Source of the DNA: Bacilli bacterium
Lineage (GTDB): Bacteria > Bacillota_I > Bacilli_A > JAJDGJ01
Assembly: GCA_031272545.1 (NCBI GenBank)
Contig: JAISTP010000024.1
Span: forward strand, 1 to 64,000
DNA length: 64,000 nucleotides
Direction: 5' to 3'
This document shows, in pieces, positions 1 to 64,000 of the stretch. Both the position numbers and the translations under genes were made by a program. How positions within the stretch are numbered: the stretch's first letter is position 1; each line of letters begins with the position of its first letter. The notes beneath the pieces are model-generated. The model worked only from the letters and a program-made list of their open reading frames with translations. It searched no databases and had not been told where the DNA came from.

Positions 1-30
1 AAGATAATCATTATTGATTATCTTTTTTTT
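1..30 (+). terminator. Rho-independent terminator of an upstream gene
   Basis: A perfect 10-bp inverted repeat (AAGATAATCA / TGATTATCTT) with a 4-base loop is followed by a run of T. It probably ends a plus-strand gene lying before the window. Confidence 0.7.
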
Positions 31-57
31 ATGTTAGAATAAAATAGAGGTGTCTTT

Positions 58-978
58 ATGAAAAAATACATTAATTATTATATATTATTTGTCGAACTTA
101 GAACAAAAAGTGCTAGTGTTTTTCCTTTTTTAGGAGGATTTCTTTATTATGTCGTATATCTAGCTAATTCAAATGGTGGTATTCATTGGTTAAATCTATT
201 TGTTTTAGTTATTGTTATTCATATGATTGATGTTGCTACAACTGCACTAAATCATTATTTATCATTTGATCAAGAAAAGGAAGCTCCATCTTCTTATCAA
301 CTTCATATACTAGATTTAATGAAAGAATTAAAGATAAGTATGAAAACAAATCGTAATATTCTTATTATTATGTATTCAATTGCCTTTGTTTTTTCCATAA
401 TCTTATTCTTTATAACAAATATTGGTGTCATATTGTTAGGATTATTATGTGCTGCAGTTGGCTTTTTCTATTCATTTGGTCCTAAACCGATAGCGCATAC
501 CCCTTTTGGAGAAATCTTTTCTGGTGGTATTCAAGGTATTGTTATGCCAGTAGTAGTTATATTTTCTCAATACAATCATTTACCATGGGAATTAAATCCA
601 TTTATTGCTTTAGTCTTTTTACCTTTTGCTTTTCTAATTGGTAGCATCATGTTAGATAATAATATATGTGATTTAGATTTTGATATTACTAATAATCGTT
701 ATACTTTAGCTTATTATCTAGGTAAAAAGAATGGTGTTAAAGCATTAAATCTATCATGTATTTGTACTATTTTAAGTGTTTATTTATGTATTGTCGTTAA
801 TCTTTTACCATGGTGGTTTATCATATGTACAATAATGATTATTCCTTTATTTAAAAATGTTAAGTTATTTAGTATTGATATGATTAAAGAAAAAAGCTTT
901 ATGTTTATCTTAAAGAATTATATTCTATTCTCGCTTTGTTATATCGTTTTATTTATTGTAAATATTTTTATTAAGTAA
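58..978 (+). CDS. UbiA-family prenyltransferase (MenA/DmkA-like)
   Basis: This is a polytopic membrane protein of 306 residues, the usual length for UbiA enzymes, which attach a polyprenyl chain to an aromatic acceptor such as 1,4-dihydroxy-2-naphthoate. The second Asp-rich motif is clear (D200-N-N-I-C-D205 to D209, followed by an Arg and LGKK). The first motif is degenerate: N65 and D71 remain, but the usual N-D-x-x-D spacing is not kept. AGAGGTG precedes the ATG. Two genes downstream lie an Ndh2-type NADH dehydrogenase and a polyprenyl diphosphate synthase, so a role in demethylmenaquinone or menaquinone supply is the best inference. No other men genes are in the window, so the head-group substrate is uncertain. 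Confidence 0.85.
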   Translation: MKKYINYYILFVELRTKSASVFPFLGGFLYYVVYLANSNGGIHWLNLFVLVIVIHMIDVATTALNHYLSFDQEKEAPSSYQLHILDLMKELKISMKTNRNILIIMYSIAFVFSIILFFITNIGVILLGLLCAAVGFFYSFGPKPIAHTPFGEIFSGGIQGIVMPVVVIFSQYNHLPWELNPFIALVFLPFAFLIGSIMLDNNICDLDFDITNNRYTLAYYLGKKNGVKALNLSCICTILSVYLCIVVNLLPWWFIICTIMIIPLFKNVKLFSIDMIKEKSFMFILKNYILFSLCYIVLFIVNIFIK

Positions 979-1026
979 ATATTTAATTATATTATTGTTA
1001 TATTAATTATTTGTTAAGTAATATAC

Positions 1027-1056
1027 TTGCATTATGTTTAACTATAATATTATAAT
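1027..1056 (+). promoter_or_regulatory. Sigma-70 type promoter of the lipoprotein gene
   Basis: TTGCAT (1027-1032) and TATAAT (1051-1056) are separated by 18 bp. A second TATAAT overlaps the spacer at 1043-1048. A strong ribosome-binding site (AGAAGGAG, near 1077-1084) follows before the ATG at 1093. Confidence 0.6.
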
Positions 1057-1092
1057 ATAGATATATAAAATTCTTTAGAAGGAGACAAACAA

Positions 1093-2151
1093 ATGAAAAA
1101 ATTATTAAGTGGATTACTTATTTTAGTAATGGCTATCTTAGTAACAGGTTGTGGTGGTTCAAAAGAAAGCACCGATGCTTTCACTGAAGCTACAGCAGGA
1201 ACTAATGATTTTGAAACATTACAAAAAGGGTTTGCAGCTAATGGTGCTTGGTTAAATGCCATTACTGAAGATGTTGATGCAACAGGTAAAACTTTAACTG
1301 TTGATGGAGTATTCTCTGGAGACGGAGAAATCGCTCGTGAACTTGCTCTTTATAAATCTAATTCTGAAACTCACAAAGCTGAAGCTCGTTATACTTTAAC
1401 AGTTGATAAATTAATTGTTAATTCACCTAACTTTGCTATTGCTCAAGGTACTGTAAAAGGTACTGTAGAAGTAACAGCTCCTGGCTTCCATTTTGAAGGT
1501 GGAACTGCTGCTAAAATTGATGGTGATTTAGTATTTGCAACTGATGATTTAAAAACAGCTTATGAAGCTTTAACTGGTGATGAAAAAGGAACTGTAACTG
1601 GACAAATTAAAGTAGATACTTCTTTAAAAGCTACAGAAGTTGCTACTGGTGCAGTAACTATTAATGATACAGGTGGAGCAGTTACATTTAATGATAGTAC
1701 TGATGCCAATACTGGCGCTACAGCTGGAACTAGTGATTATGATACTTTAGAAAAAGGATTGTCTGCTGATGGAGCATGGTTAAATGCTGTTTCAGGTAAT
1801 CTTGATGCTAAAGGTAAAACTTTAACTGTTGATGGTACATTTGTTGGAGATGGAGAAATCGCTCGTGAACTTGCTCTTTATAAATCTAATTCTGAAACTC
1901 ACAAACCTGAAGCTCGTTATACTTTAACAGTTGATAAATTAATTGTTAATTCACCTAACTTTGCTATTGCTCAAGGTACTGTGGTTGGAGATGTTGAAGT
2001 TAATGCTGCAGGTTTCCATTTTGAAGGTGGATCAGCTGCTAAAGTTCAAGGTAATGTTACTTTTAAAACACAAGATTTAAAAGATGCTTATGATAAATTA
2101 CCAAGTGATGAAAAAGGTACAATTACTGGAACTGTATCAGTTGCTAAGTAA
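1093..2151 (+). CDS. Lipoprotein with two tandem homologous domains
   Basis: I do not recognise the family. Residues 1-19 form a lipoprotein signal peptide ending in the lipobox VTGC, with C20 as the predicted lipidated cysteine. The mature part consists of two repeats of about 176 residues, roughly 30-200 and 205-352. Each contains the blocks GAWLNA, GKTLTVDG, GDGEIARELALYKSNSET and LIVNSPNFAIAQGTV. The protein is probably exposed on the outer face of the membrane. It sits between the UbiA gene and the Ndh2-DoxX gene, so an electron-transfer or envelope role is conceivable. I see no FMN-binding domain motif, so it should not be called PplA. A 137-bp part of the two repeats is almost identical at DNA level. 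Confidence 0.85.
   Translation: MKKLLSGLLILVMAILVTGCGGSKESTDAFTEATAGTNDFETLQKGFAANGAWLNAITEDVDATGKTLTVDGVFSGDGEIARELALYKSNSETHKAEARYTLTVDKLIVNSPNFAIAQGTVKGTVEVTAPGFHFEGGTAAKIDGDLVFATDDLKTAYEALTGDEKGTVTGQIKVDTSLKATEVATGAVTINDTGGAVTFNDSTDANTGATAGTSDYDTLEKGLSADGAWLNAVSGNLDAKGKTLTVDGTFVGDGEIARELALYKSNSETHKPEARYTLTVDKLIVNSPNFAIAQGTVVGDVEVNAAGFHFEGGSAAKVQGNVTFKTQDLKDAYDKLPSDEKGTITGTVSVAK
1318..1982 (+). repeat. Near-identical 137-bp direct repeat inside the lipoprotein gene
   Basis: Copies at 1318-1454 and 1846-1982 are offset by 528 bp (176 codons) and differ at only two bases by my reading (a C/T at the sixth base and a G/C in the Lys-Ala/Lys-Pro codons). The flanking parts of the two protein repeats are clearly more diverged, which suggests recent gene conversion. 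Confidence 0.85.
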
Positions 2152-2180
2152 ATTGTAAAAAATTACTTAAAAAATAAGCA

Positions 2181-2215
2181 AAATAAAGCAACAACATTTG
2201 TTTGTTGCTTTATTT
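2181..2215 (+). terminator. Terminator after the lipoprotein gene
   Basis: A 14-bp perfect stem (2181-2194 with 2202-2215) has a 7-base loop and T-rich 3' arm. It separates the lipoprotein transcript from the ndh gene, which has its own TATAAT at 2220-2225. Confidence 0.7.
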
Positions 2216-2260
2216 GTATTATAATGTATCTATATATGATAGTTAAGAAAGGATGATTTG

Positions 2261-4264
2261 ATGAAAGAAATAATCGTCTTAGGTGGAGGTTATGCAGGAG
2301 TATTAACTGCTAAATATCTACATAAAAACCTAAAGAAAAATAAAGATGTTAATATTACCTTAATTGATAAGAATCCTTATCATACCATGCTTACTGAGCT
2401 TCACGAAGTAGCGGGGGGTCGTGTTGATGAAGAATCTATTAAAATGGATTTTTCCGATATTTTTGCAGGAAGAAATGTTAATGTTATTTTAGATGAAATT
2501 ATTAATATTGATTTTAATAATAAAATTATCTATAACAAAGAAAAAACTAATTTAAGATATGATTATTTAGTTATTGCGACTGGATGTAAACCAACATATT
2601 TTAATACCCCAGGTTCTGAATTTGTTTATAACTTATGGTCATACCAAGATGCTACTAATTTAAATGAACAAATTCTTCATTGTTTTAGAAGTGCCGCATG
2701 TACTAAAGATGGTAATGAAAGAAAAAAACTTCTTACTTTTACTGTTGTTGGTTCTGGATTTACCGGTGTAGAAATGGCTGGCGAATTAGGTGAATATAAA
2801 AATGAACTATGTAATAAATTTGATATTGACAAAAATGAAGTGACTATTAATTTAGTTGACGTGGTTGATCATATTCTTCCTAATTATCCAGATAAGCTTG
2901 TAAAAAAAGTAGAAAAAAGATGTGCTAAATTAGGTATTACTATTAAATGTGGTGAAGCAGTTAGCGAAGTTGGTAACGACTTTGTAACTGTAGGAAAAAC
3001 AAAAATACCTTGTATGACTACTATTTGGGCTGCAGGTATTGAAGGTAGTGAAATGGTTGATAAAATTGAAGATCTTAAAAAAGAAGGTCGTGGACGTTTA
3101 GCTACTAATAAATATCTACAAGCTATTGATCATAAAGATGTATTTGTAGCTGGAGATAATATTTATTATATTCCTGAAGGTGAAGAAAAGCCTGTTCCAC
3201 AAATGGTTGAAAATGCTGAAAAATCAGCTGAAACAGTTGCTCATAATATTTGGGCAAGTATCATTGATGGTGATTTTGAAGAATATAATCCGAAATTTAA
3301 TGGTTCAATGGTATGTGTTGGCTCTCGTTATGGTGTTGCTGCACTTGGTTCAAATCCTGATAAACCAATTAAATTAAGTGGTTTCTTAGCTATGTTTATT
3401 AAACATTTTGTTAATCTAATTTACTTTTTTAAAGTATTAGGATTTAACAAATGTTGGTCTTACTTAAAACATGAAATATTTATGGCTAAAAATAGACGTT
3501 CTTTTGTTGGAGGACACTTCTCCAATCAAGACAACGCTCCAACTTTCTTCTTAGTTCCTTTAAGAATTTGGGTTGGATTTATGTGGTTAGCAAGTGGTGT
3601 TTCAAAATTACCAGCTTGGATTAAAGATTGGACAAATGTAACATCAATGCCTAATCGAACTCAATATTGGGCTTTAGTTGGAGAAACCCCTGAAGCTGCA
3701 AGTAGTGCTAGTCAAGCTGTTACTTCTACTGATGTTACTAGTGCTGCATCTACTGCTACTACAACAACTGATGCTGTTACTGCGGCAACTACTGCTACTA
3801 CATCAACAACACCAAGTGGTTCATTATTCGATCAATTTGGAACATGGTTAAAGAACATGTTTGAAATTAAAGCAACTAATCCAATGCCACGCCCACGCTT
3901 TATTCATGACTTTATGGCATGGATTTTTGAACATGGCGTATGGGGTAAAGGTGATACTTTTACTATCTTTGCAGCTTTATTAAATTCAGGTATGATGTTT
4001 GCAGAAATTGGTGTTGGGTTATTATTAATTGTTGGTTTATTAACTCCACTTGCTGCAATCGGTGGTTTTGTAATGATGATTATCATCTACTTCTCTGGTT
4101 GGGCATATTCAAGTATATTCTTCTATGGTTTTGCTTCATTAGCTTGTATTTTTGCTGGAAATGCTTTCGGTTTAGATTATTACTTTAAACCAATTTTAGA
4201 TAAAGTACTTACAAAATTCTCACTTACAAGAAAATTATATTTATATTTTAGAAAAGAGAAATAA
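2261..4264 (+). CDS. Type II NADH dehydrogenase fused to a C-terminal DoxX-like membrane domain
   Basis: The protein oxidises NADH and passes electrons through FAD to a membrane quinone without pumping protons. Residues 1-400 carry the two Rossmann folds (IIVLGGGYAGV at the N-terminus and TVVGSGFTGVEMAGEL near 163-178) and end in the aromatic helix that anchors NDH-2 in the membrane. After this comes an unusual extension of about 250 residues: a DoxX-like membrane domain (start near 428, FFLVPLRIWVGF), interrupted at about 477-523 by a Thr/Ser/Ala-rich linker, then several more membrane helices. Ordinary NDH-2 is about 400 residues, so this is a fusion; Ndh2 of the Listeria electron-transfer locus is known to carry extra C-terminal membrane segments. 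The ATG at 2261 is preferred over the adjacent TTG at 2258 because of the GAAAGGATG ribosome-binding region. Confidence 0.88.
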   Translation: MKEIIVLGGGYAGVLTAKYLHKNLKKNKDVNITLIDKNPYHTMLTELHEVAGGRVDEESIKMDFSDIFAGRNVNVILDEIINIDFNNKIIYNKEKTNLRYDYLVIATGCKPTYFNTPGSEFVYNLWSYQDATNLNEQILHCFRSAACTKDGNERKKLLTFTVVGSGFTGVEMAGELGEYKNELCNKFDIDKNEVTINLVDVVDHILPNYPDKLVKKVEKRCAKLGITIKCGEAVSEVGNDFVTVGKTKIPCMTTIWAAGIEGSEMVDKIEDLKKEGRGRLATNKYLQAIDHKDVFVAGDNIYYIPEGEEKPVPQMVENAEKSAETVAHNIWASIIDGDFEEYNPKFNGSMVCVGSRYGVAALGSNPDKPIKLSGFLAMFIKHFVNLIYFFKVLGFNKCWSYLKHEIFMAKNRRSFVGGHFSNQDNAPTFFLVPLRIWVGFMWLASGVSKLPAWIKDWTNVTSMPNRTQYWALVGETPEAASSASQAVTSTDVTSAASTATTTTDAVTAATTATTSTTPSGSLFDQFGTWLKNMFEIKATNPMPRPRFIHDFMAWIFEHGVWGKGDTFTIFAALLNSGMMFAEIGVGLLLIVGLLTPLAAIGGFVMMIIIYFSGWAYSSIFFYGFASLACIFAGNAFGLDYYFKPILDKVLTKFSLTRKLYLYFRKEK

Positions 4265-5218
4265 ATGAGTACTATTTTTGAAGAGTATCCCATTATCAAT
4301 AATAAACTGAATGAAGTAAAAAAGACTATTGATGATAGATTAACAACTTCTGAAATTAAATTCTCAAAAGTTGTTAGATCTATCTTTAATGAAAATTCTA
4401 AATTAATTAGACCTAGTTTAGTATTAATTGCTAGTGAATATAATGAGAATGTTAGTGAGAAAGCAATTAGTTTAGCGGCAGCTGTCGAAATGATGCATGT
4501 TGCTAGCTTAGTTCATGATGATATTATTGATAATGCTAAAACAAGAAGAAACCAACCAACAATTAATGAACAATATGATATTGGCTATGCAGTAATATGT
4601 GGTGATTATCTTTTTAGTAAAGCTTTTGAAATAATATTTGAATCACAAGATTTAAAAGGTATTTCTAAAATGGGTAACAACGTAACTAATATGGTTTTTG
4701 GTGAAGTAGAACAATATTTAGATAAATATAATCAAGAAATTAATGTTGAACGTTACCTATCAATGATAGAAAAGAAAACCGCATCATTTTTTGCAACTAG
4801 TTTAACTTTAGGAGCTTATTTAGCTAAAGTTAAACAAAAAGAAATAGATTTACTTGAATTGATTGGTAAAAATATGGGAATGCTTTTTCAAATTCAAGAT
4901 GATCTATTAGATTTTAAATCAAATAATATTACAGGTAAAACTAGTAATATGTCTGATTTAAAAAGGGGAATTTATTCATTACCTATCATAATTGCTATGG
5001 AGAATGATTTAAAATTTAAAGAATATCTTAAAAGTGAGGATATTAATTATGATAATATAAAAACTTATCTAACAAATAATAAAGCTTTAGAAAAATGTGA
5101 TGATTATATTCAAAAATATTATCAAGAAACAATTAAATTAATTAACGAATTATCTAATAATAATGTTAAAGAAAAACTAAATTATTTAGTAAATAAATTA
5201 CTTAGAAGAGAAAAATAA
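4265..5218 (+). CDS. Polyprenyl diphosphate synthase (heptaprenyl/DmkB-like large subunit)
   Basis: This all-alpha trans-prenyltransferase chains isopentenyl diphosphate units to make the lipid tail for a quinone. Both Asp-rich substrate-Mg motifs are intact: DDIID at residues 85-89 followed by RR, and DDLLD at 212-216. At 317 residues it has the family length. The ATG follows the ndh stop codon with no gap, so the two genes are translationally coupled, which ties prenyl-tail synthesis to the NADH dehydrogenase. An undecaprenyl or geranylgeranyl product cannot be excluded from sequence alone. Confidence 0.88.
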   Translation: MSTIFEEYPIINNKLNEVKKTIDDRLTTSEIKFSKVVRSIFNENSKLIRPSLVLIASEYNENVSEKAISLAAAVEMMHVASLVHDDIIDNAKTRRNQPTINEQYDIGYAVICGDYLFSKAFEIIFESQDLKGISKMGNNVTNMVFGEVEQYLDKYNQEINVERYLSMIEKKTASFFATSLTLGAYLAKVKQKEIDLLELIGKNMGMLFQIQDDLLDFKSNNITGKTSNMSDLKRGIYSLPIIIAMENDLKFKEYLKSEDINYDNIKTYLTNNKALEKCDDYIQKYYQETIKLINELSNNNVKEKLNYLVNKLLRREK

Positions 5219-5250
5219 AAACAGTAGTTTCAAAATACTACTGTTTTTTA
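5217..5250. terminator. Bidirectional terminator between polyprenyl synthase and dps
   Basis: A 12-bp stem (AAAAACAGTAGT / ACTACTGTTTTT) has an 8-base loop with A and T runs on either side, so it can serve the convergent transcripts on both strands. Confidence 0.8.
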
Positions 5251-5268
5251 ATATTAAATATTAATTTA

Positions 5269-5703
5269 CTATTTAGTTCTAGCTGTTACCATCCATCTAC
5301 GTTTAGCTAATTCTTTTAATTTATTTTCCATATTACGAGCTAAACCTAATTCATTGGCTTCATTAGCAGCTTTCATGATTTCTAAATATGAAGCTTTTAA
5401 ATAATCAATGATTGCAACTAATTCTTTAACAACTTCTTCATCAGTAAATTCTTTTTCTTTAATATCTTTAATTTTTGTAATTTTAGCATATTCTTGGAAT
5501 TGTGCTAATGGTAATTTATCTACTTTTCTTAAGTATTCCGCAATGTCATCAAAATTTTCAAACATTTCTTCATACATTTCTTCTGTTAACTCATGATATT
5601 CTTCAAATCCCATTCCAACTACATTCCAATGTAAATTATGTAGTTTAACATTCAAAGCCATATAATCAGCTAATAATTGATTTAATAATTCTTCTGTTTC
5701 CAT
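5269..5703 (-). CDS. dps: Dps/ferritin-like iron-storage and DNA-protection protein
   Basis: Dps forms a hollow dodecamer that oxidises and stores Fe(II) and uses up peroxide. The protein has 144 residues, and its N-terminal helix carries the family signature LHNLHWNV, which supplies an inter-subunit ferroxidase ligand. The conserved helix with F-x-x-x-A-E-x-x-R follows at about residues 50-60. GGAG lies 9 bases before the ATG. The gene stands alone, convergent with the quinone module, and fits with the rubrerythrin at 52 kb as protection against oxygen. Confidence 0.9.
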   Translation of the reverse strand: METEELLNQLLADYMALNVKLHNLHWNVVGMGFEEYHELTEEMYEEMFENFDDIAEYLRKVDKLPLAQFQEYAKITKIKDIKEKEFTDEEVVKELVAIIDYLKASYLEIMKAANEANELGLARNMENKLKELAKRRWMVTARTK

Positions 5704-5786
5704 TTCTTATATCTCCTTTAAATTTTTACACTTAAATTATAACATATATAAATAAAATTTAAAGAAATATACACTATAAACATATT

Positions 5787-6074
5787 TTAGTCATTTTTAT
5801 TGGGATTAGCTGGAAACCACCCTTTTTTAACACGCTCTTCTTGTTCTTTGATTTCACCTATACTCCACAACCATGAACAACCTATTACACCTAAAATAAT
5901 ACTTGCATAAATATTATGTAGAAACATTGAAATAATAATACAAAAAATACCTAATATTAAAAATAATGGCCAAACTTTCTTACCAATGTAATATTCACTC
6001 TTTATAACAATGGGATGAAAAATACCAATAATAATAAAACTTACAATTGCAATAATAACACCATAGAAATTCAT
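5787..6074 (-). CDS. Small membrane protein of unknown function
   Basis: The 95-residue protein has three probable membrane helices (about residues 4-20, 33-50 and 52-70) and a charged C-terminal tail (KEQEERVKKGWFPANPNKND). An AGGTGATAAA ribosome-binding region precedes the ATG. I recognise no family and the neighbours give no clear hint. The clean start, stop and base usage suggest a real gene. Confidence 0.65.
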   Translation of the reverse strand: MNFYGVIIAIVSFIIIGIFHPIVIKSEYYIGKKVWPLFLILGIFCIIISMFLHNIYASIILGVIGCSWLWSIGEIKEQEERVKKGWFPANPNKND

Positions 6075-6164
6075 TTTATCACCTCACAAAATCATTATAA
6101 CAAATTAAAAAATAGTGTAAAGTAATATAAACTATTTATTAATAGACAATATAATATTATGAAA

Positions 6165-6206
6165 AAACTATATAAATTAACTAAAAGATGTTAACTTATA
6201 TAGTTT
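6165..6206 (-). terminator. Terminator of the DUF1846 gene
   Basis: A long interrupted stem (AAACTATATAA ... TTATATAGTTT with inner TTAAC/GTTAA) is followed on the minus strand by six T. Confidence 0.75.
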
Positions 6207-6218
6207 ATTTATTTTTAA

Positions 6219-7703
6219 TTATTTATGATAAAGTTTTTTACTTTGATAAACAGGTTCACAAGTTAAGTTAATTTTTAATTTTCTAAAAACATTATGATCA
6301 ACTTCTGAAAGAATTACCGTACTATGAGCTTCACATTGAGCTAATTTAGGTAAGGCATTAATTGCTTGATAAGTAATTGGATTAGTAGTTGCGGAAATAG
6401 CTAAAGCAATTAATACTTCATCAGTATGTAATCGAGGATTATTATTACCTAGATTTCTAATTTTAAGTTTTTGAATAGGTTCAATAATATTTGGTGTAAT
6501 TAATAACATATCTTGATCAATACCAGCAATTTCTTTTAAAGCATTTAATAAACAAGCAGATGCTGCTCCTAATAACTCACTAGTCTTACCAGTAACGATT
6601 TTACCATTTTCTAATTCAATAGCACAAGCAGGAGCTTGGGTAGCTTCAGCTTTATCAAGTGCTACTTTAACACATTTTCTATCGTCTGTAGTAACACCTG
6701 CTTGTGACATTACAATTTCTATTTTTTCAACCATGCTTTGATCAGCTAAACCTTTTTTCATATCTTCCTTAGTAAGATAATATCTTCTAATAATTTCTTT
6801 ATAACTAGCTTCTTTTGCGGCATCATCATCAATAATACCATAACCAGCCATATTTACTCCCATATCAGTTGGTGATTGATAAGGTGATTTACCAGCAATT
6901 TTTTCAAATATCGCTTTTAAAACAGGAAAAATTTCAACATCTCTATTATAGTTTACTGTAGTTTCTCCATAAGCATCTAAATGAAATGGATCAATCATAT
7001 TAATATCATGTAAATCAGCAGTAGCCGCTTCATAAGCTAAATTAACTGGATGTTTTAAAGGTAAATTCCAAATTGGAAAAGTTTCATACTTAGCATAACC
7101 AGCTTTAACCCCTCTTTTATGTTCATGATATAATTGAGATAAACAAGTAGCCATTTTACCTGAACCAGGTCCAGGAGCTGTTACAACTACAAGAGGTTTT
7201 TCAGTTTCAATATATTCATTTTTCCCAAATCCTTCATCACTAACAATATGAGCAATATTAGATGGATACCCTTCAATAATATAATGATAATAGACTTTAA
7301 TACCTAATCTATTCAATTTTTCCACAAAAGCAACAGCTGAAGGTTGACCAGTAAAGTGAGTTATACAAACACTACCAACAAATAAACCACTTTCTCTAAA
7401 AGCATCAATTAATCTTAAAGTATCATCATCATAAGTAATTCCTAAATCTCTTCTAACTTTATTTTGTTCAATATCATTGGCATTTATCGCAATTACAATT
7501 TCAACTTGATCTTTTAAAGTTAGTAACATTTGTAATTTACTATCAGGTTGAAACCCTGGTAAAACTCTTGATGCATGAAAATCATCAAATAATTTACCAC
7601 CAAACTCTAGATACAACTTATTATCAAATTGCGATATTCTTTCTAAAATATGTTTTGATTGTAACTCAAGATATTTATTATTATCAAAAGCAATTTTTCT
7701 CAT
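6219..7703 (-). CDS. DUF1846 family protein
   Basis: The protein is 494 residues long, near the usual length of about 500 for DUF1846. It begins [16 protein letters not shown], and the stretches [18 protein letters not shown] and [19 protein letters not shown] are characteristic. The second contains a glycine-rich phosphate-binding type loop. The family is widespread in Firmicutes; structures are known but the physiological substrate is not. The gene is monocistronic, with an AAAGGATTG ribosome-binding region and its own terminator. Confidence 0.9.
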
Positions 7704-7896
7704 TTATATATCAATCCTTTCTTTTTCCACTATTGAACATTATAACATAATCACTTATCTAAAAATATAATATAAGAAACATTTTTTATATAATTAATCT
7801 TTTTTATATTTAATATCTAAGTTTTTATAATATTTATGTTTATTTGTGAAAATGTTTCTTACATATATTATAATTAAAAAAGAGAGGATGGTTTTT

Positions 7897-8988
7897 ATGA
7901 ATATAAGTATTATTACACCATATACTAATACACCAGAATTAATGCGTAATTATTTACAAATTACTTTACCTATTATTAATAAGTATGGTTATGAGTTAGT
8001 ATTGGTTAGAGATGCTGAATGTAGTATCGAAATGATGAATGAAATAGAAGAAATGATTAAGGGAAATGATTTAGTTAAAAATATAACTGATAAAACTTCA
8101 CAAGGATGTTCTATTGTTAATAATAAAGGAGTAGATAATGCATCTAATGAGTTAGTATTATTTATTAATAATGATGTCTTTCTTAAAGAAGATACTGCTG
8201 AATTAATGAAAGAAAAATTATTATCAGATGATAAAATAGGAATAGTACAAGCTTTAACTTTATATCCTAATAGTGGTCTTGTTCAATCAGCAGGACATGT
8301 CTTTGGTGATTATTTTAACACTCATTGTTTAGTTAATCGTAATCCAAAAGATAAAATTGTTCAAACAGAAGCTGAACGACAAGGTATTACTAATGCATGT
8401 TATATGATGAAGAAAAGCTTATTCTATCAATTCCATGGTTATGATGAATATTTCTATAATGCTTGGGAAGGTTTAGAATTATCAATTCGTGTTCATGAAG
8501 CTGGATATAAATTAATTTATTATCCAAAAGCTGTAGCTTATCATATTCAAGGAAGTTCACGTGAATCAATCTATCGTAATGAAGATTATCAATCAGCCTA
8601 TTTTTGGACTAAACATCAAAGATTATTAGCTTGTGATTTTCATAAATTAATTAAACAACAATTAGATGATATTAGTACATTTAGTTTTGATGATGAAGTT
8701 GTATTCATTAATGGAAGTACTTATTCTTATAATGAATGGCAACCTTTAATAGATTTATTTAAAGGAAAAGTTAGCAAAACTAGTATTGTTATTTTTAAAA
8801 AAGGTGCACCAATTAAACTAGAAGAAAAAGTTAATTTAGCTGAATATAAAGAATATAAGAAAATTATTTATTTATGTGATAACTATACTAATATTAAATC
8901 TAATAAATATATGTTTGCTCAAAGAGATTCTTCTTCAGATTTAGTCATTGATATTACCGGAAATGTTATTGAAGTTAAAGACTTCTAG
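7897..8988 (+). CDS. Family 2 glycosyltransferase
   Basis: The protein starts MNISIITPYTNTPELMRNYL, the GT-A nucleotide-sugar fold beginning of GT2 enzymes. FINNDVFLKED (about residues 88-98) is the metal-binding region that replaces a classical DxD. The middle part (GYDEYFYNAWEGLELSIRVHEAGYKLIYYP) matches the acceptor-side motif of rhamnosyl/galactosyl-type transferases. Residues from about 245 to 363 form a C-terminal domain that I do not recognise. There is no membrane segment, so it is probably cytosolic or peripheral. The ATG at 7897 is chosen because AGAGAGG lies 9 bases upstream, which makes the protein 363 residues. Confidence 0.85.
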   Translation: MNISIITPYTNTPELMRNYLQITLPIINKYGYELVLVRDAECSIEMMNEIEEMIKGNDLVKNITDKTSQGCSIVNNKGVDNASNELVLFINNDVFLKEDTAELMKEKLLSDDKIGIVQALTLYPNSGLVQSAGHVFGDYFNTHCLVNRNPKDKIVQTEAERQGITNACYMMKKSLFYQFHGYDEYFYNAWEGLELSIRVHEAGYKLIYYPKAVAYHIQGSSRESIYRNEDYQSAYFWTKHQRLLACDFHKLIKQQLDDISTFSFDDEVVFINGSTYSYNEWQPLIDLFKGKVSKTSIVIFKKGAPIKLEEKVNLAEYKEYKKIIYLCDNYTNIKSNKYMFAQRDSSSDLVIDITGNVIEVKDF

Positions 8989-9005
8989 ATTATCTATCTT
9001 AATTA

Positions 9006-9035
9006 AAATAAGTTACCTTTATGGTAACTTATTTT
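9006..9035. terminator. Terminator between glycosyltransferase and LCP genes
   Basis: A 12-bp stem (AAATAAGTTACC / GGTAACTTATTT) has a 5-base loop and flanking T/A tracts. It serves the convergent genes on both sides. Confidence 0.8.
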
Positions 9036-9048
9036 TATATGTATTTAT

Positions 9049-10401
9049 TTAATTTAATTTATCAACTGTCTTAGTATAATTTTCAACACTTGTTGGATCT
9101 AATTCAACATATGATATACCATTATACATTACTCCTGACCAATCAAATTTATATTGAGTAGTATCACCTTTAAAGGCATATACCATAGCTATTTGCATCA
9201 TTTCTTTATGAGATAAATTAGTATCTATCATAGTTGAAACTTTAAAATAAGCTGATGGCCACTGCCAGAAAGGCATACTCTTAACCTTTAAAATTATCGC
9301 TTTAAATACTTCTTGTTGCCTTAAACCACGAGCTATATCATTATCTGTTTTACGATGACGAGCATATGCTAAAGCCATTTCTCCATCCATATGGTATGTT
9401 TTACCTTCCTCAAAACAATATTTATTTGGTGTTCCCTTAGAATCTTGTTCACAAAAAGTATGAGTTGCTTTTAAATCAATACCACCAATAGTATTAACTA
9501 TATCAATAGTATTAGCAAAATTAAGCTTAATATATTTAGAAGTATCAACATTAACTAAATCTGATACTGATGCCGTAGTACAAGCAATTGCTCCACCTTT
9601 ATCTTTCCAATTTAAAGCTCCATAAACATATGAATGAGTTATCTTATCGTTTGTATCTTCACAAGGAATATAAGTATAAGTATCTCGAGGTACACTAGCA
9701 ATAATGATCTTATTATCTTTTGAACTAACATTCACCATCATTAAGGCGTCTGCTCTAACATCTGAATCATTTTGTCCTTCTCTTTGATCAACGCCAATTA
9801 CTACAAAATGTACTGGTTTAGATGTTTCCTTAATTAAAAATAAACTAGCAATAATTAACAACAATATTATTATAATAGCTACAATTAATCTTCTAAGCCA
9901 TTTTTTTCTTTTCTTAGGCTTCTTATCTTTCTTTCTTCTTATTCTTTTATTGTTTCCACCATTATTCCCATTATTAGAATTGTTACTCACCAAAGAATTA
10001 TTTGAAGGTTTTAATGGCTTTCTTTTACCAGAAACAATATTAGTATCATTATAATGTTCAGGATGTTCATCTCTTGTAGTAAAAGCATTATTTAATTCTT
10101 TATTACTAATATTATTCTTATTATTATTTACATTTTTATTTAATTGAGATACTTTAATATTATTTTTATTTTTTGATGTAAAATCATCTAATATAATACT
10201 ATTTTTATTTTTATTAACTTTATTCAATTGACTAGTTTTATTTAGTTGCAATTTAGATGTTGGTAGGGTTTTTTTATTAGGATCAAACTTAAAAACACGA
10301 TAATCTCTTTTTTCCTTATCGCTTATTTGATCATATTCTCTTTTTGATAGATTGCCTCTAAAGAAATCTATGTTATGTCCTTTTTTACTTTTTTCGCTCA
10401 T
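9049..10401 (-). CDS. LytR-CpsA-Psr (LCP) family cell-wall ligase
   Basis: LCP proteins attach undecaprenyl-linked wall polymers (teichoic acids, capsules) to peptidoglycan. After a membrane helix at about residues 168-190 preceded by a Lys/Arg-rich patch, the extracellular domain shows VIGVDQREG, an Asp/Arg-rich loop (DVRADALMMVNV), SVPRDTYTYIP and ALAYARHRKTDNDIARGLRQQ, the pyrophosphate-binding residues of the family. The N-terminal 165 residues are unusual: a cytoplasmic tail very rich in Asn, Lys and Ser, longer than in typical LCP proteins of about 300-350 residues. The gene has its own extended -10 promoter. Confidence 0.92.
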   Translation of the reverse strand: MSEKSKKGHNIDFFRGNLSKREYDQISDKEKRDYRVFKFDPNKKTLPTSKLQLNKTSQLNKVNKNKNSIILDDFTSKNKNNIKVSQLNKNVNNNKNNISNKELNNAFTTRDEHPEHYNDTNIVSGKRKPLKPSNNSLVSNNSNNGNNGGNNKRIRRKKDKKPKKRKKWLRRLIVAIIIILLLIIASLFLIKETSKPVHFVVIGVDQREGQNDSDVRADALMMVNVSSKDNKIIIASVPRDTYTYIPCEDTNDKITHSYVYGALNWKDKGGAIACTTASVSDLVNVDTSKYIKLNFANTIDIVNTIGGIDLKATHTFCEQDSKGTPNKYCFEEGKTYHMDGEMALAYARHRKTDNDIARGLRQQEVFKAIILKVKSMPFWQWPSAYFKVSTMIDTNLSHKEMMQIAMVYAFKGDTTQYKFDWSGVMYNGISYVELDPTSVENYTKTVDKLN

Positions 10402-10418
10402 AATTTCACTCCACGACT

Positions 10419-10427
10419 ATTATACCA
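10419..10427 (-). promoter_or_regulatory. Extended -10 promoter of the LCP gene
   Basis: On the minus strand TGGTATAAT precedes the ribosome-binding site GGAGTG and the ATG at 10401. A loose -35 (TTCACA) lies 19 bp upstream. Confidence 0.5.
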
Positions 10428-10466
10428 AATTATAAAGAATAAATGTGAATATAAAATAAATAAATA

Positions 10467-10901
10467 TTACTTTATAACATTAATTATATTTTCAATTAAA
10501 CTATTATCATTAAAAGATAATTTAGCACTGTAGGGAATTAAACCATTAAAACGTAATATATAAACCATAATTAAGATAAAAATAAATGAATAAATTAATA
10601 TTTTAATTTGTTTATTATTTAATTCTTTATAATATCGATGATATAAATACATAATTAAATAAAAAGGAAATAAATATACAAAAGGATGATGATAATATGC
10701 CATCTTAAAATCTAAATGAAATAAACTAATAATAGCACTAGTAAAGCCACAACCAGGACAAGGAATACCGATTCCATCAAAGAAAGGACAAAACCAGCTA
10801 ATATTTAAAAAATAATTTAATAACAAAAAAGCTAAGATTAATCCTAGTAAACTAAGATCAACCCTAAGCTTATTTATATTTTCTTTAAACTTCTTCTTCA
10901 T
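10467..10901 (-). CDS. DUF2752 membrane protein
   Basis: This 144-residue protein has a hydrophobic N-terminal helix, then the DUF2752 signature CPGCGFTSAIISLFHLDF (a CPxCG motif just before a second helix), followed by HHPF and two more helices. The function of the family is unknown; the cysteine pair could bind metal or be redox active. It lies 5 bases after the DUF4234 gene and behind rplQ, so all three are probably co-transcribed from the alpha operon. Confidence 0.8.
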   Translation of the reverse strand: MKKKFKENINKLRVDLSLLGLILAFLLLNYFLNISWFCPFFDGIGIPCPGCGFTSAIISLFHLDFKMAYYHHPFVYLFPFYLIMYLYHRYYKELNNKQIKILIYSFIFILIMVYILRFNGLIPYSAKLSFNDNSLIENIINVIK

Positions 10902-10906
10902 TACTC

Positions 10907-11278
10907 TTAAAAATTATATGTATTGTTATTAGTAGAATCAATTAAGTAGTTAATTTTATCTTGCATTAAAGCATAATAAGCAATTGGTGTTAAAAATACA
11001 CCAAGCAATACAAATAATATTGTATTATTACTTGCTCTAAGTCCATTAACTTCGTAAATTTCATCTGTAATAACACATGTCTTATACATCCAATAGATAT
11101 TATAAATACCACATGTCACAATACCTAATAAAAATACTACAACCCCATCACTTAATGGTTGTTTAATATAAATTCTTTTAATTTCATTTTGTGTAACAAT
11201 GATCCAATATATTCCATAAATTCCACAAGTAATTATTGATAATATTATAACCATTGCTATACTTCTTCTTGTTAGCAT
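10907..11278 (-). CDS. DUF4234 membrane protein
   Basis: The 123-residue protein has two copies of the pattern TCGIYxIYW (ITCGIYGIYWIIVTQNEI and VTCGIYNIYWMYKT), each at the end of a membrane helix, and one more helix near the C-terminus. This is the DUF4234 pattern; the function is unknown. It starts 17 bases after the rplQ stop with no terminator between. Confidence 0.8.
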   Translation of the reverse strand: MLTRRSIAMVIILSIITCGIYGIYWIIVTQNEIKRIYIKQPLSDGVVVFLLGIVTCGIYNIYWMYKTCVITDEIYEVNGLRASNNTILFVLLGVFLTPIAYYALMQDKINYLIDSTNNNTYNF

Positions 11279-11295
11279 GATATTATATTTTCCTT

Positions 11296-11727
11296 TTATA
11301 CAAATTCAATGATTGCCATTGGAGCATTATCACCACGACGAGGTTTTAATTTTAAAACTCTAGTGTATCCTCCATTGCGATCTTGATATTTAACAGCAAT
11401 TTCATCAAATAATTTTTGAACTGGAGTTTGCATAACTTCAGCTTGTTTTTTCTTAGTTGAAACTACTTTCCCATCTTCTCTTACATTTACTTCAATCTCT
11501 TTCTTTTCAGAGCTTGCTACTTTATTTAATAAGTAACTAGCTGCTTGACGACGAGCATGTAAATCATTTTTCTTACCTAAAGTAACCATCTTGTCTGCAA
11601 TACGTTTTACTTCTTTAGCACGCATTTCTGTTGTTTCAACACGTCCATAAATAATTAAGTCAGTTACTAAAGAGCGAAGCATTGCTCTTCTTTTACTTGA
11701 TACTCTTCCTAATTTTCTTTTATGCAT
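11296..11727 (-). CDS. rplQ: 50S ribosomal protein L17
   Basis: L17 sits near the exit tunnel of the large subunit. The 143-residue protein has the expected start [20 protein letters not shown] and the C-terminal block [17 protein letters not shown]. The ATG at 11727 is preferred over the TTG one codon upstream because GGAGG lies 8 bases before it. It is the last ribosomal gene of the alpha operon. Confidence 0.97.
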
Positions 11728-11745
11728 CAAAATAGCCTCCTTTCA

Positions 11746-12690
11746 TTAATCCTCTTCACGATAAGATAATCCTAATTCAATAATCTTTTCTTTTATTTCC
11801 TTAAGTGATTTCTTACCTAAATTTCTAATTTTATTCATATCTGCTTCACTACGACCAATTAATTCATCAACAGTTTGAATATTGGCACGTTTTAAGCAAT
11901 TATATGATCTTACAGAAAGATCTAAATCTTCAATTGGTAATTCAAGAATCTTATTAGTATCATCTTCTAATTCATCTGACATAATACGAGCATTAATAGC
12001 CATATCATTTAATTCCACAAATAAATTAAAATGTTCAACTAATATTTTAGCTGCTAAAGCTAATACTTCTTGACATGTTTTTGAACCATTAGTAGTGATC
12101 TCAATAGTTAAACGATCATACTTTTCATCTTCACCAATTCTAGTTGGCTCACTTACGTATGAAACTTTTTCTACTGGTGAATAATTAGAATCAGTTGGAA
12201 TCATTCCAATTTTTTTCATATCCTTTTTATTAACATCACCAGTAACATATCCACGACCATTACGAGCATAAATATCCATTTCTAAGTGCCCATCTTCTGC
12301 AAGGTTAGCAATGACTAAATCTTTGTTAATTACTTCAACACCAATTGGTAAAATAATATCACTAGCTAAAACTGGGCCTGGCCCTTTTTTATCAATAGTT
12401 AATATTACTTCTTCATCTTCATCAATTTCTAAAACTAAATCCTTTAAATTTAGAACAATTGATGTAACATCTTCTATTACTCCAGGAACAGTACTAAATT
12501 CATGGTGAACACCTTCAATATAGATTCCATAGACACTAGCTCCTGGTAAAGAAGATAATAATACTCTTCTTAAAGCATTTCCAAGCGTTGTACCAAAACC
12601 ACGTTCTAATGGTTCGATAACAAATCTTGCATAATTTGTATCACTATTATATTCATCAATAGTAAAATTTGCACGTCCAAACTCTTTCAT
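11746..12690 (-). CDS. rpoA: RNA polymerase alpha subunit
   Basis: The protein starts the assembly of RNA polymerase and contacts promoter UP elements and activators. The N-terminal dimerisation domain shows FVIEPLERGFGTTLGNALRR and the C-terminal domain shows ELIGRSEADMNKIRNLGKKS with its helix-hairpin-helix. The start chosen is the ATG at 12690 (MKEFGRANF, 314 residues), because AGGGGAG lies 6 bases upstream; an in-frame TTG at 12708 lacks such a site. rpsD, which sits inside this operon in some bacteria, is absent here, as in many Firmicutes. Confidence 0.97.
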   Translation of the reverse strand: MKEFGRANFTIDEYNSDTNYARFVIEPLERGFGTTLGNALRRVLLSSLPGASVYGIYIEGVHHEFSTVPGVIEDVTSIVLNLKDLVLEIDEDEEVILTIDKKGPGPVLASDIILPIGVEVINKDLVIANLAEDGHLEMDIYARNGRGYVTGDVNKKDMKKIGMIPTDSNYSPVEKVSYVSEPTRIGEDEKYDRLTIEITTNGSKTCQEVLALAAKILVEHFNLFVELNDMAINARIMSDELEDDTNKILELPIEDLDLSVRSYNCLKRANIQTVDELIGRSEADMNKIRNLGKKSLKEIKEKIIELGLSYREED

Positions 12691-12715
12691 CGGCTGCTCC
12701 CCTTCCAATTATATT

Positions 12716-13105
12716 TTAACCACGAGGTCGTTTTGGAGGACGACACCCATTGTGAGGAATAGGAGTAACATCTTTAATTGCTTGAATTGTTAATCCAGCA
12801 ACTTGTAATGAACGAACCGCTGCTTCACGTCCAGGACCTGGACCTTTAACATTTACCTCAACTTTTTGTAAGCCATGTTCCATAGCAGCTCTTGCAGCTG
12901 CTTCTCCGACCATTTGTGCAGCATAAGGAGTAGATTTTCTAGAACCTTTAATTCCTAATGCTCCTGCACTTGACCATGAAATAACATTTCCATGTTCGTC
13001 ACTAATTGTAACAATTGTATTATTAAATGTTGAGTGGATATGTGCCACTCCATTAGCTATATTCTTTTTAACTTTACGTTTTCCACGAACAGGTTTCTTT
13101 GCCAT
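12716..13105 (-). CDS. rpsK: 30S ribosomal protein S11
   Basis: S11 lies on the platform of the small subunit and helps select mRNA. The 129-residue protein contains [35 protein letters not shown] and the C-terminal [13 protein letters not shown]. It lies between rpsM and rpoA in the normal order. Confidence 0.98.
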
Positions 13106-13124
13106 ATCAAAAACCTCCTTTTAA

Positions 13125-13490
13125 TTATTTTTTCTTTCCAGCAACTGCACGACGAGGACCTTTTCTAGTACGAGCATTAGTCTTAGACTTTTGCCCTCTT
13201 ACTGGTAATCCACGACGATGGCGCATCCCACGATAGCTACCAATTTCCATTAAACGTTTAATATTTAATGAAACTTCTCTTCTTAAGTCACCTTCAACTT
13301 TATAAGAATCAATAGTACTTCTTATTCTTGTTAATTCATCTTCAGTTAAATCTTTAACTCTAGTATCTTCATTAACATCAGATTTCTTTAAAATCTCTTG
13401 TGCTAAAGGTTTTCCAATACCAAAAATATAAGTTAACGAAATAACTACTCTTTTATCATTAGGAATATCTACTCCTGCAATACGAGCCAT
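13125..13490 (-). CDS. rpsM: 30S ribosomal protein S13
   Basis: S13 is in the head of the small subunit and contacts the P-site tRNA and the large subunit. The 121-residue protein has [19 protein letters not shown], a helix-two-turn-helix region and the basic C-terminus [20 protein letters not shown]. Confidence 0.98.
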
Positions 13491-13507
13491 AACCTAACCT
13501 CCTTGTT

Positions 13508-13621
13508 TTATCCTTGTCTTTGTTTGTGCTTAGGATTTTCACAAATCACCATCACACGACCTTTTCTTTTAATAATGCGACATTTGTCACATATTGGCTT
13601 TACTGAAGCTCTTACTTTCAT
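13508..13621 (-). CDS. rpmJ: 50S ribosomal protein L36
   Basis: This 37-residue protein starts [20 protein letters not shown] and ends QRQG. It keeps the zinc-ribbon ligands C11, C14, C27 and H32, so it is the zinc-binding form. It lies in the usual place between infA and rpsM, with a GGAGG site before the ATG. It is easily missed because it is so short. Confidence 0.97.
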
Positions 13622-13636
13622 ATTAATAACCTCCTA

Positions 13637-13855
13637 TTACTTATGTCTAAAAGTAATACGCCCACGTGTTAAATCATAAGGTGAAATTTCCAATGTAACT
13701 TTATCACCTGGTAAAATGCGAATGTAATGCATACGGATTTTACCAGAAACGTGAGCATTAAGTACATGTCCGTTTTCTAATTCAACCTTAAACATTGTAT
13801 TAGGTAATGCTTCTAAAACTTTACCTTCTACTTCAATAACGTTTTCTTTTGCCAT
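13637..13855 (-). CDS. infA: Translation initiation factor IF-1
   Basis: IF-1 binds the A site during initiation. The 72-residue S1-fold protein contains [20 protein letters not shown] and the C-terminal block [16 protein letters not shown]. It is 10 bases downstream of map in the order adk-map-infA-rpmJ, typical of Firmicutes. Confidence 0.98.
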
Positions 13856-13864
13856 AGTACCTCC

Positions 13865-14611
13865 CTACAACGTTGTGGTTATTTCATAACCATCTGCTGT
13901 AATAATAATTGTATGTTCAAAATGAGCTGTTTTTTGATGATCTACTGTTTGAACAGTCCAACCATCTTTTAACGTTTTAACTTGTCTTTTTCCCATATTA
14001 ACCATCGGTTCAATTGCTAGTGCCATTCCTTCTTTTAAAACTGGACCAAATCCTGGTTTACCATAATTAGGAACAGCTGGGTCTTCATGAACTTGTGAAC
14101 CAATTCCATGACCAGTATATTCAATAGGAACAGAGAAACCATATGCTTCAACATATTCTTGAATAGCATGAGATACATCACTAAGATGTACTCCTGGTTT
14201 TACTTGTTCTAATCCTTTAAATAGTGATTCTCTAGTAACATCTAAAAGCTTTTGATCAGCTTCACTAATATTACCAACTGGATATGACCAGGCACTATCA
14301 CCATGATAACCTTGATAACAAGCTCCTACATCAATTGAAATGATATCTCCTTCTTTTAGTGGTATATCATTAGGAAATCCATGAACTAATATGTCATTTG
14401 GTGATGCACATATTGCTGTTGGAAATCCACCATAACCTTTAAATGAAGGAGTAGCATTATTTTCAAGAATAATCTTTTCAGCAATTTCATTCAATTGATT
14501 AGTAGTAATCCCAGGTTTGACATTTTCAACCATAGCTTGATGTACTAAAGCAACGATACGACCAGCTTCTTTCATTAATTCTATTTCACGAGCTGATTTA
14601 ATACTAATCAT
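13865..14611 (-). CDS. map: Methionine aminopeptidase type I
   Basis: The enzyme removes the initiator methionine from new proteins. At 248 residues it is the compact type Ia form. The metal ligands are seen in [27 protein letters not shown] and FEHTIIIT, with the substrate His in ILVHGFP. It lies 2 bases after adk and before infA, so it is co-expressed with the translation genes. Confidence 0.97.
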
Positions 14612-14613
14612 TA

Positions 14614-15261
14614 CTATTTACCCTCGATAATTTTAGCAATATCATTAAAGACATCTTCAACACTTTGAAGCCCATTTACTTCATGATATAAACCTTTTTC
14701 TTGATAATAAGCAATTAAAGGTTTAGTTTCATTAGTATATGTTTCTAATCTTACGCGAGCGCTTTCTTCATTATCATCACTTCTAGTATATAATTCGCCA
14801 CCACATTTATCACAAACACCTTCAACTTTAGAAGGATTGAATTCTACATGATAGCTTGCTCCACATGATTTGCAAATGCGACGACCACTTAATCTTTTTA
14901 ATAAAGTATCGAATGGAACATCAATATTAATAACTAAATCAATATTACGATTCATTCCACTTAACATTTCATCTAATGCTTTAGCTTGAGCAATTGTTCT
15001 TGGAAAACCATCAAATAAGAATCCATCTTTAGTATCATCTTCTTGTAATCTTTCCTTAACAATATTAATAGTTACTTCATCAGGAACTAATTTACCAGCA
15101 TCCATATATTTTTTTGCTTCTAATCCTAATGCAGTTTCATTTTTTAATGCTGCTCTAAACATGTCTCCAGTTGCAATGTGTGGGATATGATACTTTTCAA
15201 TAATGAAATCAGATTGTGTACCTTTCCCAGCACCTGGAGGCCCCATAAATATAATATTCAT
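14614..15261 (-). CDS. adk: Adenylate kinase with zinc-binding lid
   Basis: The enzyme equilibrates ATP, ADP and AMP. The 215-residue long form has the P-loop GPPGAGKGT, the AMP-binding DGFPRT and [12 protein letters not shown] followed by CDKCGG. The four cysteines make the LID domain of the zinc type that is common in Gram-positive bacteria. It lies between secY and map. Confidence 0.98.
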
Positions 15262-15272
15262 TTTTTTGCCTC

Positions 15273-16565
15273 CTATTTTATAAAGCTTCCACGTTGTTTA
15301 ACGCTTGAGAAACTGTCAATTCTTTGTACAAAATCAATAGCTACCCCAACAATAATAATTAATCCTGTACCACCTAAACCATAAGCATTGTTCTTTGATA
15401 CATTTAAGATCATTGGTAAAATTAATGGAATTGCTGCAATGACAGCTAATGAAGCTCCACCTAAGAAGTTAAGTCGATTTACAACTTTCTTCACGAACTT
15501 TAATGTTTCTTCACCAGGTCTAATTCCAATAATGTAACCACCATTACGACCTAAATTTTCACTTAATTTTTTAGCATCAACTGATTGATTAGCGTAAAAA
15601 TAAGTAAATGCAAAAATTAAAAGTATATATAAAATTAAACCTATTAAAGTTTGATAATTAAATACATTTGCTAGAGTATACCAAATACCAGTTGTTTGAG
15701 AACCAGCTAACATTTGAAAAATAGTAGCAGGAACCATCAATAAGGCTGATGCAAAGATAACAGGAATAACTCCGGCAACATTAATTCTAAATGGTAAATA
15801 TGTTCTTTCTCCTGATTTAACAGTATTATTAGCATATTGTACCGGTATTTTACGCATTGCTTGTTGCGTAAAAACTGTAAAGATAATTAGTGCTAAGAAC
15901 AATAAAATAATTAAAACTGATAGAACAATGGCTAATACTTGTGAATGATTTTGAAAAAATGTTTTAATGATATTCACAAATGTCATTGGTACTTTATCAA
16001 CAATACCAGCCATAATAATCATTGATGTCCCATTTCCAATACCTTTTGTAGTAATTTGATCAGCTAACCATAAAATAAATATAGCACCAGCTGTCATAAT
16101 TAATGCAATTTTAGTAAATCCTAAAAAACTAGGATCATCTACTAAATGGTATTGAGCATTAAAAGCAACACTTAACATATAACCTTGAGCAAATGATAGA
16201 ACAATAGCCACATAACGAGTTATTTGTGACATTTTCTTTCTTCCAGCATCGCCACCATTCTTTAAATCAGTAAAGTAAGGCACAATATCATAAGACATCA
16301 ATTGAATAACAATTGAAGCAGTGATGTAAGGTCCAACTCCTAATCCAAAGATTGAATAATTCTTCAAAGCATCTCCACCTAATAAATTCATCATTTGGAA
16401 GATACCAGCACTTCCACCAGTCATTGCCTCTTTTAAGCTTGTAATATCTACACCTGGAATACTAATATGTACTCCAATTCTAAATATTAATAATATTATT
16501 AAAGTAAATATTACTTTATTACGCAATTCAGGGTTATATACAATTGCATTAATTCTCTTCTTCAT
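15273..16565 (-). CDS. secY: Protein translocase subunit SecY
   Basis: SecY forms the protein-conducting channel in the membrane. The 430-residue protein has ten predicted membrane helices, the plug region near [20 protein letters not shown], and the conserved cytoplasmic loops [20 protein letters not shown] and GIRPGEET. Its ATG overlaps the rplO stop by one base (TAATG), indicating translational coupling. Confidence 0.98.
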
Positions 16566-17005
16566 TATAAAACAGTTACACTGCCTCCAGCTTTTTCTAT
16601 AGCCTCGATTGCTGACTTAGAAAATTTATGAGCAGTAACATTTAATTTCTTTTCAAGTGTTCCTACTCCAAGAATTTTAATACCTGTTTTTACTTGTTTA
16701 GCAAGCCCTGATTGCATTAATAATTCAGGTGTTACATCGCTTCCATCTTCAAAACGATTTAACATTTCTAAATTAATAATAGAATATTCTTTTCTAGTGT
16801 GATTAGTGAAACCACGTTTAGGCAAACGTCTAAAGATAGTAGTTTGACCACCTTCAAATCCTGGTCTTACTCCACCACCTGAACGAGAGTTTTGACCTTT
16901 CATACCTCTACCAGCTGTTTTACCATGACCTGAGCCAGTTCCGCGACCAATACGTTTCTTTGTATGACGAGCCCCTTCAACATAAGTTAATTCATGTAAC
17001 TTCAT
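16565..17005 (-). CDS. rplO: 50S ribosomal protein L15
   Basis: L15 is a core assembly protein of the large subunit. The 146-residue protein begins [20 protein letters not shown] and has the Gly/Arg-rich extension [20 protein letters not shown]. It is directly coupled to secY. Confidence 0.98.
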
Positions 17006-17017
17006 TAATTACACCTC

Positions 17018-17194
17018 CTATTTAACTTCTTTTACTTCTACTAAATGAGAAATCTTAGCAATCATACCTTTAGTAGCATCATTGCTTTCTTTTTGTACCG
17101 TTTGATTAATCTTATTTAAACCTAAAGCTTTTAATGTAGCTTTTTGATCTTTTTTTGCTTTAATTAAGCTTTTCTTTAAAGTAATTTGTAACAT
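17018..17194 (-). CDS. rpmD: 50S ribosomal protein L30
   Basis: The 58-residue protein [18 protein letters not shown]... has the L30 fold; L30 is missing in some reduced genomes but present here. The ATG at 17194 is chosen because AGAGG lies 8 bases upstream, inside the end of rpsE, and because an upstream in-frame start would overlap rpsE by eight codons and give an unusual N-terminus. Confidence 0.95.
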
Positions 17195-17195
17195 C

Positions 17196-17711
17196 TTAAT
17201 AACCTCTAATCTCTTCAATAGTTTTTCCTCTTAAAGCAGCATATCCTTCTGCTGTCTTTAATTCAGTTAACCCTTGAACAGTTGCTCTAACCATATTTAT
17301 TGGTGTATTAGAACCAATTGATTTAGATAAGATATCTTTAACTCCAGCTAATTCAAGCACCGCACGAACAGGACCACCGGCAATTACTCCAGTCCCTTGG
17401 GCAGCTGGTTTTAAGAATACTCTTCCTGCTCCATACTTCCCAGTAATTTCATGAGGAATAGTTGAACCATTAATAATCGGTACAGTAATAAGATTATTTT
17501 TAGCAGCTTCAATAGCTTTCTTGATTGCATCAGGTACTTCGTTAGCTTTACCAGTTCCAAAACCAACATGTCCTTCACGATCACCAACTACTACTAAAGC
17601 AGCAAATCTAAAACGACGTCCACCTTTAACAACTTTTGTTACACGGTTAATCGTAACTACTCGTTCTTCGAAACGATCGTCTTTCTTTTCTCTTCTTGGT
17701 TTACGATCCAT
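17196..17711 (-). CDS. rpsE: 30S ribosomal protein S5
   Basis: S5 guards the mRNA entrance and decoding accuracy. The 171-residue protein shows the double-stranded RNA-binding domain with [20 protein letters not shown] and the C-terminal [16 protein letters not shown]. Confidence 0.98.
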
Positions 17712-17725
17712 AGTATGACCTCCTT

Positions 17726-18082
17726 TTAGAATTCTAATCCTGCTTCACGAGCAGCATCAGCTAACGCTTTAACACGACCATGATATAAATATCCACCACG
17801 ATCGAACACAACTTTAGAAATTTTTGCATCAAGAGCTCTTTTAGCAATTTCTTTACCTACTTCTTGAGCAGCAGCAATGTTGCTACCATTTTCTAACTTC
17901 ATTTGTAATGAAGAAGCACTTACTAAAGTTTTACCTTCTACATCATCAATAATTTGAACACTAATATGTTTATTTGAACGAAAGACATTTAAACGTGGGC
18001 ACTCTTTAGTACCTGAAACTTTTGTTCTAACACGAGCATGACGTTTTTGACGAACATCATTACGTGATTGTTTCTTTGCCAT
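17726..18082 (-). CDS. rplR: 50S ribosomal protein L18
   Basis: L18 binds 5S rRNA. The 118-residue protein has an Arg/Lys-rich start ([20 protein letters not shown]) and the conserved end [20 protein letters not shown]. Confidence 0.98.
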
Positions 18083-18115
18083 ATCTTTTTTCTTCCTTTC
18101 TTAGTGATAAGACTA

Positions 18116-18658
18116 CTATTTAGCAGCTTTCTTACCTTCTTTTTTCTTGATAATTTCGTTTTTATAACGAATACCTTTACCTTTATAAGGTTCTGGTTTT
18201 CTTGTTGCTCTAATATTAGCTGCGTATTCCCCAACTAATTGTTTATCAATTCCACTAACAACAATCTCAGTTTGACTTGGAACTTCCACGGTAATTCCAT
18301 CAATAACATCGAATTCAACTGGATGAGAATATCCAACATTTAATACTAATTTCTTCCCTTGAAGATTAGCACGATATCCAAGACCAACAATACTTAGTTC
18401 AATTTTATAACCTTCATGAACTCCATTAACCATATTAGCTAATAAAGCACGAGTTGTACCATGTAATTGTTTAAATCTTTTTTCATCACTAGGACGTTCG
18501 ACACTTAATTGATTGTCTTCTAATTTGATATTCATATCTGCATTAAATGTTTGTTCTAAAGTACCTTTACTTCCTTTAACCACAACATGATTACCATCAT
18601 TAATAGTTACTTCAACACCAGCAGGAATTTCTATAACTTTATTCCCTATACGAGACAT
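18116..18658 (-). CDS. rplF: 50S ribosomal protein L6
   Basis: L6 lies near the factor-binding site of the large subunit. The 180-residue protein has the doubled L6 fold: [36 protein letters not shown] and the C-terminal [16 protein letters not shown]. Confidence 0.98.
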
Positions 18659-18684
18659 TTAATTGCACCTCCTAGATTTATTTA

Positions 18685-19080
18685 TTACCAAACGTAAGCG
18701 ATTACTTCGCCACCTACATTTTCTTTGCGAGCTTGCTTTTCACTCATAACTCCTTTAGGAGTAGAGATGATTGCTAATCCTAACCCATTTAATACTTTTG
18801 GTAAATCTTCACATTTAACATATATTTTTAAACCAGGTTTAGAAACACGTTTAATCCCAGAAATAACTCTTTCATTAGATTTACCATATTTTAACTCAAC
18901 AACTAAATTCTTTTTAGTATCACCTTCAACTTTATATCCATTAATAAATCCTTCATCCTTTAAGACACGACAAATTTCAGCCTTTAATTTTGAATGAGGT
19001 AAAGTGACACTTTCATGACGCATTTGATTTGCATTACGAATTCTTGTAAATAAATCTGCAATCGGATCTGTCATTACCAT
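18685..19080 (-). CDS. rpsH: 30S ribosomal protein S8
   Basis: S8 organises the central domain of 16S rRNA. The protein has [17 protein letters not shown] and the C-terminal signature [20 protein letters not shown]. Of two nearby ATG codons, the upstream one (19080) has AGGAGG at 8 bases and is kept, giving 131 residues. Confidence 0.98.
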
Positions 19081-19103
19081 TGAGTTGTCCTCCTTTCAAT
19101 ATA

Positions 19104-19289
19104 TTACCAACTAGACTTCTTAACTCCAGGTATTTCACCTTTGTTAGCTAGTTCTCTAAAGCAAATACGACATAATTTAAATTTACGTAACACAGCATGT
19201 GGACGTCCACATCTTTCGCAACGTGTATATTCACGAACTTTAAATTTTTGTGGTCGTGATTGCTTAACTTTCATTGATGTTTTAGCCAT
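19104..19289 (-). CDS. rpsN: 30S ribosomal protein S14, zinc-binding short form
   Basis: This 61-residue S14 carries the two CxxC pairs CERCGRPH and CRICFREL that hold one zinc ion. This is the ancestral C+ form typical of Gram-positive bacteria (rpsZ type). It lies between rplE and rpsH as usual. Confidence 0.97.
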
Positions 19290-19303
19290 GAATCACTGCC
19301 TCC

Positions 19304-19843
19304 TTATTTCTTAAATGGCATTCCTAATAAAGATAACAATTCTCTTGCTTCTTCATCAGTCTTGGCGCTTGTAACAATTGAGATGTCCATCCCTCTTGTC
19401 TTATTAACTTTATCATAATTAATTTCAGGAAATATTAATTGTTCTTTAATTCCTAAAGTATAATTACCTCTTCCATCAAATGAGTCAGTAGATACTCCTC
19501 TAAAGTCACGGACACGAGGTAGTGAAATAGAAACTAATTTATCTAAGAAATCAAACATTTTTTCACCACGAAGAGTTACTTTAGTACCAATCGGAACATC
19601 TTCACGAAGTTTAAATCCAGCGATTGATTTTTTTGATTTAGTCACAATTGGTTTTTGACCAGTAATTGTTTCTAATTCTGTAACACTTTCTTCAAGTAAT
19701 TTAGCGTTACTTACAGCATCACCGACACCAATATTTACAACTACTTTTTCAATTTTAGGAACTTGCATAACTGATTTGTAGTTAAATTTACTAAATAATT
19801 CATTCTTAATCTCATTTTCGTACTTTTCTTGTAAACGATTCAT
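19304..19843 (-). CDS. rplE: 50S ribosomal protein L5
   Basis: L5 binds 5S rRNA in the central protuberance and contacts P-site tRNA. The 179-residue protein shows [36 protein letters not shown] and [12 protein letters not shown]. Confidence 0.98.
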
Positions 19844-19867
19844 ATCTTATGACCTCCCTTCACTTTC

Positions 19868-20182
19868 TTATTCTAATACGCTACCTGATTTTTTTGTAAC
19901 TCTAACTTTCTTTCCATCTCTAAATTCTACCCCAACACGAGTAGGTTTTTTAGTTTTTGGATCTACTAGCATTACATTTGAAATATGAATGCTTCCTTCA
20001 ATAGTTTGAATTCCACCATCAGGATTTGCTTGTGAAGGACGCAAATGTTTAGTAATCATGTTTACTCCTTCAACAACAACGCGATTCTTATCTTTTAATA
20101 CTTTTAATACTTTACCTTGTTTTCCTTTATTATCTTTTTTACCAGCAATAACCTCAACAAGATCTCCTGTTTTAATTCGCAT
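19868..20182 (-). CDS. rplX: 50S ribosomal protein L24
   Basis: L24 initiates large-subunit assembly. The 104-residue KOW-domain protein begins [20 protein letters not shown] and has the conserved GKVLKV and [14 protein letters not shown] segments. Confidence 0.98.
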
Positions 20183-20205
20183 TAGTTATCCTCCTATTTT
20201 TTGAT

Positions 20206-20574
20206 TTACAGCACTTCTGGAGCTAATGATACAATTTTCATAAAACCTTTATCTCTTAACTCACGAGCCACTGGACCAAAAATACGTGTTCCTTGTGGAC
20301 TATTATCGTCTTTAATAATAACTGCTGCATTTTCATCGAACTTAATGTATGTTCCATCTTGACGACGAACACCAGTTTTAGTGCGAACGACTACAGCTTT
20401 AACAACATCACCTTTTTTAACCATTCCACCAGGTGCTGCATGTTTAACAGTACAAACGATAATATCACCAATATTTGAATATCTTTTAACTGATCCACCA
20501 AGACTTCTAATAACTAGAACTTCTTTTGCACCAGTATTATCAGCTACTTTTAATCTTGATTCGTTTTGAACCAT
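20206..20574 (-). CDS. rplN: 50S ribosomal protein L14
   Basis: L14 is at the subunit interface. The 122-residue protein is nearly canonical: [20 protein letters not shown], and [20 protein letters not shown] at the C-terminus. Confidence 0.98.
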
Positions 20575-20604
20575 TTTTGGCTCCTCCTTCCAGTATTATC
20601 TTTT

Positions 20605-20865
20605 TTAAATAATAACTGCTTTCTTGTTTACTTTAACTAATCTAAAATGAACTGTTTTTGATAATGGTCTTGTTTCCATTATTGTAACTGTATCACCCAT
20701 TTTAGCTTCATTGTTTGCATCATGTGCTTTATATTTTTTTGAATATTTAACACGTTTAGAATATAGAGGATGCTTTTTATATGTTTCAACAAGAACTGTA
20801 ATTGTTTTATCCATTTTATCTGATACGACACGACCAGTTAATGTTCTACGGCTATTTCTTTCCAT
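20605..20865 (-). CDS. rpsQ: 30S ribosomal protein S17
   Basis: The 86-residue OB-fold protein contains [20 protein letters not shown] and [14 protein letters not shown]. It is part of the rplP-rpmC-rpsQ-rplN order. Confidence 0.98.
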
Positions 20866-20880
20866 AATTGTTATATCCTC

Positions 20881-21075
20881 CTATTCCATCATTTCTTTTT
20901 CAGTAATAACTGTTTTGATACGTGCAATTGTTTTCTTAATTGCTTTTAATTGACCATGTTGTTCTAATTGACCAGTTGCTTGTTGGAATCTTAAATCAAA
21001 TAATTCTTTTTTAAGTTCAACTACTTGTTCATTTAATTCAGCAATTGATTTTTCTCTAATTTCTTCTATTCTCAT
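20881..21075 (-). CDS. rpmC: 50S ribosomal protein L29
   Basis: The 64-residue helical hairpin protein has the family pattern [19 protein letters not shown] and [13 protein letters not shown]29 lies near the peptide exit and helps to bind trigger factor and SRP. Confidence 0.98.
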
Positions 21076-21077
21076 TA

Positions 21078-21491
21078 CTATTCCTCTCCTTTTACTACAA
21101 ACTTAGTCTTTACAGGAAGTTTGTGAGCTGCAAGACGTAAAGCTTCACGCGCTACTTCTTCACTAACTCCATCAATTTCAAACATGATCTTACCTTTTTT
21201 TACTACTGCAACCCATCCATCTGGTGCTCCTTTACCTGAACCCATACGAACTTCTAGTGGTTTAGCAGTTTTTGCTAGGTGAGGGAAAATTCTAATCCAT
21301 ACTTTACCGAAACGTTTCATATAACGAGTCATGGCAATACGAGCAGCTTCAATTTGACGGTTAGTAATCCAAGCTCCTGATTGAGCTTGTAAACCATATT
21401 TACCGAAAGCTACAGTTGTTCCACCTTTAGCTTTACCTTCGTAGCTAACACGATGTGGACGACGATATTTAGTTCTTTTTGGCATCAACAT
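21078..21491 (-). CDS. rplP: 50S ribosomal protein L16
   Basis: L16 shapes the A-site tRNA pocket. The 137-residue protein begins [20 protein letters not shown]. The ATG at 21491 is kept because its spacing to the GGAG upstream is better than that of the internal ATG at 21485, and because the MLxPKR start matches Bacillus L16. Confidence 0.97.
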
Positions 21492-21493
21492 GA

Positions 21494-22222
21494 TTATTTA
21501 CTCTCCTCTACTTGGGCAGCTTCTTTTTTAGCTTCCCTAGGTTTACGTCCACGACGAGGTTGACGTTCCTTTTCTTCTAAATTTACAGTTCTTTTCCCTA
21601 ATACTTCACCTTTGTATACCCAAACTTTAACACCTAATAAACCATAAGTAGTTAATGCTTCGGCAGTTGCATAATCGATATCAGCTCTTAATGTATGTAA
21701 AGGTACATTTCCTTCTGAATATCCTTCTTCACGTGCCATTTCAGCTCCACCTAAACGACCTGACACTAATGTTTTAACTCCTTTAGCTCCAGCACGCATA
21801 GCTCTTTGAATAGCTCTTTTTTGTACTGTTCTAAATGAAGCACGATTTTCTAATTGTTCAGCAATTGATTGAGCCAACAATTGAGCATCTAAATCTGGAT
21901 TCTTAACTTCAACAACATTGATGTTAATTTTCTTTCCTTTAAATTTACGTGCTAATTTATTTTTTAAAGCTTCGATTCCTTCTCCACCTTTACCGATAAC
22001 CACACCTGGTTTACCAGTATGAACAAATAAATCAATACGATCTTTAATACGTTCAATTTCGATTTTTGAAAGAGCCGCATCTTTTAATTCTTTTCTCATA
22101 AAGTCACGAATTTTGATATCTTCATTTAAGAAATCAGCATATTCTTTATCTGCATACCATTTAGAATCCCAATCCTTAATGATACCAACTCGTAACCCAA
22201 TTGGATTTACTTTTTGTCCCAT
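21494..22222 (-). CDS. rpsC: 30S ribosomal protein S3
   Basis: S3 forms part of the mRNA entry channel and has helicase activity there. The 242-residue protein starts [20 protein letters not shown], has the KH domain [20 protein letters not shown], and ends in a basic then acidic tail. Confidence 0.98.
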
Positions 22223-22237
22223 ATTCTGATCTCCTTT

Positions 22238-22606
22238 CTATTCAGTAACTTCTTCATTTGCTTCTTGTGAAGCAACTTTTTCACCAATGACAACACTAAT
22301 ATGAGATGTTCTCTTCAATATTTTTGCTGACACACCTTTTGATACTGGACGAAATCTCTTCATTGTAGGTCCTTCATTTACCATGATTTCTTTTACATAT
22401 AAAGTTTCTTCATCCATCATATGATTATTAATTGCATTAGCCACAGCTGATCTTAATACTTTTTCAACTAATGGGCTAGCTGCTTTATTTTTGTTTGCTA
22501 ATATTACCATTGCATCGATAACACTCTTACCTCTGACTAAGTCAGCTACTAAACGAGCTTTGCGAGGAGCAATACGTAAGTTTTTAGCAATTGCTTTTGC
22601 TTCCAT
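22238..22606 (-). CDS. rplV: 50S ribosomal protein L22
   Basis: The 122-residue protein reaches with its beta-hairpin into the exit tunnel. The segments IAPRKARLVADLVRGKSV and GPTMKRFRPVSKGVSAKILK are typical. Confidence 0.98.
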   Translation of the reverse strand: MEAKAIAKNLRIAPRKARLVADLVRGKSVIDAMVILANKNKAASPLVEKVLRSAVANAINNHMMDEETLYVKEIMVNEGPTMKRFRPVSKGVSAKILKRTSHISVVIGEKVASQEANEEVTE

Positions 22607-22620
22607 TAAATTGTCCTCCT

Positions 22621-22902
22621 CTATTTCTTCTTAGCTTTCTTTTCGTCATAATCATGTCCCTTATAGGTTCTTGTAGGTGCGAATTCACCTAATTTATGAC
22701 CTACCATGTCTTCAGTAACATATACAGGCACATGAACTCTTCCGTTATACACTGCAAAAGTATGTTCAATAAATTCAGGGAATATTGTTGATCTTCTAGA
22801 CCAAGTCTTAATTACACTCTTTTTACCGCTAGCTTCAACTTCAGCGACTTTTTTAAGTAAATAACCATCAACAAATGGTCCCTTTTTAATACTACGAGCC
22901 AT
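22621..22902 (-). CDS. rpsS: 30S ribosomal protein S19
   Basis: S19 forms a head complex with S13. The 93-residue protein has [19 protein letters not shown] and [20 protein letters not shown], followed by [15 protein letters not shown]. Confidence 0.98.
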
Positions 22903-22920
22903 TACTTTTCCTCCTTAGAT

Positions 22921-23760
22921 CTACTTTTGTTTTCTACGTCTTACGATTAATTTACCAGAAGCTTTTTTGCGATTTCTAGTTTTTAATCCAAGAGCAGGTT
23001 TACCCCAAGGTGTAACTGGAGCTTTACGTCCAATTGGAGCACGTCCTTCTCCACCACCATGTGGATGATCATTAGGGTTCATAACAGATCCACGAACAGT
23101 AGGCTTAACTCCTAACCAGCGAGTTCTCCCTGCTTTACCAACATTTACTAATGAATGATCACTATTTCCAACTTCACCAATTGTGGCGCGACAAGTATTT
23201 AATACTTTTCTAACTTCACCTGAACTTAATCTAAGTGTTGTATACTTTTCATCTTCATTACCTAAAACTTGTACGCTTGCACCAGCTGAACGAGCAATTT
23301 GTCCACCTTTACCTGGTTGTAATTCAATATTATGAATTAATGTACCATCAGGAATGTTTTTAAGTTGTAAAGCATTTCCTATTTTAATGTCAACACTATC
23401 TCCAGATTCAATTTTCATTCCAACCTTTAATCCTTTTGGAGCAATAATATATCTCTTTTCTCCATCAACATAATTAATTAAAGCGATGTTTGCTGAACGA
23501 TTTGGATCATATTCGATAGTTGCTACATTTCCAATAATAGCATCTTTGTTTCTTTTGAAATCAATGATACGATATTGTCTTTTATGTCCTCCACCACGAT
23601 GACGAACAGTAATTTTACCAGAATTGTTTCTTCCACCTTTTTTATTTAAAGGAGCTAATAACGATCTTTCTGGCTTATTAGTAGTAATGTCTTCATTAAA
23701 AACTAATACTGACATACCACGACGACCATTTGTGGTTGATTTATATTTCTTTATTGCCAT
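22921..23760 (-). CDS. rplB: 50S ribosomal protein L2
   Basis: L2 is needed for subunit joining and the peptidyl transferase centre. The 279-residue protein carries [19 protein letters not shown], the essential-His region [20 protein letters not shown] and the basic end. It lies between rplW and rpsS. Confidence 0.98.
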
Positions 23761-23778
23761 TCTCGTATACCTCCAATC

Positions 23779-24087
23779 CTACTCAGCTTCCATATTATAG
23801 ATATTTACATCTGTATTTGAACTTAATTTAATAATTGCTTTCTTTTTCTTACCAATCTTTCCTACAAAACGTCCACGTCTTACAGTTCTTGGTTTACTAA
23901 CAATAATATTTACTTTCTCTACTTTTGTACCTGGAAAGGCAATCTCAAAAGCACGCTTAACTTCATCTCTTGATGCTCTAACATCAACTTCAATTGTAAC
24001 TTTATGTTGTTCTTGGTACATCTTTAAAGTATTTTCTGTTAATACAGGTTTCTTTAAAATTTCATAATGTTTAATTTGTTCTGCCAT
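23779..24087 (-). CDS. rplW: 50S ribosomal protein L23
   Basis: L23 is at the tunnel exit and is the docking site for trigger factor and SRP. The 102-residue protein contains ILKKPVLTENTLKMYQEQ and FPGTKVEKVNIIVSKP. Its ATG overlaps the rplD stop by one base (TAATG). Confidence 0.97.
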   Translation of the reverse strand: MAEQIKHYEILKKPVLTENTLKMYQEQHKVTIEVDVRASRDEVKRAFEIAFPGTKVEKVNIIVSKPRTVRRGRFVGKIGKKKKAIIKLSSNTDVNIYNMEAE

Positions 24088-24719
24088 TATGCTAATACCT
24101 CCTCAACAATTTTAATTGCTTCTTCTGTCATTAATACATTGTCATAATGTAATAAATCTTCAACATTGATTGAAGCACAATCAGCAACTTTAACTTTAGC
24201 AACATTTCTACCTGACAAGAAAACATTATCTGTTTCACTATCTGGTGCAACTACCACTAATGTTTTACCTTCTACTTCAAATGCTTTAAGAAAAGCAATA
24301 AAATCTTTTGTTTTTGGTTCATTAAAACTTAATTTATCTAAAGCAAAGAATTTTTTATCACGACAAACAACACTATACGCTGATTTCATTGCTAATCTTC
24401 TTACTTTCTTATTCATTTTAAGTTTATAGTTCTTTTCAGGAGTAGGACCAAACACAACTCCTCCACCACGCCATTGTGGTGCTCTAATTGAACCTTGTCT
24501 TGCACGACCTGAACCTTTTTGACGCCATGGTTTCTTTCCTCCACCTCTAACATCAGAACGACCTTTTGTTGAGTGTGTTCCTTGTCTTTGTGAAGCACGA
24601 TATACTAATACTGCATCAAACATAGCTTGATTATTAGGTTCAATCGCAAAAATTTCATCTTTAAGATCAAGGCTACCAACTTTTTTAGCTTCTTGAGAAT
24701 ACAAATCTATTTTCGCCAT
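24087..24719 (-). CDS. rplD: 50S ribosomal protein L4
   Basis: L4 lines the exit tunnel. The 210-residue protein has the tunnel loop RQGTHSTKGRSDVRGGGKKP and GSGRARQGSIRAPQWRGG. In gamma-proteobacteria L4 also represses its own operon through the S10 leader; whether that happens here is not known, although the leader at 25822-25925 looks structured. Confidence 0.98.
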   Translation of the reverse strand: MAKIDLYSQEAKKVGSLDLKDEIFAIEPNNQAMFDAVLVYRASQRQGTHSTKGRSDVRGGGKKPWRQKGSGRARQGSIRAPQWRGGGVVFGPTPEKNYKLKMNKKVRRLAMKSAYSVVCRDKKFFALDKLSFNEPKTKDFIAFLKAFEVEGKTLVVVAPDSETDNVFLSGRNVAKVKVADCASINVEDLLHYDNVLMTEEAIKIVEEVLA

Positions 24720-24721
24720 GA

Positions 24722-25492
24722 TTAAACCTCCTTGCTTTCAGTTGTTTCTTCAACCACTACATCAGCAGCAACTTCTTCAACAACTTCTTCTTCTACAGTT
24801 TCAACAACTGGATTTAAATCAACTAATTCAAATTCGCCTTTTTTCTTATTAGAAGCTTTAATTCCATCTTTAATCATAACTAATCCTTTTTTAGGACCTG
24901 GTACATTACCTTTGATTAATAGTAAATTATTTTCAGCATCTACTTCTACAATAACTAAATTTTGAACAGTTGTTCTTTTAACACCCATGTGCCCAGCTAA
25001 TTTCTTACCTGGGAAAACACGATTAGCTGTAATAGCTCCCATTGATCCAGGACGTCTGTGATATCTAGAACCATGAGCCATTGGTCCACGAGATTGACCA
25101 TGACGCTTAATAGCACCTTGGTAACCTTTACCTTTGCTTGTTCCTGTTACATCAACAATATCTCCTGCTGTGAAGATATCAACTTTAACCTCTGAACCTA
25201 CTTCATAAGTTGACATCTCTTCAGACTTAAACTCTCTTACGAAGCGCTTAGGGTTAGTGTTTGCTTTGTCAAAATGACCTTTTTCTGGCTTGTTATAACC
25301 ATTTCCGTATTTAGGATTACGCTCTTTTTTATCTTCTAAACCTAATTGTGTCGCAACATAACCATCATTTTCTAATGATTTTTGTTGAGTAACGATGTTA
25401 GGTTCACATTCAACAACTGTTACTGGAACTAAATGCCCATCAGTAGTGAATACTTGCGTCATACCTAATTTACGACCTAAGATTCCTTTCAT
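24722..25492 (-). CDS. rplC: 50S ribosomal protein L3 with acidic C-terminal tail
   Basis: L3 is a primary assembly protein near the peptidyl transferase centre. It has [19 protein letters not shown] and [19 protein letters not shown]. At 256 residues it is longer than the usual 205-215; the extra C-terminal 40 residues are rich in Glu and Val ([17 protein letters not shown]). Confidence 0.97.
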
Positions 25493-25512
25493 TCTGTTTC
25501 CTCCTACAAATT

Positions 25513-25821
25513 TTAAAGCTTAATTTCAATATCAACACCACTAGGTAAATCTAGTCTTGTTAAAACTTCAGTAGTTTTAGCAGTTGGGTTAACGATATCA
25601 ATTAATCTTTTATGTGTTCTCATTTCGAATTGTTCACGACTATCTTTGTATTTGTGAACCGCTCTAATGACTGTGTAGACTTGCTTTTCAGTTGGTAGTG
25701 GAATAGGTCCAACTACCTTAGCTCCTGATTTTTTTGCAGCATCTACAATTTTTTGAACTGAAGCATCAAGAATATGATGATCATATGCTTTTAACTTAAT
25801 TCTAATTTTTTGATCTGCCAT
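25513..25821 (-). CDS. rpsJ: 30S ribosomal protein S10
   Basis: S10 (NusE) also takes part in transcription antitermination. The 102-residue protein begins [20 protein letters not shown] and has [17 protein letters not shown]. The ATG at 25821 is chosen because AGGAGG lies 8 bases upstream. It is the first gene of the superoperon. Confidence 0.98.
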
Positions 25822-25925
25822 TTGCACATCCTCCTTCGTTAATATCTCGTATTAACTAGCTCAACGCGAATTACTTGACAACGCTTTTTGGCGTTCCAAC
25901 AACCTCGCGCATCAACGCTCGTTAC
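25822..25925 (-). promoter_or_regulatory. Structured 5' leader of the S10 operon
   Basis: The roughly 100-base untranslated leader is much richer in G and C than the surrounding intergenic DNA. It can form a small hairpin (AACGC/GCGTT, 25880-25895) and an enclosing pairing of CGCGA (25865-25869) with TCGCG (25905-25909). TCAACGC also occurs twice. This could be an autoregulatory leader; I cannot assign it to a known class. Confidence 0.45.
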
Positions 25926-25931
25926 TGATTA

Positions 25932-25961
25932 ATTATATCAAAAACATATAATAGAATGCAA
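25932..25961 (-). promoter_or_regulatory. Promoter of the S10-spc-alpha superoperon
   Basis: On the minus strand TTGCAT (25956-25961) and TATAAT (25932-25937) are 18 bp apart. Transcription would start near 25925. No other strong promoter was noticed inside the cluster, where genes are nearly contiguous. Confidence 0.7.
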
Positions 25962-26000
25962 GCTAATTAACAAAAAAATATCTATCATAATTAATTTATA

Positions 26001-26047
26001 AAAAACATACATCTTAAAAAAAAGATATTTTTAAGATGTATGTTTTT
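26001..26047 (-). terminator. Terminator of the membrane-protein gene at 26.1-26.9 kb
   Basis: A long stem (AAAAACATACATCTTAAAAA with its complement 26029-26047) lies just upstream of the S10 promoter and ends the preceding minus-strand gene. Confidence 0.75.
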
Positions 26048-26070
26048 ATTATTTAATTAATTTTGTTTTA

Positions 26071-26940
26071 TTATTCTAAGTAATCAATATAATCATTGAT
26101 AACCTTACCATTTTCAACAGAAAGGATTGTATCATAACTATCTGGATCAATAATTTTAATATGAATATTAGCATTATATTCTTTATTTAAATCTGAACTA
26201 TATTTTACTAACTTATCACTCATTCTATTCCAATCATCTCTACATTCACTTGTATTTGCTTCAAAACAACTAAAATCATCACTATATTTAGTTTTGTTTT
26301 TATCTATATATTTTGGAATAAGATAAATAAAATAAGTATCGCTATAATCACTGTATGAGACACTTATACTTGCCGTATTATTAAAGTCCTTTTTAAACAT
26401 ACTATCTATTTCAGATGCTTCAGGATTATTATAACTAACCTCATTATCGTTACTTTCACTATTATTACTGTCATTTCCTTTTTTATCAAAGATACTAACT
26501 ATATTATCTTTAATATCATTAATATTGAATCCTGTTTTTTCTAATGTCGGAATAATAATCTTTGCTGTAATTACCAATAAAACACCAATAATAGTAATAA
26601 TAGTTTTAACATTACTTTTCATTTGTTTATTTTGAGGATAATTATTATTTTTGTCTATATCATTCATATCACTACCACTATTTTGAACAGAAATGGTATT
26701 ATCAAATTTATCTTCACGAACAAATTGTTTAACATCTTTTACAAAATTAAAATCTTTATATTTTTGTTTACTAATGCTATCTTTCTTTTTATTCAATGAA
26801 CTATTGTTATCTACTCTTTTATAAACATGATTTTTATTATTATGAATTTCTTTTTTATTATATTCATATTTTTGTTGTTCATTTAACTCTTCTTCATTAA
26901 ATGCATCAACAATATTATTTAATAAACTATTATCTTTCAC
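26071..26940 (-). CDS. Single-pass membrane protein of unknown function
   Basis: The 289-residue protein has a polar, Asn/Lys-rich N-terminal part of about 110 residues predicted to be cytoplasmic, one membrane helix (about 112-130, VKTIITIIGVLLVITAKIII) and an extracellular domain with a pair of cysteines (FSCFEANTSECRDD) that may form a disulfide. It starts with GTG; GGAG lies 8 bases upstream. I recognise no family. It is transcribed toward the S10 promoter but separated from it by a terminator. Confidence 0.7.
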   Translation of the reverse strand: MKDNSLLNNIVDAFNEEELNEQQKYEYNKKEIHNNKNHVYKRVDNNSSLNKKKDSISKQKYKDFNFVKDVKQFVREDKFDNTISVQNSGSDMNDIDKNNNYPQNKQMKSNVKTIITIIGVLLVITAKIIIPTLEKTGFNINDIKDNIVSIFDKKGNDSNNSESNDNEVSYNNPEASEIDSMFKKDFNNTASISVSYSDYSDTYFIYLIPKYIDKNKTKYSDDFSCFEANTSECRDDWNRMSDKLVKYSSDLNKEYNANIHIKIIDPDSYDTILSVENGKVINDYIDYLE

Positions 26941-27015
26941 TTAATCATCTCCACTATTTCATTTATATTATCATTATTTTTACTTTTGATAAATACTTAT
27001 ACTAAAATAGACATT

Positions 27016-27053
27016 AAAAAAAGCTCTCCAATTTAAGTTATGGAGAGCTTTTT
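27016..27053 (-). terminator. Terminator of the acyl-CoA dehydrogenase/ETF operon
   Basis: A 13-bp perfect stem (AAAAAGCTCTCCA / TGGAGAGCTTTTT) with a T-run on the minus strand follows the etfA stop codon. Confidence 0.85.
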
Positions 27054-27064
27054 AATAATAATTA

Positions 27065-28084
27065 TTATTTTTTTATATTTTTTAATTCGCTAGTTAGTTC
27101 TGGTAAAACAGTAAATAAATCACCAACAATACCAATATGTGCTACATCAAAGATAGGTGCATACTTATCTTTATTTATCGCAATAATTAAATCTGCTTTA
27201 TCCATACCAGCAACATGTTGTACAGCTCCTGAAATACCACAAGCGATATAAACTAAAGGTCTAACTGTTTTTCCTGTTTGTCCAACTTGTTTAGCTTTTT
27301 CAATCCATCCAGCATCAACAGCTGCACGAGAACCTGATACAACAGCATCTAATTCTTTAGCACATTCTTCTAAAACTTTAAACCCTTCTGGTCCACCAAC
27401 ACCACGACCACCTGATACTAAAATATCAGCTTTTGTAATATCAATACCTTCCGCTATTCTTTGAACAATATCTAAGATTTCATAATTAACATCTGCATCA
27501 CTTAATTCAACATCAAAATTAATTACTTCACCTTTTCTATTAGTATCTGGTTGATTTTTTTCTAAAACACCCGGTCTAATAGTTGCTGTTTGAGGACGAA
27601 AATCAGGACAAATAATTGTACCAAATAAGTTACCACCAAAAGCAGGACGAGTAACCCATAATAATTTATTTCCTTCTTTTTCAGGATCAACTTGGATTAA
27701 AGTAGCATCAGCTGTTAATCCAGTTTTGATACGGGCTGCTACACGAGGACCTAAATCTCTTCCTAATGATGTTGCACCGATGAATAATCCATCAGGTTTA
27801 AATTCTTCAATAATTTGAGCCATACATTTAGTATATGGTTCTGGAACATAAGTTTTTAAATGAACATCATCAACAACAATAACTTTATCACATCCATAAG
27901 CAATGGCTTCTTGCGCTAAATCTTTTATATCACTACCTAAAAGAATACCAACAACTTTATATCCATCAGTTTCTTTTACTAATTTTGTTGCTTCACCAAT
28001 TAGTTCTAAAGCAACATCCATTATTTTTCCATCTCTTTGTTCTACAAAAACAAAGTAATCTTTTGCTTCTTCTATTTTATACAT
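27065..28084 (-). CDS. etfA: Electron transfer flavoprotein alpha subunit
   Basis: EtfA binds the main FAD of the EtfAB heterodimer. The 339-residue protein has the C-terminal FAD domain with VSGGRGVGGPEGFKVLEE, GSRAAVDAGWIEKAKQVGQT and YIACGISGAVQHVAGM. Together with etfB and the acyl-CoA dehydrogenase upstream it probably forms a Bcd-EtfAB complex; in anaerobes this reduces crotonyl-CoA with NADH, often coupled to ferredoxin reduction. The coupling is inferred from context only. Confidence 0.95.
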   Translation of the reverse strand: MYKIEEAKDYFVFVEQRDGKIMDVALELIGEATKLVKETDGYKVVGILLGSDIKDLAQEAIAYGCDKVIVVDDVHLKTYVPEPYTKCMAQIIEEFKPDGLFIGATSLGRDLGPRVAARIKTGLTADATLIQVDPEKEGNKLLWVTRPAFGGNLFGTIICPDFRPQTATIRPGVLEKNQPDTNRKGEVINFDVELSDADVNYEILDIVQRIAEGIDITKADILVSGGRGVGGPEGFKVLEECAKELDAVVSGSRAAVDAGWIEKAKQVGQTGKTVRPLVYIACGISGAVQHVAGMDKADLIIAINKDKYAPIFDVAHIGIVGDLFTVLPELTSELKNIKK

Positions 28085-28096
28085 TAATGTTGCCTC

Positions 28097-28879
28097 CTAT
28101 ACTAAATTTCTCTTATGTAACTCATCTACTATTAAATGAGCTGCTTCTTTTGGGCTACCTTCAAACAAATCAGCTTTTTTACTAGCTTCTTTAGTAAAAG
28201 TTTTTCTAACTTTTGTAGGTGAACCAGCTAATCCAATATTAGAGGGATCAACAACAATATCATCTAAATTCCATTTAATAATATCATGATCATATGCATC
28301 TACAATACCATAAGTACTCATATAACGAGGTTTATTCATTTCAGTTAAAGTTGTTAATAAACAAGGTGTTTCAACCTTAACTAAGTGATAACTATCTTCA
28401 AATTGACGATGAACAATTAAATAATCATCATGAACTTCTTCAATTTTTTCAACATAAGTTACATGAGGAATTTTTAATTTTTCAGCAGTTTGTGGTCCTA
28501 CTTGAGCAGTATCCCCATCAATAGCTTGTCTTCCTGCAATGATAATATCATAATCTACCTTTTCAAGAACACCTGCTAAAGTACTTGATGTTGCCCAAGT
28601 ATCAGCTCCAGCAAAACGACCATCACTTACTAAAATAGCTTCATCAGCACCCATAGCAATTGCTTCTTTAAGCATAATTTCTGCTTGTGGTGGACCCATT
28701 GTTATAACGGTAACTTTGGCATTATTAACATCTTTTATTTTTAAAGCTTCTTCTAATCCAGCACGATCATCTGGATTCATAATACTTTTTACACCATCTC
28801 TAATTAAAGTTCCTGTTTCAAAATTAATTTTAATTTCAGTAGTATCAGGAACTTGTTTTAATAAACAAACAATATTCAT
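28097..28879 (-). CDS. etfB: Electron transfer flavoprotein beta subunit
   Basis: The 260-residue protein begins MNIVCLLKQVPDTTEIKINF and shows GADEAILVSD, IIAGRQAIDGDTAQVGPQTA and LTTLTEMNKPRYMS. The DGDTAQVGPQ region is the nucleotide-binding motif; bifurcating ETFs bind FAD at this position. It lies 12 bases before etfA. Confidence 0.95.
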   Translation of the reverse strand: MNIVCLLKQVPDTTEIKINFETGTLIRDGVKSIMNPDDRAGLEEALKIKDVNNAKVTVITMGPPQAEIMLKEAIAMGADEAILVSDGRFAGADTWATSSTLAGVLEKVDYDIIIAGRQAIDGDTAQVGPQTAEKLKIPHVTYVEKIEEVHDDYLIVHRQFEDSYHLVKVETPCLLTTLTEMNKPRYMSTYGIVDAYDHDIIKWNLDDIVVDPSNIGLAGSPTKVRKTFTKEASKKADLFEGSPKEAAHLIVDELHKRNLV

Positions 28880-28893
28880 TTCTTTTTTCCTCC

Positions 28894-30033
28894 CTACTTC
28901 AACATAGCCGCTGAGACTACCATTCTTTGTACTTCACTTGTACCTTCATAGATTTCTGTAATCTTAGCATCTCTCATCATTCTCTCAACAGGATACTCTC
29001 TAGTATATCCATAACCACCAAATAATTGGACCGCCTTAGTTGTGACTTCCATAGCTGTTTCAGAAGCAAATAATTTAGCCATTGCGGCTTCTTTTGAATA
29101 AGGTAATCCTTGTGATTTATTCCATGCAGCACGATATACTAATAAACGAGCAGCATCAACTTTAGTTTGCATATCAGCTAATTGGAATTGCGTATTTTGA
29201 AAAGCGGCAATTGGTCTTCCAAATTGTTTTCTTTCTTTGACATAAGTAATTGTTTCATCAATCGCACCTTGAGCAATTCCTAAAGCTTGAGCTGCAATTC
29301 CGATACGACCACCATCTAATGTTTTCATCGCAATTTTAAAACCTTCTCCTTCTTTACCTAGAAGGTTTTCTTTTGGAACACGACAATCTTTCATAATTAG
29401 TTCAGTAGTTGCACTACCTCTAATTCCAAGTTTTAATTCTTTTTTCCCAATACTAAAACCTGGTGTTGTTGCTTCAACAATAAAAGCTGAAATACCTTTA
29501 GTACCTTTAGACTTATCAGTCATAGCAATAATGATATAAGTATCAGCTTTACCACCATTAGTAATAAATATTTTAGAACCATTTAAAACATATTCATTAC
29601 CATCTAAAACGGCAAAAGTTTGTTGTCCTGAAGCATCAGTACCAGCATTAGGTTCAGTTAAACCAAAAGCACCAATTTTACTTCCATCAATTAATGGTCT
29701 TAAGTATTTTTGTTTTTGTTCTTCTGTACCAAACATATAAATTGGACTTGCACATAAAGAAGTATGAGCTGAAACAATAACACCTGTTGTCGCACAATAC
29801 TTTGAAAGTGTTTCAACACAAATAGCATATTCTAAATCAGTTGCTCCTGCTCCTCCATATTCTTTAGGAAAAGGAATGCCCATAAATCCATATTTTTGTA
29901 ATTTTTCAACTGTTTCTTCTGGAAATTTTTCTTCTTCATCTACTTCAGCAGCAATTGGTTTTACTTCTTCTTGAGCAAACTTCTCAAACAATTCAATAAA
30001 TAGTTCTTGTTTTTTTGTTAAACCAAATTCCAT
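28894..30033 (-). CDS. Acyl-CoA dehydrogenase, short-chain type (butyryl-CoA dehydrogenase-like)
   Basis: This 379-residue flavoenzyme has the length and motifs of Bcd: GGAGATDLEYAICVETLSKY, the FAD/substrate block AFGLTEPNAGTDASGQQTFA, the helix QLFGGYGYTREYPVERMMRD and the catalytic Glu in ITEIYEGTSEVQRM. It interconverts a saturated acyl-CoA and the trans-2-enoyl-CoA. Its place next to etfBA points to a role in butyrate-type fermentation or branched-chain acid metabolism. No thiolase, hydroxybutyryl-CoA dehydrogenase or crotonase lies in the window, so the exact substrate is open. Confidence 0.93.
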   Translation of the reverse strand: MEFGLTKKQELFIELFEKFAQEEVKPIAAEVDEEEKFPEETVEKLQKYGFMGIPFPKEYGGAGATDLEYAICVETLSKYCATTGVIVSAHTSLCASPIYMFGTEEQKQKYLRPLIDGSKIGAFGLTEPNAGTDASGQQTFAVLDGNEYVLNGSKIFITNGGKADTYIIIAMTDKSKGTKGISAFIVEATTPGFSIGKKELKLGIRGSATTELIMKDCRVPKENLLGKEGEGFKIAMKTLDGGRIGIAAQALGIAQGAIDETITYVKERKQFGRPIAAFQNTQFQLADMQTKVDAARLLVYRAAWNKSQGLPYSKEAAMAKLFASETAMEVTTKAVQLFGGYGYTREYPVERMMRDAKITEIYEGTSEVQRMVVSAAMLK

Positions 30034-30034
30034 T

Positions 30035-30466
30035 TTATCTCTCCTTTTTTGGTGCCATTACTGTAGCACTACCTTCGATTACATTTTTGTTTTCTTGATT
30101 GTAAGCTCTCACATTAAGCTTAACAATATTTTTTTCTACTTTTAACTCCGCAACTTCAACTTCGGCAGTAATCGTATCATTGATTCTTACAGGAAGAACA
30201 AACTTAACATCAATACCTAAAAAGATTGTTCCTGGTCCTGGTAAATACATTCCTAAAACTGTTGAAATTAAAGATACACCTAATATTCCATGAGCAATAC
30301 GACCTTTAAACATTGTATTTTTAGCATATTCCTCATTAATATGTGCTGGATTTAAATCACCGCTAACTCCTGCAAATGTATAAACATCACTTTCGGTAAT
30401 TGTTTTAGTAAATGTTTCAATCTGACCGACTGAAAGCATGTCAATAGAGTAAGATTTAATACTCAT
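30035..30466 (-). CDS. MaoC-type (R)-enoyl-CoA hydratase
   Basis: The 143-residue hot-dog fold protein shows the hydratase-2 motif: FAGVSGDLNPAHINEEYAK (catalytic Asp and His) followed by GRIAHGILGVSLIS. PhaJ-like members hydrate trans-2-enoyl-CoA to the (R)-3-hydroxyacyl-CoA. It ends one base before the acyl-CoA dehydrogenase start, so it is the first gene of the bcd-etf operon. Having a MaoC enzyme in place of a crotonase in this operon is somewhat unusual. Confidence 0.88.
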   Translation of the reverse strand: MSIKSYSIDMLSVGQIETFTKTITESDVYTFAGVSGDLNPAHINEEYAKNTMFKGRIAHGILGVSLISTVLGMYLPGPGTIFLGIDVKFVLPVRINDTITAEVEVAELKVEKNIVKLNVRAYNQENKNVIEGSATVMAPKKER

Positions 30467-30546
30467 TTTTAATCCTCCCTTTGTTTTTTAATAATTTTTT
30501 AAAAAAAAAATATCAAAAAAGTATCAATTTTTAACTAACACCTAAT

Positions 30547-30552
30547 ATTATA
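30547..30552 (-). promoter_or_regulatory. Probable -10 box of the MaoC-bcd-etf operon
   Basis: TATAAT on the minus strand, in the context TGTATAAT, is about 80 bases before the MaoC start. TTCAAA at a 17-bp spacing is a weak -35. The region between is rich in A and T runs. Confidence 0.4.
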
Positions 30553-30589
30553 CATTATTATAATTAGTTTTTGAACATAAAAATTATTG

Positions 30590-30612
30590 AATTAGTATAA
30601 ATAAATCTAATT
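30590..30612. promoter_or_regulatory. Candidate LysR-type operator
   Basis: The dyad AATTAG-N11-CTAATT lies between the divergent MaoC-bcd-etf operon and the LysR-like gene. The 11-base centre is the spacing expected for LTTR boxes. This is pattern evidence only. Confidence 0.4.
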
Positions 30613-30687
30613 TTACATTTTCTTATAATTATTATATACTTTTTATACATTGAAATTAGAATATAATAACAACGAGGAGGAATGTAT

Positions 30688-30963
30688 ATGAATATAAAAC
30701 ATTTAAACTATTTTCGTGAAATAGTTAACTGTGAATTTAATTTAAGTGAGGCAGCTCGTAAGTTAAATATTACGCAACCTTCACTATCTATGTTAATATC
30801 AAGTTGGGAAAACTCATATGATATTTGTTTATTTAAGAAAATAAATTCTAGATTTACAGGACTAACTGGAGCAGGAGAATATGTTTATAATTACGCTACA
30901 GAAATGTTAGAAAAACAAGAAGTCTTTTATAAAGGTTTAGAAGACTATAAAAACGTTGAATAG
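30688..30963 (+). CDS. LysR-type DNA-binding domain without effector domain
   Basis: The 91-residue protein is a complete winged-helix domain of LysR regulators (MNIKHLNYFREIV, LSEAARKLNITQPSLSMLIS, then the wing and the start of the linker helix). It stops where a normal LTTR of about 300 residues would continue into the inducer-binding domain. A strong hairpin terminator follows directly, so this is a compact gene, not an obviously broken one. GAGGAGG sits 7 bases before the ATG at 30688; the ATG at 30682 is too close. It is divergent from the acyl-CoA dehydrogenase operon and may regulate it. Confidence 0.85.
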   Translation: MNIKHLNYFREIVNCEFNLSEAARKLNITQPSLSMLISSWENSYDICLFKKINSRFTGLTGAGEYVYNYATEMLEKQEVFYKGLEDYKNVE

Positions 30964-30991
30964 TTAATATTTAACATATATATTTTGGGTT

Positions 30992-31020
30992 AAAAAAGAT
31001 GAGCATTGCTCATCTTTTTT
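30992..31020. terminator. Bidirectional terminator after the LysR-like gene
   Basis: A stem of AAAAAAGATGAGC with GCTCATCTTTTTT and a 3-base loop, with T or A runs on both sides, serves the LysR-like gene and the convergent HerA-like gene. Confidence 0.85.
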
Positions 31021-31042
31021 GTTTTTAATACCTATATTTATT

Positions 31043-32560
31043 TTACTTAATTAAATTCTTTAATAAACCCCTAACAATACTACCACTGTTTTTGAAAACT
31101 GTATTAGTTACTTTACGCATTGCTGTTTGTTTAAGCATTTTACCCATTTGATAAGAAACAGTAGCTTTCTTAGCTTTTTCAGCTTCTTTTAATTCTTTAG
31201 CTTGTTGTTTAGCTAATTCTTTTTCAGCTTTAGCATCTATTTTAGCTTGTTCTTCTTGTTGTTTTAATTGTTGTTCTCCTATTACTTTATTTTGAAGTAT
31301 TTCATAAGCTGATTCTCGATCTACTACTTGAGTATATTTAACATCAAATGGATTCATCATTTTTAAACTTGGTAAAATTGCTAAATTAACTTGGGTAATT
31401 AATGATTGTGGTACTCTTACCATAGCTCTTTCAACAGGAGTAGGTTCGCCATCTTCATTTAATATTGAAATTAAAGCTTCTCCTGTTTTTAATTCAATGA
31501 CATCTTTTTCAACATCAATACCATCATTAACTCTAAATGTTTCAGCCATAGCTTTAACTGCTTTTTGATCTTTAGGAGTAAAAGCACGAAGTGCATGTTG
31601 AATCTTATTACCTAATTGGCCAAGAACATTATCTGGCAAATCAATAGGATTTTGCGTAATAAAGAAAATTCCAATACCTTTAGATCTGATTAATCTAACT
31701 AATTTTTCAATTTGTTCTAAAAATTCATCACTAGCGTCATTAAATAATAAATGAGCTTCATCAAAGAAGAAAACTAATTTAGGTTTATCTAAATCACCTA
31801 CTTCAGGCATATTTTCAAATAATTCAGAAACTAACCAAATTAAGAAAGTCGCATATAATTTAGGTGAATTAAATAATTCTTTAGCATATAAAACATTAAC
31901 GATACCTTTGCCTGAGCTATCTATTTGAATAAAATCATTTAAATCAATAGCTGGTTCTCCAAAGAAATTAGCTCCTCCTTGGTTTTCTAGGACCAAAAGT
32001 TCTCTTTGAATGGTGCCAATACTTGCTTTAGTAATATTTCCATATAAAGTAGTATATTCTTGGGCATGATTACCAACATCAGCTAACATGGCTTGTAAGT
32101 CTTTTAAATCTAATAATAAATATTGTTTTTCATCCGCAATCTTAAAGACAATATTTAATACTCCTTCTTGAACTTCATTTAATCCCATCATTCGAGATAA
32201 TAACATTGGTCCCATCTCACTAACAGTTGATCTAATAGCTGTACCATTAACTCCAAATACATCCCATAAATGACAAGGAAAAGAAGCAGTTTGATAATTT
32301 TTAAAACCATATTCTTTAAGTCTTGAATTTATATTATCATCAAGAACACCAGGTTGTGATATTGAAGTTAAATCTCCTTTTATATCAGCCATAAAGACAG
32401 GAATTCCATTATTAGATAATTGTTCTGCTAAAACTTTTAAAGTAATTGTTTTCCCTGTACCAGTAGCACCGGCAATTAAACCATGACGATTTAATTTATT
32501 TAAATACATTACGATATCTAAATCTTTATCTTTATTTCTAGCAATATTGATTGTTGCCAT
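31043..32560 (-). CDS. HerA-like P-loop ATPase, DUF853 family
   Basis: The 505-residue protein has the Walker A motif GATGTGKT near residue 34, Walker B LVFFFDEAHLLF, and the DUF853 pattern (ADIKGDLTSIS, IFFITQNPIDLPDNVLGQLG, HALRAFTPKDQKAVKAMA). It is related to the HerA/FtsK translocases. A charged coiled-coil-like segment (about 425-470, rich in Glu, Lys, Ala and Gln) precedes a basic C-terminal tail. The substrate is not known for this family; no nuclease partner such as NurA is adjacent, so a defence or repair role cannot be argued from context. Confidence 0.88.
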   Translation of the reverse strand: MATINIARNKDKDLDIVMYLNKLNRHGLIAGATGTGKTITLKVLAEQLSNNGIPVFMADIKGDLTSISQPGVLDDNINSRLKEYGFKNYQTASFPCHLWDVFGVNGTAIRSTVSEMGPMLLSRMMGLNEVQEGVLNIVFKIADEKQYLLLDLKDLQAMLADVGNHAQEYTTLYGNITKASIGTIQRELLVLENQGGANFFGEPAIDLNDFIQIDSSGKGIVNVLYAKELFNSPKLYATFLIWLVSELFENMPEVGDLDKPKLVFFFDEAHLLFNDASDEFLEQIEKLVRLIRSKGIGIFFITQNPIDLPDNVLGQLGNKIQHALRAFTPKDQKAVKAMAETFRVNDGIDVEKDVIELKTGEALISILNEDGEPTPVERAMVRVPQSLITQVNLAILPSLKMMNPFDVKYTQVVDRESAYEILQNKVIGEQQLKQQEEQAKIDAKAEKELAKQQAKELKEAEKAKKATVSYQMGKMLKQTAMRKVTNTVFKNSGSIVRGLLKNLIK

Positions 32561-32638
32561 AACAATCCTCCTCTTTTGTATATTTATTATATTATAAAAT
32601 AAATCAATATTAAAATATAGTTTATTATATTAAATAAC

Positions 32639-33244
32639 TTATTTCTTGGTTGCTATTAAAACAAATCCTTTAGTTTTAAATAATTTTTTTATATTAACAC
32701 TAAACCCATTATTTCTTAATACTAAATCTATTTCATTTAAATCACGATGAAGATAATTATATTTAGTAAAAGAATACTGATCTAAAGTACTTTTATTCAT
32801 ATAAGTGACATATAAAATTCCTTGTTTTTTTAGTAATGTGCTTATCTTTTTAATGTATTCATCTAAATCTTGCCAAAAATAAATCGTATTAATACAATAA
32901 ATCTTATCAAAATAATTATTCTTATTAAATGCTAAGACATCACTTATTTCATAACTAATATTATTAAGATTAGCCTTAGTAGTTGATTTAATAGCTTCTT
33001 TAATAATAGATGATGAATAATCAATACCCATTAATATTGTATGAGGATATTCATTAGCTATTAATCTTAAAGTATAACCATTACCACAACCAATATCTAA
33101 TATCTTATCTTCATCTTTAATATCTAAATATTTAATTGTTTTTAAATAAATAGCTTTATTTTGTTTATTTTGAAAGTTATTAACCATTTTCCCAATAAGA
33201 CCATGAGGCTTTTTAAAATGATTACTTATTAATTTATTAAACAT
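32639..33244 (-). CDS. Class I SAM-dependent methyltransferase
   Basis: The 201-residue protein has the SAM-binding motif I ILDIGCGNGYTLRLIA and motif II acidic residue in LMGIDYSSSIIKEA. Post-motif YCINTIYFWQDLDEYIKKIS resembles UbiE/Methyltransf_11 small-molecule enzymes. The substrate is not evident. It is the last gene of the tmk-rsmI cluster, 11 bases after the GNAT gene. Confidence 0.85.
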   Translation of the reverse strand: MFNKLISNHFKKPHGLIGKMVNNFQNKQNKAIYLKTIKYLDIKDEDKILDIGCGNGYTLRLIANEYPHTILMGIDYSSSIIKEAIKSTTKANLNNISYEISDVLAFNKNNYFDKIYCINTIYFWQDLDEYIKKISTLLKKQGILYVTYMNKSTLDQYSFTKYNYLHRDLNEIDLVLRNNGFSVNIKKLFKTKGFVLIATKK

Positions 33245-33255
33245 ATTATCACCTA

Positions 33256-33699
33256 CTATATATTCTTAATATCTTTTAATTTCATTGTAAATTTATAATG
33301 AGTTTTTGAAAAACCTATCTTTTCATAAAACTTATGTGCTTCTTTTCTTTTGATATTACTAGCAAGTTCTATTAATTCACAATCTTTCTTTTTAGCTTCT
33401 TCTATTATCTTATTTACTAATTTTCTAGCAATACCTTGCTTACGATAATTTTCAAAGACATATAATTCTTCAAGTTCTGCGACTAATCCAACATGATGTA
33501 ATAATAAATGATAATGAATACTTGCAAAAGCTATTACCTCATTATTATCTCTGGCTACTAAATAAGTTATATTAGTATCATTAATATTATTTAAAAATAC
33601 TTTGATAAATCTTTCTTTGTCTAAGATAACACCTTCTAAATCAATAAATATTTGATAAATAATCTCTAAATCTTCTTTTCTAGCTAAATCTATTTTCAT
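33256..33699 (-). CDS. GNAT family N-acetyltransferase
   Basis: The 147-residue protein has the acetyl-CoA-binding motif RKQGIARKLVNKIIEEAK and the C-terminal pattern ASNIKRKEAHKFYEKIGF with the usual Tyr. The substrate is unknown. AGGAGATAAGATA precedes the ATG. Confidence 0.88.
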   Translation of the reverse strand: MKIDLARKEDLEIIYQIFIDLEGVILDKERFIKVFLNNINDTNITYLVARDNNEVIAFASIHYHLLLHHVGLVAELEELYVFENYRKQGIARKLVNKIIEEAKKKDCELIELASNIKRKEAHKFYEKIGFSKTHYKFTMKLKDIKNI

Positions 33700-33710
33700 T
33701 ATCTTATCTC

Positions 33711-34562
33711 CTATTTGTGATGAACTAAATCATAGACATAGTTCTTTTCTATACCTAATCTTTTACTTACTTGTTTAATAGCATCTTTTTTAGAAATATT
33801 AGCTATTAATAAATCGTTTACTTCTTTTAAGATTATTTCATCATTAATAACAATTTCTTCATTAATAATACTATTATCAATACATACAACTAATTCACCT
33901 TTGAAAGATAAATCTTCTAAGATTAATTCATTAACTCTAGCATAAATATGCTCTTCATTAAGTTTAGTTAATTCTCTTGAAATAGATAAATTAACATTAC
34001 CAAATACTTTATTAATGATGACTAATGTTTTATTAATATTATGAATTGATTCATATAATACTAAAGTATGATGATAATTTTGATATTGCAGTAATGTTTT
34101 TAATGCATCATTAGTTTTTTTAGGCAAAAAGCCAATGAAAGTAAAAGGAATAAGTGGCATTCCAGAATTAATTAAAGCAGGGATTAAAGCATTACTTCCA
34201 TTTACTACTATGATATTAATATCATTAACAATGCATTCTTTAACTAAATAAAACCCTGGATCACTTAATAATGGATAACCAGCATCACTTAATAATGCGA
34301 CATTATGTTCTTTTTTAATTAATTCAATAGTTTCATTTAACTTATCATATTCATTATGTTGATGATAAGAAATTATTTTCTTATCTTTAATATTTAAATA
34401 ATTTATTAGTTTTAAACTAACTCTTGTATCTTCACATAAAATTGTATTAGTTTTATTTAAACATTCTATAAATCTAGTATTTATCTCATCTAAATTCCCA
34501 ATTGGGGTAGCTAATACATATAAATTAGGATTGTTATTTTTGGTATAACTTATTCTTTTCAT
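33711..34562 (-). CDS. rsmI: 16S rRNA (cytidine-1402 2'-O)-methyltransferase RsmI
   Basis: RsmI methylates the ribose of C1402 in the decoding centre. The protein has the tetrapyrrole-methylase fold with LYVLATPIGNLDEINTRFIE, LCEDTRVSLKLINYL, ALLSDAGYPLLSDPGFYLV and LYESIHNI. The ATG at 34562 (283 residues) is chosen because AGGTG lies at a good distance; the GTG at 34571 overlaps trmN6. In Bacillus subtilis rsmI (yabC) lies in the same tmk cluster. Confidence 0.95.
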   Translation of the reverse strand: MKRISYTKNNNPNLYVLATPIGNLDEINTRFIECLNKTNTILCEDTRVSLKLINYLNIKDKKIISYHQHNEYDKLNETIELIKKEHNVALLSDAGYPLLSDPGFYLVKECIVNDINIIVVNGSNALIPALINSGMPLIPFTFIGFLPKKTNDALKTLLQYQNYHHTLVLYESIHNINKTLVIINKVFGNVNLSISRELTKLNEEHIYARVNELILEDLSFKGELVVCIDNSIINEEIVINDEIILKEVNDLLIANISKKDAIKQVSKRLGIEKNYVYDLVHHK

Positions 34563-34563
34563 C

Positions 34564-35292
34564 TTAATCACCTAAAAACATTTTCTTAACTTCATCACTA
34601 TAAGTTCCATCATTATTATGAGCAATTAATGGTTTTTCAATTTTTAAACCACTTTTTCCATGAAACATACCTTCTACTAATACCATGTTAGCTTCACTAT
34701 TAATTTTAGGATAAATTAAACGTAATCTTTTTGGTTCAATATGATATTTCTTCATTAATTCAATTATTTCAATTAAACGATCAGGGCGATGAATTAAAGC
34801 TAAACGCCCTTTATTTTCTAAAATAAAAGATGCATTTTGCATAATTTGTTCTAAATTAATATTAATTTCATGGCGAGCTATTTTTAAAAACTCATTATCA
34901 TTAACATTACTATCTTCCTGTACTTTAAAAAAAGGAGGATTACAAATAATTAAACCTACTTTATCTTGATAATTTAAACAAAAATTATTGATATCATCAT
35001 GAATAATTTGTACTTGTTCAGCAAGATTATTCAACGAAATATTTTTCATTGCTAAATCATATGCTTCCTTTTGAATTTCAATTCCTACTATCTTTTTATC
35101 AGTTAAAGTTGATAATATTAAAGGAATAGCTGCATTATTAGTACCAAAATCAATAATAGTTTTAACTTTCTTTGAAATAAAAGCAAAATGAGTAACCATA
35201 ACTGTATCTAAAGAAAAATTAAACATATCTTTTCTTTGAATAATTTTTAAATTCTTATTCTCTAATAAATAATTTTCTACTTCCATTACCAT
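34564..35292 (-). CDS. tRNA1(Val) (adenine-37-N6)-methyltransferase-like protein (TrmN6/YabB)
   Basis: The 242-residue N6-adenine methyltransferase has the catalytic motif NPPF in GLIICNPPFFKVQ and SAM motif IIDFGTNNAAIPLIL. The segment FNFSLDTVMVTHFA is typical of the YabB/YfiC group. AAGGA lies 6 bases before the ATG at 35292, which overlaps the ricT stop by 7 bases. The same order (ricT then yabB) occurs in Bacillus. Confidence 0.9.
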   Translation of the reverse strand: MVMEVENYLLENKNLKIIQRKDMFNFSLDTVMVTHFAFISKKVKTIIDFGTNNAAIPLILSTLTDKKIVGIEIQKEAYDLAMKNISLNNLAEQVQIIHDDINNFCLNYQDKVGLIICNPPFFKVQEDSNVNDNEFLKIARHEININLEQIMQNASFILENKGRLALIHRPDRLIEIIELMKKYHIEPKRLRLIYPKINSEANMVLVEGMFHGKSGLKIEKPLIAHNNDGTYSDEVKKMFLGD

Positions 35293-36077
35293 TTAATGTC
35301 CTTACGAGTAACCATAAACATATTATCTTGATTTTCTATTCTAATTTCATCACTAATAATATTTAAACTAGTTACTTTATAATTTTGATTATTATAACTA
35401 ACATTACTACCTAAACGAGGAAAATGTTCTTTTTCCTTAGAATAAGCTTCATTTTCAAATTTTAAACAACAAAGTAAACGCCCACATAATCCTGAAATCT
35501 TACCTGGATTTAAAGATAACATTTGATTCTTAGCCATATTAATTGAAATATTATCAAAGTCTTTAATATATTTCTTACAACAAGTTTCCATTCCACAAGG
35601 ACCTATGCCACCAACTAATTTAGCTTTATCACGAGCACCAATTTGTTTTAATTCAATTCGCTTATGAAAATGACTTGCTAAATCTTTTAATAAAGCTCTA
35701 AAATCTACACGATCATCTGCTACATACATAAATAATATTCTTGTTTGATCTAAATTATATTCACAACTTACTAAGTTCATCTCTAACTCAGGATGATTAA
35801 GTAAAATTTTATTAAAATCTTCAAAACCTTTTTTATTTAATTCTTTATTTTTTTCATAATTTTCTAAATCTTTTTTATTAGCTTTACGTACTAATAAAGC
35901 AAGACTATCAATAGCAACATTACTATGTTTAACCTCATACTTTTCCACAAAAGCTAATTCTAATCCTCTTACGGTATCAACTACTACTTTATCATTCTTT
36001 TTTAAATAAAGTTTACTATCACATTTAAAATAATATTCCTTACTATTAGGTTTAAAAACAACACTAACTATTTTCAT
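35286..36077 (-). CDS. ricT: PSP1-domain protein RicT (YaaT)
   Basis: In Bacillus RicT works with RicA and RicF to help RNase Y mature mRNAs, and the Cys residues ligate Fe-S clusters. The 263-residue protein keeps the cysteine-rich stretch GPCGMETCCKKY and SGLCGRLLCCLKFE, and the PSP1 region LIDYLRVDF-like (FMYVADDRVDFRALLKDLA). No RicA or RicF gene is visible nearby. It overlaps holB by 14 bases. Confidence 0.93.
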   Translation of the reverse strand: MKIVSVVFKPNSKEYYFKCDSKLYLKKNDKVVVDTVRGLELAFVEKYEVKHSNVAIDSLALLVRKANKKDLENYEKNKELNKKGFEDFNKILLNHPELEMNLVSCEYNLDQTRILFMYVADDRVDFRALLKDLASHFHKRIELKQIGARDKAKLVGGIGPCGMETCCKKYIKDFDNISINMAKNQMLSLNPGKISGLCGRLLCCLKFENEAYSKEKEHFPRLGSNVSYNNQNYKVTSLNIISDEIRIENQDNMFMVTRKDIKW

Positions 36078-37005
36078 GTATTAAATCCTCCATTTCTATG
36101 GCAAACATATCAATTACTAACTTAACATTCATTGGTGTTTGTAATTGCATACGTGCTGAAAGAATTACGTCTATTAATTTACCATAATTCTTTTCATTAT
36201 AAAATTTATCTTTTATTATTTTATCAAGATATTGGTATTCAAAATTATAATGAGTTAATAAAGCATACATTAAGGTTAAAAAGATAATTAGATCTTCTTT
36301 TTCTAACTTGCTTAATACTTCGTAACAAACAAGATAATAATCTTCATCAAATAATGCTTTAATCATTTTATTAATATTATTTTTAAATTCATCATAAATT
36401 CCATTACTTAGAACTTCTTTAATTTTAGTTTCATCATTATATGCTAAATAAACTAATTCAATATCATTACTATTAAATTCATCTTTTAATAAATTAATAA
36501 TAGTATCTTTATTATTATTAACTAAATGAAAATTAATACAACGAGATACGATAGTTGGTAATATCTTATTAATATTATCGGTAGTGAATATAGCATATAC
36601 ATTTTCATAAGGTTCTTCTAAAAATTTAAGCAATGAATTTAAAACACTAGCACTTGCTTTATCAATACTTTTAATAATATAAAATTGTTTATTATTACTA
36701 GCTAATGTTGTAAACATAAATCTTTCTTGAATATTAATAGCTTCTTCTTTTTTCATATTATTCTCATTCAAATCAAAGACTAATTTATCAACTAATTCTT
36801 CTTTAAGAATATCATTTTTTTCTTTACTTGTTAGTGATTGAATATCTCCATTACTAAACAATTTTAATATAATATAATCAATAGCATCATCTAAAATAGT
36901 ATTACTTGCATTTTCTAAGATAATAGCTTGTGGTAAAGCATTATTGACAACACAATTGTCAACTTGTTTAATAAATTTTTGTTGTCTATCAAAAAAACTA
37001 CTCAT
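36064..37005 (-). CDS. holB: DNA polymerase III delta-prime subunit
   Basis: Delta-prime is the stator of the clamp loader. The 313-residue protein has the AAA+ fold with IIKSIDKASASVLNSLLKFL and EEPYENVYAIFTTDNINKIL and the SRC arginine-finger motif in TIVSRCINFH. A functional Walker A is not seen, as expected for delta-prime. It overlaps tmk by 8 bases. Confidence 0.92.
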   Translation of the reverse strand: MSSFFDRQQKFIKQVDNCVVNNALPQAIILENASNTILDDAIDYIILKLFSNGDIQSLTSKEKNDILKEELVDKLVFDLNENNMKKEEAINIQERFMFTTLASNNKQFYIIKSIDKASASVLNSLLKFLEEPYENVYAIFTTDNINKILPTIVSRCINFHLVNNNKDTIINLLKDEFNSNDIELVYLAYNDETKIKEVLSNGIYDEFKNNINKMIKALFDEDYYLVCYEVLSKLEKEDLIIFLTLMYALLTHYNFEYQYLDKIIKDKFYNEKNYGKLIDVILSARMQLQTPMNVKLVIDMFAIEMEDLIHENS

Positions 37006-37642
37006 TATTTAAATCCTCTAATTTATTTTTAATAATATCTTTGACATCATTAAAAACATGATTAATATCCTGTGAAGCATCCACTATCTCAAATCTATTT
37101 TCATACATTGAGGCAATTTGTTTATAACCTTGATAGACTTGATAATGAAAATCATTTTTTTCTAAATCTAAACGATTAATCTCACGAAAATTACTATTTT
37201 TAATACGAGCTAATCCTAATACTGGATCTATATCAAAAAAGATAGTTAAATCTGGTAAGACATCATTAATCGCAAAACGATTTAACTCCATTACTTTTTC
37301 AACACCAAGTTTTCTTGCGACTCCTTGATATGCTAAAGAACTATCAATAAAACGATCACATAAAACAACCTTATTTTCTTTTAATGCCGGTTTTATAACT
37401 TCACTAAAATGTTGAGCACGACTAGCTGCATATAATAAAGCTTCTGTTTCATAAGATATTTCTAAATTATTAGGATTTAATATAATATTTCTAATTTGTT
37501 CTGCAATTAAAGAACCACCTGGTTCTCTAGTAAGCACATAATCAATATTATTCTCTTTTAAATATTTAGCCATCATTTTAATAATAGTAGTTTTACCACT
37601 ACCTTCAGGCCCTTCAAAAGTAATAAAGTAACTTTTTTGCAT
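36998..37642 (-). CDS. tmk: Thymidylate kinase
   Basis: The enzyme phosphorylates dTMP to dTDP. Motifs: P-loop FEGPEGSGKTT, the DRFIDSSLAYQG region with the catalytic DR, and TREPGGS. The ATG at 37642 gives MQKSYFITFEGPEG and 214 residues; AAAGGA lies 8 bases upstream, whereas the further upstream starts would overlap this site. It heads the cluster tmk-holB-ricT-trmN6-rsmI. Confidence 0.96.
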   Translation of the reverse strand: MQKSYFITFEGPEGSGKTTIIKMMAKYLKENNIDYVLTREPGGSLIAEQIRNIILNPNNLEISYETEALLYAASRAQHFSEVIKPALKENKVVLCDRFIDSSLAYQGVARKLGVEKVMELNRFAINDVLPDLTIFFDIDPVLGLARIKNSNFREINRLDLEKNDFHYQVYQGYKQIASMYENRFEIVDASQDINHVFNDVKDIIKNKLEDLNNE

Positions 37643-37782
37643 TTTCATCATCCTTTTACGCATTTATATTGTACTAAAAATAAGCTTTTTTATAAAGCAT
37701 AATCATATAATACCTAATATTATTTTTAGAAATTATCCAAATTATTTGTAATATTAAGCAAAGATAAGAAAGGAAAAAATAT

Positions 37783-38322
37783 ATGCGTATAAAAATTATT
37801 TTAATAGGACTATTAATGATAACATCATTAATTCTCTATCAAATGTATTTTGTCTTTAATAATAAAATTGATGCCTTAGCTTTTAAAGAAAGCATACCTA
37901 ATCATCATAATTATTCATCAAATAACAATTATTTAAGTATTAATAATACTATCTCTATTAATAATAAAAAATATCAATTATCAAATCAATTTAATAATCA
38001 ATCATTGACTAATGGATTTGCGATTATGGAAATAAGTAAGCCTATTAATCAAAAAGGACAAACCATTATAGGAACTCATCGCGAAGCGTTTGGCAAAATA
38101 ATAAACAATATTAAATTAAATGATATTATCCTTATTAACTACAATACTAAAAACTATTATTATCAAGCTTATAATATAAAAATTATTAAAGATGATGAAT
38201 ACAATAAATTTTATCTAGAAGATACCAATAATAATATCATAACTTTATTTACTTGTTATCCAATTAATAGCAAAGAGAAGCCTACACAAAGATTAGTTAT
38301 TGAACTTAAACTAATTAAATAA
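37783..38322 (+). CDS. Sortase family transpeptidase
   Basis: Sortases cleave LPxTG-type signals and join surface proteins to peptidoglycan. The 179-residue protein has an N-terminal membrane helix (about 4-24), then the sortase barrel with the catalytic His in GQTIIGTHREAFG, the catalytic Cys in TLFTCYP and the Arg in TQRLVIEL. This order and spacing fit a class D/E-like housekeeping enzyme, though the class is not certain. Likely substrates in the window are the MPETG protein at 44.0-46.9 kb and the LPKTG protein at 63.4 kb. No substrate gene is adjacent, which suits a general-purpose sortase. Confidence 0.88.
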   Translation: MRIKIILIGLLMITSLILYQMYFVFNNKIDALAFKESIPNHHNYSSNNNYLSINNTISINNKKYQLSNQFNNQSLTNGFAIMEISKPINQKGQTIIGTHREAFGKIINNIKLNDIILINYNTKNYYYQAYNIKIIKDDEYNKFYLEDTNNNIITLFTCYPINSKEKPTQRLVIELKLIK

Positions 38323-38397
38323 TGAAAGTAGACAAAAACATATTAATAGTGAATTGATAGGTATAAGTAAAAGAATACAGTAAAAATTTAAAATAAA

Positions 38398-38423
38398 AAT
38401 AGGTTATTTGAATAACCTATTTC
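38398..38423 (-). terminator. Terminator of the methionine gamma-lyase operon
   Basis: A perfect stem (AATAGGTTATT / AATAACCTATT) is followed on the minus strand by a T-rich run. It lies between the convergent sortase gene and the lyase gene. Confidence 0.75.
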
Positions 38424-38432
38424 TTATTATTT

Positions 38433-39626
38433 TTAAACTAATTTATCTAATTGTTCTTTTAGATCATCTATAATGTCTTGAGTATTTTCAATACCAATTG
38501 ATAATCTAATTAAACCTTTCGCAATACCTGCTTCTGCTAATGCATCATCATCCATATCAAAATGAGTCATACTAGCAGGATGTTCAATTAAACTTTCACA
38601 ATCTCCTAATGAAACAGCTAAAGTAAATACTTCTAAGTTATTAACTAAAGTATTAGCTGCATCATAGCCACCAACTAATTCACAAGCAAGTAATCCAGAA
38701 TATCCACCATTCATTTGTTTCTTAGCTAATTCATGATATTCATTATTTTCTAATCCAGGATAATAGACCTTCTTAATTGCTGGATGAGAATCTAAGAATT
38801 TAGCAACTTCTAATGCATTATGATTATGTTGTTCGCATCTAAGTTGATAAGTTTTTAAACCACGATTAATTAAATAAGCATCTTGTGATGATAAACATGC
38901 CCCTGTAACATCTTTTTGAATTTCAAATCCTGCTTTAGCACAAAATTCTTTAGTAGAACATATTGCACCAGCTACAACATCACCATGACCATTTAAATAT
39001 TTAGTAGCACTATGAACAATTACATCAATACCAAATTTAGCTGGATTACAATTATAAGCTGAAGCAACAGTATTATCAATCATCGTAAGAATATTGTGTT
39101 TTTTACCAATTTCCGCCATTTTTTTTAAATCAACTGGTTTAATAGTTGGATTGGCTAGCGTTTCTGCATATATTAATTTAGTATTAGGTTGAATTGCTTT
39201 TTCAACTGCATCCATATCATCAAAATCTACTAAAGTTACTTCCACATCATATCTTTCTTTTAAATGAGAGATAAAAAAACTATAAGTACATCCATATAAA
39301 GTATTACTACTTACAATATGATCACCTGATTTAACAGCAGTAAATACAGCTGTATTAATTGCTCCCATTCCTGAACTTGTCATAAAACAATCTTCAGTCC
39401 CCTCTAATAAGGCAATTTTTTTAGCTACTAAATCTACAGTAGGATTTTTTCCTCTAGAATAAATGTAACCATTTTTTGTTTCAAATACTTCTCTTACTTG
39501 ATCAGTATCATTAAATCTAAAAGTACTAGATGCATAAATTGGAAAATTTAATGATCTAAATTGTTCATCATGTAAAGATGAATGTAAACATTTTGTTGTA
39601 ATACCCTTTTTTTCTATGTTTTTCAA
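38433..39626 (-). CDS. Methionine gamma-lyase-like PLP enzyme
   Basis: Cys/Met-metabolism PLP enzymes of this type split methionine to methanethiol, 2-oxobutyrate and ammonia. The PLP Lys is in HSATKYLNGHGD, and the stretch SNTLYGCTYSF contains the Tyr-Gly-Cys-Thr motif that marks methionine gamma-lyases in contrast to cystathionine enzymes. Other blocks (FMTSSGMGAINTAVFTAV, MIDNTVASAYNCNP) match the family. The TTG at 39626 (397 residues) has AAAGAG 8 bases upstream and is preferred over the GTG at 39635. It is the last gene of the transporter-M20-lyase operon, which suggests breakdown of an imported sulfur amino acid derivative. Confidence 0.88.
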   Translation of the reverse strand: MKNIEKKGITTKCLHSSLHDEQFRSLNFPIYASSTFRFNDTDQVREVFETKNGYIYSRGKNPTVDLVAKKIALLEGTEDCFMTSSGMGAINTAVFTAVKSGDHIVSSNTLYGCTYSFFISHLKERYDVEVTLVDFDDMDAVEKAIQPNTKLIYAETLANPTIKPVDLKKMAEIGKKHNILTMIDNTVASAYNCNPAKFGIDVIVHSATKYLNGHGDVVAGAICSTKEFCAKAGFEIQKDVTGACLSSQDAYLINRGLKTYQLRCEQHNHNALEVAKFLDSHPAIKKVYYPGLENNEYHELAKKQMNGGYSGLLACELVGGYDAANTLVNNLEVFTLAVSLGDCESLIEHPASMTHFDMDDDALAEAGIAKGLIRLSIGIENTQDIIDDLKEQLDKLV

Positions 39627-39642
39627 AATAACCACTCTTTCT

Positions 39643-40797
39643 CTATTTATTTAAATAATCAAATACAACTTGTAAATGCCATGCTACTCCATATTTAAAG
39701 CAAGCTTCATCAAGTTTAAATTTTTCATGATGAATTGGATAAATAGCATCAATATCTTCATTTCTAAATCCTAACCACCCCATTGTTCCTGGAACATGTT
39801 TTAAATACTCCGCAAAGTCTTCTGAACTCATTAAAGGTTTAGTATTTTCAACTTTACCAAACTTCGCAAATGAATCTGCAGCTAATTTAGAAAATTCTAC
39901 ATCATTTTTTAAAGAAGTAATCAATCTCATTGACTTTACTTCAGCACTAACCCCAAAGATATTAGCAGTACTTTCTGCCATAATTTTAGCTTGTTCATGA
40001 ATCATATCTTGAACTTCTGGATTATAATAACGAACATTTACACCTAATTCACATTCTTTAGGAATAATATTTCCTACTGTTCCCGCATGAATTGTTCCGA
40101 CACCAGCAACAGCAACTTCCTGTGGATCTTTCATTTTCGCAATTATTGCATTTAAACTAGTTACAAAAGAACAAGCTGCTGAAATACTATCCTTAGCTAG
40201 ATGAGGTGCTGAACCATGGCCAGCAGTACCAACAAACTTAATATAAATTCCATCACCACCTGCCATACGATAACCAGCATCAGCACTAGCTTCACCAGTA
40301 TTCATAAAATCCATTACATGTAAAGCAAAGATATAATCGACACCATCTAAACCACCAGCTTCAATAATCTTTTTAGCACCAGTTAAATTTTCTTCCCCCT
40401 CTTGAAAAAACAATTTAACTTTACCATTAAGTTTATCTTCATTCTCTTTAAGCAATTTAGCAGCTCCTAATAACATAGCTGTATGAGCATCATGACCACA
40501 AGTATGAGCTGCTTCACCATTTTGTGAAATAAATTCTACATCACTTTCTTCTTTCATTGGAAGAGCATCCATATCAGCACGTAAAGCAATACATTTACCA
40601 TTATCATTACCTAAATAAGCAATAATACAATTTGAATTATCAACACGATCAAATTTAATATTCATCTTTGTTAATTCTTCACCTATTAATTTAGAAGTAT
40701 TCTTTTCTTGATTAGAAACTTCTGGATGTTGATGAAGAAAACGTCTTGTTTTTATAACATAATCTTCAACACTTTTAGCCATATCTAATGTATTCAT
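39643..40797 (-). CDS. M20 family amidohydrolase (aminoacylase/hippurate hydrolase type), intact active site
   Basis: These metalloenzymes hydrolyse N-acyl amino acids or small peptides. The 384-residue protein keeps all expected residues: HTCGHDAH for metal binding, FFQEGEEN with the Glu-Glu pair (general base and metal ligand), FALHVMDF, the dimerisation-domain motif GHGSAPHLAKD, SSEDFAEYL and the last His in YPIHHEKF. It lies 7-16 bases before the methionine gamma-lyase and after a transporter, so a substrate such as an N-acylated sulfur amino acid is an attractive inference. Confidence 0.92.
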   Translation of the reverse strand: MNTLDMAKSVEDYVIKTRRFLHQHPEVSNQEKNTSKLIGEELTKMNIKFDRVDNSNCIIAYLGNDNGKCIALRADMDALPMKEESDVEFISQNGEAAHTCGHDAHTAMLLGAAKLLKENEDKLNGKVKLFFQEGEENLTGAKKIIEAGGLDGVDYIFALHVMDFMNTGEASADAGYRMAGGDGIYIKFVGTAGHGSAPHLAKDSISAACSFVTSLNAIIAKMKDPQEVAVAGVGTIHAGTVGNIIPKECELGVNVRYYNPEVQDMIHEQAKIMAESTANIFGVSAEVKSMRLITSLKNDVEFSKLAADSFAKFGKVENTKPLMSSEDFAEYLKHVPGTMGWLGFRNEDIDAIYPIHHEKFKLDEACFKYGVAWHLQVVFDYLNK

Positions 40798-40841
40798 GAC
40801 TTCCTCCTTAGATAGTTTAAAAAGTAACTATAAAGTTACTT

Positions 40842-42086
40842 TTAAACAAAATTAATTAAAATTCCGGCGAAAATAACTGAACCAATAGTAACTGTTGTAA
40901 ACCCAGCAACTAACATCATTGGTACATATTTAGCATTTAAGTATGCTGTTTCTTTTTTATCTTCAGTTAAAGCTTTAATAGCTTCTAAAGTAATTAAATA
41001 ATTAAATGGGAATCCTAATAAACAATTTAACCCAATAGAGAAACTTGTATCCCATTTTTCTTTAAAAGCAAATTTACCTACAATAACTGAGAAAATAAAG
41101 ATACCGATTACTCCACAGATGATTAATCCTAACATAGGAACTAATACACTAAGAATTTGATTTGGATCAGTTTTCGCAAGTGAAGCTAATCCCGCAAAGA
41201 TTAATATTTGCATAACCATTCCCATACTATTAGCTTTTTGTAAAGCATTTTTTGGTAAAATACCAAGCTCTGTAAATAATACACCATAAATTAAAGCAAA
41301 GATAGTTGAACTAATTGCATATTGGCCCATAAATAATCTGGTAATTTCAGTTGTACAATAAGCTAGAACACTTACTAAACCTAATAACATTAAAATTGTA
41401 GATACACTCATATATTTATCAGGAATAAGTTGTTTAACTTCACGATCAGTATCATGTTGTTTAATTAAACTTTCTAAATCTTCTTTATTAGCTTCTTTTT
41501 CTTTTAAATCATTTTTCATTACTCTTTTTAGTACAGAAGGTAATGATAACATTCCAAAGAATTGTTGAATAGTATAAATTAACATTGGTAAGATAATTAC
41601 TAATTCATTATTAGTTTGACTAGCGGCATTTGACATTAATAATGCAGCTACAAAACCACCACTAATAGGTGGTGCGGCAACAGCGGCCATTTGCCATCCA
41701 AATATTTGTGAACCGACAACAAGTACTAAAGCTGCTACTCCTAATAAAGCAGCTAAAGCAATAACTACTGTTTTCCAATTTCTAACAATATCCATGATAT
41801 TGATTTGTGTACCCATATTAACAACAATTACTGTTGTCATTAAAGATAATAGAATTGAGTTAGCATCAGTAAAGCCAATTCTTTGAACAATATCATGTGG
41901 AATAATACCTACCCATGAAGTTACCATTAATATAACCGCAAAAACAAAGGCAGCTGGTATTATTGCTTTAGTTTTAGTAGATAAGAAATCCCCAAAAGCT
42001 AAAAAGGCACATAATACCGCAAATAGAATAAGTGGGCTTGCAGATAAGATTGCTGCAATTCCTGAAAGTTGTTGTGTTGCTTCCAT
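40842..42086 (-). CDS. Polytopic membrane transporter (putative amino-acid or carboxylate symporter)
   Basis: The 414-residue protein has about 10-12 membrane helices in two halves separated by a charged cytoplasmic loop (about 195-225, DLKEKEANKEDLESLIKQHD). The segment AAPPISGGFVAALLMSNAAS near residue 137 is a broken-helix type sequence like those of Na-coupled carriers of the GltS or CitS type. I cannot name the family with certainty. It is the first gene of the operon with the M20 amidohydrolase and methionine gamma-lyase and is preceded by two palindromic repeats that are candidate MarR sites. Confidence 0.7.
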   Translation of the reverse strand: MEATQQLSGIAAILSASPLILFAVLCAFLAFGDFLSTKTKAIIPAAFVFAVILMVTSWVGIIPHDIVQRIGFTDANSILLSLMTTVIVVNMGTQINIMDIVRNWKTVVIALAALLGVAALVLVVGSQIFGWQMAAVAAPPISGGFVAALLMSNAASQTNNELVIILPMLIYTIQQFFGMLSLPSVLKRVMKNDLKEKEANKEDLESLIKQHDTDREVKQLIPDKYMSVSTILMLLGLVSVLAYCTTEITRLFMGQYAISSTIFALIYGVLFTELGILPKNALQKANSMGMVMQILIFAGLASLAKTDPNQILSVLVPMLGLIICGVIGIFIFSVIVGKFAFKEKWDTSFSIGLNCLLGFPFNYLITLEAIKALTEDKKETAYLNAKYVPMMLVAGFTTVTIGSVIFAGILINFV

Positions 42087-42181
42087 AATTATAATCTCCT
42101 TTTAATATAAATAGTTATTCTTAGCTTCATTTTATTATTAATTTTTTGTTATTAAAATACAAATAAATCAAAAAAAATAAT

Positions 42182-42278
42182 AACAATTTCATTTGAAACT
42201 ATTATTACTTTTTATTGAAAATATATCCTCTTTTTTTATTAATTTAGCTACTAAACAATTTCATTTGAAACTATTATT
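42182..42278. promoter_or_regulatory. Pair of 25-bp direct repeats with palindromic cores (candidate MarR operators)
   Basis: The 25-bp repeat AACAATTTCATTTGAAACTA plus TTATT occurs identically at 42182-42206 and 42254-42278. Each contains the inverted repeat TTTCA-TT-TGAAA (42187-42198 and 42259-42270). Both lie between the MarR gene and the start of the transporter-M20-lyase operon, the position expected for an operator. The copies are 72 bp apart. Confidence 0.6.
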
Positions 42279-42287
42279 TATTAAATA

Positions 42288-42725
42288 TTAATTAATCTTT
42301 CTTTTTAAAGCAACGCTATTGCCATATGTTTTTAATAATTGATAATACATTTCATCTTGTTCAATATCAGTAATGCCATTTAATAATTTATTACTAATAT
42401 CTAACATAATTTCATTAAATAATGCAGCTTTTTCTTTACCTTTATCAGTAATTCTTACTATGTTATAACGATGATCATTTTCATTATTAATTCTCTCAAT
42501 ATATTCTTTTTCTTCTAATACTTGAATTATTCTTGTAGCCATTGTTTTATTAATACCTAATATCTCACATAATTTATTTTGTGACACTTCATCTATTAAA
42601 GAAATATTATATACTGCTCTAAATTCAAAATACTTTAAATCACTATCTTTTATCTTATCATTAATAATTTTAATTACTTCCGTATCTATATTTAAAATTA
42701 ATCTTATAATATCATTTTCTTTCAT
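42288..42725 (-). CDS. MarR family transcriptional regulator
   Basis: The 145-residue winged-helix protein shows the MarR recognition region ISLIDEVSQNKLCEILGINK TMATRIIQVLE and the wing IERINNENDHRYNIVRITDKG. It lies upstream of the transporter-M20-lyase operon on the same strand and divergent from a second M20 gene, so it probably regulates one or both in response to a small ligand. Confidence 0.88.
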   Translation of the reverse strand: MKENDIIRLILNIDTEVIKIINDKIKDSDLKYFEFRAVYNISLIDEVSQNKLCEILGINKTMATRIIQVLEEKEYIERINNENDHRYNIVRITDKGKEKAALFNEIMLDISNKLLNGITDIEQDEMYYQLLKTYGNSVALKRKIN

Positions 42726-42808
42726 ATTATCACCTAACTAAATTTTACATTAAAATTAAGTAATTTCCTATCATTTTAATGTTATAATCATAAAAGGTGG
42801 TAATAATA

Positions 42809-43963
42809 ATGAATATCTATAATGAAACAAAATTTATTAATAACTATGTTTTAAAATTAGCTCATCATTTTCATAAATTTCCTGAACTAGCAAATCAAGA
42901 ATATCATACACATTTAAAAATAATAGATGAATTAAAAAAAATGAAAATTAATTATGAAATCATAGATGATTTTAATATTCTTGCTTATATCAATAAAAAT
43001 AGTAATGGGCCATGTATTGCCTTAAGAACAGAAATAGATGCTTTACCAATTCAAGAAAATAATAATTTAGCTTTTAAAAGTGTTAATAAAGGAATATCAC
43101 ATACTTGTGGACATGATTATCATATGGCAATTATGTTAGGTATTATTAATATCTTAAAAGATAAGAATATTAAAGGTAAAATCATATTTATTTTTGAACA
43201 AGGTACTGAAACAAATACGGGTTCTCAAAAAATACTAAATTCAGGTAAATTAGATAGAGTAGATTATATTTTTGCTTTACATAATTTACCAACTTTAAAT
43301 ATCAATGAAATAGGTTTAAAAGATGGTTTATTTCTATTAGGATGTGATACGATTAATATTAATTTCCATGGTAAAGCACAACATTCTGCTCTACCTACTA
43401 AATCTATTGAATTAATAGGTTCAGCTGCTAATTTAATTACAACATTTCAAGGCATTGTCAATAAGTCGGTAGATTCCACAAAAATTACTTACCTAAATTT
43501 TACCAAAGTAATAGCTGGTAATACTACTAATGTAACGGCAAGTAAAGCCGAATTATTTTTAGATTTTAGATATGAAAATAATCAAATACAAAAAAGAGTA
43601 TATGAAATATTAAAAAGAGTACTTGCTTCTCATAAACATGATTATGAAGTTGAAATAAATTATCATATTTCAAGTACTACACCAGCATTAATTAATGATT
43701 CAAAAGCATATCAAATAGCATATAAAGCCATCGATGAAAATAAAGATATATTGAAATATATTGAATTAGATAAGTTAATTTTTAGTAGTTCATTTGCAGT
43801 ATATTTAAAAAAGATAAAAGGTTGTTTTGCTTATTACGGTTCTAAAATAGAAGATAATAATTATAATATTCATCATGAAAACTATTTGTATAATGAAAAA
43901 GCTATTTCATCAGCATTAATTTATTATTTACAAATATTAAATGATTTACTTATTATTAAATAG
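42809..43963 (+). CDS. M20 family amidohydrolase paralogue lacking the catalytic base
   Basis: The 384-residue protein has the M20 fold and most metal ligands (HTCGHDYH, FALHNL, IHHENY). In the normally invariant Glu-Glu pair the sequence reads FEQGTETNTG: the first Glu, the general base in M20 enzymes, is a Thr. The SSEDF motif is also changed to SSSF. The enzyme may be inactive or have a changed reaction. The ATG at 42809 has AGGTGG 8 bases upstream; the GTG at 42797 overlaps that site. It is divergent from the MarR gene. Confidence 0.85.
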   Translation: MNIYNETKFINNYVLKLAHHFHKFPELANQEYHTHLKIIDELKKMKINYEIIDDFNILAYINKNSNGPCIALRTEIDALPIQENNNLAFKSVNKGISHTCGHDYHMAIMLGIINILKDKNIKGKIIFIFEQGTETNTGSQKILNSGKLDRVDYIFALHNLPTLNINEIGLKDGLFLLGCDTININFHGKAQHSALPTKSIELIGSAANLITTFQGIVNKSVDSTKITYLNFTKVIAGNTTNVTASKAELFLDFRYENNQIQKRVYEILKRVLASHKHDYEVEINYHISSTTPALINDSKAYQIAYKAIDENKDILKYIELDKLIFSSSFAVYLKKIKGCFAYYGSKIEDNNYNIHHENYLYNEKAISSALIYYLQILNDLLIIK

Positions 43964-43976
43964 TTTATCCTTATCA

Positions 43977-44016
43977 AAAAAATTCCAATTACTAATCTAA
44001 GTAATTGGAATTTTTA
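43977..44016. terminator. Bidirectional terminator
   Basis: A 15-bp stem (AAAAATTCCAATTACT / AGTAATTGGAATTTTT) lies between the convergent M20 paralogue and surface-protein genes. Confidence 0.85.
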
Positions 44017-44037
44017 TTATTATTTTCTAAATAACAA

Positions 44038-46926
44038 CTAATCTTTTCTATTTAATACAGCATAGCTAGTTAAAGAAGTAAATACTATTAAAGCAAGCAT
44101 TAAACTGTAGTAAACATCACTAGAACCAGTTTCTGGCATATTAGCAGGATCACGATAATCTGGGATACCATCGCCATCACTATCAATTGGATTCATTGGA
44201 TCAGGTCCAACTTCATCAATATCAAGAATAGTATCATTATCACTATCAATATCACGATAATCTGGTACACCATCTCCATCAGTGTCTACTGGATTTGCAG
44301 GATTGCCACTACCATCACTATTTAAAGCTTCAACACTATCTGGAATAGAATCATTATCACTATCTAAATCTTGATAATCTGGAGTTCCATCTCCATCAGT
44401 GTCGACTGGATTATTTCCATCTTCACCTTTTTCTACACTATCTGGTATTCCATCATTATCACTATCTAAATCTTGATAATCTGGAGTTCCATCTCCATCA
44501 GTGTCGACTGGATTATTCCCATCTTCACCTTTTTCTACACTATCTGGGATTCCATCATTATCACTATCTAAATCTAAATAATCTGGAGTTCCATCTCCAT
44601 CAGTGTCGACTGGATTATTCCCATCTTCACCTTTTTCTACACTATCTGGTATTCCATCATTATCACTATCTAAATCTAAATAATCTGGAGTTCCATCTCC
44701 ATCACTGTCAACAGCTTCAGTATCTAAATCTGTATCTCCTGCTTCAACACTATCTGGTATTCCATCATTATCACTATCTAAATCACGATAATCTGGAGTT
44801 CCGTCTTCATCACTATCAACAGGAGGATTGTCCATTTGACCATCGCTATTACTATCTAATACATCTGGCATACCATCGTTATTAGCATCACCTGCTGTTG
44901 TATATGGATTATCAGGATCTTCTGCAGTTACTTGTGCTTCTTCAGTATCACTAATATTATCTCCATCAGTATCTAAATCTAAATAATCTGGGATTCCATC
45001 TCCATCAGTATCAACAGGAGTAGCAGGATCGCCACTACCATCACTATTTAAGGCTTCAACTTTATCTGGAATACCATCTCCATCACTATCTAAATCTAAC
45101 CAATCAGCAGTACCATCTCCATCAGTATCTCTGATATTATCTAAATCATCACCCATTTCAACAGCATCAGGAATTCCATCATGATCATGATCTGTTTCAA
45201 TGTCAGCTGGGATTTCTTCTTTAGTAGCATCTAACGCTGCTGCTGAAATACTACTATTCATCCATGATTCAATTCTTCTAACATTACCCCATGTCGCATT
45301 AGAATTATTTGCACCATCCACAACACACCAGCCATGAACACCTTGAGCACTATCTAAAGCAGTAGATGTACATAGACTTGCCATATCAGGCCAATTATTT
45401 GGATCACTACTATCAATACCACCAGTCATCGATAAAGGATAATTAATTAATGGAACTGGTGAAGTAAATAAAGTAAGTCCATTATCAGCACTTCCTTCAT
45501 ATGCAGTCCAAGACGAATCAAATAAATCACCACTATAACCACTATCATCCCAGTATAAAGTAGTATTACCAGCATCAGAACCATTTAATTGTTCTGCCAT
45601 TATTCCACCTAAAGTTTCAACATCTTCAAAAGTGAAATAAATCGAACTAATATTTTCTATATCTATTTTAGCTGTTATAGCTTGGGTAAATGGAACAACA
45701 TTACCTTCACCATCTAAACCATTCCAATAGCTTCCTTTAGGATTAGTTGCAGTTCCATTATCAGTTCCACCAGCCGCTGTTTCATTTAATGTTACATCAA
45801 CTGCATCATCAAAATTACCATTATTATTAGTATCAATCAATATTTTATAGGTACCAATGAAAGCTGGATCTAAATAATGTAAAATATTTCCTGCTCTAGG
45901 ATTAGCACCTTCAACTGATAAACCTGTTACTTTCGCAAGAGTATTACCACCTGAGTCAATAGGATCAGGAATTATATCTTTTGGTAAATCAGTTGCTGGA
46001 GCTTCAGTAAATATTTTATACAATTTACTAATATCAGTATTTACTGTTGGATTACCAGTTTTTTGCCAAACAGACTTATCAATTGGATCACCATTACCAT
46101 CTAATAAACCTAAAGAAGAAAAGGCAATAGTAGACTCAGCACCATTATATGTATTTAAAGAAACTTTATATTGATAACCTGCATCATTAGCTGTATATAA
46201 ATCAGTAGTAAAGTTATCTCCTTGTGAAAGAGTTAATTTTCTAGTCCATACACGTCCTGGAATATCACTACCATTATTTTGAGCATCAAATTTCCAATTA
46301 TAGAAATTTTGATAAGTATTTGGATTCATAACATTACCGCTACAATTGTAGCTACCATCAGTATTTTCTGCCCATGAAAAACTTCTAATACCTGTAGTTA
46401 ATCCTGCACGATTATGAATATAAACATTATAAGTACCATCACTTGTAACAGGTGCACTGGTCCAATCAAGGGCATCACTAGGATCAGCAAGGTTTAATCC
46501 ATCATTACCTGTTGTTTGATCCACAATATTACCATTACTATCTTTTAAAATAATATCTACATAATGAGTTCCATCATCTGTTGTATTTAATGTATCACCA
46601 TTTAAACAAGCATTTTGTGCAGCTGTAGCGTCAAAACCAGGCGCACTAGCATCAGTTGCACTAACATCAAATTGATTAGGATCAACACTAGTCATTGGAT
46701 AACCTAAATAAGTATCTCCAGCTTGATCTTGAAACCATGACTCTGCATGAAATGTTTCACCTGCTTTTAAATAAACTTGAAAACTTGTTGACCAATCAGA
46801 ATTAGCAGATGCAGCTGCAGTAATTCTTAAAGGCCCATTATTAATACTCGATTCAAAAGCTAGAACGTTATGCGTCCCAAATAGAGCAAAAAATGACAAC
46901 ATGAATATTGCTATTTTCTTTCTCAT
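44038..46926 (-). CDS. Sortase-anchored surface protein with calcium-binding Asp-rich repeats
   Basis: The 962-residue protein has a signal peptide ([19 protein letters not shown], cleavage likely after VLA near 24), a long ectodomain (about 25-570), then from about 575 to 920 more than ten repeats of the thrombospondin type 3 kind (DxDGDGxPDxxDxDSDNDGI). At the C-terminus the anchor MPETG (930-934) is followed by a membrane helix and the positive tail NRKD, a sortase signal with Met in place of Leu. The ectodomain resembles secreted proteins with GEVED-like or CshA-type annotations in general composition, but I cannot assign a domain. A GGAGGTAATAAT site precedes the ATG. It is probably an adhesin. 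Confidence 0.88.
44388..44706 (-). repeat. Near-identical 102-bp tandem repeats coding for 34-residue units
   Basis: The units ([18 protein letters not shown] followed by [16 protein letters not shown] or [16 protein letters not shown]) repeat with an exact period of 102 bp: the GTCGAC site recurs at 44401, 44503 and 44605. The units differ at only a few bases, so the copy number may vary among strains. Confidence 0.9.
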
Positions 46927-47067
46927 ATTATTACCTCCTTTTATTTTATATTTGAATTTAATATCAAATAAATAATTTTTATTATATTATATAGGATTAC
47001 TAAAGGTAAAGATTGAAATTAAACTAATATTAACAAAAAATGTAATGTTTATAAGTTTAAATAATTA

Positions 47068-47117
47068 AAAAACTCTTAATTTATAATTAAACATTATGTT
47101 AATTTTATTAAGAGTTT
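47068..47117 (-). terminator. Terminator of the DUF2130 gene
   Basis: An 11-bp stem (AAACTCTTAAT / ATTAAGAGTTT) with a 28-base loop is followed on the minus strand by six T. The rest of the 249-base gap before the surface-protein gene is AT-rich without other clear signals. Confidence 0.6.
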
Positions 47118-47175
47118 ACATACTTTACTTTTGTACATTGGTTATTTACTTTTGATTTAGAAATTATTTTGCTAT

Positions 47176-48477
47176 CTATCTTTTTAATTCATTAAATTTA
47201 TCTTTCATCGTTGGATTATTATGTGTTAGTTTTTTAATACTTAAAGCACTAGCTTTGTCATTAGCTAATCTTAATTGATTTTCACTTGTTCTTAAACTTT
47301 GTTTTGTTTTTTCAAGATTTGCAATTGCTTTATCTATTTCATCTATTGCTTTATTAAAGTTATTACTAGCAGAAATATAATTTTTAGAAAAAGCATCTTG
47401 AAAATTTAATAATTTATCTTCAAAATTAGTAATATCAATATTTTGTTGTTTCATTAAAGCAACTTCTTGTTTATATTTTAATGATTTTAAAGCTGCATTT
47501 CTTAATAAGGTAATAATTGGAATAAAAAATTGTGGTCTAATCACATACATTTTCTCATATTGATAAGACACATCTACAATGCCATTATTATATAATTCGC
47601 TATCGCTTTCTAATAATGAAACCAAAATAGCATATTCACATTTTTTCTTGGTACGATCACTATCTAATTTTTTAAAGAAACTGTCATTTCTATGTTTAAC
47701 TAGTGTATCATCAGCTTCATTTTTCATTTCAAACATTATTGAAATTACTTCATTACCATATTGATCTAATTCACGATAAATATAATCTCCTTTAGTTCCT
47801 TCATTAATATCGTTATCTTTATTAAAGATGGCATTAGGAAACATAGTAGTACGATATTTATTAAATTCATTTTCACAATGTTGTTCAAGAGTTTCACCAA
47901 TCATTTTAGTAGATAAAGAACTTTTTAAATCTTTATAATAATTTATTATTTCATTCTTTTGTTTAATTTCATTTTCGTAATTTTCTTTTATCATATTTTT
48001 TTCTAAGAGATATTGTTGTTTAATATTACTTATCTCTAAATCATTCTTTTTATTAATTACTTCTAATGTTGTTTTTAATTCATTTATTTCATTTTGTTTT
48101 GTTTGATTAAATTGTGATATTTTTAATTCATTTTGAACATTTAATTTATCTAAATTATTTTTAAGTTCTATTATTTGTTGTTCTTTATTTTGTAAAGCAT
48201 TAGCTATTTCTAATTCTTTTTTATTATCTAAGTCAGCTAACTTAGTTTTTAATATATTTAATTCTTGTTCTTTTTCATTTAATTTATTTTCTAATAAATT
48301 TTTATTTTGTTCTTCTAATAATTTAATTTTTTGTTGGAAGATATTTTCTTTTTCATTCAATTGTTTTGTAAGGTCTTTATTAAATTCATTAGTTCTTACT
48401 TGTTCTAGTATTTTTGCATAATTTGCTTCATCAATAGTAAATATTTGACCACAATTAGGGCATTTGATTTCGTTCAT
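47176..48477 (-). CDS. DUF2130 family coiled-coil protein
   Basis: The 433-residue protein begins with half a zinc finger (IKCPNCGQIFTIDEAN), has a long coiled coil (about 35-190, rich in Lys, Glu, Leu and Asn), and then the DUF2130 domain (GETLEQHCENEFNKYRTTMF, NEGTKGDYIYRE, FEMKNEADDT, RPQFFIPIITLLRN). The DUF2130 domain has a fold and motifs reminiscent of restriction-type nucleases (D...E-x-K, here GDYIYRE and FEMKNE). Its function is unknown; DNA-associated roles have been proposed. Confidence 0.88.
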   Translation of the reverse strand: MNEIKCPNCGQIFTIDEANYAKILEQVRTNEFNKDLTKQLNEKENIFQQKIKLLEEQNKNLLENKLNEKEQELNILKTKLADLDNKKELEIANALQNKEQQIIELKNNLDKLNVQNELKISQFNQTKQNEINELKTTLEVINKKNDLEISNIKQQYLLEKNMIKENYENEIKQKNEIINYYKDLKSSLSTKMIGETLEQHCENEFNKYRTTMFPNAIFNKDNDINEGTKGDYIYRELDQYGNEVISIMFEMKNEADDTLVKHRNDSFFKKLDSDRTKKKCEYAILVSLLESDSELYNNGIVDVSYQYEKMYVIRPQFFIPIITLLRNAALKSLKYKQEVALMKQQNIDITNFEDKLLNFQDAFSKNYISASNNFNKAIDEIDKAIANLEKTKQSLRTSENQLRLANDKASALSIKKLTHNNPTMKDKFNELKR

Positions 48478-48535
48478 TATTTCACTCCTTATCTAAACAA
48501 TTATAATATAATATGTCTCATTATGGATGCAAAAT

Positions 48536-48560
48536 AAAAAAGTTTTTTAAAAACTTTTTT
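48536..48560 (-). terminator. Terminator of the response-regulator gene
   Basis: A perfect stem of AAAAAAGTTTTT with AAAAACTTTTTT lies directly after the stop codon. It is T-rich on both strands. Confidence 0.6.
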
Positions 48561-48567
48561 ATTATTA

Positions 48568-49236
48568 TTAAAGATATAAAATATAACCTATACCTCTTTT
48601 ATTTACTATTTCATTATCTAAAGATAACTTATCTTTTAATTTGTGAATATAAATATCTATAATACGATTATTACCATCATACTTATATCCCCAAACATTA
48701 TTCATAATATCTTCACGTGATACTACAGTATTCTTATGAGTTAATAAGAAATATAATAAATCATATTCTAATTTTGTAAGAGATATTTCTTCATTATCTA
48801 TCATAACAGCACGTCTACTATGATCTAAGACAATATTATCTTTAATATTAAATATTACATTAGCATCTTCTGATTTACTATCTTTTAATAGTGATCTTAT
48901 GCGCGCATACAATATCCTTGGTAAAAATGGTTTCGTAACATAATCATTTGCACCAATATCTAACCCATTGATGATATCCATTTCATCATCACTAGCAGAT
49001 AAAACTATTAATTTAATTTTTTCATTAAAAGTACGAACCCTTTTTATTATTTCAATGCCATCTAATGAAGGAAGAGTAATATCAATGATAGCTAAATCAT
49101 AATAATTATTTTTAATTAAATTTAACCCATCTAAGCCATCACTACATGTCTCCACTTTATAATTAAACATTTCCAAATCATACTTTAATGTCATAGTTAT
49201 TGAATTTTCATCATCAATTATTAATATTTTTTGCAT
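48568..49236 (-). CDS. OmpR/PhoB-type response regulator
   Basis: The 222-residue protein has a receiver domain with D8 and D9, the phosphoacceptor D52 in AIIDITLPSLDG, S80 and K102 (YVTKPF), and a C-terminal winged helix (EISLTKLEYDLLYFLLTHKN, NNRIIDIYIHKLKDKLS, RGIGYILYL). No histidine kinase gene is adjacent, so it is an orphan in this window. GGGTGATG precedes the ATG. Confidence 0.93.
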   Translation of the reverse strand: MQKILIIDDENSITMTLKYDLEMFNYKVETCSDGLDGLNLIKNNYYDLAIIDITLPSLDGIEIIKRVRTFNEKIKLIVLSASDDEMDIINGLDIGANDYVTKPFLPRILYARIRSLLKDSKSEDANVIFNIKDNIVLDHSRRAVMIDNEEISLTKLEYDLLYFLLTHKNTVVSREDIMNNVWGYKYDGNNRIIDIYIHKLKDKLSLDNEIVNKRGIGYILYL

Positions 49237-49376
49237 AATACATCACCCAAATTTATTATATTATATTTTTTTATTATAATCACGATAAATTGTTAATTTT
49301 TTATAAATAATTGTAAATTCTAACTTAACAATAACAATTCCCAACATTTAGCAATAAATTATTAATGAAATAATGA

Positions 49377-50534
49377 TTATTTATGTAGTAAATCATTTTG
49401 TAAATCAACTAATTCATTGTTAATATAATATTTTCTTGGTACTCTCATTCCAAATTGGACTAATAATTCTTGTGGTATCGTTTGAGCTGACTCCGCTTTT
49501 TTAAAGATATTAGTAAATTCATCATTACCAATAATAGTAACTTCATCACCAATATTTACTGGTTTATCAAATCTAACCATGAAAGTATCCATACAAACAT
49601 TACCAACTATTGTTCCTACTTGATTTTTGCATAATATTTTAGTACTGCTTTCACTTCTTCTAAAGCCATCAGCATAACCTAATGGTATAGTCGCAATAAA
49701 TTCATTATCTTTTTGTGTTGTATAGTTGTTACTATAAGAGATCTTAGCACCTTTTTCATATACTTCAGTATGAACAACACTAGACTTTAATTTAAATATT
49801 GATTTAATGTTTAAATCAGCACTATATTTTGCAGGTAATATTTCTTTTAATCCATAGATAATGAATCCAGGACGATAAGCAGTAATAAAATCTAAATATT
49901 GATCATATTTTAAGGTAGTTGCACTATTAGAAATATGAATTAATTTAAATGGATAATTTAATTCAGTTACAAACTTTTTAAAAGTATTGATTTGCATTAA
50001 AGTATAGTCTAATTTATCATCATCTTCAGCTGTCGCAATATGTGAGAAAATACCTTCAATATCAACATTTGCGACTTTTTTTAAATCATTCAAAGCTTTT
50101 TGTGCTTGTTCTAATTTCCTAAAACCAATGCGATTCATTCCGGTATTAATTTTTAAATGAATATGGAGTGGTTTAGTTAATTTACTCTTTTTAATAGCAT
50201 CAACTCCATATTGATTAGCTACACAAACTCTGATATTATTTTCACTTGCTATTTCATAATATTCTGGTCCAATAATGCCTAAAACTAAAATATGAATATT
50301 AGGATAATACTTTCTAATTGTTAAAGCACAATCTAAAGTAGCTACTGCTACGCCATCAGCTTCACTTTTTTCAACCATCCCAACAATTTGACGATCACCA
50401 AATCCATAAGCATTTCCTTTTACCACGCAATACATAAATTTATCTTTACATATATGTTCTTTAACTTCATTTACATTATTTAAGAAGTTATCTAAATAGA
50501 CTTCCATCCATGTATTACGATAATATTTATCCAA
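49377..50534 (-). CDS. alr: Alanine racemase
   Basis: The enzyme makes D-alanine for peptidoglycan. The 385-residue protein shows the PLP Lys K39 in CVVKGNAYGFG, the catalytic Tyr in ISYSNNYTT, IPLGYADGFRR and VGNVCMDTFMV. The start codon is TTG (50534), with GGAAG 9 bases upstream inside the end of ybaK; the two genes are 6 bases apart and probably cotranscribed. Its presence confirms that the cell makes a wall. Confidence 0.95.
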   Translation of the reverse strand: MDKYYRNTWMEVYLDNFLNNVNEVKEHICKDKFMYCVVKGNAYGFGDRQIVGMVEKSEADGVAVATLDCALTIRKYYPNIHILVLGIIGPEYYEIASENNIRVCVANQYGVDAIKKSKLTKPLHIHLKINTGMNRIGFRKLEQAQKALNDLKKVANVDIEGIFSHIATAEDDDKLDYTLMQINTFKKFVTELNYPFKLIHISNSATTLKYDQYLDFITAYRPGFIIYGLKEILPAKYSADLNIKSIFKLKSSVVHTEVYEKGAKISYSNNYTTQKDNEFIATIPLGYADGFRRSESSTKILCKNQVGTIVGNVCMDTFMVRFDKPVNIGDEVTIIGNDEFTNIFKKAESAQTIPQELLVQFGMRVPRKYYINNELVDLQNDLLHK

Positions 50535-50540
50535 AATTAA

Positions 50541-51014
50541 TCACTTCCAATCTTTAGTTACATCAATCCACTCAATATAATTAGAATATTTTTCTAATTC
50601 TGGTATTGTTAATTCAATAGCTGAATCTAAACTTCCACATGCTGGAAATACTGTTTCAAATCTTTTTAGTGATTCATCTAAGTATACTTTACATTCACTA
50701 TCTTTTAAAGCAAATGGACATACTCCACCTGGTTCATGTCCTGTATATAAAGCTAATTCTTCACCATTCATCATCTTAGCTTTTTTAATGAATTTATCTT
50801 TGTATTTACGATTATCTATTTTAGCATCACCAGCTACAACAATTAATAATGGTTTATCATAATTAGTAAAAGCTAATGTTTTAGCAATTCTTTTACCTTC
50901 TACTCCTAATGCTTGAGCAGCTAATTCCACTGTTGCGGAAGAATGTGGATTAATAATAATCTTATCTTCTATACCAAATTCTTTAAAATAATTCTTAACT
51001 TCATTTAACCCCAT
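50541..51014 (-). CDS. YbaK/aminoacyl-tRNA deacylase family protein
   Basis: Proteins of this family edit mischarged tRNAs, for example Cys-tRNA(Pro). The 157-residue protein shows KTLAFTNYDKPLLIVVAGD, the Lys-rich RKYKDKF and the conserved GHEPGGVCPFAL. The ATG at 51014 has AGGAGG 7 bases upstream. The stop codon is TGA, which shows that TGA is not read as Trp in this genome. Confidence 0.92.
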   Translation of the reverse strand: MGLNEVKNYFKEFGIEDKIIINPHSSATVELAAQALGVEGKRIAKTLAFTNYDKPLLIVVAGDAKIDNRKYKDKFIKKAKMMNGEELALYTGHEPGGVCPFALKDSECKVYLDESLKRFETVFPACGSLDSAIELTIPELEKYSNYIEWIDVTKDWK

Positions 51015-51136
51015 ATGATATCCTCCTATATTTTTTATCATTATACGCCTTTTTTAAAATATTGTTTACTTATATATAAAATAAATTTGAAATTAATTAA
51101 AAATAGGTGTTTAATTAATTCAAGGGAGTGATATTT

Positions 51137-52327
51137 ATGAAATATGATTTCGATAAAATAGTTAATCGAAAACATACGAATGCAATGAAAGTTGATGGAT
51201 GGCGCAATTACTTATTTCCTAATAATCCTGATATTAAAATAGATTATAATAATGATGATTTAGTAAAAATGTGGATTGCGGATATGGATTTTGAGACGGC
51301 ACCAGAAATTATAGAAGACTTACATCAAAGAGTTGATCATGGTATTTTTGGTTATACTAAGATATTTGATAGTGATTATTATCAAGTATTTAATGAATGG
51401 TGTGCAAGAAATTATGATATTGTTTATGATAAAAAGTGGATAACTACTTCACCTGGTATTGTTCCAGCAATAACTAATTTAATTAGTATTATTACTAAAC
51501 CTGATGAAAAAGTAGTAATTTGTACTCCTTCTTATGCACCTTTTGCGAATGCGACAAAACTTAATAATCGAGAATTAGTTTGCGTACCATTAATTAAAGG
51601 TGAAAAAAGAATGGAGATGGATTTTAATAAATTAACTGAAATATTTAAAGATGAAAAAGTAAAATTATTTATTTTTTGTAATCCTTATAATCCTAATGGT
51701 ATTAAATGGAATGAAAAAGAAATAACTAAATTAGGTGAATTAATTAAAGAAAATGATATGTGGATTATCTCTGATGAAATTCATTGTGATTTATATCGTA
51801 AAGGAATTAATCATAATCCTAGTATTCATTTTATTAAAGATTATAAGAAACTAATCGTTTGTCATTCTGTTTCTAAAACTTTTAATTTAGCAGGTGCTTT
51901 AATATCTCATATTATTATTCAAGATGAAGAAGTTAAAAATAAATTTGAATTAACTAAACCAGGAAATGAGAATATCTTTAGTTTAGTGGCTTGCCAAAGT
52001 GCCTATAGCAATGGCCAAAGATGGGTTAATGAATTAAGAGCGTATTTAGACGAAAACTTTAAATATTTAAAAGAATTCTTAGATAATAATTTACCTTTAA
52101 CTAACTTTGAAATTCCTGATGCTACTTATTTAGCTTGGGTTGATTTCTCAGCTTATGTTCCTAAAGATGTTGATTTAACACAATGGTTTTTACAAGAATG
52201 TGGTATTCTTTTAGAATCAGGATCGCAATTTGTAGCTAATGGTGAAGGCTATGTTAGATTAAATTTAGCTTGTCCTAAAGCAATATTAGAAAAAACTATG
52301 AATCGTATTTATCAAAAATTAAAATAA
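51137..52327 (+). CDS. MalY/PatB-type PLP enzyme (cystathionine beta-lyase / C-S lyase)
   Basis: This fold-type I enzyme has 396 residues. The PLP Lys is in CHSVSKTFNLAG, and the MalY/PatB group is shown by VKMWIADMDFETAPEI, FCNPYNPNGIKW and IISDEIHCDLYRKG. PatB-type enzymes cut C-S bonds in cysteine conjugates or cystathionine to release a thiol, pyruvate and ammonia. The ATG at 51137 has GGGAG at 8 bases. It is monocistronic and adds to the sulfur-compound theme of the methionine gamma-lyase operon. Confidence 0.9.
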   Translation: MKYDFDKIVNRKHTNAMKVDGWRNYLFPNNPDIKIDYNNDDLVKMWIADMDFETAPEIIEDLHQRVDHGIFGYTKIFDSDYYQVFNEWCARNYDIVYDKKWITTSPGIVPAITNLISIITKPDEKVVICTPSYAPFANATKLNNRELVCVPLIKGEKRMEMDFNKLTEIFKDEKVKLFIFCNPYNPNGIKWNEKEITKLGELIKENDMWIISDEIHCDLYRKGINHNPSIHFIKDYKKLIVCHSVSKTFNLAGALISHIIIQDEEVKNKFELTKPGNENIFSLVACQSAYSNGQRWVNELRAYLDENFKYLKEFLDNNLPLTNFEIPDATYLAWVDFSAYVPKDVDLTQWFLQECGILLESGSQFVANGEGYVRLNLACPKAILEKTMNRIYQKLK

Positions 52328-52333
52328 TTAATA

Positions 52334-52365
52334 AAAAAATCTCTTATTTAATAAGAGATTTTTTA
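52334..52365. terminator. Bidirectional terminator
   Basis: An inverted repeat of 15 bp (AAAAAATCTCTTATT with its complement) lies between the convergent C-S lyase and rubrerythrin genes. Confidence 0.85.
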
Positions 52366-52383
52366 TTATAAGAACAATGAATT

Positions 52384-52926
52384 TTAATAATTTTCTTTAT
52401 ATTTAGCAAAATATCCTTGAGGATGACCACATACAGGACAAACTTTTAAAGCTTTCTTTCCTTTATGACGATATCCACATTTTTCACAAATCCATTCTAC
52501 CTCTTCTTCATCTTCAAAAGTTTTTCCAGCTTTTAATGTATCATGCATTGCTTGATATCTTTCTTCATGTTCTTTTTCAATAGCTCCAACTAATTCCATT
52601 TTCTTAGCTATTTCTAAGAACCCTTCTTCTTTAGCAGTTTCTGCAAATTCTTTATACATTTCTGTCCATTCATAGTGTTCACCAGCAACACAATCTAATA
52701 AATTTTCTTCAGTTGTTGGAATATCACCACCATGTAAATACTTAAACCAAACTTTCGCATGTTGATTTTCATTATTTGAAGTCATTTCAAATAAATTACC
52801 TAATTCAACATACCCTTCCTTTTTAGCTTTAGCTGCATAATAACCATATTTAACACGTGCTTGTGATTCACCAGCATAGGCAGCCATTAAATTTTGTTCA
52901 GTTTTTGAACCTTTTAAATCTTTCAT
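52384..52926 (-). CDS. rbr: Rubrerythrin
   Basis: Rubrerythrin reduces hydrogen peroxide in anaerobes. The 180-residue protein has the diiron domain (E20 in AYAGESQARVKYGYYA, the NENQH helix, EHEERYQAM) and a C-terminal rubredoxin-like domain with two CxxC pairs (WICEKCGYRH and KVCPVCGHPQGYF). The order is the classical one: diiron then rubredoxin. A GGAGG site precedes the ATG. Confidence 0.96.
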   Translation of the reverse strand: MKDLKGSKTEQNLMAAYAGESQARVKYGYYAAKAKKEGYVELGNLFEMTSNNENQHAKVWFKYLHGGDIPTTEENLLDCVAGEHYEWTEMYKEFAETAKEEGFLEIAKKMELVGAIEKEHEERYQAMHDTLKAGKTFEDEEEVEWICEKCGYRHKGKKALKVCPVCGHPQGYFAKYKENY

Positions 52927-53001
52927 TGTAATACCTCCTTTATTTAATATAACAATTATTTATTTAATTTTCAATTGTAATACTCTAAAAAAACAATACT
53001 A

Positions 53002-53634
53002 TTATAATTGATAATGTACATCTGCTATTTCTAACATTCTTAAATCATGAGTTACTACTACAATACACTTATGATATTTATCTTTTACTAACTTTAATAA
53101 TTTCATAATTAGCATGGCATTATCACTATCTAAATTACCTGTTGGTTCATCACATAAAATAATTTTTGATGGTTTAATTAAAGCTCTAGCTAAGGCAATT
53201 CTTTGTTGTTCACCACCACTACATTCATAAATATATTGATCTAAACTAATATCTAAATTTACTACTTTAACAATATCGTTCATTATTTTTTCTTTTCTTT
53301 GTTTTGAATAATTAGTATATTTTAATGCTATTAATAGATTATCTCTAATTGTATAATCATCAATTAAAGCATAATTTTGAAAAAGATAAGAAATTTTGCT
53401 TCTAATAATTTTACTATTAAATAATGAGCCTATTTTCTTAGTTTTAATATTATCAATAATAACATCACCTGACTCACACTCATCAATTAAGCCAATAATA
53501 TTTAATAAAGTACTCTTCCCACATCCACTATTACCTGTTATCACAGTTATCTTATTATCTTTTATCTTTATATTTAAATTGTTATATATAGTCTTTTTAC
53601 CGTAGTGCTTACAAATATTTCTTAATTCAATCAT
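53002..53634 (-). CDS. ABC transporter ATP-binding protein of the bacteriocin locus
   Basis: The 210-residue protein has Walker A GNSGCGKST, the signature ECSGGEQQR, Walker B IILCDEPTGNLD and the H-loop VVTHD, typical of the MacB/LolD-like group. It starts one base after the permease stop codon, with its AAGGAGG site within the permease gene's end. It is the last gene of a Lcn972-like locus and should export or protect against the bacteriocin. Confidence 0.93.
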   Translation of the reverse strand: MIELRNICKHYGKKTIYNNLNIKIKDNKITVITGNSGCGKSTLLNIIGLIDECESGDVIIDNIKTKKIGSLFNSKIIRSKISYLFQNYALIDDYTIRDNLLIALKYTNYSKQRKEKIMNDIVKVVNLDISLDQYIYECSGGEQQRIALARALIKPSKIILCDEPTGNLDSDNAMLIMKLLKLVKDKYHKCIVVVTHDLRMLEIADVHYQL

Positions 53635-55569
53635 TTAATTTCCTCCTTTTAATATATTTATTAATTTATTAGTATAAGTCTTTTTAAAAAATATATAAGA
53701 TATCATTAAATAGAAACAATAATATATAATACTAAACATTAGTATATTACTAACTAATTGATATTGTTTAATAAGTAAACATATAATGTTAACTAAAACA
53801 ATTAATATCGTATCCAATGTTATATATTTAATAAAGATTTCTAATCTCGAACTACCATTTAAAAATTTAACTTTTAAAATATCTTGTTTTGTAAGGATAT
53901 AAAGCATTATTTTATTAAATATTAAGATAATACTAATTATTAATATAATAATAAAGGTTATGGTACTTACTATTAACAAATTTGTTTGTATTTTAATTTG
54001 ATAAGCTACTACTTCTTTAATTTGTTTAATTGTTTTATCATAATATTTATTAAGTTTTAATTCTTGTAATTTCTTAACTATATTTTGATATTTATCTTTA
54101 ATAATAAAATTAATATTATAGCTTTCTAATGCATTTAAATAAACTATCTTATCTTTATATAAGAACATTGTAGCATTCTTAATATAATTACCATTATTAA
54201 TGTTAACTCCAATATCATAAGTAAAAAATTCTTGATTATTTTTTAGGATAATAATATTCAAATTATTATTTTCTTTAATAAATGTTTTAATATAATTTTG
54301 ATATTTCTTTGGAATTAATAAATTATCTTTTGTATTATCAATTTTTACCAAATTATTATTTACATCATAGACTTTATTATTTTTTAAGTAATTCTCATTT
54401 ATTTCAGATACATTATAAGTTCCATCATCTAATATAGGTTTAGTAGTACCTGTTCTTTCAAAAATACTAAAATTAGCATAAATACTTCCTTTTTTATTAT
54501 AATATTCATAAAAAGTAAGTTCTTGTTTCATTAACTCATTATTATCTAATACTTTACAATCATCTTCATTTTGACAAGTTGCACCTTCAATATAGTAATA
54601 CTTACTTAATTCATGCCATTTTTTAGTACTATTTAGATAATAATCATAAATAGTTTTAAATTTATTAATAGCATAAGATCCCGTAATTAATATAATAATT
54701 ATAAGAATAATATTAATAACATTTGTAATATTATAAATTATTAAATAAATACCTTTATTTTTTAAAAGAGAAACTAAATTAATCTTAAATATTTTTTGAA
54801 CTACATAAAAACGTATTAATATAGATAATATAATTGATATGATTAATGTTACTAACAATAATATTAACAGCATTATATTAAAATAAAATCTAATAAAAAT
54901 TATATAGAGAACTATATAAGTTAAAAGACATAATAATATATCAATAAATATCTCTTTTTTATTAACTTCAATAAAACAATTACTTACATCATAACCATGT
55001 AATTTCCTAATTGATATCTTATTAGTATTTTTATACATAAAAATAGTTAGTACAAAATAATATATTAAAAATAATATTATAATAATTATAATTGGTTGAA
55101 TAATGCTTATATTTATTTTAACTATGTTATATGGTTCCATTTGATATTGAGAATCATTTTTTAATATATAAGCAAACTTTTTAATTTCTTTTTTATCACC
55201 AATAATCTTTAAATTAATAGCTGATTTAGTTTCTTTATATTTATCAAAATTATAATAATTTAAGCACTTTTTTGATAAAAGATTTTTACTACTATAATTA
55301 TTAATCTTTAATAAATTATTGTTATCTAAAATATAATATTGATAACACTTATCATTGTAATTCTCTATTACTAAAGATAAATTATATTTTTTAATTTTAT
55401 CACTTATGTCATTTTTAAAATTTATACCTTCATATTTTAATGAAAAAAGTTTATAACTTTCCTTTTCAAACATATATTTACTATCTTCATTAAGTTGATA
55501 AAAATAATAAGTAACAAAAAAGGAAAGAGTTATACTTATTACTAAAATAATATTAATAACTCTTTTCAT
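53635..55569 (-). CDS. Bacteriocin-associated ABC permease / immunity-type membrane protein (DUF1430-like)
   Basis: The 644-residue protein has one N-terminal helix (about 5-24), an extracellular segment, a block of helices at about 155-300 (four or five), a large ectodomain with a Cys pair (EGATCQNEDDCKV), and three more helices at about 525-640, an FtsX/MacB-like layout. It matches in size and context the putative immunity membrane proteins encoded next to lactococcin 972-type bacteriocins. No clear ribosome-binding site precedes its ATG, 3 bases after the bacteriocin stop codon, so translation is probably coupled. Confidence 0.8.
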   Translation of the reverse strand: MKRVINIILVISITLSFFVTYYFYQLNEDSKYMFEKESYKLFSLKYEGINFKNDISDKIKKYNLSLVIENYNDKCYQYYILDNNNLLKINNYSSKNLLSKKCLNYYNFDKYKETKSAINLKIIGDKKEIKKFAYILKNDSQYQMEPYNIVKINISIIQPIIIIIILFLIYYFVLTIFMYKNTNKISIRKLHGYDVSNCFIEVNKKEIFIDILLCLLTYIVLYIIFIRFYFNIMLLILLLVTLIISIILSILIRFYVVQKIFKINLVSLLKNKGIYLIIYNITNVINIILIIIILITGSYAINKFKTIYDYYLNSTKKWHELSKYYYIEGATCQNEDDCKVLDNNELMKQELTFYEYYNKKGSIYANFSIFERTGTTKPILDDGTYNVSEINENYLKNNKVYDVNNNLVKIDNTKDNLLIPKKYQNYIKTFIKENNNLNIIILKNNQEFFTYDIGVNINNGNYIKNATMFLYKDKIVYLNALESYNINFIIKDKYQNIVKKLQELKLNKYYDKTIKQIKEVVAYQIKIQTNLLIVSTITFIIILIISIILIFNKIMLYILTKQDILKVKFLNGSSRLEIFIKYITLDTILIVLVNIICLLIKQYQLVSNILMFSIIYYCFYLMISYIFFKKTYTNKLINILKGGN

Positions 55570-55572
55570 AAT

Positions 55573-55893
55573 TTAGACTTGGTACCAATAATATGAATTT
55601 CTAACTTTTAAACATGTAGCATATTTACTTGAAGTCCAAGCTATTTTGTTTTTATATGCATATTCTTTGTAATTAATATTAAAATTATCAGGACAATATC
55701 TTACTATTACACTAGCTCTATGATATTTTGTTTTATGATCAACTTGAGAATATTGTCGATAATGAGTAAATCCTAAATATTGAACTCCATAATCAAAATA
55801 TCCTTTATTGTGATCAATTTTATACCCAGTCGCACTAATAATACTAGTTGAAATAAAAGCAACTAATACTAAACTAACTATTTTCTTTTTCAT
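55573..55893 (-). CDS. Lactococcin 972-like bacteriocin precursor
   Basis: The 106-residue protein has a classical signal peptide (MKKKIVSLVLVAFISTSIIS, cleavage near residue 22-24) and a mature part of about 83 residues with the family pattern: Y-F-D-Y-G-V near the N-terminus, an S-Q-V-D-H-K-T-K-Y-H-R-A-S-V segment, and an aromatic C-terminus (SYYWYQV). Lcn972 blocks septum formation by binding lipid II. Two cysteines (in RYCPD and YATCLK) may form a disulfide, which the founding member lacks. The downstream permease and ATPase genes are those expected for this class. The sequence is divergent, so the call rests on pattern and locus together. Confidence 0.75.
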   Translation of the reverse strand: MKKKIVSLVLVAFISTSIISATGYKIDHNKGYFDYGVQYLGFTHYRQYSQVDHKTKYHRASVIVRYCPDNFNINYKEYAYKNKIAWTSSKYATCLKVRNSYYWYQV

Positions 55894-55928
55894 TTTATTT
55901 GGCTCCTTTTAAATTTTTTATTTATTTT

Positions 55929-56060
55929 TTAAAAAGTTAAGGAGTTCCAATGATTTAATTTATATAAGAATAATAAATAATTAAAAAGCAAAACAATTAA
56001 TGGATAAATAGTTTTACTTTTTTTAATTATTCCGTTTATATTTTCTACTAAAATTCCCAC
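55929..56060 (-). CDS. Small hydrophobic peptide (43 residues) leading the bacteriocin operon
   Basis: The reading frame starts with GTG at 56060, with AAAGGAG 10 bases upstream, and ends TAA at 55929. The peptide has a basic segment (IIKKSK) followed by one membrane helix (YPLIVLLFNYLLFLY) and a short polar tail. It is 35 bases before the bacteriocin gene and follows an extended -10 promoter, so it is the first gene of the operon. It may be an immunity or accessory peptide; I cannot assign it to a family. Confidence 0.55.
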   Translation of the reverse strand: MGILVENINGIIKKSKTIYPLIVLLFNYLLFLYKLNHWNSLTF

Positions 56061-56087
56061 AATAAATTATCTCCTTTATATTTTTAA

Positions 56088-56096
56088 ATTATATCA
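56088..56096 (-). promoter_or_regulatory. Extended -10 promoter of the bacteriocin operon
   Basis: TGATATAAT on the minus strand (TG-N-TATAAT) lies 28 bases before the start of the 43-residue peptide. No good -35 is seen. Confidence 0.5.
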
Positions 56097-56175
56097 TTTA
56101 ACATTAATCTACCTATGTATATAATAAGTATTTATAATAGTTGATAATTATTTATATTATTATTTATACTGAAAT

Positions 56176-56206
56176 AAAATAAAAAGAGTTATTCAGTATA
56201 ACTCTT
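56176..56206 (-). terminator. Terminator overlapping the end of the Mrp gene
   Basis: A 9-bp stem (AAGAGTTAT / ATAACTCTT, 56184-56206) overlaps the stop codon and is followed on the minus strand by a T-rich run. Confidence 0.7.
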
Positions 56207-57169
56207 AATCTTTTTTGCTAGTTCTTGATATATTTGATAAGGTTTCTCATCTTTTTGATATAGTCCACCATTTTTAGGAGCAGCTATTGGTAACTTCTCT
56301 AATAATGGTACATTTAATGCATTAGCAACCATATCACCACCACCAAAACCAAAAATATCTAATTTCTTATCTTCATATTCATAATAAGACATATTTTCAA
56401 TAACACCAAGAATATCAAATTTCATTTGTAATGCCATAATGCCAGCTTTAATAGCAATAGTTGCAGCATCTTGATGAGGTGTTGTTACGATAATTTGTTT
56501 AGCATTAGGAATAGCATTAAAAACATCTAATGCAACATCACCAGTTCCCGGTGGCATATCAATTATAACAACATCAATATCATTTTGATATCTTGTATAG
56601 TAGAAGAAATGATTTAATGCTTGATTAAGCATTGGACCACGCCAAATTATTGGTAATGTTGATCTAGTAAGAAAATCAACCGATGCAATATCAATTCCAT
56701 CTTTATTATAAGCATATAATATTCCATCACTAATTCTTGGATATTTATCTACTTCAAAAATATTAGGAATACTACTACCATAAATATCACAATCAATTAA
56801 GGCAACTTTATAATTTAAGTCATTAAAAGCAACAGCTAAATTAGCTGCTACATTTGATTTACCAACCCCACCTTTACCACTTGCGATTAATAAATATAAA
56901 ACATTATCTTTATGAATAATACTATTTTTTTCTAAATCTTCTTTTATTAAATCAGTAAAAGTAATTTTAGCACCTTTATATTTTAAATCTAATTTTAAAA
57001 ATTTCATCAAATCTTTTTTAATATCATCTATTGTTAGATTATTGTCTTCAAAACCTAAATCTAAATATACTTTATCATCTTTAATTTCTGCTTTAATTTC
57101 TTTAAACATTTGTCCAATAGTTTTATCTTGATACTTATGTTCAATTATTTGTTTTTTTAAATCTTCCAT
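56189..57169 (-). CDS. Mrp/ApbC-type P-loop ATPase without the CxxC motif
   Basis: Mrp/NBP35 proteins carry Fe-S clusters to apoproteins. The 326-residue protein has a short N-terminal domain, the deviant Walker A GKGGVGKS (98-105), switch region DCDIYGSSIP, IIDMPPGTGD and the C-terminal ENMSYYEYEDKKLDIFGFGG. In most Mrp proteins the segment after ENMSY has a C-x-x-C that bridges the Fe-S cluster between monomers; here it is replaced by Y-E-Y-E-D. It is in one operon with the RpfB-like gene, 10 bases downstream. Confidence 0.9.
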   Translation of the reverse strand: MEDLKKQIIEHKYQDKTIGQMFKEIKAEIKDDKVYLDLGFEDNNLTIDDIKKDLMKFLKLDLKYKGAKITFTDLIKEDLEKNSIIHKDNVLYLLIASGKGGVGKSNVAANLAVAFNDLNYKVALIDCDIYGSSIPNIFEVDKYPRISDGILYAYNKDGIDIASVDFLTRSTLPIIWRGPMLNQALNHFFYYTRYQNDIDVVIIDMPPGTGDVALDVFNAIPNAKQIIVTTPHQDAATIAIKAGIMALQMKFDILGVIENMSYYEYEDKKLDIFGFGGGDMVANALNVPLLEKLPIAAPKNGGLYQKDEKPYQIYQELAKKIKSYTE

Positions 57170-57179
57170 TTTATCATTC

Positions 57180-58430
57180 CTATCTTAATCCTAATTTTGC
57201 AGCACAAGCAGGCCATTGCCCCCAACCTGATGCCGCATGAGTTTGAAGCCATGTAGCAGCTTTAATTTGATCTTCTCTACTAGCTAAATAAGCATATGGA
57301 GCAGTAACTCCTACATGAGCAGCCGCATTATTCCAAGTACTAGCTGTAAATTGTAATCCGCCATAAAAACCATTACCAGTATTAGCTGCCCAATTACCAC
57401 CTGATTCACATTGAGCTAATTTATCCCATACGCTACTACTAGTAGTAACAACGTTAGCACCATATTCAATTATTTTATCTTTTTTCTTTGTAATAACTTT
57501 AATTACTTTAGAGGTTGTTTTTTGTTTTTTGCCATCTAGATAAACAGTAGTATATTGCACTTCTTGTTTACCTTCAACTCCTTTTTGAGCAACTTTAGTT
57601 TGTCCACTTTCTAGTTTTTTATTTTCTTTATAAACAGTTTTATAAGCGACTGTTTCTGTTTTAGTAGTTACTTTTGTAACCTTCTCATAAAAAACAAAAG
57701 ATTTTATCAGAGTTAAATCTACTTTATCTAAATCTTTATCATAATCTTTAACTAAATAAGTTACTCCTTTTTTATCTTTTAAATTTTTTTCACTTAATTC
57801 ACTTACTAAATCTTTTAAGTTAGATTTATATGTTGTAATTGTTTGTTTCTTACCATTTAAAGTTATTTCTAATTGTTTTTCAGTATCAAAAGTACAAGTT
57901 AGGCCTGTTTTAACAATACCTTTACCATTACATGCAAATTCATAATCACTAACTTTCTTTTGTAAAGCAAATTTTTGAATTAAACGATCTTGTGAAAATT
58001 GAATTGTTGTTACCTTTTCAGGTTTATTATTATAGATAATAGTTACAACTTTTTTCTGAGTTAAATAAACCATAAAAAACAAAGTAAAGCACATTACTAA
58101 AGCTAAAGCCATTTTAATTATCTTACTTTTAAATCGAGCTCTTCTTTCTTTATTTAAATAACTAAGTTTATTTAAAGCATCTGAATAATTCTTTTTAAAT
58201 CCTTGATATTTTTCTAGACTAATTATTTTATCAAGTTTATTAGAAATACCATTAAAAAAATAAACAAAACCTCTAGCTCCATTATTTTGAGCTTCTTTTA
58301 TTAAATTACTTCTTATTTTTTGTTTATATGAATATTTTATATTTTTATTATTAAGCTTTTTAACTTTACTTAAAGATAATCTTTTATCAAAAGTAATTAT
58401 TTCAAAATCATTATTAATCTTAAAAAGCAT
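57180..58430 (-). CDS. RpfB-like resuscitation-promoting factor (DUF348-G5-Rpf)
   Basis: The 416-residue protein has a cytoplasmic N-terminus of about 100 residues, a membrane helix (about 105-125), DUF348-like ubiquitin-type repeats (about 128-245), a G5 domain (about 247-322) and a C-terminal Rpf domain (334-416). The last contains [13 protein letters not shown] with the catalytic Glu E342, the Cys pair C341/C409, [14 protein letters not shown] and SGWGQWPAC. This order is that of actinobacterial RpfB, a lysozyme-like muralytic enzyme that wakes dormant cells. Rpf domains are rare in low-GC lineages, where the equivalents are the Sps/YabE 3D proteins, and the Rpf-coding part looks richer in G and C than its neighbours. 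Confidence 0.92.
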
Positions 58431-58536
58431 TGAATCACCTGCTTACTCTATTATTATAACAAATAAATTTTATTATTAAAAATGCTCTATTATTATAATA
58501 GAAATTTATTATTAACAATAGAACATAATATGTATA

Positions 58537-59454
58537 TTAATTTTCTTTAAATTTAAAACCTGTTTCAGCACAAATAATTCCTAAGGTAATAAGAATACCA
58601 CCAATTACTAAAAAGCTACCAAAAAATTCATAACCCAGAAAGACAGAAAAGATAGTCGCAAATAATGATTCGGTACTAAATATTAATGATGTTTCAGTTG
58701 AAGTCGCATATTTTTGAAAAATTTGTTGGAGACAAAAACCAATACAACTACCAAAAGCAAGATAGATAATAGCTGGAATACAAGATTTTAATAAATTATT
58801 ATCCATTGTTATTAAAGGAATACTATCTTTATTAATCAAACAATAAATTAAGGAGAAGATACAAGTACTACCTAATTGAAAAATTACTAATAATATTGGA
58901 TCTTCACTCTTAACATATTTACTTATTAAAACAATTTGTAATGCAAAGAATATGGCACTAAATAAAGTTAAATAATCGCCTAAAACAAAATTACTTTGAG
59001 TTTTTAAATTAGATAGGGAACTAGTCAAATTAAAGAAATCTATTTTAAATACTAAGATAAAAAAACCAATTAACATAATAATTAATCCTGGAATTAAATA
59101 ACTTTTAATTTTTTCTCTAAATAAAATAAAAGCTAATATTGGTGTAAAGACAGCATTAGTTACTACCAAAAAAGAATTTTTACTTACTGTTGTTGTTGCT
59201 AAGGCAGCGGTATGCATAGTCATTCCAATAAAAAAAACTAAACCAATAAGAGTTCCATAAATAATAGTAGTTTTCTTAACTAATTTTAATTTCTTAAAAA
59301 AGATGATACATAATAGTAAAGTAGCTAAAAAAAATCTTAAAAATTGCATTTGAGTCGCATTCATTATTTCTAAAGCATCTGCTGTTGCAATATAACCATA
59401 TGCCCAAATAATAGCCACAAATAATAAACCTAATCTAACTTTAAATTTACTCAT
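58537..59454 (-). CDS. EamA/DMT superfamily transporter, second of a tandem pair
   Basis: The 305-residue protein has ten membrane helices as two EamA halves (GLLFVAIIWAYGYIATADAL and LTLFSAIFFALQIVLIS). Such carriers export amino acids or metabolites; the substrate cannot be told. The ATG at 59454 has AAGGA 8 bases upstream and overlaps the end of its paralogue by 8 bases. Confidence 0.88.
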   Translation of the reverse strand: MSKFKVRLGLLFVAIIWAYGYIATADALEIMNATQMQFLRFFLATLLLCIIFFKKLKLVKKTTIIYGTLIGLVFFIGMTMHTAALATTTVSKNSFLVVTNAVFTPILAFILFREKIKSYLIPGLIIMLIGFFILVFKIDFFNLTSSLSNLKTQSNFVLGDYLTLFSAIFFALQIVLISKYVKSEDPILLVIFQLGSTCIFSLIYCLINKDSIPLITMDNNLLKSCIPAIIYLAFGSCIGFCLQQIFQKYATSTETSLIFSTESLFATIFSVFLGYEFFGSFLVIGGILITLGIICAETGFKFKEN

Positions 59455-60370
59455 GTATCTCATCCTTAAAATTAAAGCCGGTTTCAGCCCAAATAATACC
59501 AATAGTAATTAATAAACCACCAATAATTAATGAACTAGATAAAGCAGTTCTTCCTAAAATAACCGCAAAGATAGCCGCAAACATACTTTCAAGCGTACAA
59601 ATAACAGCTGTATTAGAAGCAGGTACATATTTTTGAGCTACTAATTGTAAGATAAATGAAATGATTGATGAAAAGATAGCCATATATAATAAAGATGGTA
59701 AAGCTAAAACAAAATTATTTACTTCTAAATTAGCTGGATTGCCTTCAATGAAGAAAGCAAGTATTATCGATAAAATAGTAGAAACTATTAATTGAAACAT
59801 AACAATAACAATAGGATCTTCATCTTTAACAAATTTCTCTGCCGCAATAAAATGAAAAGCAAAAGCAAAACCACATAATAAAGATAAGAAATCTCCAAAG
59901 GTAATATGTGATTGAGATTTTAAATCTTGTATCGAATTTGAAATATTAAAAATATCAAATTGGAATAATAAGAAAAAGAAACCAATAAGCATCACAAAAA
60001 TTCCATACCATAGATAATTCTTAGGAATTCTTTTATATAATACAAAAGCTATTAAAGGTACAAAAACAACATTAGTAACTGTTAAAAAAGCATTTTTAGG
60101 TACAGTAGAATCTTTTAAACCAAATGTTTGTAATGTCATTCCAATAAAAAAGATTGTACCAATTACTAGACCATAAATAATAGCTTTTTTAGATGCTTTA
60201 ATTAATTTCTTATAAAAGACTATCATCATAATAATAGCCGCAATACCAAATCTAAATATTTGCATTTGCATTGGTGGAAGAAATTTTAAAGCTTCATCAG
60301 TAGCCACAAAACCAAGTCCCCAAATCATTGTTACAATTAATAATGCTATATTAGCTTGCCAAGTCTTCAT
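59447..60370 (-). CDS. EamA/DMT superfamily transporter, first of a tandem pair
   Basis: The 307-residue protein has ten membrane helices in two EamA halves. It shares with the downstream paralogue IWGLGFVATDEALKFLPPMQ versus IWAYGYIATADALEIMNATQ, and the C-terminal GGLLITIGIIWAETGF versus GGILITLGIICAETGF, so the two arose by tandem duplication. AAAGGAG precedes the ATG. Confidence 0.9.
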   Translation of the reverse strand: MKTWQANIALLIVTMIWGLGFVATDEALKFLPPMQMQIFRFGIAAIIMMIVFYKKLIKASKKAIIYGLVIGTIFFIGMTLQTFGLKDSTVPKNAFLTVTNVVFVPLIAFVLYKRIPKNYLWYGIFVMLIGFFFLLFQFDIFNISNSIQDLKSQSHITFGDFLSLLCGFAFAFHFIAAEKFVKDEDPIVIVMFQLIVSTILSIILAFFIEGNPANLEVNNFVLALPSLLYMAIFSSIISFILQLVAQKYVPASNTAVICTLESMFAAIFAVILGRTALSSSLIIGGLLITIGIIWAETGFNFKDEIHE

Positions 60371-60502
60371 CTAATCACTCCTTTATGGCTTACATTATAA
60401 CATTACTTATTAAAACTATATATAGTAATAAAACAGAAATATTATTATTAAAATTAAAAATAGTTTTGTAAAAAAGTTGTATTAATTAAAAAAAATGTGT
60501 AT

Positions 60503-60570
60503 TATAATACTGTAAATAGCACTTGGTGCGGTAGAAAGCTCATGATAAATTTATTTATCATGAGCTTTTT
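60503..60570 (+). ncRNA. Candidate small RNA: promoter, 55-base transcript, strong terminator
   Basis: TATAAT (60503-60508) is followed by about 55 bases that fold into GCAC-TTG-GTGC and a perfect 15-bp hairpin (60535-60549 with 60554-60568) ending in TTTTT. No protein frame lies between, and no plus-strand gene follows for 1.3 kb. The -35 is weak (TTGTAT with a 20-bp spacer). Confidence 0.4.
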
Positions 60571-60589
60571 CTATACTTAGAAATTAAAA

Positions 60590-60618
60590 ATTGTTTAGTA
60601 AAACTAAACAATCTTTAG
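60590..60618 (-). terminator. Terminator of the M20 pseudoenzyme gene
   Basis: A 10-bp perfect stem (ATTGTTTAGT / ACTAAACAAT, 60590-60612) with a 3-base loop has a T-rich run on the minus strand. Confidence 0.75.
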
Positions 60619-60619
60619 T

Positions 60620-61783
60620 TTATTTAACCATATAATCGATACATAATTGCATCATAATTTTAGCATTACTATAAATAGCATCTTCTTTAGGAAAGTAATC
60701 TTTTGTGAAAAAATCATCTTGATCTTCATCTTTACTTTTTGAACCTACTGCAATTAAAGAGGTTTTATATTTCTTCGCATAATTACTTAGTGTTTCTGAT
60801 AACATTTTAACATTTAAGTCATCAATTATTTTATTACCTTTTATTTTATCAATAGCATCTAAAACAAAAGCAACAGCTTTCTCATCATTACATAATGGTT
60901 CTACATCATTAATAACATAGCTTTTAGTTTTAACACCAAATCTATTTTCCATTACTTTTAAATATTCACTAATTAACCGATGAATCTCTTTTTTTGTTTC
61001 TAAATCTTGAAATCTTATATTTAAAGTCATCTCACAATAATCAGGAATAATATTATAATAGCCACCAGCTTTAAATTCTGTCATTGATACTTTATAAATT
61101 TTCTTACTATCAATATCATTCGCAATAGCACCTACAATATTAAATGCGAAATGAGAACCAGCTCTAATTAAATCGTGTTTATTATCATTTAAAGCCGTAC
61201 TAATATTATTACCATACCATTTTATTTTTATCGCATTCATTCCTACTAATTGATAACCACTCTTAGCTTCATAAGTATTAACATTCATATATGATATTAA
61301 ATGGGTGCCATATAAATATTCTATTTTGTCTAATAATCCTGAATTAATTATTTGCGTACTACTACTTTCTAGAGTAGAATTACTTTCAAAAATAAAAATA
61401 GCTTTACTATTTAACTTCTTTTCATTCTCTTTAAGAACTTTAATTATGCCTAACATTGAGGCTACATTACAATCATTAGCACTAACATGAGATATTTGAT
61501 TGTTCTTTGATATATATTCATTATCTTCTGATTCCATAATCTCAAAACCATCTATACCCGTTCTAAAAGCAATTGCTTTTTTCTTTCTATCCCTATTAAT
61601 ATAAGCAATAACAGTATAGTGATTAATAATTTCATAATCAACTTTTAATTTCTTTAATTCTTTAATTATTCTTTTAGAAGTTTTATTTTCTAATCCACCA
61701 GCCTCCGCATTTATATGAAAATATTCTCTTAAAGACATAATATATGGCATCGATTTTTCTAAATCATCCAATAAACCTTTCAT
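60620..61783 (-). CDS. M20 family pseudoenzyme (degenerate amidohydrolase paralogue)
   Basis: The 387-residue protein aligns along its full length with the M20 enzymes at 39.6 and 42.8 kb but has lost nearly the whole metal site: the HTCGHDxH motif reads H99-V-S-A-N-D-C-N, the Glu-Glu pair (FEEGEE region) reads FESNST, and the last His (HHE) is gone (FPKEDA). Only H161 (GTHLISY) remains of the ligands. It must be inactive as a hydrolase but the open frame, good ribosome-binding site (AAGGG at 9 bases before the ATG at 61783) and terminator argue that it is expressed. It may bind a ligand or partner; it is divergent from a MarR gene. Confidence 0.8.
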   Translation of the reverse strand: MKGLLDDLEKSMPYIMSLREYFHINAEAGGLENKTSKRIIKELKKLKVDYEIINHYTVIAYINRDRKKKAIAFRTGIDGFEIMESEDNEYISKNNQISHVSANDCNVASMLGIIKVLKENEKKLNSKAIFIFESNSTLESSSTQIINSGLLDKIEYLYGTHLISYMNVNTYEAKSGYQLVGMNAIKIKWYGNNISTALNDNKHDLIRAGSHFAFNIVGAIANDIDSKKIYKVSMTEFKAGGYYNIIPDYCEMTLNIRFQDLETKKEIHRLISEYLKVMENRFGVKTKSYVINDVEPLCNDEKAVAFVLDAIDKIKGNKIIDDLNVKMLSETLSNYAKKYKTSLIAVGSKSKDEDQDDFFTKDYFPKEDAIYSNAKIMMQLCIDYMVK

Positions 61784-61909
61784 ATTATTCATCCCTTCTT
61801 AGCTTATAGCTTTAAAATTATACCACAATATGATATTATAAAGGCAAATAATATGCATTAATGTATAAATATTAATTAGGACATATTGTTTTAGGGGGAG
61901 CTCGAAGGG

Positions 61910-62344
61910 ATGATTACAATGCCAAGTGTTGATATAACACGATATGTTACCCACTTATCGCTGTTACTGGATGCCTATTTCACTAAATTATATAAAGAAA
62001 ACGATTTATCGGCTACTGATGTTAGAATCTTATTAACTATTAGAGATGAAGAAGGTATTAATCAAGAATATTTTTCTAAGGAAACTTTATTATCAAAAAA
62101 TATTGTTTCCCAAAAAATTAAAAGATTAGTTAAGATGGGTTATATTAATTTATTAGAAGATCCTTCTGATAAAAGAAATAATATTTTATCTTTAACTGAT
62201 TCAGGAAAAGAAATAGCTGATTATTTCCATAAAGAACATGTAAAAGTTAATGAACAATTAGCTACTGATATTTCTGATTTTAATATTAGAAGTTTAAATA
62301 TTGATTTTCTTAAAATAATTAAAAATGCAAAAAAGTTAAAATAA
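61910..62344 (+). CDS. MarR family transcriptional regulator
   Basis: The 144-residue winged-helix protein shows LSATDVRILLTIRDEEGINQ, ETLLSKNIVSQKIKRLVKMG and the wing LLEDPSDKRNNILSLTDSG. It is divergent from the M20 pseudoenzyme gene. Two starts are possible: ATG 61910 with GGGGGAG at 9 bases, or ATG 61919 with AAGGG at 9 bases; the first is kept. Confidence 0.88.
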   Translation: MITMPSVDITRYVTHLSLLLDAYFTKLYKENDLSATDVRILLTIRDEEGINQEYFSKETLLSKNIVSQKIKRLVKMGYINLLEDPSDKRNNILSLTDSGKEIADYFHKEHVKVNEQLATDISDFNIRSLNIDFLKIIKNAKKLK

Positions 62345-62788
62345 TAATTATCTTTATTAAAAATATTTAAAATTATTTTATATTTTTTTACTAAAAATAG
62401 TTATCTTTTTTAACTTTTTTTACTTTTTATTCGTTATTTTATTTAATTAGTATATATATATTTGATTTATTGATAAATAAATTAGTAAATAAACTATACT
62501 ATTAGTGTTTTAACTATAAAATTTATCATTTTTTTTTAAAATTATGAAGTAAAATATAGTTGTACTAGAAGAAAACTTATATTTATGGAGAATATATAAG
62601 TACTATCCAAATTTAAAACATTAGGATTACATATCATTACTATATTTAATCTGTTATAGTTTTACTTAATAAAATAATTATTACCCCCCTTTTTTATAAA
62701 ATTATTCTTAAACAAGTTCTAATGTTAAAATTTCTTGCTAGTACATACCCTTAATCACAACATGTGATAAATAATTTTTTCTAAATTG

Positions 62789-62813
62789 AAAAGGCCACCA
62801 TTGGTGGTCTTTT
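62789..62813 (+). terminator. Hairpin, possible terminator without a known gene
   Basis: An 11-bp stem with one G-U pair (AAAAGGCCACC / GGTGGTCTTTT) and a 3-base loop. It is well separated from the MarR gene upstream (445 bases), so it may end an unannotated RNA or back up the ridA terminator. Confidence 0.5.
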
Positions 62814-62833
62814 CATATATTTCTTAAGTTAAT

Positions 62834-62860
62834 AAAAAGAACAGGAATCCTGTTCTTTTT
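62834..62860 (-). terminator. Terminator of the ridA gene
   Basis: A 12-bp stem (AAAAAGAACAGG / CCTGTTCTTTTT) with a 3-base loop directly follows the ridA stop codon on the minus strand. Confidence 0.85.
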
Positions 62861-62864
62861 TAAA

Positions 62865-63248
62865 TTATTCTTTTACTGCAATTACTTCTATTTCAACACC
62901 AACATCTTTTGGTAAGCGTGCTACTTGAACACAAGCTCTTGCTGGTTTATGAGATTCAAAATATTCACCATATACTTCATTAACGATACCAAATTCATTC
63001 ATATCTGACATAAAGATAGTTGCTTTAACAACATCGTATTTAGTATATCCTGAACCTTTTAAAATTGCATCAATATTAGATAATGATTGTTTAGCTTGTT
63101 CTTTAATTCCACCTTCAACAATTTCTCCTGTTTCAGGTACTAAAGGCACTTGCCCAGAAACAAATAACATTCCATTAGCTTCTACTGCATGTGAATAAGG
63201 TCCAATTGCAGCAGGTGCCTTATCACAGAAAATAATTTTTTTACTCAT
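62865..63248 (-). CDS. ridA: RidA family enamine/imine deaminase
   Basis: RidA hydrolyses reactive 2-aminoacrylate that PLP enzymes release. The 127-residue protein shows APAAIGPYSHAVEANGMLFV, SGQVPLVPETGEIVEGG and ARACVQVARLPKDVGVEIEV with the conserved Arg. It fits with the PLP lyases in the window (methionine gamma-lyase, MalY/PatB) whose chemistry produces such intermediates. Confidence 0.95.
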   Translation of the reverse strand: MSKKIIFCDKAPAAIGPYSHAVEANGMLFVSGQVPLVPETGEIVEGGIKEQAKQSLSNIDAILKGSGYTKYDVVKATIFMSDMNEFGIVNEVYGEYFESHKPARACVQVARLPKDVGVEIEVIAVKE

Positions 63249-63374
63249 TTGTCTTTCACCTCGATAAATTTTTGGATTAACTCCTTTTATTATTATACTA
63301 TCATTATTTTAGTTTTTCTATTTAATCATTCTTTGTCCATAAATTATGCAAGTGATTATTAATAATACAAATTA

Positions 63375-63410
63375 AAAGTATCAATAAAATAATATTATTA
63401 TTGATACTTT
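63375..63410 (-). terminator. Terminator of the LPKTG surface-protein gene
   Basis: A 13-bp perfect stem (AAAGTATCAATAA / TTATTGATACTTT) lies 5 bases after the stop codon on the minus strand. Confidence 0.7.
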
Positions 63411-63415
63411 AATAT

Positions 63416-64000
63416 TTAGTTTTTATTTATTTTATTATAATAATAAATACTACTTAATGATAATGTAATACTTATTATTAATATAGATATTACTAAGTAA
63501 TCATTACCAGTTTTTGGTAGAGGATCAATATTTAATAACGGAGTAGCATTCTTTACAATGTTACTCTTTTTTAAAATACTTACATCTTTAATACTATTAT
63601 TATTAGTATTATTAGTAGGCAATTTAATATCATTTATATTAGGTAATATAGACCATATTGCATATAAAGTTAAATCTTTATTACCAATATTAACTATATC
63701 TTGTGGTTGATACATAGTACCAGAGCCATTACTAGTAGTATTCCATCCTAAGAAAGTTAAATCATTATTGGATATAAATCCTATCGGGCTTTCAATACTT
63801 ACATTGGCATTATCATTATATGAATCGTTATCAATTAATGTTCCAGTACCACCATTAGCATCATAATAAACATGATGATCTAATTTATAAACATAATTAA
63901 TTTGTAAGACTTCATCTTTAAAAATACCACTAGCATTATTAGGTGTACTTACTATTTGATAATTATTAATAGTTTTAGGTGAAGTAGTATAATCATCACC
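63416..64000 (-). CDS. Partial LPxTG surface protein (C-terminal 194 residues)
   Basis: The frame is open to the end of the window, so the N-terminus is missing; a Met at 63715 is internal. Reading from 64000, there is a MucBP-like segment (GDDYTTSPKTINNYQIV, then NYVYKLD), followed by a Listeria-Bacteroides (InlB B-type) repeat (VYYDANGGTGTL, FLGWNTTSNGSGTMYQP, DLTLYAIW). The C-terminus has the sortase signal LPKTG, a membrane helix and a Lys tail (NKINKN). It is probably an adhesin and a substrate of the sortase at 37.8 kb. Confidence 0.85.
   Translation of the reverse strand, partial: GDDYTTSPKTINNYQIVSTPNNASGIFKDEVLQINYVYKLDHHVYYDANGGTGTLIDNDSYNDNANVSIESPIGFISNNDLTFLGWNTTSNGSGTMYQPQDIVNIGNKDLTLYAIWSILPNINDIKLPTNNTNNNSIKDVSILKKSNIVKNATPLLNIDPLPKTGNDYLVISILIISITLSLSSIYYYNKINKN

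Follow-up and report, generated by a model that had tools for sequence, protein, structure and literature searches.

In Listeria monocytogenes, the flavin-based electron-transfer (FLEET) locus consists of fmnA, fmnB, pplA, ndh2, eetA, eetB, dmkA and dmkB, and EetB is known to export FAD. In Gram-positive extracellular electron transfer (EET), the step from reduced quinone to outside acceptors carries a question mark in PMC9864754, and the same paper states that in Enterococcus faecalis PplA is dispensable and EetB and Ndh3 are required. For the PplA-independent iron reduction of Lactiplantibacillus plantarum, an unknown oxidoreductase is invoked in PMC9888254.

A four-gene module and its probable partners elsewhere in the genome

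The window, a stretch of 64,000 nucleotides from a Bacilli bacterium with a small genome, begins right at a contig end (C40), and the sequence 5' of its first gene lies beyond view. Four genes follow one another on the forward strand: a UbiA-family prenyltransferase resembling DmkA/MenA, a DHNA polyprenyltransferase (58–978; PF01040, 70.7 bits); a two-domain surface lipoprotein, here LIPO (1093–2151); a fusion of a type II NADH dehydrogenase with a DoxX-like membrane domain, Ndh2-DoxX (2261–4264); and a DmkB-like polyprenyl diphosphate synthase (4265–5218; PF00348, 200.7 bits), which starts at the very base after the ndh2 stop. The first-pass annotation had described a UbiA enzyme, a duplicated lipoprotein, an NDH-2/DoxX fusion and a coupled synthase; the Pfam matches and coordinates bear this out, and the gene order and positions stand as first given. 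The top NCBIfam matches of the prenyltransferase are DHNA polyprenyltransferases, with scores under their cut-offs, and it is 31% identical to menA of Enterococcus raffinosus; the synthase aligns along its full length with its Listeria EET counterpart, at 31% identity. An Rfam search of positions 1–9000 gave no match and a promoter scan was uninformative (32 found against 33.6 expected). A weak terminator-like inverted repeat of 14 pairs lies between the lipoprotein gene and ndh2 (2181–2215; 2 found against 1.4 expected from shuffles).

The genes apbE, eetA and eetB had been reported absent from the window, which is correct; in the genome, all three are adjacent on contig C28 (G000:C28). ApbE (PF02424, 210.9 bits) is 29% identical to Listeria FmnB, and EetA (PF07009, 76.4 bits) and EetB (PF07456, 114.7 bits) lie beside it. 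A split locus of this kind, with apbE on C28 and ndh2 on C40, would be missed by the usual definition of an EET gene cluster, which calls for an NADH dehydrogenase with a membrane helix to be encoded among clustered flavinylation genes (PMC8238504). The host shares with Listeria the homologues of DmkA, DmkB, ApbE, EetA and EetB, and a full-length Ndh2 with a DoxX-like tail and a putative ApbE-like site in its loop, but differs in the division into two loci, in carrying a predicted beta-solenoid lipoprotein instead of PplA, and in that neither MenB nor MqnA was found in the genome. Because both are missing, the host probably prenylates scavenged DHNA. This recalls the FLEET system of L. plantarum, which is Ndh2-dependent and uses exogenous DHNA, as would a host whose own DHNA synthesis is apparently absent; unlike here, PplA is present there, according to PMC8837199 and PMC9888254.

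A PplA with two FMN_bind domains is absent from the genome, whose only FMN_bind matches are RnfG and a membrane-anchored protein of 140 residues on C42 (35.3 bits), which has the motif DVISNAS and adjoins a flavodoxin-like gene. The notion that LIPO is the sole possible ApbE target was rejected, since these two proteins are also encoded, and the presence of such other likely targets counts against the FLEET reading given below. Terminal oxidases and men genes had been singled out as worth seeking; the latter search ended as described above, and the former yielded a cytochrome bd (CydA at C40:73331–74443, with an adjoining CydB-like gene), an alternative electron outlet that likewise counts against that reading. 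The other PF07992 matches in the genome were judged not to be NDH-2 by length and sequence, leaving Ndh2-DoxX the only recognised NDH-2.

ApbE-type motifs in the Ndh2-DoxX loop

Ndh2-DoxX matches Pyr_redox_2 (PF07992, 128.9 bits) and DoxX (PF07681, 34.6 bits, cut-off 23.6), and its better placed start, ATG at 2261, is preferred over TTG at 2258. The DoxX-like extension, estimated earlier at some 250 residues, does exist and measures about 270. It contains four predicted membrane helices and a loop of roughly 120 residues; the DoxX-like membrane region (3551–4210) has helices at residues 431–448, 569–591, 595–612, 618–631 and 638–650. Arg435, Glu582, Asp639 and Tyr640 (counted from the ATG at 2261) are conserved. 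What the first-pass annotation missed is that this extension is simply the usual C-terminal tail of EET-type Ndh2. Listeria Ndh2 and the fusion align from end to end, with 34% identity over 671 columns, so a DoxX part is nothing exceptional. The loop between membrane helices 1 and 2 (3605–3964) is predicted from charge and helices to be extracytoplasmic, and its core is disordered in the model, with pLDDT below 50 at residues 479–520 and 535–538. A solved structure of a DoxX relative, sought by sequence, was not found.

The host's order is represented by four genomes, and Ndh2-DoxX occurs only in the window's own. It is missing from G001, which belongs to the same genus; G002 and G003 give weak matches (25–27% identity, confined to the N-terminal half) that were judged to be other flavoproteins. 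The neighbourhoods of relatives at 33 loci contain a polyprenyl synthase in 32, ApbE in 26, FMN_bind-type lipoproteins in 21, UbiA in 14, EetB in 10 and EetA in 6.

The published consensus for ApbE substrates, as given in PMC12052999, is D-x-x-[S/T]-G-A-[S/T]. Three related motifs lie on the forward strand in the window's Ndh2 loop: EAASSAS (3692–3712), a degenerate E-type form, and DVTSAAS (3731–3751) and DAVTAAT (3770–3790), both with A for G. This alanine counts against flavinylation of the loop. A G-to-A change halved flavinylation in one tested protein (PMC12052999). Among the 78 open reading frames of the window, ApbE-like motifs occur only in the lipoprotein and Ndh2-DoxX, and the first-pass annotation had overlooked both. 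Across 33 Ndh2-DoxX loops (the truncated L077 and the duplicate records L061–L065 and L075 being left out), the pattern D..[ST].A[ST] occurs in 27 copies against 0.51 expected in composition-preserving shuffles, a number attained in 0 of 5000 shuffles, with the relatedness of the genomes ignored throughout. The same proteins have no copy outside their loops, the pattern ranks first among 420 permuted patterns, and it is found in 8 of 336 unrelated neighbour proteins. In the Haloplasma-type proteins, the loop lacks the motif and the directly downstream lipoprotein gene has it (7/7). Two points weigh against the loop reading: a D-type loop motif is missing from 18 of the 33 relatives, and the Listeria loop itself reads SGAS, without the upstream D.

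A predicted beta-solenoid lipoprotein

LIPO has a lipobox, VTGC, with Cys20 as the lipidated residue, and two domains that share 73% identity at the protein level and 79% at the DNA level; a domain is modelled as a beta-solenoid (pLDDT 90). No Pfam match was obtained at E<=0.001. The earlier claim that the lipoprotein lacks an FMN-binding domain holds, as none of FMN_bind, DUF2271, DUF3570, Flavodoxin_4 and FMN_red was detected at E<=5 in six family members scanned. An NCBIfam match to GspN (23.4 bits, cut-off 50) was put down to chance. Foldseek found no PDB match to the domain at E<=0.001, and VIA-align returned solenoid look-alikes only (best Z 9.3, bactofilin 6.4), so that no family is claimed from structure. 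The LIPO protein of L059 scores 25.7 bits against bactofilin, below the cut-off of 27.9; on this weak similarity, LIPO may be a bactofilin-like beta-solenoid.

The first domain is preceded by DAFTEAT (1174–1194, last residue Thr34), a degenerate motif situated 8 residues past the lipidated cysteine, whose E for G counts against flavinylation there, and the second by DANTGAT (1702–1722, last residue Thr210), an exact ApbE consensus, both on the forward strand. An ApbE-like motif ending in Ser/Thr precedes each solenoid in all 14 intact relatives, every one of which has a lipobox by pattern; a broken copy in G046, split into two fragments, was excluded from the motif counts and kept in the genome counts. 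All 17 domains of the family fit [DE]xx[STA]x[AP][ST], with S/T at the final position in 17, S/T at position 4 in 16, and D at position 1 in 16 and E in one. LIPO resembles known ApbE substrates in being exported, in its motif and in lying near apbE in relatives, but it matches none of their domain families and bears the motif in the linker ahead of the solenoid.

In a phylum sample, LIPO occurs in 6 of 392 genomes, all in the host's own class, and within that class in 8 of 395, reduced from 9 when the G070 match was read as a peptide deformylase and dropped. Seven of these eight also have Ndh2-DoxX, the relatedness of the genomes being ignored. The 22 genomes behind named loci gave four matches, two of them real (L059 and L079); those in G543 (5e-5) and G548 (8e-4) are weak, with a model placement like that of the G070 match. 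Of 11 genomes with the gene, 6 have it at most two genes from apbE, eetA or ndh2; the other 5 have it apart from EET genes, a point against the FLEET reading given below. Two genomes place it between eetA and apbE, and in three more it adjoins apbE.

Proposed electron transfer to the outside and competing readings

We consider it probable, by a modest measure, that the host encodes a FLEET variant in which electrons exit via FMN on the Ndh2 loop and a non-PplA lipoprotein. DmkA and DmkB would prenylate a naphthoquinone precursor, probably the scavenged DHNA; the NDH-2 domain would oxidise NADH in the cytoplasm and reduce quinone; and the DoxX-like domain would hand quinol electrons to the outer face. 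EetB would export FAD, ApbE would place FMN on Ser/Thr of the loop and at the head of each LIPO solenoid, and the bound flavins would carry the electrons onward to Fe(III) or some other external acceptor. Here we infer the flavinylation, the role of DoxX, the direction of flow and the final acceptor. The first-pass suggestion that this is a relative of the Listeria system using another extracellular carrier is well supported by the Ndh2, DmkA and DmkB homologues, the apbE-eetA-eetB cluster and the lack of PplA. The apparent novelty, judged from sequence, is a motif-bearing non-PplA beta-solenoid lipoprotein and the same motif on the Ndh2-DoxX loop. The conserved loop site is a concrete candidate for the quinol-to-outside step; a flavinylated Ndh2-DoxX, if real, would fill that gap, and might account for the need for FAD export by EetB where PplA is dispensable. 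A broader proposal, which we hold tentatively and at somewhat less than even chances, is that Ndh2-DoxX in EET bacteria is a flavinylated transmembrane reductase, modified on its own loop or, in the Haloplasma group, on the downstream lipoprotein, and that LIPO solenoids form a new class of ApbE substrate replacing PplA. Electrons would then run from NADH through NDH-2 and a DoxX quinol site to FMN on the enzyme's own outer loop.

The main competitor, to which we also give somewhat less than an even chance, holds that the loop motifs are unmodified and arise as a by-product of linkers that are rich in Ala/Ser/Thr or built of 11-residue helical repeats, with FMN carried only by LIPO or only by FMN_bind proteins. 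The loops are indeed rich in these residues, several contain repeated DAVSSATGAAA-like units, the modelled core is disordered, and the strict consensus occurs in only 4 of 33 loops and not in the window's. Against this stand the excess over composition-preserving shuffles and the first rank among permuted patterns; single non-repeated copies are found in L055, L059, L068, L073 and L079, Listeria-type loops keep [ST]GA[ST] after a common PFxWL stretch, and the Haloplasma group bears the motif on a separate lipoprotein. That LIPO is a structural or adhesive envelope solenoid with no redox role is rather unlikely: the bactofilin resemblance and the solenoid adhesins among the structure matches (Z 9.3 and 8.8) would fit, but the motif kept ahead of every solenoid, the positions beside apbE and the co-occurrence with Ndh2-DoxX argue otherwise.

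Still less probable is that the 140-residue protein is the working outer carrier and LIPO an accessory; its FMN_bind domain, motif and flavodoxin-like neighbour speak for it, and against it stand its shortness, its single site and, within the sequence inspected around it, its lack of linkage to EET genes. We regard as equally improbable that the four genes serve chiefly as a short aerobic chain from NADH through quinone to cytochrome bd, with LIPO incidental. The encoded CydA and CydB-like proteins and the position of Ndh2-DoxX as sole NDH-2 favour this chain, and the minimal NADH-oxidising chain of the first-pass annotation may accordingly survive as an additional use. A pure bd chain leaves no place for apbE-eetA-eetB or an EET-type Ndh2, however, and DoxX-type Ndh2 relatives are found in association with apbE and FMN_bind genes. 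Cytochrome bd and EET are moreover compatible, as Listeria has bd, Qox and EET according to PMC9094743.

The Ndh2-DoxX locus and its Listeria counterpart

The genome (1.32 Mb, 60 contigs, completeness 97.9%) encodes an EET-type Ndh2, quinone enzymes, ApbE, EetA and EetB, together with a rare lipoprotein linked to them. Four of these genes open the window on the forward strand: a UbiA-family prenyltransferase (58-978), a two-domain surface lipoprotein of the family that we term LIPO (1093-2151), the NDH-2/DoxX fusion (ORF from TTG 2258, ATG at 2261, end 4264) and a polyprenyl synthase (4265-5218). Pfam supports all but the lipoprotein, which matches no Pfam family at E<=0.001. Because the window begins at the start of its contig (C40, 107,053 bases), whatever precedes UbiA is unseen. 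Repeats resembling terminators are present at 2181-2215 and 5217-5248, their number being close to chance expectation.

Ndh2-DoxX is matched at E<1e-90 in 17 of 395 genomes of the same class, which takes in Haloplasmataceae genomes (matched by name), and genome_contigs yielded 23 loci, Maledivibacter, Oceanirhabdus, Anaerovorax odorimutans, Haloplasma and Inordinaticella among them. At 33 loci with duplicate records removed, the neighbours include a polyprenyl synthase (32), the FMN transferase ApbE (26), an FMN_bind/PplA-like lipoprotein (21), UbiA (14), EetB (10) and EetA (6), as labelled by sequence reading and, for several genes, checked with Pfam and NCBIfam. This is the gene setting of the EET locus in Gram-positive bacteria. 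In a tree of 36 Ndh2 proteins, the window protein stands on a long end branch beside a same-class family with moderate support (89/96), and the Listeria-type group is set apart by a long branch. One genome, G055 (locus L055; contigs C203, C184 and C15), carries Ndh2-DoxX twice and has five LIPO paralogues, of which two lie in the EET locus.

The reference was a Listeria monocytogenes stretch annotated with fmnA, the FMN transferase, pplA, eetA, eetB and a polyprenyl synthase. The window Ndh2 aligns with Listeria Ndh2 (628 aa) at 34% identity over 671 columns, membrane tail included, and the Listeria protein itself lies narrowly above the Pfam DoxX cut-off (23.9 versus 23.6 bits). The fusion is therefore the normal architecture of an EET-type Ndh2: the DoxX-like extension singled out in the first-pass annotation is real but not unusual. 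That annotation also reported no apbE, eetA or eetB in the window, which holds; elsewhere in the genome the ApbE lipoprotein (210.9 bits), EetA (PF07009) and EetB (PF07456) form a single run on one strand of contig C28. Identities to the Listeria counterparts are 31% for the window polyprenyl synthase, 29% for ApbE, 34% for EetB and 28% for EetA, the last over 82 aligned residues. EetB is described as a FAD-export subunit required for PplA flavinylation in Listeria (excerpts of PMC9973259).

FLEET is an already known system, and the window system would work like it, with a core common by descent. Two features often used in defining FLEET differ here, namely that PplA is absent and that apbE lies outside the ndh2 cluster; we therefore do not call the system a strict member. 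The search for PplA in the genome returned two FMN_bind matches: RnfG, which belongs to an rnf run, and a membrane-anchored protein of 140 aa adjoining a flavodoxin-like gene. The rnf run (L086:7927-11597, contig C19; C end, D, G, E, A and a short RnfB frame of 92 residues) stops at the contig edge, and the motif of its RnfG reads DTISGST, where S replaces A.

The LIPO family and its ApbE-like motifs

The LIPO domain spans 140-150 residues, and a short conserved island precedes every copy (alignments A1 and A2). Across 17 domains, this island has D (16) or E (1) at position 1, S/T at position 4 (16/17), A (12) or P (5) at position 6 and S/T at position 7 (17/17). The motif published for ApbE, D-x-x-[S/T]-G-A-[S/T], receives FMN at its final residue; changing G to A roughly halves flavinylation in one test protein, changing D to A matters little, and without the final S/T there is no flavinylation (as given in parts of PMC12052999). 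The second motif of the window protein, DANTGAT, fits exactly; in the first, DAFTEAT, which is 8 residues past the lipidated Cys, E replaces G. All 14 intact LIPO proteins have a lipobox by pattern, and 10 occurrences of D..[ST].A[ST] were observed in them against 0.58 in shuffles, none of 2000 shuffles reaching 10.

LIPO is rare, being found in 8 of the 395 class genomes; a ninth reported match was a peptide deformylase and was dropped as false. Seven of the eight also have Ndh2-DoxX (hypergeometric 5e-10, relatedness ignored), and in the eighth, G073, LIPO lies between EetA and ApbE. LIPO is at most two genes from apbE, eetA or ndh2 in 6 of 11 genomes (our own, G055, G073, G082 and those of L059 and L079) and away from them in five. 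In G082 (L108:2577-10853), EetA, LIPO and ApbE are flanked by three FMN_bind/fumarate-reductase-like genes, which places LIPO alongside candidate flavinylated reductases. In G046 (L109:7062-7340 and the adjoining fragment) the LIPO gene is in two pieces, and intact relatives exist.

An AlphaFold model of one LIPO domain, built from six input sequences, is confident (pLDDT 90) and, by its structural matches, the domain is a predicted beta-solenoid (bactofilin, Z 6.4; solenoid adhesins, Z 8.8-9.3). Foldseek with this model returned nothing significant, and the bactofilin match of one family member falls below threshold (25.7 bits, cut-off 27.9). The two window domains (1168-1623 and 1696-2148) share an identical run of 24 codons, which suggests recent duplication or gene conversion; two domains also occur in LIPO of L059 and L079.

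The Ndh2 loop and a possible flavin route

The window Ndh2 has a loop between membrane helices 1 (431-448) and 2 (569-591), modelled as disordered at 479-520 and 535-538. The 36-residue C-terminal tail contains 8 Lys/Arg, versus 8 in 120 loop residues; given a cytoplasmic NDH-2 domain, this distribution would place the loop outside. In the loops of 33 Ndh2 relatives D..[ST].A[ST] occurs 27 times, spread over 15 proteins, against 0.51 expected from within-loop shuffles (0/5000 reach 27), with none in the rest of the 33 proteins. The pattern ranks first of 420 permuted patterns (median 1) and occurs in 8 of 336 unrelated neighbour proteins. Its strict form is found in four loops, and 18 of the 33 lack the D-type motif, three having E-type copies alone (L041, L043 and L044). 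The corresponding loop has SGAS in Listeria, TGAS and EATTAAT in E. raffinosus, and DAVSAAT and DAVTAAT in Acetoanaerobium.

Haloplasma-type Ndh2 lacks the loop motif in 8/8 proteins. At 7 of these 8 loci a lipoprotein gene lies directly downstream, and all seven products have the motif (12 copies; L045-L052, cluster c8), with 1-4 ApbE-like motifs each in the C-terminal part; the one member scanned has no Pfam or NCBIfam match. Among the window's 78 ORFs (19,648 aa), ApbE-like motifs are confined to two segments predicted to be exported, LIPO (twice) and the Ndh2 loop (twice). Of 110 further ORFs of the genome, two carry the motif: the 140-aa FMN_bind protein and, by reading, a cytosolic amino-acid dehydrogenase.

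We propose that FMN would be carried on both LIPO and the Ndh2 loop, that quinol would be oxidised at the DoxX-like domain, in which R435, E582, D639 and Y640 are conserved (alignment A3), and that electrons may then reach Fe(III) or another acceptor. DoxX is regarded as a putative quinone-handling domain because it is related to the thiosulfate:quinone oxidoreductase subunit DoxD; the window protein matches PF04173 (DoxD) in the Pfam scan. The degenerate motifs and the low-complexity loop are the weak points of the flavinylation reading.

Excerpts from the literature list FMN_bind, DUF2271 and DUF3570 as ApbE substrates and state that rarer ones remain (PMC8238504), add Flavodoxin_4 and FMN_red (PMC11334425), and name PplA and FrdA as FmnB targets (PMC9094743). 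The quinol-to-iron step is left unknown in the portion available of PMC9864754, and flavinylated NosR is proposed for it in Clostridium in that of PMC13134045. Our literature search returned no report of flavinylated Ndh2 or of LIPO, with an earlier mention possible in Light 2018/2019.

Quinone supply and cytochrome bd

The first-pass annotation had set a complete bd chain, combined with no ferric reductase activity, against the electron-transfer reading. Half of that combination is present, on genes alone: cytochrome bd is encoded on the window's own contig, 9 kb past the window end. Listeria has both bd and EET (partial text of PMC9094743). Ndh2-DoxX seems to be the genome's only NDH-2, since the remaining PF07992 matches, by eye, resemble TrxB, the ferredoxin-NADP reductase type, alanine dehydrogenase, MnmG, TrmFO and one other flavoprotein. 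MenB and MqnA have no match in the genome at E<=0.1, and the simplest reading of DmkA and DmkB without them is scavenging of a naphthoquinone precursor, for instance DHNA, a route described for L. plantarum (parts of PMC9888254 and PMC8837199).

Two stretches, window 27065-30466 and L085:13489-15411, were read by eye as EtfA/EtfB, acyl-CoA dehydrogenase and MaoC-like genes, with a long acyl-CoA dehydrogenase to which EtfA-like and rubredoxin-like parts are fused. At 44038-46926 the window encodes a large secreted protein that contains Asp-rich '[22 protein letters not shown]' repeats and has a PETG-like anchor at its C-terminus.

Follow-up and report, generated by a model that had tools for sequence, protein, structure and literature searches.

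Lactococcin 972 (Lcn972) inhibits septum formation. It binds lipid II, and orf2-orf3 have been called its immunity genes (PMC4055356). Streptococcin B, which belongs to the same kind, is active, and its secretion is independent of ComAB and BlpAB (PMC11796350). BceAB transporters act by target protection (PMC7038271). In this study we analyzed a stretch of 64,000 nucleotides from a Bacilli bacterium, hereafter the window, and describe in it a locus that is a divergent, otherwise ordinary and intact member of this known bacteriocin kind in an uncultured Bacilli lineage.

The locus consists of three contiguous open reading frames on the minus strand, in the order peptide, permease and ATPase; 3 bases separate the first two and none the second pair, and all frames are intact (Table 1). 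The bacteriocin gene is preceded by a good ribosome-binding site. The coordinates and gaps reported in the first-pass annotation of this DNA were reproduced exactly. Its assignment of the locus to the Lcn972 type holds, insofar as gene order and the best NCBIfam match of all three proteins agree, and so does its claim of divergence, since none of the three proteins reaches its curated cut-off and neither the peptide nor the permease is recognized by Pfam. The three genes would presumably be transcribed as one operon. The first-pass annotation had placed them under one extended -10 promoter, and the element TGATATAAT is indeed present at 56088-56096, but promoter-like sites were not in excess over chance (46 in the region, 45.8 expected from shuffled sequence). 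Because such sites are as common in shuffles, the element argues only weakly for a promoter. Between TGATATAAT and the bacteriocin gene sits a 43-aa ORF, which the first-pass annotation did not list; it found no match in an NCBIfam search and could be a leader, a small membrane peptide or a chance frame.

Table 1. Features of the locus and its surroundings, in window coordinates.
Feature	Position	Strand	Basis
Lcn972-like bacteriocin precursor gene, 106 aa	55573..55893	-	ORF, TIGR01653 match
Bacteriocin-associated integral membrane protein (putative immunity permease), 644 aa	53635..55569	-	ORF, TIGR01654 match, hydropathy
ABC ATPase, Lcn972-locus type, 210 aa	53002..53634	-	ORF, TIGR03608 match, motifs
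Ribosome-binding site AAAGGAG of the bacteriocin gene	55903..55909	-	Sequence
Candidate extended -10 element TGATATAAT of the operon	56088..56096	-	Sequence
43-aa ORF, GTG start, AAAGGAG upstream, one hydrophobic span	55929..56060	-	ORF, hydropathy
rbr-mrp interval with the inserted locus, 3,262 bp	52927..56188	.	Comparison with G001, G002 and G003

The best NCBIfam match of the peptide is TIGR01653 (20.5 bits, E 4.4e-4), below the curated cut-off of 32.1 bits, and a Pfam search returned no match at E<=10, PF09683 (cut-off 22 bits) included. It is nevertheless the only TIGR01653 match in its whole genome. When 339 window frames were scored with a profile of 16 relatives from which the peptide itself had been left out, it came first, and none of 20,000 shuffled versions of its mature part equalled the score of the real one. 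Profile-profile comparison gave a probability of 95.7 (hhalign, E 9e-9) when the signal peptide was included and a seven-member family profile was used, and 12.9 (E 0.0022) for mature parts only and a 16-member profile. As this result varies with the input, the peptide alone makes a weak case, and it is the gene neighbourhood that turns the weak case into a strong one. In the profile searches proposed by the first-pass annotation, the Lcn972-locus families thus were the best matches of both peptide and permease, but the scores remained under the curated cut-offs.

The precursor carries an MKKK n-region, a hydrophobic core and the sequence ATG|YK, from which we predict, by eye, a Sec signal of about residues 1-23. 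The same visual inspection of this short Sec-type precursor found no double-glycine leader. The predicted mature part of about 83 aa (about Y24-V106) has a calculated charge of about +8 and a pI of 9.5. It retains all five positions at which 17 aligned sequences do not vary (G, G, S, H and H), which belong to the G..YG and S..H....H pattern. In terms of the fuller signature, GG.W.YG and S-N-Y..H....H, the G, YG, S, H and H are kept while W is replaced by F and NY by QV; the nearly invariant W (GGTW) and Y (SNY) of the family are consequently F and V here, and target binding could therefore differ. The alignment also reveals a seven-residue insertion relative to the relatives. The two cysteines (C67 and C94), for which the first-pass annotation had suggested a possible disulfide, are not a special feature, given that 10 of the 16 retrieved relatives likewise have exactly two, at several different positions, and a disulfide, plausible as it is in the window peptide, is therefore no defining novelty.

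Comparison with the Lcn972 structure, also proposed at first pass, gave a clear answer for the relative from the same genus only. With an alignment of 16 sequences the G001 peptide, used as control, was modelled at pLDDT 95, and its best PDB match in Foldseek was Lcn972 itself (2LGN, TM 0.68/0.77); next came formosin D (9HKJ), which its depositors assigned to the lactococcin 972 family of bacteriocins. The window peptide, modelled from 17 sequences, reached pLDDT 53 without a significant PDB match, too weak to judge its fold. In this weak model the N-terminal strands (2-6, 9-19, 22-30 and 35-43) follow the same order as the four of the control (2-4, 7-16, 20-28 and 34-40). A PDB sequence search with the window peptide gave chance matches only.

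The two transporter genes carry the assignment further. TIGR03608, named as a putative bacteriocin export ABC transporter, is the best of 204 families for the ATPase (E 3e-69, below the curated cut-off; the next, FtsE, 2e-46), and the Walker A, signature, Walker B, Q-loop and H-loop motifs are intact. The best NCBIfam match of the permease, TIGR01654 (E 2.8e-16), is like that of the ATPase far beyond chance, but below the curated cut-off; a Pfam search with the permease gave no match, PF02687 included. Its hydropathy profile shows about eight hydrophobic spans and two extracytoplasmic domains, which fits two modules in one chain, an FtsX/MacB-type module being a transmembrane span, an extracytoplasmic domain and three further spans. 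The two halves align to each other (hhalign E 4.5e-6) with a K-L-x-G-Y-S stretch common to both, and one of eight permease family members matches PF02687 (FtsX) at 3.5e-5. From sequence, then, the bacteriocin-associated permease family looks like a doubled FtsX-type module. BceAB transporters are also of the FtsX type. The first-pass annotation had treated a grouping with MacB/FtsX exporters as a refutation of the Lcn972 assignment; since the family itself looks like a doubled FtsX, the two are at the level of architecture not alternatives.

Among 395 sampled Bacilli genomes the permease family was matched in 34 and the peptide family in 7, which makes the two transporter genes better search baits than the peptide; cut-offs were passed in 1 of the 34 permease-family (TIGR01654) genomes and in 3 of the 7 peptide-family genomes. 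The same-genus genome G001 (MAG Pq454_bin41; L022/L050) holds the same three genes in the same order and of similar sizes (100, 656 and 209 aa), at a different chromosomal site. Its peptide is canonical (GGGTWEYG, SNYYHQSKTHGAS) and passes both the TIGR01653 and the PF09683 cut-off, whereas that of the window does not, and the two loci share only about 24% identity in the peptides and 20% in the permeases. The closest permease found, at 27-28% identity, is that of locus L003 in genome G015, from a different family of the same class; its locus has the same order, and its shorter peptide (87 aa) is likewise under the TIGR01653 cut-off (22.6 bits, E 9.8e-5). Two genomes from another small-genome family of the class contain several Lcn972 peptides. 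A scan of genome contigs with six strict patterns for near relatives of the window peptide yielded 101 stretches, none of them confirmed, an empty result that shows the absence of near relatives only. In viral contigs the GGTW.YG pattern gave 12 matches that on inspection included no bacteriocin, and searches of plasmids and viral contigs found no such permease. The suggestion of an undescribed branch was consequently not substantiated: no close peptide relatives were found in the genome contigs and the permease tree, with its long branches, mostly lacks resolution, so the locus is to be regarded as one divergent member and not as a shown clade.

Some of the other loci retrieved deserve mention in their own right. 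In L009, L010 and L026 the same kind of permease and ATPase lies beside small secreted peptides (about 140, 146 and 115 aa) that match neither the Lcn972 nor the mediterrocin profile, and these are possibly undescribed bacteriocin families. L030 and L034, from two genomes, combine this permease family with one and the same mediterrocin-type peptide (NF052268, E 4e-36). The genes stand in a different order, permease-ATPase-peptide, in an uncultured 'Mycoplasmatales' MAG (L044 / L064), where transposase-like ORFs lie immediately outside the locus.

Rubrerythrin and mrp are separated by 3,262 bp in the window, as compared with 86 bp in G001 and 91 bp in G003; in G002 the spacing is 466 bp, with one other small ORF inside. 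Because this interval is short in the relatives and does not contain the locus, the locus is most simply accessory DNA inserted between rubrerythrin and mrp in this lineage. Neither a convincing target-site duplication nor terminal repeats were found at the ends of the insert, where the sequence is AT-rich, and no transposase was seen at the locus. The third-position GC of the three genes (0.096-0.123) falls within that of the other window genes (0.09-0.16), and the low total GC of the permease reflects its amino acid composition. Recent transfer is thus not supported by base composition, and the insertion need not be recent.

Elsewhere in the window, a protein with G5 and transglycosylase-like (PF06737, Rpf-type) domains adjoins mrp (57180-58430) and is conserved in G001-G003. 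The gene at 44038-46926 encodes a surface protein of 962 aa that contains thrombospondin type 3-like repeats and ends in a sorting-type MPETG motif; a sortase gene is present at 37783-38322. The putative lipoprotein encoded at 1093-2151 (352 aa) has two repeats that resemble each other, and Pfam gave no match for it.

We consider it likely that the three genes make up a minimal lactococcin 972-type operon for a class II bacteriocin, in which the ABC pair gives immunity. According to this hypothesis the 106-aa precursor would leave the cell through the general Sec pathway and lose its signal; the product, cationic, about 83 residues long and probably rich in beta structure, would by analogy act as a putative lipid II- or septum-directed bacteriocin. 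We envisage the permease and the ATPase as a single ABC complex with a doubled FtsX scaffold that would protect the producer. Instead of exporting the peptide, this complex would most plausibly release it from its target in the way BceAB-type transporters work. Sec export, a wall target and immunity through the ABC pair are inferred from the literature on Lcn972, streptococcin B and BceAB. Penicillin-binding transpeptidases occur in all four of the genomes G000, G001, G004 and G016, which rules out a wall-less producer and implies that producers carry the wall target and need immunity.

The strongest competitor, though in our judgement an unlikely one, is that the peptide is still a wall-active bacteriocin whose target has changed, such that it no longer binds lipid II in the manner of Lcn972. 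The replaced signature residues (W by F, Y by V), the seven-residue insertion and the strongly basic mature part would fit a change of this type, as would the low model confidence obtained although the alignment folds the G001 relative well, and the lack of close peptide relatives in our searches. Yet the permease and ATPase beside it belong to the type seen at canonical loci, the S..H....H core is kept, as are the first four strands in the pLDDT 53 model, and mediterrocin is active and shares the predicted fold although its identity to Lcn972 is 18% (PMC12345188). Rather improbable in our view is also a reading in which the peptide belongs to a distinct lineage derived from Lcn972 whose wall target has changed; carried as a minimal cassette, this lineage would have entered a small-genome uncultured Bacilli order at different sites and would go undetected by standard bacteriocin profiles. 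That the ABC pair exports the peptide instead of conferring immunity could be read from the name of TIGR03608, but we give this little credence in view of the Sec-type signal, the absence of a double-glycine leader, the secretion of streptococcin B without ComAB or BlpAB (PMC11796350) and the target protection described for BceAB-type transporters (PMC7038271). Nothing specific favors a self-directed wall modulator or signal beyond the fact that the Lcn972 name rests on homology, and we consider such a role very unlikely. The distribution is accessory, in 2 of the 4 genomes from the order and at a different site in each, unlike that of a housekeeping wall regulator, and characterized relatives inhibit other bacteria (PMC11796350, PMC12345188).

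If the locus is a minimal Lcn972-type operon with immunity, as we favor, it extends the lipid II-directed bacteriocin kind to a small-genome uncultured Bacilli order. Such loci can escape the peptide profile yet be caught by the ATPase and the permease. Moreover, the doubled FtsX architecture makes the target-protection model of immunity directly testable.

Three described systems can be set beside the locus. Streptococcin B (scbABC, Streptococcus pneumoniae) is likewise a three-gene operon of the Lcn972 type, with demonstrated inhibition of relatives (PMC11796350); it is regulated by competence (ComE, ScbR), whereas no such regulator is adjacent to the window locus. Mediterrocin (Mediterraneibacter gnavus, NF052268) similarly comes from gut Bacillota, with a DUF1430 permease, an ABC ATPase and a divergent peptide for which an Lcn972-like fold is predicted (PMC12345188), but its cluster has extra genes and the window peptide gave no match to NF052268 at E<=10. 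The Lcn972 locus of Lactococcus lactis (lcn972-orf2-orf3; PDB 2LGN) differs in that it is carried on the plasmid pBL1 and not on the chromosome, and its peptide has a mature part of 66 residues, without the insertion, has no cysteines where the window peptide has two, and is unlike the window peptide in its signature W and Y and in relation to the TIGR01653 cut-off. The two loci are nevertheless alike in gene order, in a small peptide of the Sec type, in the families of permease and ATPase, and in the G..YG and S..H....H positions.
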